A stretch of DNA of 64,000 nt, taken from NCBI RefSeq assembly GCF_026213295.1, contig NC_079412.1:19170127-19234126 (forward strand). Reading direction: 5' to 3'. The translations under genes were made by a program, and so were the position numbers. Positions 1-64,000 of the stretch are shown piece by piece. Within the stretch, counting starts at the first letter, position 1, and each line of letters begins with the position of its first letter. The notes beneath the pieces were generated by a model. It searched no databases. It worked only from the letters and a program-made list of their open reading frames with translations, and was not told where the DNA came from. This DNA comes from Gadus chalcogrammus. Its lineage: Eukaryota; Chordata; Actinopteri; Gadiformes; Gadidae.

Positions 1-1375
1 GAGGCTTCCAGAATTTCCTGATTGAAAAACGAAGAACATACTGTACTGTTGATATTTAGACAAATTCCTTTTGGTCTTCTGGGATAATGTTGGTCGAAAA
101 ATAGTAAGTAAAAAAATGAAATAAGTGACTTGATGTTGCTTCATCTCAGGGACAGGAAGTGAATGTTAATGAATGCCTTTTGTACAACAACAAGGTATTC
201 ATGTTTTCTGGGTTTAGTTTCCTAACCATATCTCTGGCCTAGCAAGAACAGATGCTGGCAAATCAGTTACACCGCTAAAGCCACTAGTAGCCAATGCCTT
301 TTGCACAATCGTTTGACTTTACCTGTGGTTCCCTTATAGTGCTCCAAACAAAGTACCACATTCACAAGCCAAGTTTATTGACAATAAGTTAAGAAAATCT
401 CCCACCAACTATGGAGATCACATCTCTGACATCTAAAATAATGGAGACATCTGGTATAGATTGAAAAGATGATTTCAAGAGAAATAAGTAATTGTTGAAA
501 TAAGTAATTGTTGCGTGAGCACGTCCAAAGTTCATCCCGCCGGAAGTGACCACTTGTCATACAAGTGGCCGATTTTTACTCATCCCTACAATGATTAAGG
601 AGGCCAGGTAACATATAATCTGATTCATACTTTAATCAACATTGACACACATGTGTACTTTCAGCTAAATGTTCATCCCTTAACAGGGATTTCCCTGCAG
701 TTGAAATTGTTATTATTTCACTTTTATTTAAAGAAACAGTTGCTGCTGGTACAGCCACATACAGTAAATATTCAGGGATCATTATAAAGAGAGGAAGAGA
801 TTGAGAGTTGTGTCTGTTCATTTGAAACATCTTTCTCTTTATGCCCCACTCTGTAAAGGCATATTTCACATATATATACAACCATATTGATATTTAACCA
901 TATGAAAGATCTTTGTCTTCATGCCCAATTCTGCATTGGCCTGTTGCACATTTATGCAACCATATTTGTATTTGACAAACTATGAGCTTAACATGGTAGC
1001 AGCACATACATCTGTATTGTCTCAGATAACATTGCACACCACAGATGATCTGTCATGTTCCGGTTGGTCATCAGCAATCATTGAACCAATTGAAGCAGCT
1101 TTATTTTTGTAAGGATTCTTCAACTTACCTATTAACCAGGGAGAGGGAGAGAAAACATCCTTTTCAGTTAGGCAAACCAGAGGGGAGGGAACTCAAACCT
1201 AAACACTTTAAAAGATATCAAACATGCAAAGCAAACCACTGGTCAGTGTGCAGGCATCCTCTGTAGCTAACAGTGTCGTGTTGAACACATTAAGTGGGGC
1301 AAAGTACTTATTTTGTTTCACCTAGATTTACCGAACAAACTCAAACTCAAATACTGTCAAAATAGTATTAGTAAG
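1..1375. other. Intergenic DNA upstream of mfsd4a, no gene recognised
   Basis: AT-rich sequence with only short open frames on either strand and no recognisable protein family. The last part should carry the mfsd4a promoter and 5' UTR, but I see no convincing TATA box or CpG island. A noncoding first exon or the end of a neighbouring gene cannot be excluded. Confidence 0.5.
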
Positions 1376-6617
<5,242 letters not shown>

Positions 6618-7746
6618 GGGCCACTGTGCTGTTCTGGCTGGTCATTTTGGTGCCAGAAGAGAAAATTACATATTTGTTCTCAGGATGTCAAAGCACTCCC
6701 AGCTCTTTAATGATCCTGTTGCAGCATTGACATTATGTGAAGTATAATGTTTTAGTTTGTAAGTGCATGTCTCTCGCTATTGTTTGGTTTGAATGAATGA
6801 TCGTTAAGATGTTTGTAAAGAATTACTCACAAGATTGCAAACACTATTGCATTTTCATATTTTCTTTTCTTAATGTGAGACATTTGTGTACAAAGATGTG
6901 TTTGCCTCATTTTATTATAATCCAGTTTTGTAAGGATTAAGTACGACTAAGCGTGTACTGAGTCTTAGCCTAGAAAGTACATGTTTTTTGTCTAGAATTG
7001 AAATGCCTAGGCTACAGCATTACAGAGTGTGTGCTACTGTGAATACGTTTAAAACTTTAACTGTATGCATAACAAACCAACCAAAACTAAGAATCCTCAG
7101 GGCTGTTTTGGTTCATCCAGAGAGAGCAACGCTTTGGGAAATATATGCAGTTTTTCTCTACTGACCCACCAAAACCCTCTCGAATCTGGTTTGTTTTATG
7201 TAAAAAGATGTCAAGCACCAAGATAACACTGTTTATGTTTCACAGTCAAGTTTTCCAATTAAAATGTTGTTGCTCATGAACTCCATTAACAAAGGAAATT
7301 AATCCCATTTTATTAACATTACAAGTACACAAATGAGTGCATGTCTTATCTTGCTTTCCTATAAAGGTGCAATGTGTTGTCTTGACCCTGTGGTTGCGAC
7401 AGCGAGTTAATATAAACTGACCAAGTAGTTAATGGTCATCTAAAATAAGGTTTTTCATATATATATATGATGAATAACTGTACTGTTACTATTGTATTGT
7501 GTACACAAATCCATGATGAAAGACCAAAAATGCAACATATGCAGTCTTAGGTTTTTATTTGTTTCCGAACTAACGTGTTCAAGGTGAAAGAGTCAGCGTT
7601 TTACAAAGTCATCAAACCGATGTGACAGAAACCTGATTAAATTCAGAATCACACACACACACATCAGAGACCTCACACCCGTAAGACCGTGATCCTCTCT
7701 GCCTTGGAACAGCTGCAGCTTGTCAACGTTTGACTGCAGGGTTGCT
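6618..7746. other. Convergent 3' UTR / intergenic region between mfsd4a and chia
   Basis: AT-rich noncoding DNA between two convergent stop codons. It holds a possible ATTAAA poly(A) signal for mfsd4a (7258-7263) and a clear reverse-strand AATAAA for chia (7554-7559). No open frame here resembles a known protein. Confidence 0.6.
7554..7559 (-). promoter_or_regulatory. Poly(A) signal AATAAA of chia
   Basis: The plus strand reads TTTATT, so the minus strand has AATAAA, about 190 nt after the chitinase stop codon. Position and orientation fit the end of that transcript. Confidence 0.65.
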
Positions 7747-10634
7747 CTAGGCCCAGTTGCAGCAACTGCAGGAGGTGTCAAAGACCAGCCCATTGGTACA
7801 GTGCTGGAAGTATGTCTTGCCCATGCTGCACTGGTAGAATTGGTTCTTGTTGGTCGGGTCTGGGAACATTCCGTTGCCCTTGCCCACGCAGAAGGTGGCG
7901 CTCATGCCCTTGGTTCCAGGGTCAGAGCCGCCACCCGAGCTGCTTCCACCACCGGAGCTGCTTCCACCACCGGAGCTGCTTCCACCACCGGAGCTGCTTC
8001 CCCCGTCACTGGTCACACCTTTGATAGGTGGCAGGGGAGTCGCAGGGGCAGTGCAAGCTGCAGACAGATGCATAGAGACGTATTACAATGTAGGCCGTAG
8101 CTACAGCCCAATACAAAAGTGGTCATTGCTTTGCATTGTATTTTTGAGCGCATAACCACACACAACCTTCACATGCACTCACATGCGGACTCCAGGCCGA
8201 GGCCCTTCTTCAGCACGTTGATGAGGGGGTATTTCCCCTGGTTGCAGAAGGTTCCACTGTAGTCGTCCATGTCAAGGGTCCAGACCATGGCTCCGGCAAA
8301 GTTGTTCTTCTTCACCCAGTCAACCTAAAGACAGCCACAAGTAGGTGATGACCAGTTCTTCGACCCATAATCAAAAACATGGCGGTTATGTCTGCACTTC
8401 CATGTTGAAAGATGGAGACTTTGCTTCATTTAACCCCTATCATTTAAGGAGGACATCCATAAGGAACGTGAGAGTTCACCTATTAGCTATTGTTCCTGTC
8501 AGGAATGGACAACATTAAATCTGCAGCATTTGCTTTTCATCAAGACGACACTGATTATAATTGGAAGGAACAGCGTCCTGCCTACCTTAATCTGGAAGCT
8601 CTTCATGTTGTCATAGCCCACCCACTGGTTTCCTTTGTAGGCATAGGGCACATCCTGGACCGCGTTCCACACCTCAGTCCCTCCTTTCAGGAAGTCACAG
8701 ATCTGGAAGATAATGAAAGAAAATGGTCAATTCATACATAATCACTCATCGTCATGTATTCCTGTTTGAAAAACATGTTATGTGAAGTATAGCAAGGAAA
8801 ACCGACACAAAAACAACTGATCGCAAGTCCGCTGGCATGACAGGGCATCAGGATACGTTACAACACTTTGTTATAATGTGTTCAGCAGTACCTCAAAGTA
8901 AGCCAGCTCTCCGGCCTCTTGTGTGTACTTTCCAGGGGTTCCAGCTCCGGCAGTGGGGGCCCCAACACCGTGGTTGGCAGGGTTACGCAGGGTAAAGGTG
9001 TTGCCATAGGTGGGGAATCCGACCATCAGCTTGTCAGCTGGGGCTCCGTTGTCCTTCCAGTAGTTCATGGCGTAGTCCTGGAACAAAAGCAGGGCGATAG
9101 CTCAGTTTAGGAGCAACGCTTTGCAAAAACGATGTTTTGAGGCCTTCTTTTTTTTATATTGTGCATGTTGTGCAGGACAGTTAATCCATCCTGTTGGGTC
9201 CATGTTAGGATTCACAGGAGTATTTGGCGAGTCTGTCTTGACTTACGACGTTGAAGTAGATGAATCCACCGTGGTCCTCGGGGCCCTTGAACAGGGGACT
9301 GACCTCTCCGGTCATGGGGTCCCAGGAGCCATGGAAGTCGTAGGTCATGACGTTGATCATATCCAGGGCCCTGCTCAGCAAAGAAGTCATAAGGTTTGAG
9401 GCAACTGTTCGACCGCCCGACAAAGAAGAATACAATTTGGAATTGTATCTCCCACCAGGAGAAAAGGAGTTAAAATCGCGTTTTTTTTTACACCTGTTTA
9501 ATAAGTTGAACTTACTGGCCCAGAGCCGGGATCTCATAGGCAGTTTCGATGTTGCCCTGGCCGGCAGCCACAGCGGCGGAGAGGAGGAGACGGGCCCTGC
9601 TGGTCTTCTTGGCCTCGGCCTCAAAGGCAGCTCTCATCTCCTGTGGGAGGAGGACAGGGGCCGTCAGATGCCCGAGGGCCAAACAGGAGGCCATGTTGTT
9701 GTGTTCATCTCACTGCTTTGACCAACAGGGCATTTCGTTTGATTTGCAGTATCAAAAAATTAGAGGATCAAAAAGAGGCGTTGATCAAATGAGTCCCAAG
9801 CGCCTTCGAAACACAGGCGACCTGCAAGAGACGGACGACTCACTTGAAGCAGAACCGAATAGTAGTGCTTGTCCTCTGGGGGGCTTCCTCTGAGGGCTGG
9901 GTACTCCCAGTCGATGTCAAGCCCGTCAAACTCATACTTCCTCAGGAACACCACGACAGAGTTGATAAAGGTTTGGCGATTGGTTGGACTGGCCACCATG
10001 GCTGAGAAGCTTTTTTTGAAAAGGGTTTGTGTTAGCACAAAAAATAGCCTAGTATGGAAATGGTAACTTTAAAGGAATTATGAAGATCAAACAGCTTTAC
10101 CCTGCAGATCCGAAGTTCCATCCGCCCACAGACAGAAGAGTCTTCAACTCGCCGTTCCTGGAAGAAGAAAGTGGTTTAAGACCTGATGATTTCCCTTCAT
10201 AATTCTCAACCATTGAAACAAGAAATTAAATCCCACAGGGTTGGAGGAAGAAACCGCTCAGACTCGGTGGTTCTGACTCACTGGTTCTTCAAGCCGTTGA
10301 ACTGGCTGTACAGCTCCACGTCGTTCCACTCGTAGGTGGCCAGCATGTTGTTCTTCATCGTGGCGAAGGCGTACAGGAGATGGGTGCACAGGCAGGGGTC
10401 AATGTTGGTGGGCATGTAGATGGTGGGGGGGGGTCTGTACTGAGCCCAGTTGGTGAAGTAACATGACAGCTTGAAGGCAGATCCTGTGATAGAAGACCAA
10501 TTTGCAGTTTCAAATAAATTCTCAAGGTCTCATCAAAGGCTCATCGAAGGTTCATATGCATGTAATACAATACTCAAATTACATCAAATGTAATTTAGGT
10601 CGGTCTTAGTCTACTGTTAATTGAGTGATATACC

Positions 10635-10679
<45 letters not shown>

Positions 10680-10916
10680 TTATTGAGAGTTCTTACCAAG
10701 CTGTGCGTTGAACAAGAGGGCCAGAGCTGTGAAAGGAGAAGTATCGTTAATCCAAAGAAAGACAGAAAACTTTCTTTTATCACATTCATCATTTATGTAA
10801 TAACTTTAAAATCATCAAAAACTCTTGACAGCCGTCTTTATTATACTATAATAAAAAGGAGGCTATCCCTTATACAGGGAAATAAACTCACCCGCCACAA
10901 CCAGTAGTTTACCCAT
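7747..10916 (-). CDS. chia: Acidic chitinase, GH18 with chitin-binding domain (eleven exons)
   Basis: Secreted endochitinase that hydrolyses beta-1,4-linked N-acetylglucosamine; in fish typically a stomach digestive enzyme. Exons in transcript order: 10892-10916, 10697-10726, 10282-10483, 10101-10157, 9844-10009, 9516-9640, 9247-9370, 8892-9077, 8586-8702, 8183-8324, 7747-8057; total 1485 nt (494 aa). Residues 1-21 form a signal peptide ([21 protein letters not shown]), then the mature start [13 protein letters not shown]. The GH18 motif DGLDIDWE places Asp136, Asp138 and Glu140 at the numbering used for mammalian AMCase, so the catalytic centre is intact. SVGGW (exon 4), [10 protein letters not shown] (exon 7) and [11 protein letters not shown] (exon 10) are further GH18 motifs. 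The last exon has a Gly/Ser linker and a six-cysteine CBM14 domain ending CSCCNWA. No breaks are visible. Fish have several chia paralogues and I cannot tell which this is. Confidence 0.95.
7943..8004 (-). repeat. 18-bp tandem repeat encoding the chitinase Gly/Ser linker
   Basis: Inside the last chia exon an 18-bp unit coding for GGGSSS repeats about four times between the catalytic and chitin-binding domains. The period is a multiple of three, so unit number can change without a frameshift. Linker length is therefore likely to vary between alleles or paralogues. Confidence 0.8.
10635..10677. repeat. (TA)n microsatellite in chia intron 2
   Basis: About 42 bp of alternating TA located just beyond exon 2 (10697-10726) on the intron side. 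Confidence 0.95.
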
Positions 10917-10953
10917 GATTGCCTCGTACTGGTCTGTCCCTGGGAGGCCATGC

Positions 10954-10960
10954 TTTTATA
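10954..10960 (-). promoter_or_regulatory. TATA box of chia
   Basis: The minus strand reads GGGTATAAAAGC; TATAAAA ends 38 nt before the start codon at 10916. At the usual TATA-to-start distance transcription would begin near 10925-10930, giving a very short 5' UTR, as expected of a strongly tissue-specific digestive-enzyme gene. Confidence 0.7.
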
Positions 10961-11994
10961 CCCTAAAACTTTACATAAACCTACTCCAATGGTTTGTTTT
11001 CAAGAAAGAGTTTATTTGCTAAAGATAAGTTCACTACAGACTATCAAGCAAGTTGCATGCACGGAGCAGTGTGTGATTACTTATCAAGCTCACACATCTT
11101 TATGACTCATGTTGGGAATTTTACTAAAATGAATAGATTGATGGATTGGTTGTGGAATGACTTGATGTGGTTTCAGTTATTACAAGGCATTCATATTATA
11201 TATCTTCATGACACTGCCCAACTACATATCGCTGTTTTGTATTGATTAGTCCTGCTCAGGATTAAAGTATAATATGACCTTTCAGTATTTTTATAGTATT
11301 GGTACTTCATGTGTTGGATTGTTCTGTGCGAGGTGGGCTACAGGATGACCTTGTGAAGGGTGTAACAGCACTCAAAACTAGATTAGGGATTGACCGTTCC
11401 TATGTACACCACAATATTGTTTTCTTCATTTATTTGGTTTTCTACAGACCTAAGTAAGTACATGTCTGTTTTTTTTTTACAATAATGCTCCAATTTCTAA
11501 ACATTTCTCAACAGTGTTTTAATTAAACTATATAGTTAACACATGACGTAAAGGAAAGCTTTCCATTAGATCATATTAATATTAATATAAATATTACAAA
11601 CCAATAGGCTACTGGTTAATATCAAATAATCTGAATGTGTCATACAACTGCTGACCGTTAAACTAAACTTTAATCAAACATGTTTAGTTGACAGAAACCA
11701 AAAGGCAAATTTAAAAGAGAAAATAATGCAAACTGCTTTCATTGGATATGTGTTAAGATTTGAATATACAGCAGAATTGCAAAAACTTATCTAATCGTTT
11801 TGCCCCCAGTGAAGTACCACAGTACCTTATCTCCATACATTTATGTAATATTTAATAAAGGGAGGTGTCAATGGAAAACATTGGTCAGGGCCAAGATGCA
11901 GCACAGCAGAAAAGGTTAAAGAAGTGATTGTTCTGTTTTCTTCTGCTGTTATAATTCCACTCAGGTATACCTATACCCTCCCTACCCTCTAGTA

Positions 11995-12071
11995 TAGGAG
12001 GACGATCAAGTTCCATTTGAACATAGTATAGAGTCTATACTATGTTCAAATGGAACTTGATCGTCCTCCTA
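11995..12071. repeat. Perfect 37-bp inverted repeat with 3-nt loop
   Basis: Arms 11995-12031 and 12035-12071 are exact reverse complements separated by AGT. The arms contain ATCAAGTTCCATTTGAAC and CATAGTATAG. No coding sequence overlaps. It could form a cruciform or a long RNA hairpin, or be the scar of a recent inverted duplication. Confidence 0.95.
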
Positions 12072-13023
12072 AACTAAAATAATATGTTATATATTCCCTA
12101 GTCTCCCTTTGAGAAGGTGAAACTTGTATTTCATTCAGATGACTTGTGAATATGTTTTAGATCAATAGCTGGCCAAACTAGGTCCACGTGTCAAAATGCA
12201 AAAATGTTTCCCAACCAAATGCGGCAAATGCCAATTATTTGCCACAAACAGTCCAAGGTGTAAACCGGTTGTGTTGCAGAATTTAAACTTAACACAAAAA
12301 CATTACACTCCATAGTGTGAAAGATTGTTCAACAGCATATGGTGTTTTAATGGAGAGGCTATTAGAGTATATTAGCAATTATTAGCTGGAAAGTTGTTTA
12401 GAGACACGTGATGAATATCGACTTTGGACAACACTTGAGAACAACATACGTCAGAAAATAAAACAACAAATAAAAAAATAATTTATAGGTCATTATGCAA
12501 TACATGCAAATTATATAAAGTGCATATCGAGCGTGATGTATTTGTTCACACAGCACGGACGGACACGCAGTGGTAAATGTCGGTATCTTGCGCCACCTAG
12601 TGTTAAATACAGAAATCAACTCATACACCATGGATGCGAAATATCCTTTTATCAGCCATATCCTGTCCCTGCGATCGATAAGTCATGTACGATTGTTCAA
12701 TGTGCATGCATTCTGAACATTACAGCATTTCGTGGGTACCAGAGCTCTCATTTAAAAAAAAGTGATACACAAGTAACATTATGAGTGGAGTGCTAGGCCT
12801 TTTTCACTATATTCTCTAGTTATATTTCCCATCCAATCATCTCAAATCCTCGCTTTCTTTTTTCTTTTTACTTTCCATTAAATCTTAAAGTATATTATTA
12901 AAGCCAACACTTTCAGCCTACGTGAACTCAGCAAAACAACACAACAGCTCTCCAGCAGCAGTGAGAAAACTAGGAAGGGCAGAGTGGAGAAGGTGACGTC
13001 ACCACTTGGAAGCTGAGCCCATT

Positions 13024-13127
13024 GTTGCCAGATTGGGCAATACTTCCTGCCCAATCTGGCAACACTGCTAGAACGCGCTGCAGCCAGGGTTGCCAGATTT
13101 GGCCGGAAATATTGACCAATCTGGCAA
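13024..13127. repeat. Pair of GTTGCCAGAT hairpins upstream of cdc42
   Basis: First hairpin: 16-bp perfect arms GTTGCCAGATTGGGCA (13024-13039) and its complement (13048-13063) around an 8-nt loop. A second, imperfect hairpin with the same motif lies at about 13088-13127. Similar GTTGCCAGAT sequences occur at the ends of small DNA transposons, so this is probably an old MITE remnant close to the cdc42 transcription start. Confidence 0.8.
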
Positions 13128-13657
13128 CACTGGCTGAGCCCTCAGTACTGAACAGAGCTGCTCGTGCCAACGCCCGGCTTTACACGGGGCTTTAACAGAG
13201 ACACAAACGGACTGTGGTAGGACCATCAAACTATTGACATATCTTCTCTAAAACGTTTACTATTTATTGGTCTGGAACAGTTCATCGTGTTTGTTGTCGG
13301 TGTTGTGAATCGGGAAACCACGTCGATTAACCGAGCTGTTAGCTGACTCAGGCGGGGCTTTACCGCTAGCTAGGTCGCTGACCAAAATGATTGTGACGGC
13401 TAGCATCGCTTTGACTCTTCGCTAACTCCCCACAACGATGACATGATAATGACTGTAACAACGATGTGGAAGGATGGTGTTGCTTAAAAAATCCGCTTTG
13501 CAACATCACAGAGCGATTGAGCCACTGCGTCTGTGAGTGGCTAGCTAGTGTCTCCAACTCGGAGCTATGTGGGGCCATCCTGTCGAGGCACTTCGTAGTC
13601 AATCGTCATCGTCAATACTGAATCGTTAGTTTCAATTCATTCATGAACGTGACTTGA

Positions 13658-15865
<2,208 letters not shown>

Positions 15866-16797
15866 AATCTCTCCGGGACTCTTCCACCTCCTAGCTTTCA
15901 AACCCAAAATGAAAAATGTTGAAAGAAATTCCAGAGCAAAACCCTCATTCTAATACGTTTATAGATTGAGTTGCAAGTCCTGATATGTTGGGGACTATAT
16001 TATTCCATGATTGTTTTTATTTGAAGATTCAATACTGCGTTATATATGATAGACTTAACAGTTTTGTGATCCAAACACTGGATAGTATTTACTGAGCTTA
16101 GTGTGTTCAACATGAGGGCCGACGACATGTTAACCGGTGCACATTCACGGAGACTACACAACAGTGGAGACCCACTGTTATGTAAAAATGTGTTTACTCA
16201 AGAGCCATCATTACGCAAATACCACACATACAACAATGTTAATGACAGTTTGCCTGCAGTGTAGGCTCTTGGCTCCTGTCTCACACCTTATTTATAACCA
16301 TGTTCTTTATCCTCGTCAAGAAAGGCCCTCATCGAATTCTAGTGCTCACTGCCACCATTCATCTATCAAAATTGTCATTATGTGTGTTACATTATTTTTA
16401 CATTTATGAAATCCAACATTGTATCACTGTCCCATTGTGTGAAATGATCATACTAGAAATACCATAATTTAAAAGATGGCTCAAACTTAAAACTTACAAG
16501 AGTAGCACATATCTTGGTAACATCAGAGCTGATTATATTAACATTGCTAAATGTTGTTAAATATGAACTATTTGAAAGTTTACACATGAATGGAATATAG
16601 TTCATGTATTATTTGGCATGGTAATCGATGTCAGAGAGATAGCAGCCCTGATATCCAGTCAAAGGTGGCATCAAATCATGGGAAGTGAAGCTTCAAACGA
16701 GTGAACAAAAAATGTTTACCTTGCTGTACATATGACTGTTTGATTTTTATATTGTATCTAAATGACTACTGTAATCTGCTTGTGAACAACTGACCAC

Positions 16798-16803
16798 AAT
16801 AAA
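16798..16803 (+). promoter_or_regulatory. Distal poly(A) signal of cdc42
   Basis: AATAAA in CACAATAAAACCAG, about 930 nt after the ubiquitous-type stop. It is the most plausible end of the long transcript; the hAT element begins about 330 nt further on. Confidence 0.55.
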
Positions 16804-17134
16804 ACCAGTATTACTTTAAACCCCCTTATGTGTTTGGTGACCGGTGACTATGACTCATGAACTTTAAAGCCTTAATAATGACCCTTGTCCAAAATGTGAT
16901 TAATGTGAGGACTGATCACTGATGATACACACCAGTTGTAAGGATCACATTTTGCAGAAAGGGATTGTATTTGTTTAAAATTGTTTATTGTGAACAAAAG
17001 TGCAAAGCATAGCAGAAACATACACCAAAAAATGTTCAAATGGGAGTGATTTGTTTTTCTTAAATGGCTCTCGCTATCAACAAGTGTACCGTGTTTTACT
17101 ATGAGATGGATCAATGAAACCAGTTACCTTAGGA

Positions 17135-18392
17135 CAGTGGTTCTCAAACTATGGTATGCGTACTACCGCTATCAAGTGGTACGCAGAGGAATTAGAAAAA
17201 ACATTAACATTGTTGAGAATAAAACATTTACATTGCCCAGCCTACTGAATTAATTCCCTTAATGCCTTTGAATATGTAATGTTCGTTTCCCTCGGTAAAG
17301 GGACATTAGCAGCTCCTATCGCCTATCGACGATCGGCAATTACTTCAGGGAGGACGTTCCTCCCCCAGCCTCCATTGACTCCTATTCATTTCCCCGAAAG
17401 TGTTGGCGGCCGGTGAACAACATGGGGTTCACACATGCGGCCGGGCTGCGGAGCCCGCGAGGAGGATTGATTTGATCTATAAATGAAGTCCCTCAATCTT
17501 AATTGTATTAACACCATGACCAACATTCTGAAACATCCATTAACATCCACATTTGCCTCAAACAATGTTAAGCTTACAGCCCATGCAAATTGTTGTTAAA
17601 TAATGTTCTTGTTCTTTTAATTGTTTGTTACTCCGATCGTTCTGTTTGATATTGTGGAAAGGATGTTAGTGAATGATTCAGAGCATTATGCATTTTAAAT
17701 GGCATCACCTTTGGTCTTGTGTCTTCATTTTTCCTAGAACAAATGTAGCTGAAAATAAACATAGCCAAATAACAACCAATAGCTTCAGTCATTGAAGGCA
17801 AAAATAGGCAAAATTCTATCCCCAGATTTTTTTAATTTAGTTTTACAAATCAAGAGTAGGCCTGATTTGACTAATTGGCTATGCATCCTTTCCTTCTGCC
17901 CTTGTAGTCCAAGACATGATGCCCACCAGCTTTCAAAGTACAATGCTGCCCCTGTGGATTAGTATCAATTCACATAACACCCTGAAACAACTTGAGTCTC
18001 ACATACGTACGCCACTAACAGTGCAAGCAGGTCAATGGCATCCAAGCACGCAATCCATCCTCCCTCACTTTAAAAACCACCAGCTGCCACTGTACGAACA
18101 GAGATACATTTACCATGAGATCATGTTCTCACTTGCTGTGTGTGTATGTGTATGTGTTTCCGTGTCTCTGTTCCAGTGCTACCACTTTGTACAGCTGACA
18201 ACAGCTAACAAAAAATAATATTTTTAAGAATAAATGTGCCTCCTGCATGAGATGTGCGCAGCTGAATAGGGCCACAGGCCTACGCAAATTCTGTATGTTG
18301 TTATATTTTATAACATCTGTCATAATCGTGGTAGTTGGGGAGACAAATATTTTCTGTGGTGGTATGCGGTATAAAAAGTTTGAGAACCACTG
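17135..18392. mobile_element. Nonautonomous hAT (Charlie-like) element with 8-bp target duplication
   Basis: Ends are CAGTGGTTCTCAAACT and its inverted copy AGTTTGAGAACCACTG, the classic end of a hAT group. Perfect duplicates CCTTAGGA flank it at 17127-17134 and 18393-18400. The 1258-bp interior has no transposase-like open frame, so it was mobilised in trans. It sits between the convergent cdc42 and F-box genes. Confidence 0.95.
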
Positions 18393-18572
18393 CCTTAGGA
18401 AGTCATATTATGGCTATATTCAGAGTATGTTCCATCAGATTGAATACCATCTGAGTGGCGGACTATATCAAGGAACGACAAATGAAATGGCTTGGGATCG
18501 TTGAGTTACAATACAATTGAGAAAAAATATTTTTTCTGCTCCGACTATAGATAAGTAATTCTTTCGAAACAT

Positions 18573-18578
18573 TTTATT
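18573..18578 (-). promoter_or_regulatory. Possible poly(A) signal of the F-box gene
   Basis: AATAAA on the minus strand about 170 nt after the F-box stop codon. Only position and motif support it. Confidence 0.4.
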
Positions 18579-18747
18579 TTACTTGGACAAAATATGCATG
18601 TAATTTGCAGCAATTAGGTGCGAGTGCAAGTGTTAAACGATAGACAAACAGTAATTTAAAGAAAATAGACAATATACCACAATTTTGCATTTAAAGTGCC
18701 GCATGCTTACATATTACATTTAATTTATATTCAATGTTGAATCCTTG

Positions 18748-20516
<1,769 letters not shown>

Positions 20517-20976
20517 AGAAACCGTGCATACATCATGATAGACTGACTCCCTGTTGCCGAACCCTCGCCTGCCTGACTACCGCTTGCTTCGCCCCATTTT
20601 GTCATCTACCCCGTGTCCCAATAAACCCTCTGTCCTTTTACCCCGTCTCTGCCTCCCTGTGTCCAGTGCCTGGGTCCCCTCGCCCCGCTCCTTAACAATG
20701 CAATTGTTTTTTGGAAAACTTGAAAATAATAAGACGATTAAAGTCCATTGTGGATTGTTTTAACCGAAATGTATTCAATAAAATTCTTTGAAATATTAAT
20801 CTGCTGTCTTTTTGTTAAAGGTATAAAGGGATAAAGTAGGCTAAACTTAAGCAGGTTGCCCACGTTAAACTGCTATATGCATCAGGCTACATGTCATTGT
20901 AAAAATTGTAAATGCATATGACTCAGGCATGTCAGTTTCACGTAAGCCAGTGAGGCTATGATTAAGCTAATCAATA

Positions 20977-21609
20977 TGGCGACACATTAGTGCCATAATT
21001 CACTAATGTGATAAAAGATGCATTCGGGCGTATTATATTATTCCACACGCGTAGATATTAACTGCGAGCGCGCAAATGATCTCTGCGCGCGCAAAACAGC
21101 CTCTCGCCCGCGCAAATTACCTCACCGCGCGCAAAACAGCCTCTCGCGAAAGATGTTTTTACGCTCTCGCTCGAATTTAATTTTGGCACTATGGGGTAGG
21201 GAACCAAGGCAGGGCAGGCTTTCCTATGATTGGCCGTTTCTGAAGCGCGATATTTGATTGACTGCCCTCCTCAGCCCTTCTCTCATTCAATTCTGAATTG
21301 CACAGTAAATGGCTGAAACGATAGTTACTTATTGTAACTCTAGATTCTATGAGTATAGGCGCAGCCTTTTAAGGCTATCGCTATAAGGTAAAAACATCTT
21401 CGCGAGAGGTTTTGCGCGCGCTGAGGTATTTTGCACGTGCGAGAGGCTGTTTTGCGCACGCGGAGGTAATTTGTGCTCGCGAGAGGCTGTTTTTCGTGCG
21501 CAGAGATAATTTGCGCCCTCGCAGTTAATATCTACGCGTGTGGAATAATATAATACGCCCGAATGCATCTTTTATCACATTAGTGAATTATGGCACTAAT
21601 GTGTCCCCA
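20977..21609. mobile_element. Fold-back MITE with long CG-rich inverted arms
   Basis: About 95 bp at each end are inverted copies with only about two mismatches (TGGSGACACATTAGTGCC inward). Inside these, both arms continue as diverged short tandem repeats of GCGCGCAAAACAGCCTCTCG-like sequence (to about 21160 and from about 21388). A ~220-bp centre separates them. TA dinucleotides flank the element, as for Tc1/mariner-type MITEs. No coding capacity. Confidence 0.8.
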
Positions 21610-23448
21610 TACGAGAGTTGCATAACCGCTTAATCTGGGCTCCCGTCTTTCCCGTGCTGTTCGCCACAATACATTGCCATGAACTGTATTATGCATTGCG
21701 CGTTTAGTTTGCGTGTGTTTAAACTGATGGACGCACGCCCGACCGCATTCATTAATTCTTCTACGCACGCCCGCATTCATTCATTCATTTTAACTCAATC
21801 ACGGTAAAATAATGTTTTCTCACGATCAAATACTCATCAATCCTAAAAGTTATAGGCTTGTACACGATGTCTGCGTCAAGAAAATATGTGTTTGCTGTAC
21901 GGTGTTTGCAGATGCATTGACTTAAAAGTACGTACCGCTGTATCAGCTGTTCTTTCCCAAATAATTTACCAAGAATGTGTGACTAGGTAGATGAGAGAAG
22001 CAAAGTGTATGCTCGAGGTGAACATTATGCATGCACCCTTAAAATAGCATCTGAACAACGCACCACTGCCTTTAAATCAGTCTACTGTCGCATACGGTGA
22101 AGTTGCACACTTGTGTGTCTCTGGAAAGTAAGAGCTTCTTCGCTGCGTTGATACGCCGAATCAGCTGCTCTTTGTCACCGTTTATTTCATGTAGGCTACG
22201 CCGTCTTGGCCTCGCCTCATGGTGGCGTCCCAGCGTTACGCTGGTATTGGGAGTGACCGGATACTCCGTCTTTGGTTACAGTTCATAACCGGGGTCTGTA
22301 ATATCCGGTCCACCATTTAGAATGAATCCTTGTCTCTTAAGAAACGCTTTGCGTTTATTGAAAGTTTGATTGCTTGTGTGGACTTTTAATCCAATGTCGC
22401 ATACATACGTTCCAGGTTTACACATTCTGTGTGTTCACCGGCAACCAGAGCTTCTTCGTTCAATTAGATGCTCTGTTCATTGTTATGCCTGCCAGCGGTT
22501 CCTCTTACCGCCTCTCGTTTGGAGTGGACGTGAGGGGGGCCTTGCTGCTCGCCGCAGTTGGTGGCTTGGGCTTTTTCCTAGCTCCGCCCCCAGTGGCAGC
22601 GGACGTAGGAGAAGCCTTGTTGCTCTGCGGTTTTCATAGATTATGAAATAAGGGTTGAGTCAGAAGTTACAGACTCGCTTTAATCTCTTGATCCTCGCTT
22701 TGCGTGCTCTCAGGAGAATTTTGGGTTCTTGAGTCTGATGTGCCCTTTGACTTAGGTCTTTGTGACTGGGGTCCAGCAGGAGTACATTGATTGGGCTCCG
22801 CTCGCAGCTTCACCTTAGCCCATAAGGCGAAGCCTAGACTGCGTAGCCTGCATGAAATAGAACAACTAGTTCTATGATTGTAGGCATAGCCGTCTAGTTT
22901 CCCACCTGCTGTTCCCTCCAATTGCTGAAAAAATAGAGTGGAGGACAACGCTGCTCTGCGCCGCTTTAAATGCACGGCGCCGTGGGGAATGTGGGCGGTG
23001 CCCACGTTGATTGGTGCAAAGCTGAAATTTTCAGTGCGAGGACGAGCACTTCAAATACATGGTCTGCTATTTATATAGTCTATTTACAACACATACTTTT
23101 GTACGCTGCAAGCCATGCCTATTTACAACAGGAAATGTTCGATTAAACGTACAAACCGTACAAACACGGTTAGTAATCAGCCATAATCATAATCAGCCCT
23201 ACTAGGGTTGGGCATAATCAGCAGGTCAGGCCCTTGCGGTGGACGAGGGTCCGCAAGGACGCGTAACCTCCTTTGTTGCGTGAACGTTGGACCATAATCA
23301 GCCCTAAATTAGTTGAATAGCGATGAATCTGCGACGCTACGTGAAGGCTGGGGGATCTGGAAAAGTGCGAACATGCATATCATATGCACAGGTTCGGGAA
23401 CCAGTCTAGATACCAGAACCATTTAGTGGAGTCCACCTCTGCACATAC

Positions 23449-24195
23449 CAGGGACGCAGGAAGTGGGGGTGTTTAGGCTGCTGCAGCACCCCCCCCCCTG
23501 GTGGCCCCTGGCTGTAACTGCAAGTGAGAAAGTTTTCTGAACAAATCAATTCTTTTTGAGTAAAATTTTATCATACAACATGATTTTTCATTAAATTATT
23601 GACATCCACCCTTTTTAGGATATTTATCATATTCTCATTTCCTTTTATTCAGAACATTGTCGGTGTAGGCACAACAAACTGGTGTAAAATGTTGCTTGCC
23701 ATATTAATAGACACGTTGAATGTTATCGTTTTGATTTGTAAACTGGTTGGCAAAAAAAGAGCAAAGACGGACGGTTCACTTGACGGAGAAACCGTCACTT
23801 GCGTCACTTGAATGAAAATGAAGGCTTTCTTTTATCACTTTTGTCACTTTCCTTTGTAAACCTTTAGAAATAACCTCCTGAATCCTTGTTATAACGCTGT
23901 GTATAATCCCGGACCGCAACAACTTGTCGGCATGTTGTTAGTGTGTGAAATTCAGCACAGTATCAGCCGAGTTGACTCTAATTTCCACATTGTTTACTTG
24001 CTAACGTTTGTGAATAACAGTGGCTAGTTGGCAGAGTTAGTCTTTTTACACACCAGTAGAGTGTTTATCAGAGCGGAGCCCTGAATGTGACTTCACCCGT
24101 CATCTCGTCTCTGTAAACAATGGATGTTGCGCAGCATTTATTATGACGTCCCCCCCCCCCCCCCCCCCCCCACACACACACTTCCTGCGTCCCTG
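23449..24195. mobile_element. Nonautonomous hAT element with 8-bp target duplication
   Basis: Ends are CAGGGACGCAGGAAGTG and its inverted copy; perfect duplicates GCACATAC flank it at 23441-23448 and 24196-24203. C-rich runs lie just inside both ends (about 23490-23500 and 24149-24171), the right one followed by a short CA run. The 747-bp interior is AT-rich without a transposase. Confidence 0.93.
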
Positions 24196-24589
24196 GCACA
24201 TACGAATGTACGAATCAGATAGCTCAGAAACCATTTGACTCATAACGTCAACTGGTTTCTGAGGAGTCGTTATGAGTCATGTCAAGTTAAGTTAACAACC
24301 GATGTTCCTTTTCGTTTTCAGTTCTTACCATGCTAACATCAAATTTGACAGACTCTTAATACACATGCCTGGTGGTTCCTTGTCTATAAATAGTTTACTT
24401 ACATTGGGGGTGCTTTGAGATGAACCCATTGCTGTGGAGTCAGACATCTGTCAGGGACATGGTCAGAGAACTGTCTAACCTCTGGGACGGAAATGTTGAC
24501 ACTTTGAATGTCTCACTATTCCCCTTTGCAAAAACCACAAGTCACTTCCGCTTGTATAGAAAATCTTGCATGCTGGGAAATGTATGCAC

Positions 24590-24771
24590 TTTGAATTTAG
24601 CACACTTTCAAAGCGCTCCATTGACAAACCATACGTCAAACATGCAAGATGACAGACAGCAAGCCCGTTGGGAGGAGATGTCCTGCTCAGGTGCACCTCA
24701 ATGCTCAGCTTAGATGCCGGAGTCGAGGATCGAACTAGCAACCTTGCAGTTGCAAGTCAACACACTAGGCC
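24590..24771 (-). mobile_element. V-SINE-like retroposon, 3' portion
   Basis: The minus strand reads TTGACTTGCAACTGCAAGG, then GTTGCTAGTTCGATCCTCGA (anticodon-arm-like part and box B), then GAGGTGCACCTGAGCAGGAC and CTCCCAACGGGCTTGC, resembling the core of fish V-SINEs, and an AGCGCTTTGAAAGTG tail. Its 5' head is missing here but present at 31235-31266, on the far side of the 6.46-kb element. Confidence 0.75.
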
Positions 24772-24818
24772 ACCGTGGTGAAGTTAGTTTGAAGTTGGAT
24801 ATTCGACAGATATTCGGC

Positions 24819-27588
24819 CATTCATTTCCTATGGGAAATTGCTTTTTGCTCAATAGCTTCCGAGTTATAGGAGCCAGTGGCCCCAGACCAATGTTGACCT
24901 GTCCTACTATGTGGTACTAACAACACACACCTCACTAAAAATTAATATTTTGCTCCTCCTATTTTATTTAAATATTTTAAGAATCCCATTCATTTCCTAT
25001 GGGAAATTGCTTTTTGCTCAATAGCTTCCGAGTTATAGGACCCAGAGGCCCCAGACCAATGTTGACCTGTCCTACTATGTGGTACTAACAACAGACACCT
25101 CACTAAAAATTAATATTTTGCTCCTCATATTTTATTTAAATATTTTAAGAATCCCATTCATTTCCTATGGGAAATTGCTTTTTGCTCAATAGCTTCCGAG
25201 TTATAGGACCCAGAGGCCCCAGACCAATGTTGACCTGTCCTACTATGTGGTACTAACAACACACACCTCACTAAAAATTAATATTTTGCTCCTCCTATTT
25301 TATTTAAATATTTTAAGAATCCCATTCATTTCCTATGGGAAATTGCATTTTGCTCAATAGCTTCCGAGTTATAGGACCCAGAGGCCCCAGACCAATGTTG
25401 ACCTGTCCTACTATGTGGTACTAACAACACACACCTCACTAAAAATTAATATTCTGCACCTCCTATTTTATTTAAATATTTTAAGAATCCCATTCATTTC
25501 CTATGGAAGACGGCTTTTTGCTCAATAGCTTCCGAGGTATGGGACCATGAGGCCCCAGACCAATTTAGACCTGTTCTACTATGTGGTACTAACAACACAC
25601 ACCTCACTAAAAATTAATATTTTGCACCTCCTATTTAATTTAAATATTTTAAGAATCCCATTCATTTCCTATGGGAAATTGCTTTTTGCTCAATAGCTTC
25701 CGAGTTATAGGAGCCAGTGGCCCCAGACCAATGTTGACCTGTCCTACTATGTGGTACTAACAACACACACCTCACTAAAAATTAATATTTTGCTCCTCCT
25801 ATTTTATTTAAATATTTTAAGAATCCCATTCAGTTCCTATGGGAAATTGCTTTTTGCTCAATAGCTTCCGAGTTATAGGACCCAGTGGCCCCAGACCAAT
25901 GTTGACCTGTCCTACTATGTGGTACTAACAACACACACCTCACTAAAAATTAATATTCTGCACCTCCTATTTTATTTAAATATTTTAAGAATCCCATTCA
26001 TTTCCTATGGAAGACGGCTTTTTGCTCAATAGCTTCCGAGTTATGGGACCATGAGGCCCCAGACCAATTTAGACCTGTTCTACTATGTGGTACTAACGAC
26101 ACACACCTCACTAAAAATTAATATTTTGCACCTCCTATTTTATTTAAATATTTTAAGAATCCCATTCATTTCCTATGGGAAATTGCTTTTTGCTCAATAG
26201 CTTCCGAGTTATGGGACCCAGGGGCCCCAGACCAATTTAGACCTGTTCTACTATGTGGTACTAACAACACACACCTCACTAAAAATTAATATTTTGCTCC
26301 TCCTATTTTATTTAAATATTTTAAGAATCCCATTCATTTCCTATGGAAGACGGCTTTTTGCTCAATAGCTTCCGAGTTATGGGACCCAGAGGCCCCAGAC
26401 CAATTTAGACCTGTTCTACTATGTGGTACTAACAACACACACCTCACTAAAAAATAATATTTTGCTCCTCCTATTTTATTTAAATATTTTAAGAATCCCA
26501 TTCATTTCCTATGGGAAATTGCTTTTTGCTCAATAGCTTCCGAGTTATAGGACCCAGAGGCCCCAGACCAATGTTGACCTGTTCTACTATGTGGTACTAA
26601 CAACACACACCTCACTAAAAATTAATATTTTGCTCCTCCTATTTTATTTAAATATTTTTAGAATCCCATTCATTTCCTATGGAAGACGGCTTTTTGCTCA
26701 ATAGCTTCCTAGTTATGGGACCCAGAGGCCCCAGACCAATTTAGACCTGTTCTACTATGTGGTACTAACAACACACACCTCACTAAAAATTAATATTTTG
26801 CTCCTCCTATTTTATTTAAATATTTTAAGAATCCCATTCATTTCCTATGGAAGACGGCTTTTTGCTCAATAGCTTCCTAGTTATGGGACCCAGAGGCCCC
26901 AGACCAATTTAGACCTGTTCTACTATGTGGTACTAACAACACACACCTCACTAAAAAATAATATTCTGCACCTCCTATTTTATTTAAATATTTTAAGAAT
27001 CCCATTCATTTCCTATAGACGGCTTTTTGCTCAATAGCTTCCGAGTTATGGGAGCCAGTGGCCCCAGACCAATGTTGACCTGTCCTACTATGTGGTACTA
27101 ACAACACACACCTCACTAAAAATTAATATTTTGCTCCTCCTATTTTATTTAAATATTTTAAGAATCCCATTAATTTCCTATGGAAGACGGCTTTTTGCTC
27201 AATAGCTTCCGAGTTATGTGACCCAGAGGCCCCAGACCAATTTAGACCTGTTCTACTATGTGGTGCTAACAACACACACCTCACTAAAAATTAATATTTT
27301 GCTCCTCCTATTTTATTTAAATATTTTAAGAATCCCATTCATTTCCTATGGAAGACGGCTTTTTGCTCAATAGCTTCCGAGTTATGGGACCCAGAGGCCC
27401 CAGACCAATTTAGACCTGTTCTATTATGTGGTACTAACAACACACACCTCACTAAAAATTAATATTTTGCTCCTCCTATTTTATTTAAATATTTTAAGAA
27501 TCCCATTCATTTCCTATGGAAGACGGCTTTTTGCTCAATAGCTTCCGAGTTATGGGACCCAGAGGCCCCAGACCAATGTTGACCAATG
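24819..27588 (+). repeat. Left tandem array, ~168-bp unit, about 17 copies
   Basis: Unit marker CATTCATTTCCTATGG recurs near 24820, 24988, 25156, 25325, 25491, 25659, 25827, 25995, 26163, 26331, 26500, 26668, 26836, 27003, 27168, 27335 and 27504. Each unit has TTGCTCAATAGCTTCCGAG, GGCCCCAGACCAAT, ACTATGTGGTACTAAC, CACCTCACTAAAAATTAATA and TATTTAAATATTTTAAGAAT. Two variants occur: A (GGGAAATTG, ATGTTGACCTGTCC) and B (GAAGACGG, TTTAGACCTGTTC). The last unit is truncated. Confidence 0.97.
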
Positions 27589-28509
27589 TTGTATTAATTA
27601 TGTCTAAACTGCAGGGAATAGATACATATTCCAAGGTGCCTTTCGAAGGAAACCTTGGAATATCTGCATGTCTATTTCCTAAACAGCGGACCCTATGACA
27701 AAAACAACATAATTGACGGCAGCTCCGTTGCCGCCCACGTGGTTTGGAGCCATGTAAGGAGCAGAGGGGGCTGACATAGCAACCATGAGAGTTACGTGAC
27801 GTGGACGCAGGCCCATTGAAAAGAAAAGGCCAAAAAACCTAGGCATGGCACATGTTTACAGACGTTATTGTATTTAATTAATTAAATATTAAAATATATA
27901 TTATATAAATAATTAAATATACAATTATTTTGTTATAATATTATAAGTAGACCATAGCTTTTATTCAATTGTCGTTATAACAAGATCTGTATCCGACCAT
28001 TGACCATCGACTCGTAAATTCTATGAATTTAATTCATATTGACGTATGGCGATGGACCGTATGGCACTGTATCCCTTAAATCCCATTTTGAATTTAATAG
28101 ACCATTCTCGTTGCTTCGAGGAAGTCTGGTGGTCTCCGTATATAATAAATAAATATATAAACATATTTATTTATTTATTCCAGCCCTTCTCAATGCTGCG
28201 GAACGCTCACTAAAATTTTTACGTAAACAATTTTAATAGTGTAACTATACATAAATATCTTACCCACCCAGAATAAAAAGTATTTCCGCCATTTTCACAG
28301 AAAAATATCCAAAAAAACATCCAATAGGAGAGATGCTCACAGCGTCTATTGGAGACGTAGTCGGGTTAATACAGGAGTGAATCGGCTGCTGGAGCACCCC
28401 ATTTCCGTCTGCAGACTACGCCGAAGGGTACCTTTCCCGTCAGCCACCGATGTTCAAGTGCCTTGGCCAACAGTCGGTATTTGATGTTCTCGGAGTCAGG
28501 CTGTGTTGG
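27589..28509. other. Nonrepetitive centre of the inverted-array element
   Basis: About 0.9 kb between the arrays: an AT-rich middle (27860-28260) flanked by more balanced sequence. It has no long open frame and no recognisable transposase. A short inverted repeat, CCAATAGG...TCTATTGG, lies near 28320-28355. It may be a remnant of a longer internal region or captured host DNA. Confidence 0.6.
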
Positions 28510-31185
28510 TCTGCATTGGTCTGGGGTTTCTGGAGGAGCAAAATATTAATTTTTAGTGAGGTGTGTGTTGTTCGTACCACATAGTAGAACATGTCTAAAT
28601 TGGTCTGGGGCCTCTGGGTCCCATAACTCAGAAGCTATTGAGCAAAAAGCCGTTTTCCATAGGAAATGAATGGGATTCTTAAAATATTTAAATAAAATAG
28701 GAGGAGCAAAATATTAATTTTTAGTGAGGTGTGTGTTGTTAGTACCACATAGTAGGACAGGTCAACATTGGTCTGGGGCCTCTGGGTCCTATAACTCGGA
28801 AGCTATTGAGCAAAATGCAATTTCCCATAGGAAATGAATGGGATTCTTAAAATATTTAAATAAAATAGGAGGAGCAAAATATTAATTTTTAGTGAGGTGT
28901 GTGTTGTTAGTACCACATAGTAGAACATGTCTAAATTGGTCTGGGCCTCTGGGTCCCATAACTCAGAAGCTATTGAGCAAAAAGCCGTTTTCCATAGGAA
29001 ATGAATGGGATTCTTAAAATATTTAAATAAAATAGGAGGAGCAAAATATTATTTTTTAGTGAGGTGTGTGTTGTTAGTACCACATAGTAGGACAGGTCAA
29101 CATTGGTCTGGGGCCTCTGGGTCCTATAACTCGGAAGCTATTGAGCAAAATGCAATTTCCCATAGGAAATGAATGGGATTCTTAAAATATTTAAATAAAA
29201 TAGGAGGAGCAAAATATTAATTTTTAGTGAGGTGTGTGTTGTTAGTACCACATAGTAGGACAGGTCAACATTGGTCTGGGGCCACTGGCTCCTATAACTC
29301 GGAAGCTATTGAGCAAAAAGCAATTTCCCATTGGAAATGAATGGGATTCTTAAAATATTTAAATTAAATAGGAGGTGCAAAATATTAATTTTTAGTGAGG
29401 TGTGTGTTGTTAGTACCACATAGTAGAACAGGTGAACATTGGTCTGGGGCCTCTGGGTCCTATAACTCGGAAGCTATTGAGCAAAAAGCAATTTCCCATA
29501 GGAAATGATTGGGATTCTTAAAATATTTAAATAAAATAGGAGGAGCAAAATATTATTTTTTAGTGAGGTGTGTGTTGTTAGTACCACATAGTAGAACCGG
29601 TCTAAATTGGTCTGGGGCCTCTGGGTCCCATAACTCGGAAGCTATTGAGCAAAAAGCCGTCTTCCATAGGAAATGAATGGGATTCTTAAAATATTTAAAT
29701 AAAATAGGAGGAGCAAAATATTAATTTTTAGTGAGGTGTGTGTTGTTAGTACCACATAGTAGAACAGGTCTAAATTGGTCTGGGGCCTCTGGGTCCCATA
29801 ACTCGGAAGCTATTGAGCAAAAAGCCATCTTCCATAGGAAATGAATGGGATTCTTAAAATATTTAAATAAAATAGGAGGAGCAAAATATTAATTTTTAGT
29901 GAGGTGTGTGTTGTTAGTACCACATAGTAGGACAGGTCAACATTGGTCTGGGGCCTCTGGGTCCTATAACTCGGAAGCTATTGAGCAAAAAGCAATTTCC
30001 CATAGGAAATGAATGGGATTCTTAAAATATTTAAATAAAATAGGAGGAGCAAAATATTAATTTTTAGTGAGGTGTGTGTTGTTAGTACCACATAGTAGGA
30101 CAGGTCAACATTGGTCTGGGGCCTCTGGGTCCTATAACTCGGAAGCTATTGAGCAAAAAGCAATTTCCCATAGGAAATGAATGGGATTCTTAAAATATTT
30201 AAATAAAATAGGAGGAGCAAAATATTATTTTTTAGTGAGGTGTGTGTTGTTAGTACCACATAGTAGGACAGGTCAACATTGGTCTGGGGCCTCTGGGTCC
30301 TATAACTCTGAAGCTATTGAGCAAAATGCAATTTCCCATAGGAAATGAATGGGATTCTTAAAATATTTAAATAAAATAGGAGGAGCAAAATATTAATTTT
30401 TAGTGAGGTGTGTGTTGTTAGTACCACATAGTAGAACAGGTCTAAATTGGTCTGGGGCCTCTGGGTCCCATAACTCGGAAGCTATTGAGCAAAAAGCCGT
30501 CTTCCATAGGAAATGAATGGGATTCTTAAAATATTTAAATAAAATAGGAGGAGCAAAATATTAATTTTTAGTGAGGTGTGTGTTGTTAGTACCACATAGT
30601 AGAACAGGTCTAAATTGGTCTGGGGCCTCTGGGTCCCATAACTCGGAAGCTATTGAGCAAAAAGCCGTCTTCCATAGGAAATTAATGGTATTCTTAAAAT
30701 ATTTAAATAAAATAGGAGGAGCAAAATATTAATTTTTAGTGAGGTGTGTGTTGTTAGTACCACATAGTAGGACAGGTCAACATTGGTCTGGGGCCTCTGG
30801 GTCCTCTAACTCGGAAGCTATTGAGCAAAAAGCAATTTCCCATAGGAAATGAATGGGATTCTTAAAATATTTAAATAAAATAGGAGGAGCAAAATATTAA
30901 TTTTTAGTGAGGTGTGTGTTGTTAGTACCACATAGTAGGACAGGTCAACATTGGTCTGGGGCCTCTGGGTCCTATAACTCGGAAGCTATTGAGCAAAAAG
31001 CAATTTCCCATAGGAAATGAATGGGATTCTTAAAATATTTAAATAAAATAGGAGGAGCAAAATATTATTTTTTAGTGAGGTGTTGTTAGTACCACATAGT
31101 AGGACAGGTCAACATTGGTCTGGGGCCTCTGGGTCCTATAACTCGGAAGCTATTGAGCAAAAAGTAATTTTCCATAGGAAATGAA
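28510..31185 (-). repeat. Right tandem array, same ~168-bp unit inverted, about 16 copies
   Basis: The reverse complement of the left-array unit; marker GGAAATGAATGGG recurs near 28660, 28830, 28997, 29166, 29333, 29501, 29667, 29837, 30005, 30173, 30341, 30508, 30677, 30845 and 31013, and the outermost copy near 31176 runs into the terminal sequence. Variants A and B are again interspersed. The innermost unit is partial (28510-28560). Confidence 0.97.
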
Positions 31186-31234
31186 TGGCCGAATATCCGT
31201 CGAATATCCAACTTCAAACTAACTTCACCACGGT

Positions 31235-31266
31235 CACTAGGCCTACCTCCTGAGCTAAGCCGACCC
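31235..31266 (-). mobile_element. V-SINE-like retroposon, 5' tRNA-like head
   Basis: The minus strand reads GGTCGGCTTAGCTCAGGAGG then TAGGCCTAGTG, a tRNA D-arm with a box A-like sequence. Joined across the element after removing one CACTAGGCC copy, it continues into the tRNA-like sequence at 24762 and below, so one SINE was split by the insertion. Confidence 0.75.
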
Positions 31267-33176
31267 AAATCACATGCCTCTCGCATTTAATGATTTTCAA
31301 TTCAATTATGCTCCAAGGCAGAATCCTCGCGTTCAATCTAAACAACTGCTGAACTTAGCCCAAAACCATTCTTACACCTAAAGTTATATTCACCTTTCTT
31401 TTGAAAGAAATCGGTTCGGAGTTGTTTTCCCTTAGCTTGCTTTTTTGTGACCCCGATTTCCAATCTTTGGGTAAAGACATGACTATGGTGCAGTCAGCAG
31501 TCACTCAACTCGCGATTAGCCGCGTTACTGATATGGGGCATCCTGGCGCAGTTGTGGAATAAACCATTTTTCGCCTTCTGTAAGGGATGACAGTGAGGCT
31601 GCAGATGAGAACAGGATGAAGGTGACTCCACAATGTCCACATACATGGTCACAACTCCTCAAGAGTAATGTTGGGTGAGGGACCGATGATTGGCAGGAAG
31701 GGGATACAACAGGTGAAGATGAAACATATTTACTGTCTGATCAACTTACAATAGGTCAGGCAGGGAGGGTGATAAGTGCAGGGCAGATATGTCATCATGT
31801 TAACTGTTTGATAAACTAATGGTGGGTGCAGGCAGCCAGGGCTCTGGCAGGGAGGAGAATGAAGTCAGAACAAGGCGAAACCATATAAATTGTTAGGGAT
31901 GAATACATTCTTCATAGGGTTTCCCTAAACTCCCCTTGGTTAGGTAAAATCCGGTACTTACCCTACGACACAGGACTCATTATTATGAGTCTCTCTGGAT
32001 AAAACATATTTTGTTAACTATCTGCAGGACAGAAACATTGAACATAATTTAGAATTCCTTATTAACTAAAACAGCATTAAGTCCATCTTCTATTTATCAA
32101 GTGGTGTTTTCATTTTTTGTGTAAAGCAAAAATGTAAGCTTCACGTTTGTATAATTTTTATAACGTAATTACAAAATCGAAGTTCAGAAATCGTTAAATC
32201 AAATTCATAGGGAACAATCTACCAATCTGCTTTTCGAAGCTTGCGGCAGGGCTCACACCTTTTAAAACATAAAAAAAAGAATATTTCAGGGGCATCTCAG
32301 GACCGCACAACAACCGCACAAACCCATTGATAGCAGTTTAATTACACCAACATGTATTTTCTCAAATACAAAAAAGGTTTTGAGACCCAATTAGAAACAG
32401 CATGTACAGGGACACATGGTATATTTTGATCATTATATTATTTGAGTACGGTTCTTATGCAAGCACTAAATGAAATGCGTCATTTTTTTGTATTTTTATT
32501 GGATAACACAACACTTTAACTTGAAACATGGGCTGGTGTATTTTAAAATATTTACTTTTCAGGTTTTCCAGGAGGGGAAGCCAATATAGAAATATAATAT
32601 TCATTACAGAGTACATTACTGCTTTTCCAGAACACCTTGTCAGACCTTTAAAGTATACTACTTATACTTTAAGATCAGACTTATAGATTAATACAGTGAA
32701 TGGTTAAGGCATTGTTGTAATCCAACCTCTTCTCATTATGGCAGATTGAATAGCACACATGAAGAGGCCAGAATGACTTGAGTAACCAAGACAACATGAG
32801 ATTCACTTTTTAATATTATGGCAATATACCAATTTTAATTCATGTCTTCAATCACATAGGCACTGCAGTGTTGTTTACAGTACAGTACAATGCAACCTGA
32901 CTGTACATCACGAGCCCTACCAGAAATACACAAGTACCGAGAAGCTTATTGATTTTGGTGTCGCCTTCGTATTTCCAGCAGGCCACAACTCCTGTCTGTG
33001 GAGTTACACTCAAGGCTGGCTGACTCCTCTCTGTATATTTCGAAGACCAGTTGAACAAAAAGGAAAAACGCACAAACTCTTAAGAAGTTCAATCCATTTT
33101 GTATCTTAAAAAAAGAAAAAAAAAGAACCAGAAAAAAGTTGTCTGGTTGAACGATGTCTCTTGTATATTTGAGGTC
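31267..33176. other. Intergenic DNA and dnajc11 3' UTR, no further gene recognised
   Basis: AT-rich noncoding sequence. The part next to 33177 should be the dnajc11 3' UTR; several minus-strand ATTAAA/AATAAA motifs (near 32505, 32808, 32835) could end the transcript but none stands out. No open frame resembles a known family. Confidence 0.5.
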
Positions 33177-36100
33177 TCATGTGTCATTGTCGATCCTGTG
33201 AGCTGAAATTGAAAATAAATAAAAAATAAATCACTGTTAACATGAAACACAATTAGGGAGCAGAATAGGAATCTTATACTGCTGTATGCAACATCTGAGA
33301 GATACAATGAGGGAGAGAGCAGAAAGAGAGCAAGACCTTTGAAATCACAAGCCTAAAAAAACCTCCCTCCCTCCCTTCTCGTTTCCCAGCCATCTTGTTT
33401 CTGGTAATATGATAATGCTGTGTGAGCGCATGTGATTGACATGCAAGGTTTGCATTCCTGAAACCAATCAGAGCAGAGGTCCTGATTGGTTTAAAATGAC
33501 CCAGGAGCAGTCAAAATCTAATTAGTCTCAAATACAGAGGTGAGTTAACCAGAACATACATCCTCACAGAGCATTTCATTCACTTACAGCGGACAGAAGT
33601 TGTTTCTCACAAATTACGTTCAAATTAAAGCTCTAAAATTGAACGGACAGCTCCTCTAACCAATATGTTTCAATTAACGAAAACATTTTCATCACAAGTT
33701 AAGAGATTTCTAATTGATATGTATTAATCTATGCCTAATAATGATACTTGGTAAAGTGAGACTTATTTGGGGGGATTTCACAATGCTATGAACTACATTA
33801 CTGTTCAATACTGAAGTGCATTTCCCTCCGTACTGATAAACACACAAAGAAACCAAGCGGGTCAGACGGTGTCAGTTCAGCAGTGCTTCCCCAACCGTTG
33901 TGTCAGGGAGTGTCATCATGCCATCAGCTCTCTACCATAGGAGTGCAGTAAAGATGCTTACATTGCTTTGGTATCCTGAGTGGTTCAGTGTCCCCTGACA
34001 GGACCTGATGCATGACCCCCCGGAACTGGTAGAGCACCTTCAGGCACTTCTCCTCCCCCACGCAGGCGTCATAGAAGCCGGGCAGCCCTGACTGGAAAAG
34101 GCAACTCAAGGTCAACTGCCATTGGCACAGAGAAGCACCCTTTGACCTATGTTTACCAAACAACCCAATAAGTACTGGAAGATATTTTAGTTTGTTTTTT
34201 TTAGCAACTATTTCGGTGAAAACTGAGAAACATTAGGTAAGAATAATAATAATTGACGTAGAATCATTCGTAGATAATTTCACCTTAACCTCTAACATAA
34301 CACACTCCTTAACACTAGGAAAATATGAATATTTTTCACAGTTTTCGCTCAGCAAAATCCCAAAAGAGATGCAATATACACATTTGACATATTTCCAAGC
34401 TGCAATGTGGATACAAATTCTTCTCAAACAAACATGCAGTGAACATGTTCCAACTTATTGTTCAAACATACATGCATTCTAGCCAGATAGTTCAGTGCAT
34501 TGTGTCCATAGATAAATCCCAGAGGAATATGTCTCTCAAATGTCACAATCTAAATAGAAATATCTAAATGTCTGAGTTATTGGGTCGGACAGACATCGCC
34601 ATATGTGCTGTGGAGTTATCAACTGCTGGAGTCCTTATAGCAACATCATAGATAGATTATGTTACAGATCTTCCAAATGCAAGAAAATCAAACTACCGTC
34701 TGTCTGCCTGCCCGTCTTTCATAAGCTCTCAAATAGGCTGAGCTGGGTTGTGGGTGTCCGGGCAGCCCTACCGCGCATGTAGCATAGGTAGTGGTGGGCT
34801 GATGTAGTGGCACTCCGATACGGTTTGGCCACGTGCGGAGGGTGCTCATGGTGGCCCTACCTTTGTGGCCTCAGTGAGGATGAGCTTTGAGTCTTTCACC
34901 AGGCACTGAAGAGGTACGGTCACATCGATGACCTTGGCCCTTTCGTGTTTCTTACTGTTGTCTGTGACAAACTTGCCATACCATGCGTTGAGAATGATTA
35001 GACCTAAAAAACAAAATAATGAGATTGACATTACAAAATAATCTGCTGGGTTTTACCCAACAGATACGAACAACAAAACGTGTTAATTATATACAAAATA
35101 TAATGAAATCAAGTGTTCAATAGGCAAGTCTGTGGCCTTGAACAACTTTGAGCACAGCATGTAAACTGCATTATCTTTATACAGAACTAATTTAGTTGTA
35201 CATTGGGAGGGACATTGATACCAGATGATTAGAACGGACGCGATAGAGCCAGGAATCTTTCACAGAAAAATCCTGACCAACTTTGTTCTTGGACTTGGCA
35301 AGGGTTCTAAAAGATCCAAGAGTACAACAAGAGTTTCAAAGTTCAGAGGTAAAAGTTGAGGATCAAGCACTTGATTAAGGGCAGGAGAAGCTTCATGTCT
35401 ATTGTGAACAGAACAGGCAGCCATTGAGATGGGGAGCGAGGTGTGAGAACATGAAGCAGTATTCAGCACAAAAACCACTGAGTGAGATTTTGCCTGGTTT
35501 ACCGTATTACTCGATGCGTTTAGTTGAGGAGTCATTTACCGAGCTCTTGCAAATGCATCAAAACCTGGAGTGCCAGTGATTGAAATCCTCAAGCAATTTG
35601 GACAAAGGCTTATTTTTTTACTCACAAGTTGCTTCATTTAATCAGTATGCAGCAAAGAATGAGAAAACACAATTAATGTCTAATTTGAGTACCTTAGGTA
35701 CTACTGATTTTCATTAGAATAAGAGTACTACATTAACTCTGAGATGTCGGTGTGTGCTTGTCATTAGCTGCGACTTCACCAACTTGCAGGACATGTCCCT
35801 GCCTAAGGGTACCTGCGCGGACAACAATTACAGCAGTCACTGCAACCACCGCAGTGTATGACCAGTGGCACGCCAATTACCGCTCATTGTAATAGTGGCA
35901 TCATAATTAGCACTTGCCTTAATAGGGTTACAAAGGTCATCTCTAAGACAGAGAGCCAATGTATGAGAATTATTTGTTTAAAGAGGAACGCATCAAACGG
36001 AGCGGTGAAAATACATGTACACATAAATAAATATCTGAATCGGCCGAATAGTTGAATCAAATAATAATGAAATACAAACATGTAATCAAATATGCAGACA

Positions 36101-39100
36101 TAAAAACAATGCAATGCTTTCACAGCCAGGCGCACACAGCCCTTACCCATTCTGGACTCCTCAGCTTCAATAATCCTGCGCACAGACTCCTGCATCAGCA
36201 AGACCTTCATAGGAAAGCAATGGAGAGAGATAAATGTGGTTAGACTTCCCATGAGACTGAATTTACTGCAATTCTACCATCACCACTGTACTCATTACGC
36301 AGGCACTTTTATCAAGTGGTTTTTAAAAAATGTAATTCATTTACAGGTAAGGGGTAGGCCTCATGCTCAAGGATGCCTACAGGTAGACAACGGACATCAG
36401 GGAATCTAACACCGAACCTGTCGGCCACCATTATGGCTGGTAGCTACATCTGGCCAAATATAATACGACTGATGCAGCTTAACAAATGTCATGAGACAGA
36501 CTAATATTTGGGATGTTTATGCACACCACACTGCGTCTACATGCTGGGAGCCCAAACGACCGCTAATTGCTGGGCTGTAGTGAACTCACAGAAGACTCCG
36601 CTTCTTGCCTCTTCCTGGCGATGTCAGTTGCAGAGCTCTCCCGCTGCTTCTCCAAGTCCCTGTTAAGTAGAGAAAGAAAAGAATATCCCTCCTCCTTAGA
36701 TCACAGCTAGATGTTGGGCTGCCTGTGAACCTCTATTAAAACAAAAAAATACTTTGCTTTTGACAGGCTCAAAGTAGAGCTAATTCAGTCAACAGCAAGA
36801 GACGGCTTTGGTTTGAATGGGTTAATCAGTATTTGTATTGCACTGCAAGAGAGGAGGGGGGAAGAGCGTATGAGAGAGGGTGCTGGCTTACTGTTCCTTC
36901 TGAGAATGCAGGTAGGGTCTGATCACCAGCCGCTGAATGGCGAGGTAGAAGACGAGTGGTCCGACGGTAGCATAAAACACTGCGCTGGGCAGGAGCTGAT
37001 CGGTCAGGTGGATGGGGAAGAAATAGGTCTGACTGGCTCTGTTCAGCCTGTGGGAAGAGACACACACAATGCAGCAAACAGAAACGCATTGGGAAGATAT
37101 TCTGATTGGAGAGCGTCTTTTTCTAAACTTAACAAATTATTGATCCCATTCCTTTAATTCAGGTAAAATAGTTTGAAGGACGACTATAAACTAATGCAGT
37201 CAAATATGGAAAGAGGTTCAAATTGATCAGCATAATGGCATATTTAACACTCCTTTGATCTAAAGCAAATATATACCATTGTACTGCATTCCAACAATTG
37301 CTAATCTTCATCAGATAGAACACAGCAATAAGTGACATCTACAGTAATATCTGACATGAAGACAGCTCAGTGTTAAGTTATATGATCCATAATGAAGTGA
37401 GCTCAGATTTAAGTTTGATCTATGGTAACTTCTGACAGGGAGGGAGTGCAGTGTTAAATAACATCTGACTTGAAGAGGGCTTAGTTTGAAGTTGAATCTT
37501 TGGTAACATCAGACAGGAAGAGAGCTCAGTGCGGTTGTGCTCACTTGATCTTGAGGGAGACACCGTGGGGGACTCCAACGCTGACCGTGGCCCCCAGGAC
37601 GCTGTGTCGGCTGATCTTCCTCTCCGCACCGTACTCCACCATAGTCCCGAAGAAGCCCGATCTGACCCAAAGAAAAGAAGCTCAACCTCCACGCTCCAAA
37701 TTTGTCCTCTCAAATCATCTCCAACGTACTCAATGAGAACAAAGAATCGGGATGCTTTGAAAATGAATGAATGATGACTATTTACATTAGTTAGGCTTTA
37801 ATTAGAGCCTTTATGTCACACACAGTATTAAAGATGGATGACAAGAGTGCATAGAGTAGATGTTACTTGTTGTGAGAACATACTTTATGGAGCCTTTTAT
37901 TTTGGTCTGGTCTTCATCCTGGAATTTGTACTGATAGCTCGTCATCACAAAGCAGTGAGGGATGCCAAGCTGCAAAAAATAAGTATAATCATTATTCGAA
38001 AGGCAGGAAGGCGATGTAACCATATCTAGTATGTGATCAATCCTCCTAGTTTGACTGAACTGCTGCATGATGCAATTGGGGGGTTTAATATAGTAAAGGC
38101 TGACATCCAAACACTGACCTGCAAGGCAAAGGTGAAATGGCTGGTTTTGGTGTCTCTGACAATGCTGGTGTTCATGGAGGACTGGGTTCCCCAGCGCCAC
38201 TGTAGGTAGCCCATGGTGTTCTTGTCCAGATGACGGGCCAGAACAGTGGTCGCCCCGGGTCGCACGCCCCGGGACGAGAACTGAAGGCCACACTGAGCAG
38301 TCGCGAAGCTAGCGGAGGGAAGACATGAGCTTTCAAAATGTATGCTTGAGTATAACTTTTAGCTAATTGTCCACTTCTACTGCTTCTGCACGAACCATCG
38401 TGGTGTCAGGTTTCTAAAGAGTTTCATCCCAAGGAGAGGTCCATGGGTGTCTCCAGCGCCAAATTCCAGCTGTGTACACATAAACAATCATTAGACCTTT
38501 GCGAAGAATCTATCACTTCATGAATGGTGGAAGAATTTAACAATTCTAATTAATCTCACATTATCTCCCAACAGTTACAAGCATTTACAGTACAGGTGTC
38601 ATTTGATGTGCATAGTTGTGAGGAGCACGGTCCTAGTATCATTTATCATAATACAGCTCCAATGACAGTCATTCGTGTTGAAGCTTTGTGGATAAACTTG
38701 AAGATGGACAGTTCGGATTGCTCCCAACAATCAGAAACGACTTTCACTTAATGAAATGCAATGAATGAATGAAATCAAGGGAGAGAGCAGAGGAGAGAGC
38801 ACCCAAATGAATCTTGCAGAGAAGAGGAATAAAGTAATTAAAGTCACAAAACAAGTGTCAAGTCAGAGTTAACATGTACGTCAGGAATAAAAACTTCAGA
38901 TGTGAGACGACAGCTAAGCACACAAACTTTGTTAAAGATAGAAAGGCTCGCCAATAATGGTGATAAGTCAAGTTGACACTCAAGAGCATGTTCTGACCTC
39001 TCCCCAGCCCTTGGCTGAAGTGACTCTTCTCAAGGCCAAGTTAATGTTACCCCCTCCAGTTCCATTTTGTGTTGACAAGGAGCCAGACAAAATAGCAGTG

Positions 39101-42100
39101 TCTGTTGTTGTAAGAGGTGCCTACAAGAAAGAACAAAAAGCCACCAGTTATAAATTGCCTTCTAACAAAGTTGTCTCAGACAACTTCTGGGCTACACATG
39201 TTTTCTGTACTAATACAATTTGATCTGTTGGCTACAAACCATTACCTCTATAGATTGCGATATGTGCATTTTGTTGATCTCCACTTGCGGGTAACTTCCG
39301 CTGACCACATCCTCATAGTCTTCATCGTATCGGTCAAAGAGGTCTGTGGCATCGATGCCTACACTGATCAATCCCTATAAGAACAACAAATCAATTAAAA
39401 CATTTTTTTATGTTAATAATATACATTGAAGCGATGAACCCGCCTCCTGCCCTCATCCCACCTTTGGATTAGTCCTTTGTTGAAGCCTCCTCTCCTCTCG
39501 CTCTTTGTGAAGGCGCTCGTACTCCTCGCGGATCTCTACAGGTGTTCTTTTCCTCTCCACAACCTGCACATGTGGAAATGTGTCAATGGAGACCTTCAGA
39601 GCTCAGCCACAACCATGACAGACAATGTTCTGGGAGTGTCTGATTGTTGATGATGGTACAAAAGTTTGATGTTGTAACACACAGTTGGTGGACATAATTA
39701 ACGTTTTGCAGTACAAATCAACCCAATGCCTGCTGTTTCTCCATAATATTCTACAATGCGTTTCTCATTCTGCAGTGAGAGGCATCTCTTCCTGAGAATA
39801 GATGCTTACCTCCCATCCTTCCACATCCAGTCCTCTCTTTCCATAGATATCGTATATTGCCCGCGCCTGAGGGTCGCTGAGTACTACAGAGTAATACAGA
39901 TAACCAGCAATTATTTAAAAGGGCAGCAGATTTACAAAGAACAATTTCAGATGCGTTATTGTTACAGGTGGTAACGCAGGGCTCCAGACTAACTTTTTCC
40001 TTGGGTGCACTGGTGCGCCTAAAGTTTTAATTTGGGTACACCAGCACGCATTTATGGTGCACCCAAGTTTTGAGTTGTTGACGGGGGGGGGGGGGGGGGG
40101 GCGTTGAACCGTGCCTGCCTTGCGCTGAGTTGTTGACGGGGGGTGGGGGGGGGCGTTGGACCGTGCCTGCCTTGCGCTGAGTTGTTGACGAGGGGGGGGG
40201 GGGGGGGGGGGCAACCGGGCAACTGCACCGGTTGCACTGTCGATATTTACTAATATTTTGACCATTAAATAAATGCCTTAAATAAATGCCGAATCTGTAT
40301 CTCTCATAAAGAATATCGTCAGACAATGCTAAGGGATCGGTTCTGTCCCGAAAAACCCTCTGTCTCCGGAGAGACGCCTGTACGATAAGTGCGCCGTGGT
40401 CCATGAGAACACCCACAAATGGTGACGCCATTATCGGAGGAGAGGCTAGGAAGCTGCGCACGCCGATATAAGTAGCCGATCTCCGGGTAGACTCGCTGAA
40501 AAGCTGCTCCCGACCAGGTTTGGTTGCGAGCGTAAGTCACCAATGGTGATACAGCGACGCTTAAAGAGATCAACTTTCATGGTACAGCTAACCCAGGCTT
40601 TCAGCTCAACATACCTCGCTAACCCTCTAATCGAGCTTCGTAGTACAAGCCCCTGGATTGGGCTTCGCGGGTTTATTTACCGGCGTTGCTATCGTTACCG
40701 GTCTTGCGTGTTCCAACGGTTTATTAGGTATCTAATAAATCGCTGTCTAATCAATACTTCATTCACTGCCTCTTCTGTGGTTATTACAATATTATGAATA
40801 GACTGCTCTGTAAAAAAATAAAATAATTATAATTATACCAGATACATTTTCAGTCGCACCGGTGCGCCCAAATAAAATATTTGGTCGCACTACCCCGAAT
40901 TCTAGGCGCATGTGCGCCCAAATTAGGCGCACTCTGGAGCCCTAACGGGTTATTCATAAACTTGCCTTACCTTCATAAGCTTGGTGTACAAGGTTAAAGA
41001 GCTGTTCGGCTTGTAGTTTCAGCTCAGGGTCCCGGTGCTTGTCAGGGTGGTAAATCATACATAGCCTTCTGTATGCTGCCTTCAGCTCATCCTGTGTTGC
41101 CTGAAATAATGACATTTAGCAAATTTACAAATTGGTACATGTAAGAGGTAAATAAGAGGAAGTCCTTAAGAACTCATGGCAATGTGAACTAATTATAATA
41201 CAATTAGAGTGGTTGAGGCAAGAATACAGTCCATAACTCCATGATGGTGAATCTGATTGGGTGTCCTACAGTGTGTTACATAGGAGATAATGCTGTCAAA
41301 GTTAATAGACAAGTGAAAACCTTAATGGGAACGGTTCAGGAACATGTTCAGGATTGTGTTAAATGTGTTGCTAACTGATAACTGCGCTGATTACTGAACC
41401 CTTTGATTGGAAAATAGCGAGGTAAACATCATTGACAGACATAATTCATACATTGACATCCTTCACTGTGCTAGGGAAAATAAAACTCTAGCCCGATATG
41501 TTACCCACACTTGTTATTGCACTATGTCACTGGGTCATATTAGCGAGTCCATTGAAAACAGTGAGATAGAATGACATTATGTTGGGCCCACCACAGCTCA
41601 ACAAATAAACAAAACTACTCTGGTCACCAGGAGTATCAACATTACATAGAAGGTAACAGTAGTAGTAACGCAACAGTTAACTTGGGTTAATATCGTTACA
41701 AGGGCGGCAGTATGTACAGCATATATGGTATGTGACCATGAATCGTAGTATAGTACATTAATCAGTAATAGTTAATACAAATAAGACATTACAAATCGTA
41801 TAGAATACGGCATGGCGTTATGAGTGTCTCGTTTTTACTCAAATAAAGTTAATGAACACCAGGCCCCACTTAGTTAGTCATTTCGAGTGCAAGGGAAAGC
41901 AGTGAGCTGGGGGATGGTGGATGTAATGCCCCCGAAGTGTCTCCGTTCTCTGCTGAACATATGCTCTCGGCATATTGTCTATACGTGTGAAAGACTGCCG
42001 GGAAAAACTGAATTTACAGCAAGAGCTTATAAGAGATACGAATACTTAAAGCAAACGAAACAAAATAAAAATAGTCTACAATTGAATGTATGCGTCTGCC

Positions 42101-42380
42101 AGATAGTATATGACATACAGGGAGACCAGAGCACAACTCTGAACTGTCAGAGAAAAAAAAAATCAATGTCGAGGGTCACTTGTTAGCACACGGCTAACGT
42201 TAGCTCAAACTGGACGCATGTGGAGCCAATTCCGGACGCTTAACTCTCCTAAAAGGTTAACATATGCAAGAACAAACAGTTTTTGTAACAGACAATCGCA
42301 TACTCTACCTCTCTCCTGACGTTTAGCAGCGAATAGTAATCATCATTGTCAATCTCATCATCTTCCAAGGCGGACGCCAT
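33177..42380 (-). CDS. dnajc11: DnaJ homolog subfamily C member 11 (16 exons)
   Basis: J-domain protein of the mitochondrial outer membrane, linked to the MICOS/MIB assemblies that shape cristae. Exons: 42309-42380, 40971-41100, 39810-39883, 39462-39563, 39246-39374, 38998-39120, 38396-38469, 38119-38308, 37884-37969, 37545-37661, 36892-37047, 36590-36659, 36147-36204, 34861-35003, 33962-34091, 33177-33202. They total 1680 nt (559 aa), the human length as I recall it, with every phase consistent. Residues about 14-82 are the J domain with HPD at 42-44; the middle has [20 protein letters not shown]; a hydrophobic stretch [15 protein letters not shown] precedes a charged coiled segment; the C-terminus is the DUF3395 domain ([51 protein letters not shown]). 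Start: the only suitable ATG, giving [19 protein letters not shown]. It is divergent from camta1. Confidence 0.97.
37320..37530. repeat. Degenerate ~40-80-bp tandem repeat in dnajc11 intron 10
   Basis: Four to five diverged copies of a motif like GGTAACATCTGACAGGAAGA followed by GAGCTCAGTGTTAA, near 37342, 37420, 37457 and 37500. The last copy ends close to the exon at 37545-37661. Confidence 0.6.
39977..40944. mobile_element. hAT-like nonautonomous element in dnajc11 intron 2
   Basis: Ends are CAGGGCTCCAGA and the inverted TCTGGAGCCCT; TAACG adjoins both, consistent with a partly eroded target duplication. Inside are GTCGCACCGGTGCGCCC-type sequences near the right end, typical of a fish hAT group, and an internal G-rich minisatellite. 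No transposase. It lies entirely in the intron between exons 40971-41100 and 39810-39883. Confidence 0.7.
40072..40215. repeat. G-tract minisatellite, three copies
   Basis: Three copies of a unit starting GAGTTGTTGACG, then a run of about 10-20 G, then GCGTTGRACCGTGCCTGCCT and TGCGCT; the third copy is partial. G runs lie at about 40083-40101, 40138-40153 and 40194-40211. Open frames here code for poly-Pro and are not genes. Confidence 0.9.
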
Positions 42381-43516
42381 GTTTACAACCTGTCATGCCT
42401 TCCTCGAATAGTCAGGGTGTGGGGGCTCCACGGTCGCCCCCTTGTGGTTTGGATGACTACCAACATTTATTTTGACAACAAATTTATAAATTGCTGCGAT
42501 TATGCTGAAAATGTAAATTCAAAGTGTCAAATGCAAGAATTATTTTACATTAATATGTTCTCGTCAGGAGAAGGCCTATGTCATTGGGACTCTTATGGAT
42601 CGTAAATGTGTAGAAAGTGGATTTCTTATTTCTTATATATGGTTCAATTATAAAGTCCTGAAAATCACTTTTCCTTGAAAATCACTTGATCGCTAAACTA
42701 CACAGATAAGACTTTGGCACAGGCCATTGACGCGCAACAAATATAACCCAGAATATTACATAGTTGCATTAACGAACTACATTCATGCAACGAATACCTT
42801 GAATATTTAACATAATCAATTCCACATTTGTAAATTAAAGTACATTTAACCTATTGCATTACGGCCAACGCATAATCACCGTCTTTGTTATTTTAATGAG
42901 CGCCTTCACTCGGTGCGCCTGCGTCATACGGTCCTGCCCTCAGAAGGGGAACTGTTCATTCAGCACCACCAAGTATCCAACACAGCCTCCACACCGCAAT
43001 GAGTTGGAGCCTTCGTCTGCCCTCTCCGACATCTTATGGCTTATTGCCCCTTATGATCCGCTCCCCTATGGCTCCAAACATGGAAAAAAATATGCATTTG
43101 TAATCTAGACCTTTTTTTGTATTCGTACTTCTACAGTTACTTAGTCTTTTTCATCCCTGGACACAACAATGCAGAGTTAGAATTAGGATATTGAGTGCAT
43201 ATATATATCCTTGATATGGCAAAGCCATATCATATATATTATACTACAATAGATGGTTTATTAAGCATATATAGGGAGATACCATGTACTATCAGTAGTA
43301 GGGTACTGAGGTGTCTTTATGCCGTTGTTTAATAGTTTCATATGAGATGTGATTTTTTTTCACGCTGTCACAAGTCCAGCTTTTCATTGTCACTCATTTA
43401 CTCCCAGCCAATGGTAAGTGTGCATTTGGTTGGACTCGCCGCTGCTTCTCGAGTCCCTCCTCGTGCTCAACTCGCTGTGCACGCGCGTGGTACCCGCGGT
43501 CGTGAGGAGGAGGACG
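42381..43516. promoter_or_regulatory. Shared divergent upstream region of dnajc11 and camta1
   Basis: 1.14 kb separates the divergent start codons. It should carry both promoters and 5' UTRs. The part just before camta1 (43430-43516) is CG-rich; the middle is AT-rich with short ATAT runs. No protein family is visible. Confidence 0.55.
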
Positions 43517-54915
<11,399 letters not shown>

Positions 54916-55974
54916 GTGAGGCTGCCGTCCCTTATCCACGACGTTCCCCTCCATCCATCACGTTACCCACGCAGCCGTCCGCGAGACACATTGATCTTTC
55001 CGCTCTGGTTTTTTCTTTTTTTCTGAGACAGACAGATTCCTAAGCAATGACAACATTCTCTTAGGGATATAGGCTCATATTGTTGGGCTTCTCGACGCAC
55101 ACCTTATCGGAGATTGCCAAATATCCACTTAGCATTGGCATCAAGGAGCATATTAGCTCAGTCGCATACAATCCAGCAGTCTCAATAATTCCACGTTGTC
55201 GTTGAATGGGCCCTCTGTGTTCTAGTGTAATTGCATGCTATTACTACCGTATTCATTAATATTTTTTGGGTTGATTTTGTTTTGTTGACATTACTGTCCA
55301 GATTTAGAAATGCATATATTAGGCAATCATATTATGTGAATCATTTTAAACCATTAGGAGGATTGTACTTACCAAGCACTTCCTCTGATTTCTCTTTCAC
55401 TGATAATTGGCTCCACCTGGAAGGTTGACATTTTGCCATATTAAACCGTTCCTGAACACAGACAGAAATATATAAAGCATCCTTACTTGTTCTCTTGCTG
55501 CACACATGAAATGATACAGCTTTGCAACACCTTGGGTCATGTTTTGTAATGTTTATTGTGATATTGTCACCCTTTTGAATTTTCCTTGTTAGAATTAGAA
55601 ATCCCTGCTACTCTGAACTTATAATTGTACAGGTGTTTTTTGTCATTATTTCTTCATTTATTCAATATATCTTCCTTAGTGGGAAGATCAATGGATCTCA
55701 TAGCCCATAGGAAATTGAAAAGATATCTCACTGAGTCATGAGAAATTGATAATCACCAAGTGTAATTGGAAGTGATTAGACCCCAATATACTACAAGTTG
55801 ATTCAAGTTAGTTTTACTTAACGTTGGGTATAAAAAACAATATGCTAAAACCACCCATCCATTCTTTTGATTAACAAATTGTTACTTATAAATTGCACTA
55901 ATCTGCATTGATTCAAGTAAGTTGGCTCTGAACTAGAGACAAAATGCTTACTTTACTTAGAATAAATTGGTGAA

Positions 55975-56095
55975 AATGCTTTCATAGTATGCATGTATTG
56001 ACTGTGAATGTTAGGCAATATTGTAAAGCGCTTTGAGTGGCCACTGGTTAGAGAAGCGCGATATAAATGCAGTCCATTGACCATTTACTTGCCCT
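55975..56095 (+). mobile_element. SINE/LINE 3' tail (V-SINE or L2 type)
   Basis: GTAAAGCGCTTTGAGTGGCC, then GAGAAGCGCGATATAAATGC, is the conserved 3' tail shared by fish V-SINEs and their partner LINEs. No tRNA-like head is visible upstream, so the copy is 5'-truncated or decayed. Confidence 0.75.
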
Positions 56096-59000
56096 AGCTA
56101 TTTTAGATAGGTTATGCTTTCGAAGATTAACACAATAAATAAGAAATTGAGAAATCAGCCCATTGACTATGAATACAGCATGTACACTGTGTGTCTCCAT
56201 CTGCCTCGTGTGTGCTCCCTCGCCCTAGACTAGTTATTAAAAAATGTAAAACGCCACTGTGTTTTTAATTGGCTGATGTTGTAACTTGTGCCTTGTTTGA
56301 CCTGCATTGTACGGCTAGCAGTCTAAATTAATTAACACATTTTTGTAATTGATCGAAAAATATATAAGCCTAAGCACTTGTTTGGGATAAATGCTGTCGA
56401 CTACAGCTGCTGGCACCCCTCGTCATGTATAAAGGAAAATGAATAGTTTCAGCACAAGCGGTGGCACTGGTTGAAGAAGCACTATTTGGTGTACACATTT
56501 CAGGCCTCATATGGAAGTTGGGGATTGATGGGTTGCTCGAATTCCTTTTCAAAAGTGAGCGGAAGGAGCATTGAAGTATGTTGTCGTTATGCATTCCAAA
56601 AGTGATTTCTGGGCTGCAAAGTAACCTTTCCTAAAATTGAGGACATTTCGTCTTATGCGCCCCGTGCATACCAGTGTGTCCGCTCCTCATTGGTGGCAGC
56701 CGGGCAGCCGGGGAGGCATCATAACGTCTCTTGTCGCCTCGATTGTGTGACTCTCAGTGAAAGTGACACCTCATCAATTGTGTGCATATTTCGGGCGCTG
56801 GTTCGGCATCCTTAATGCAATCTTGTTGTTCTTCCACCCTGTACAAGCAAAAGGATCTCAATAAAGTGAGGGACGCTGATGACTGGAACAATATCGAAAC
56901 GGCGTGACACAGGCAATGCTCATTTTGTTCTTGCACCATTCCACTAAAAAAGATTCCACCGGCTATAGATATTATAGAGATCCTTTTTTGGCCTTAAAGC
57001 AAGACATCTATAACATTATACATTCAAGAAACCAAGGGTATTTCTCCCCCTCGACTATAGCCTTGTGAAGCTTGAACAATATTTCTGTCAATTCATGAGG
57101 CAGTTTTTGTCAGCCTCATTCATGAAGAGATGCACATTTAATTTCCCTTTAGGTGGAAAAGGTTGGGGCTACAACTTGCCTTTCAGAATCTTTAAGCTGG
57201 TGCATAGGGGGTTGCAGTTATGCTGGGGCAGTGAGGTGAATCCTATGGCAAACTATTCATTTCGGCTCCCCTGTGTACATTTATGAGGAGTAAGTGTACT
57301 GGAATACATTTCAAGCATTTACTGGAAAATTAGATAAACCAATCTGATCAAAATGCAGAGGCAGAAGGAAGGAATAGGCATGGCGTAACAGACTCGGGAG
57401 CTGTCTGTGAGGTAGGGATATGCTATCAGCCTTAACATTTTCCCTGGAAGATTAACAAGAAGCATGGCACTGCTTGACAATTTGCTTGGTAAACACGCCT
57501 AAGTCTGAGAGAAAATTGGGGATTGTGTAAAGAAATACAGAAGAAAAACCACGTCTCAAATTTGTCTGTTGTTTTTGTCTGTTAGGAATTCATGATATCT
57601 TTGGTCTTTGAGACGGTGTTGGAGTAGCAGTTACAAAACACTGCAGTGGAAGATCATGAATACATCTCAGCGTCCCTGCCTGCTGTACCTGGCTTGTGCG
57701 GGTTGTTCCTCAGCCCTTATTGTGCTCCTGGCGTTGGGGGGGATGAGCCAACCAGGAACAAATCCTTCCTAGATCCCTTCCAGGTTTGCAACCGACCGCT
57801 ATTGTCTGGAGGCGTCTCTGGCACGGTGACCTCTATTTTAGCAGACATTTCTGTTGAGATTTAAATCTTTTTAAGAAGGACACCTCACGCGGGAGGGGCT
57901 TTAGGCCTACATTCTCTTCAAGATGAAACCCGCCTGATGTTTGGTTACCCTGGCATGAAAGATGCAGAGCTCCAGAGCCAATGTCTCTGCCCAGTACTAT
58001 TTCTGAGATATGTTTCTGCGCCTATACTTTACCTCAGAGCTCTGCCTTAGGGCATTCATTAAAGTAACATGCAGGCTTTGCTCTTAAATTCCTCCAAGAA
58101 AAAAAACAACATTGTAGATTAGCCACCACATTGCAGACATAAAACCATGAAATTAACCTGCTTACAATTGAAAGGTGTGATTTAAAGTCATTAAAAAATC
58201 CAGGGTACACCACATACGCAAAAGCCGGTTGAGATTCATTGAGTCTTTCAGCCCTAAAAAAGCTGAGACAGGGGAGTATATCTGGTAGGCCTGGCAAGCG
58301 GGGGACAAGAGTCCTAAGCTGAAGTGACACCCTCAGCCCTTAATGAACGGTACAGGACTCTGGGTACTACCCTCAGCTTAGAAGGACTCTTTCTGAACTT
58401 GCGCCGAACCAAGGGAGACAAGAGAGCATCGGCTAAGGCCTCCATCGGCTTGCTACACATTTAATGCAGCTGTCGTCAGGAATAATCCTCTCTGCTGTGC
58501 CGACGGCACAGCATGGGGCCCCACATACAATATGCTGCCACTCAGGACTAAGCAGGAGTGCCTCGTGAACGCGCTCTCTGGGTTTAGTCAAAACGGAGTC
58601 AGGATTTACATGCAGCAGTGGTCAGAATCCATAGCTAATTAATTGAAATACATAATGGAGAATAATCTATGCCAATACGAGATGCTACCATGGGGGGGGT
58701 GACGGGGGGGGACATTGATATGTGCTGGCGTCTTTATCTCGGAACTAAAACAACATTTTTGTTAAATCCTTCGCATTATGATGTCCCACTATTTTCCAAT
58801 TGTTGTTCTTATTTGACGTGGGACTTTCCCTTGATAAATGATAAATATTTGAATAAAATAATAAAATACAATATATTTTCTTTTTATATGGCAATTATTT
58901 GAAACCATTTTTGTTATGTATCAAGAGATTTCATACACTAAATACATACTTTAAATGTATTTTTTACATTTAAAGTGATATTTAAAGTAGATCTCCTTTT

Positions 59001-62000
59001 AGAGGAGTATTCTACATGAATGAATAGACAATCTCAATCATCTGTAGATAATGCTGTTAGTAGCCTATTTGTATGACATGCTTGTATTCTTGGATACTGC
59101 TACCCCTAGTGCTCTTGAAGATGGCATTTTGGGCTTTCTCATTTGAAGGCTGGAGAAGCCCCCTCAGAATATCTTGACCTCATTAGAGCACTGGCGGGAT
59201 TAGGGCTAGCTCCTATGGATTAGGAAATCTCTTATTAGGTTGATTGGGCTGCCCTAGTCAAAGCACTAGGTGTCTGACACATTTTCATACTTGTCTGCAA
59301 CTGCACAAATACATTTTGTGTCAATGTTATTTCCATGCACGACAGTGCTTTGAGAACTCACCTAATCGAATGCAAGGTCATGCCTGATTAAATGTTTATC
59401 TTCATTTGAGCTCTTTGCCTGGCACTGCCTCTCTAGGGAGTGTAATTAAAATGACTCCCTCCAATTGCAAATGTTTACAGAAATGTTCATTAGATCCTGT
59501 GGGGCAATCAGTGGAAATAAAAGGTCATGTTTTTCTGTTGGTCTGTTTGATTGTCGTGGTTATTTAAATGTTTTTAATATTTTATCTTTCACCTTATTAG
59601 TTTTCACCTAGGTAGGTGTAATGGTTCTGTGCTAGCAGGGATGCAGGACAGAATGTGAATGGTCCCAGTTAGAACAGGGTTGTGCGTAGTAGGTATTTTT
59701 TCTCAACCAGAGATTAAGAGAAAATAACATTTAAAGCCAATGGGGGTTTCTGTTATTTTAACCAATGTTGGGATTTGATCTATATTAGCTTTTTATTAAA
59801 CTGCCCCGTTATGGTTTAGAATAGATGGCTGAAGCCCAGCACAATTTATTCTGGCTACTTAAAAAAACTATTTTCATCCATAGCGTTTCAGCAAGACAGT
59901 AAACCCTCACTTTCTCTTGTTCTTTTTTTTCAAAAACGTTTAATTGAAGGAGTTTATGTGGGGCAATGTTGTGCAATCACATCATTGCTTCAGCATCATG
60001 ATATCCACTACGGCACTTTTTTATCATTATATTTGGCTGGGGAAATTAGAAAATAGCAAGATAAAGAATTGGCTGAGTGTCTGTGGTTGGCTGGCCGCAT
60101 AGTATCTCCCTCCAAGTTTGATAGCTTTGCTGATTGCTAGTGTTGTTGCTCACTGTGAAGAGTCGATTGTATGGCCATGGTGTAGCGAGGCAGTTGTAAT
60201 AGGAACCCACCAGTTGGGTCATTCAAAGGGTCCTGCACACTACAGGGACCTTTTGCTTTTTTCCCTTGGATGTGCACATCAAGGCAGGGGTCCACGGTAT
60301 CAGTATGTCCTGAGTATGAAGCCCGCGCTGACCTCTATTGTAGCAGATACAGGTCACTCCACCTCCTGTGGGAAGACTCTAAATTGAACCCAGCTTGCAT
60401 CTTCGATTTCCTCCCCAACTCTCGCTCCCTACTCTCGTTTCCCTCCTTTACTCTTATCTCCTGTCCTTCCCTTTTCCCTCATGTGTTCACTGAGCTGCAA
60501 AGCTATTCAGGTGTTGACGAATAGTTTCCTACTTCTTTTTGCACTAAATTGCTGGTTCAGGATTTCCTGTGCAGAACCGTATGAAATGGGCTTTAAAATT
60601 ATTTACTAGATAAAAGGGAATAAGTTCTACATTTCTGTCACAGTTCTGTGACGTGTTTGTATTTCTCCATAAACTTGAACTTTGCTCTGTGCTTTCTAAG
60701 TCGACAGATTTATTTAGAGTTATTTTGTATGACTTACCTATTATTATTTGTGCGGTTTAAATCTTGTGTGCGCAAGGTCAAACAAATGCGGGCAGGCGGA
60801 ATCACAACATGTATCAATTTTGTTTTATCAAGAGAACAAGTGAGCATGAGAGGGACTGAGAGGGAGACGTTCACCATTCCTCTGGGGATATATCTTTTTT
60901 TAGTCTATCAAAGAAACACATTTCCACAGTACAAAATATAACATGAAAAGGCGATGTAGTTGAGGTCGGAAGACACTTCATCTGGTTCCGGATGGAGGAG
61001 GAGGCTGGGCTGAGTAAGAGTGGATGCTTTACAGAAGTTACCAGGAAACCCCTTTGACGCTCTCCTTCGGCACAGTTGGACGCCTGGCGTCGGGTAATCA
61101 GTGGAAGACTGCTTGGGCTCTTTCTCTTCATGGCATCCTTCCTGCGAGCCACACTATTTTTCTATTTCTCTCCATATCACTCTCTGCTTCCCTGCCTTTC
61201 TTGTTGTGCATCAGCCTTTGATCTCCAAAGGTCCTTGAGAATGAGGACCCAGGAACAACAGCAGGATAGTATTCTCTCTGGGACAGCTTGGATGCCAGCC
61301 CATCGTGCTCCTTTTCCTTCTGATGGACAGCTCCAGACATGGCAGTGCCTCTGAAGCACTGCTACGCCAGGCTTTTGTCCGATTAAACCCTATCTTATTG
61401 TCAAAGGGTAGAAACTAGAACTGGAACTAATATTGACCTTTTTGGGGTGGGTTGGAGTGTCTTGCATGTTTCCAATTTTTTTTTCCACATGGTACATTTT
61501 CCTCCAAAAACCAAAGAGGTAGTTAAACTGAGGGTGGCCGTTCCCTCAAGGTAGGGGCAGAGTAGACCCCTGTCGCAATGAAGTTATACTCTAGCCATGA
61601 TTTTCACAGCATTCTCACATCATGTGTTGAGTGTTTATAAAATGTGCAGACCCAGAACCTCAGCATTTGGCAGGTTGACAAGTCCTTGGACATGAAGCTG
61701 ACTCTGCTGTCATCTTCTCCTCTAGGAAACCTGGCAATTTTGGTTCACAATGCATCTCCTTTGGCTTTCATGTTCTTTTGTAAAACAAACCCTTGCATTG
61801 GTCTGGTGATGGGAAAGACAAGAAGAGCTTTAAATCTGAGATGTATTCTCTAATGTTAGCAGGCTACCTCTTGCAGGTGCTACAACGATACATTTTTATG
61901 TCCCCTGAGGCAATTTTTGCACAATCCTGGCATAACATTCTCCTCCATATTATTAGAGTTTCCATACAGGCTGTGTGGCTGTGTGGCAGACACGGACACC

Positions 62001-62230
62001 CTCCTCAATTGACAACAAAAGTCAAATTGACACTATGATAGATTGCTAATAGGAATTTTGTGCCGCTGAACATGACAAATGGGTCGACATACGTAACTAA
62101 CATTATTGTTTCTCTCATAAGTGTTTTTCTTTCAATGGCAGGGGGATTCCTAAACATGGAAATATGCTGTGCATCAGACAAATACACAGTGTTTCCCCCA
62201 GCACACAACAATAGGGCCCCGCCTTGACTA

Positions 62231-62233
<3 letters not shown>

Positions 62234-62288
<55 letters not shown>
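62234..62288. repeat. (TA)n microsatellite in camta1 intron 3
   Basis: About 55 bp of alternating TA followed by T-rich sequence. Confidence 0.95.
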
Positions 62289-62289
<1 letters not shown>

Positions 62290-64000
62290 TTTTATAAATA
62301 TTTTTTAATTATTATGCATTAACAAAGTAGAAAACTCTCTTAGGGAATGAAAACATAAAGATAAATAATGCATTAGTAACAGGGGAATGAAATTGAAACG
62401 ACCCCCCCCATCCTTAATTCGGGCGCCCAAACTCGCCCAAATCAAGGATGAGTGAGAGTCGACGTACTGAACATTTATTCCATGTCAAATAAGTCGTCGT
62501 TGTGGCAGCATTTAGTGAAAAGGAAGACAAAAAGTGTTGGAATTCTGTGAACAGTTTTTCATGTTGTAATGGAGCTCTTTGAATTTTTGAGTTTAACACC
62601 CGATAGGCTGTGAGTTTGAACGTATCAGACATGGCACTGTGGCACCCATCACACCGTCGCCCATTGGGACCCATTATATTAAACACAGAACAAAACCTCG
62701 AATCAAAACTTCTGACGTGTTGTCATTCTGCTATGTTATATGGCGCTCCCTGGCTCGTCCGGTGTGACTCGCTATACATTAAAGCTCAACCATGATTAAA
62801 GTTATAGTTATGTTTTCACTGTCAAAGTTATGTTTTTCACTACCAAAGTAGCCATTGCTAGCAACTCAGATAGATCCTCGTCTAGTAGGGATAACCTGCT
62901 CTCTTGGATGCATGTCCTTGAGCCTTTGGGCACTGGGGCTTCGTGTGAAATCCCCCTTTCTTTGAAATGTTTACACATCAATAAAACTGGCTCAATTTAG
63001 AGATAAGCTGACAAGGACATAATCACCCATCCCAACGGTCCCACATCTGGGAGCTAACCGGTTCTTAAAACCTTTTGAGTGCTGGTAAAACTCTCAAGTT
63101 CTTTGTAGGCTTGTGTTCTGAAGGTTGTGTTATGGGATGGGTCATTTATTCTGTTATTGTTCAATGATCCTCTCATCTTGAGTAGCTGGTTGGACTGAAA
63201 TTACAGAGTCCAGGTTGCTTTATTTCTTTGCTTTGTTGTGTTTCCTTAGTGGCTAAGGCTGCTTCTTGCCTACAGGCAGAATCTCATACGTGCAACCAAT
63301 AAATTATGTTCAATATAAGGCGGTAGTATCTTAAATAGTTAAAGGGTTTAATGAATGTATATTGATTTATGATACAGGTAGCAGACATTGGACATGGATA
63401 TGATGAATGGCATCACAGTGGTGAAAGTGGTTATAATTTAAAGGTTTCATTTCCTTAAAACCTTTCTTTATAACCCCTAAAAAGCCATCTTTTACCTGAT
63501 CTGTGGGGCCTATTTTGGAGCATTTTCCGGAAGGATGGCTGAGTTTATGGAGACGCTGAAGGAGGGCTGCATGCTAACTGTTTACAAACGGGTACCAAGG
63601 AATGGCAGGGATGGAACAATCTGTATTCTGTTTGTTAGTGTGCCATCTGATAGTTTGATGGGATGGGAAACTGGGAAGCTGTTGGGTGTGTACCATGCCC
63701 CCTTGTTAGAGATTTAAAACATTTAAAATGTTGAGAATGCTCAGAACCTCATTTTGTCAGGTGTAGTGTGGAATATTTAAACCAGTTATATAGTGAGTTA
63801 AAGGTTTTCTTATTTTGACATTCCCTGTGTGCTGGCACTGTGTTGCAGGTTTGGAAGCTGTTTGCCTATAATGCTGTTTTGTATGCTTTATAATGGTTTT
63901 CAAAATCATTGCATTTATACTTATCCATTTTGATTTTTTTTACCACTGCAGTACTTTAATATATTAAGCTGGTTTTAATCCCCTGTATCCCCTTGCTTGT

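Follow-up and report, generated by a model that had tools for sequence, protein, structure and literature searches.

Within the 64,000-nucleotide stretch of Gadus chalcogrammus DNA that we analysed (hereafter, the window), positions 24772-31234 form a single element, which is probably a non-autonomous transposon with arms of 168-bp satellite-like units, moved by the predicted Rehavkus-like transposase of a 25-kb sister element. It consists of inverted tips, two opposed 168-bp arrays and a 0.95-kb centre, and is flanked by a 9-bp duplication (Table 1). Read directly, the 46-bp tips differ by one mismatch (left, CGACAGATATTCGG; right, CGACGGATATTCGG), and the two arrays delimited by Tandem Repeats Finder lie in opposite orientations. 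A first-pass annotation, made from the sequence alone, had described ~17 units, a ~0.9-kb centre and ~16 inverted units between shared ends of ~48 bp, with a perfect 9-bp duplication around the whole; this layout was borne out, with the figures now as given in Table 1.

Table 1. Features of the element and its target site (positions in the window)
Feature	Position	Strand	Basis
Left target-site duplication, CACTAGGCC (9 bp)	24763..24771	.	sequence reading, flank comparison
Left terminal inverted tip, 46 bp, starts ACCGTGGTGAAGTTAG	24772..24817	+	reading; tip recurs in other copies
Left satellite arm, 16.5 x 168 bp, two unit haplotypes interleaved	24818..27584	+	Tandem Repeats Finder, unit comparison
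Centre, truncated copy of a ~1.25-kb dispersed repeat; no meaningful coding matches	27585..28531	+	genome matches, Pfam, relatives fetched
Right satellite arm, 15.8 x 168 bp, inverse of left arm	28532..31188	-	Tandem Repeats Finder, unit comparison
Right terminal inverted tip, 46 bp, 1 difference from left	31189..31234	-	sequence reading
Right target-site duplication, CACTAGGCC (9 bp)	31235..31243	.	sequence reading, flank comparison
Interrupted dispersed repeat, left part (tRNA-SINE-like by reading)	24635..24771	-	joined-flank matches; alignment to L043
Interrupted dispersed repeat, right part	31235..31269	-	joined-flank matches; alignment to L043

Allowing up to three mismatches, a scan of the genome for the initial 34 bases of the tip found 53 sites, compared with none for its reversed control. 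A genome search also placed the centre at 12 other sites with ~98-99% identity (one match is partial, one is split in two pieces, and three of the 12 are C16 copies with a common outer flank). Among the 23 elements for which both tips were read, a count that leaves out nine one-tip loci (L017, L020-L023, L025, L027, L029 and L048), the target duplication is 9/9 in 12, 8/9 in four and less in seven, such that 16 of the 23 stand at 8/9 or 9/9. When flanks were mispaired between elements (21 of the 23; true pairs drawn by chance were skipped), 8/9 was reached in 0 of 20,000 draws. Duplication lengths of 7, 8, 10 and 11 bp fit poorly among the 21 elements tested, while 9 bp fits. Lastly, the joined flanks of the window's element match 38 other genomic places, every match spanning the join (40 of 899 candidates were scored, two of them being the window's own flanks). 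The element thus sits in a dispersed repeat, of which uninterrupted paralogous copies exist elsewhere in the genome. From its tRNA-like boxes, we took the target repeat to be SINE-like; Rfam gave no match within the window. The copies, their 9-bp duplications and the uninterrupted target paralogues thus support the first-pass proposal that the element is non-autonomous and mobile and has inverted ends made of subrepeats.

The centre was considered as a relic of a transposase gene, and that reading was rejected. In four of its diverged relatives (L037-L040), such arms and tips are absent and the flanks are common to all four, and we therefore read the centre as a captured repeat. Pfam scans of the centre and of family-2 DNA, in six frames for the centre, L029 and L030 and in three frames for part of L047, brought up no transposase; they gave sub-threshold rows alone, which were disregarded. 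A long ORF in L031 has the look of a LINE insertion.

Tips resembling those of the window family also delimit the elements of two sister families, whose units are 153 bp and 152 bp long, respectively. Judged by alignment, the 153-bp unit is homologous to the window's 168-bp unit (local score of 61, reached by 0 of 200 shuffles). Homology of the 152-bp unit to the 168-bp unit found no support in the same kind of comparison, the best local score being 16 versus a shuffled mean of 13.3, with 31 of 200 shuffles reaching 16; the two units are apparently unrelated. Derivation of the unit from the tip, as is reported for Tetris, found no clear support in nine tip/unit comparisons, with no family significant and the strongest score (family-3 tip versus 153-bp unit) reached by 19 of 300 shuffles. 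Units within one arm are ~95-97% alike, whereas the left arms of L009-L012 are 99.7-100% identical at matched positions; in these copies, therefore, the arrays were carried over as strings of units. The number of units per arm ranges from ~2 to ~33, the 25-kb interval holding 46 or more, and some arms contain duplicated blocks of ~5, 13 or 14 units, for which slippage or unequal exchange may be responsible.

A marker of the 168-bp unit has 469 sites; the 100 that head the list (contigs C1-C4) all lie inside elements, with no standalone array among them, and a count over the window plus loci L009-L028 gave 397 such sites. A marker of the 152-bp unit has 724 sites, and of the 100 that head its list (to C7), 99 lie at most ~6 kb inside a tip of the 152-bp family. 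The first-pass idea that the family spreads satellite-like DNA is therefore not matched by any free satellite among the sites listed, where 168-bp units were seen only inside elements of this assembly, in which collapsed arrays would escape such a count.

The 25-kb interval lies between two tips of the 152-bp family and contains a 1040-aa ORF, followed by Ulp1-like and PHD-finger exons; its gene is the predicted transposase. A PHD-finger exon that, in tblastn searches, is most like those of the Ulp1-PHD gene family is retained in two elements whose tips and 168-bp units are of the window family. The remaining tblastn matches, of a repetitive stretch of P0002 to L017, were taken for low complexity. 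The PHD-finger profile PF00628 scored above its cut-off in the L058 exon (3.2e-6), L044 (7.3e-8) and L045 (3.3e-9) and, among fish homologues, in P0001, P0011 and P0016; it fell below the cut-off in P0002 and was absent from P0003 and P0024. The 1040-aa ORF matched no Pfam family up to an E value of 10, and so neither PF10551 nor THAP. An AlphaFold model of the catalytic region of a relative, P0006, is RNase H-like. Among the VIA-align rows, its best match by VIA Z is ISCth4, a member of the IS256 family, the bacterial relative of Mutator; the P element ranks next on that measure (10.7) and tops the Foldseek list (6p5a_A, E 1.5e-4), and other VIA-align rows name retroviral integrases and Hermes. 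From AlphaFold models of relatives, the protein is predicted to have an RNase H-like (DDE-type) catalytic fold. No match from the protein searches bore an arthropod or annelid name, and no invertebrate was named in those that started from an alignment or from P0024, a distant relative. A candidate for the autonomous relative that the first-pass annotation proposed to look for lies between the similar tips of the sister 152-bp family, and the satellite-only copies look like deletion derivatives of the 25-kb coding element.

On architecture and domains as described, rather than on sequence, the elements fit best as a teleost branch of Rehavkus-like, Mutator-related transposons. Drosophila FB elements have inverted ends of subrepeats and 9-bp duplications, both of which were found here; the FB subrepeats are short, in contrast to the 168-bp unit of the pollock element. 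Rehavkus is preferred over FB or a canonical MULE because of the PHD finger and Ulp1-like exons and because no MULE Pfam domain was matched. The "MULE/FB-like" label of the first-pass annotation stands with regard to the subrepeat-built ends and a duplication within the 8-11 bp range, but PF10551 did not match and Rehavkus is the better comparison. Rehavkus elements are reported to make 9-bp duplications, to encode a PHD finger and to carry a minisatellite ahead of their 3′ end (PMC6446971), and the inverted ends of Rehavkus-1_TC from Tribolium castaneum are described as containing a 164-bp satellite (PMC10218199). Here we likewise found 9-bp duplications, a satellite-like repeat at the inverted termini and a PHD finger in the predicted transposase. 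The differences, as far as these descriptions go, are that the reported hosts are arthropods and annelids rather than fish, that Rehavkus-1_TC stretches comprise at most 9 units, compared to ~2 to ~33 per arm here and more in the 25-kb interval, and that Ulp1 exons and the exchange of units under conserved tips are absent from the Rehavkus descriptions compared.

Several other elements share parts of this design. Tetris, a non-autonomous foldback element of Drosophila virilis, has ~220-bp tandem units in its inverted ends, 8-10 bp duplications and unit numbers changed by duplication, much as here; however, no transposase was found for Tetris, while a candidate gene exists here, and Tetris units also form longer satellite-like arrays (PMC4079207). 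Tm1, a Mutator/Foldback element of root-knot nematodes, has composite inverted ends, duplications of 8-10 bp (mostly 9) and both non-autonomous and coding members, with end repeats of only ~14 bp (PMC3169594). Among vertebrates, short DNA transposons with tandem arrays in them are already known from Xenopus, in the form of the MITEs Xstir and miDNA4, the latter of Tc1/mariner type; the descriptions compared mention no pair of inverted arms and no 9-bp duplications together with such arms (PMC12628747). Merlin elements have 8-9 bp duplications, which would fit, inner tandem repeats in some cases and a terminal GG (PMC8101967); our tips begin with ACCG, and Merlin was set aside for that reason.

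We infer that the transposase would recognise the conserved ~35-46 bp tip, cut at both ends and join these to a target opened with a 9-base stagger, and that filling-in of the stagger would give the target duplication. Internal deletions would have taken out the gene, leaving satellite-only elements. The arms may serve as extra binding or pairing platforms, and be kept for that role, by analogy with Galileo, in which two additional inner sites in the ends are bound by the THAP domain of the transposase (PMC3688188). It is possible, albeit on the doubtful side, that the arms are instead unused in transposition and are selfish or host-selected satellite hitch-hiking between efficient short tips, which would be compatible with the proposed mover and not with the proposed role of the arms. 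In its favour, tip/unit similarity is significant in no family, similar tips are paired with different units, and the short-armed L045 has a 9/9 duplication. Against this, arrays of 152-168-bp units are kept in all three sister families and a 164-bp unit occurs in Rehavkus-1_TC (PMC10218199), which suggests a kept role for the arms. A bolder reading, itself less likely than not, is that in this vertebrate lineage a single transposase with Ulp1 (SUMO-protease) and PHD (chromatin-reading) parts moves elements whose ends are fixed and whose satellite is replaced outright (168/153 versus 152 bp). The ends might then work as a cassette, picking up satellite DNA, taking it along and exchanging it, and the arms as a chromatin platform on which the Ulp1-PHD part acts.

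It seems improbable to us that the element is mobilised by a MuDR-type transposase, from a canonical MULE elsewhere in the genome, and that the Ulp1-PHD gene is a passenger. The 9-bp duplications do lie within the MULE range of 8-11 bp (PMC6446971), and a PF10551 profile search of the genome gave seven matches, one of which (L035) is flanked by inverted repeats of at least 421 bp with 99% identity. However, none of the seven places coincides with a tip among those listed, the two of these loci that were inspected, L035 and L036, contain between them a single tip-like match, with four mismatches, in L036, and a PHD exon sits within two elements of the window family. Near the outer edge of its long inverted repeats, as far as these were followed, L035 has other sequence. 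A P-element or Galileo-type element is very unlikely, despite the structural matches of the catalytic model to the P element. P and Galileo duplications are 7-8 bp, as opposed to 9 bp here, and Galileo has a THAP transposase, whereas the 1040-aa ORF, which matches no Pfam family at all, has no THAP match and is accompanied by PHD and Ulp1-like exons instead. What Galileo does share with the elements described here is long ends with tandem repeats, which in Galileo include transposase sites (PMC3688188). Finally, there is hardly any case for an ordinary satellite array that became inverted through rearrangement or misassembly and so mimics a transposon: long inverted arrays of such similar units are hard to assemble, but the tips and centre recur at many loci with differing flanks and 9-bp duplications, uninterrupted target paralogues exist, and no standalone array was seen among the marker sites listed.

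In the open PMC literature, searched by titles and abstract openings, we recognised no paper describing this fish family. The satellite-armed architecture is already known from Rehavkus-1_TC; what looks new, within the literature searched, is the lineage in fish, the gene with Ulp1 and PHD parts and the change of satellite payload. The origin of satellite DNA, and how it arrives at new places, is a long-standing question, for which Tetris-type elements offered no transposase. Here, one genome holds near-identical satellite-armed elements, which were probably recently mobile, together with satellite-only derivatives and a coding element with a likely transposase, which opens the way to direct tests of what the arms do in transposition and of how a transposon may turn into satellite. 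The combination of Ulp1-like and PHD modules in one gene suggests a link of mobility to SUMO or histone marks and, if the Rehavkus link is true, a poorly known group reported from arthropods and annelids would be extended to vertebrates. In this fish, satellite-like DNA travels as part of a jumping element.

The window corresponds to C1:19170127-19234126 in an assembly of 630 Mb. Its element was recovered as a single unit by both direct reading and repeat analysis, and the exon-like frames around it place it in gene-bearing DNA (see the table). The first-pass annotation had proposed that a satellite array is packaged here as a nonautonomous MULE/FB-like transposon of which further copies should exist. 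Searched with its first 34 bases, the tip (the terminal inverted sequence) has 53 genomic matches with ≤3 mismatches, versus none for the reversed control, and a 19-base form has 174 with ≤2 mismatches, versus 21 for its control; because the searches score only the best candidates, these counts are lower bounds. The centre, which lies between the two arrays or arms, recurs at about 98-99% identity in at least 12 further places (one partial, one split in two pieces), and its closest relative beyond the 12 copies is 81% identical. Three of the 12, at fetched loci L009, L021, and L023 (contig C16, about 28.0-28.5 Mb), have a common outer flank, which we traced to a duplicated segment holding the element; the long-arm unit string is identical in L009 and L021.

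Features of the window element, its surroundings, and related loci
Feature	Location	Strand	Remarks
Whole element	between 24763-24771 and 31235-31243		6,463 bp: 46-bp tip, 16.5 units of 168 bp, centre, 15.8 inverted units, inverted tip
9-bp flanking duplication	24763-24771 and 31235-31243		CACTAGGCC, same sequence on both sides
Centre	27585-28531
Glycosyl hydrolase 18 match	window 9205-9633	-	exon-like frame
Ras-family GTPase match	window 13658-14071	+	exon-like frame
F-box match	window 20139-20576	-	exon-like frame
MULE-type transposase ORF	L035:1041-7401 (C10:5791500-5798900)		440 aa; inverted repeats on both sides are 99% identical over 421 bp or more
Intervals between family-2 tips	C15:28467022-28479584 and C123:50035-62598		12.5 kb each
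Stretches between family-2 tips	C23:8884200-8884771, 8889760-8890331, and 8895320-8895891		572 bp each
Open reading frame in C16 core	L058:3344-6466	minus	1040 aa

The 9-bp flanks could be compared in 23 elements with both tips read, leaving aside nine loci with a single tip in the fetched stretch. They were identical (9/9) in 12 and matched at 8/9 in four; thus, the expected copies with duplications do exist, with tips and centre elsewhere and 16 of the 23 at 8/9 or 9/9. The other seven (L011, L018, L028, L033, L047, and the long intervals on C15 and C16) fell below 8/9. No motif common to the duplications was evident, and when flanks were mispaired between 21 of these elements, 8/9 was reached in none of 20,000 draws. 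With the element and one duplication removed, the joined flanks form a dispersed repeat, which we read as a tRNA-derived SINE. Among the best 40 of 899 candidates scored for this joined target, two were the window's own flanks and 38 were other copies that span the join without an element (one of them was aligned). These are paralogous uninterrupted sites and none is an empty allele.

The centre aligns with a dispersed repeat some 1.25 kb long. The four relatives fetched (L037-L040) are about 74-87% identical and all lack 168-bp arms and such tips, and no frame of the centre gave a meaningful Pfam match. We read the centre as a passenger.

Two sister families have tips similar to those of the window family (family 1). 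Family 2 (tip ACCGCGGTGAA..., loci L029-L031, L047, and L048) has a 153-bp unit that is homologous to the 168-bp unit (score 61; shuffled sequences averaged 13.9, and none of 200 attained it). For the 152-bp unit of family 3 (tip ACCGTGGTAAAG..., loci L032-L034 and L049-L058), no relation was detectable to either the 168-bp or the 153-bp unit (scores reached by 31 and 181 of 200 shuffles, respectively). Of 44 tip positions, 40 are identical between families 1 and 2; the tip of family 3 differs from that of family 1 once in the first 19 bases and matches it further at GTTGGATATTCG. L032 comprises tips and two opposed arrays only, and the middle of L049 is similar in appearance. In one 12.5-kb interval between family-2 tips (L030/L031), the 153-bp arrays are split by a LINE-looking insert with a 912-aa ORF. 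The three 572-bp stretches on C23 are spaced exactly 5,560 bp apart, and probably represent a small element that was copied along with a longer, tandemly duplicated segment.

On C16, a facing pair of family-3 tips lies 25 kb apart, and the interval was read except for about 7 kb on the right. From the left it comprises the tip, one unit (L054), 46 units in 7 kb (L052), about four more (L058), and a core; the right end is a tip and one unit (L055). Beyond the core's 1040-aa frame, stretches on the same strand align to fish homologues in their Ulp1-protease and PHD-finger regions. The PHD stretch is above the Pfam cut-off; the Ulp1-like frame, tested alone, is below it. Matching 9-bp flanks are absent from this interval. 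The L032 array junction carries sequence of the core's left border, and the right border (76 bp at 94.7%) is kept in L033, L034, and L051; we read these four satellite-only elements as probable internal-deletion derivatives.

Each family has some tie to the same transposase gene family: family 3 by the C16 gene, family 2 by a 36% relative that, by coordinates only, lies 1.4 kb inward of the family-2-type tip at C16:24663226, and family 1 by PHD-finger exons in L044 and L045. In the latter two loci the tips are of the window type, the units are 168 bp long, and the duplications are 9/9; their exons (PF00628, 7.3e-8 and 3.3e-9, respectively) most resemble the ones in fish relatives of the transposase, and their core is partly present in L024. 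Several observations count against this reading. Of the 36 rows of transposase matches, only two fall inside a listed tip, and the 55% relatives are near no listed tip that faces inward; two C10 cores with 3-7 kb of extra sequence have no transposase match there; and assembly searches found no autonomous window-family element. Family 3 is the only one in which a long open copy was read between tips. Transposase relatives, several with internal stops, also cluster at C15:19.2-20.2 Mb. Going by the relatives of the transposase, the host is probably a teleost; transposons are, however, able to pass between species. In one protein relative (P0026, 1892 aa, 26%), PF00443 (UCH), Ulp1, and PHD domains adjoin the transposase-like part. 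The outer-edge sequence of L035 differs from the window family, and its right end is cut by the limit of the fetched stretch. Beside a MULE match, L036:382-2478 (C11:2203500-2210200) holds a 698-aa frame with dozens of short near-identical ERMLDGGG-like repeats.

Compared by features, the nearest known group would be Rehavkus, and we filed the elements as Rehavkus-like. For this group, PMC6446971 describes 9-bp duplications, a PHD finger, and a minisatellite ahead of the 3' end, and gives arthropods and annelids as hosts; in Rehavkus-1_TC, the inverted termini contain a satellite of 164 bp (PMC10218199). Tetris (PMC4079207), Tm1 (PMC3169594), Galileo (PMC3688188), and Xenopus MITEs that bear satellites (PMC12628747) are parallels in form. 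Mobility would be cut-and-paste with 9-base staggered joining, a chemistry that we infer.

Among the marker sites listed, nearly all of the satellite-like units belong to elements. A 168-bp marker has 469 sites; the first 100 listed (C1-C4 only) are all inside elements, and 397 sites fall within the window and L009-L028. A 152-bp marker has 724; of the first 100 listed, 99 are no more than about 6 kb inward of a family-3 tip and one is solitary. Window-family elements with both tips span 824 to 9,144 bp. Their arms are made up of two unit haplotypes strung in order, with about 95-97% identity among units of one arm. Left-arm units at equal distance from the tip are 99.7-100% identical between L012 and L010, L011, and L009; the window left arm is offset by whole units (97.7-97.9% in place, 99.1-99.3% by best match), and right arms are shifted too (best matches 99.6-100%). 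Compared in 504-bp windows, blocks recur at up to 100% identity: after 2,183 bp (13 units) in L009, and after 2,346 bp (14 units) and 837 bp (5 units) in L013. The place-by-place and best-match identities thus indicate that the array moves as a string with the element, with whole units gained or lost.
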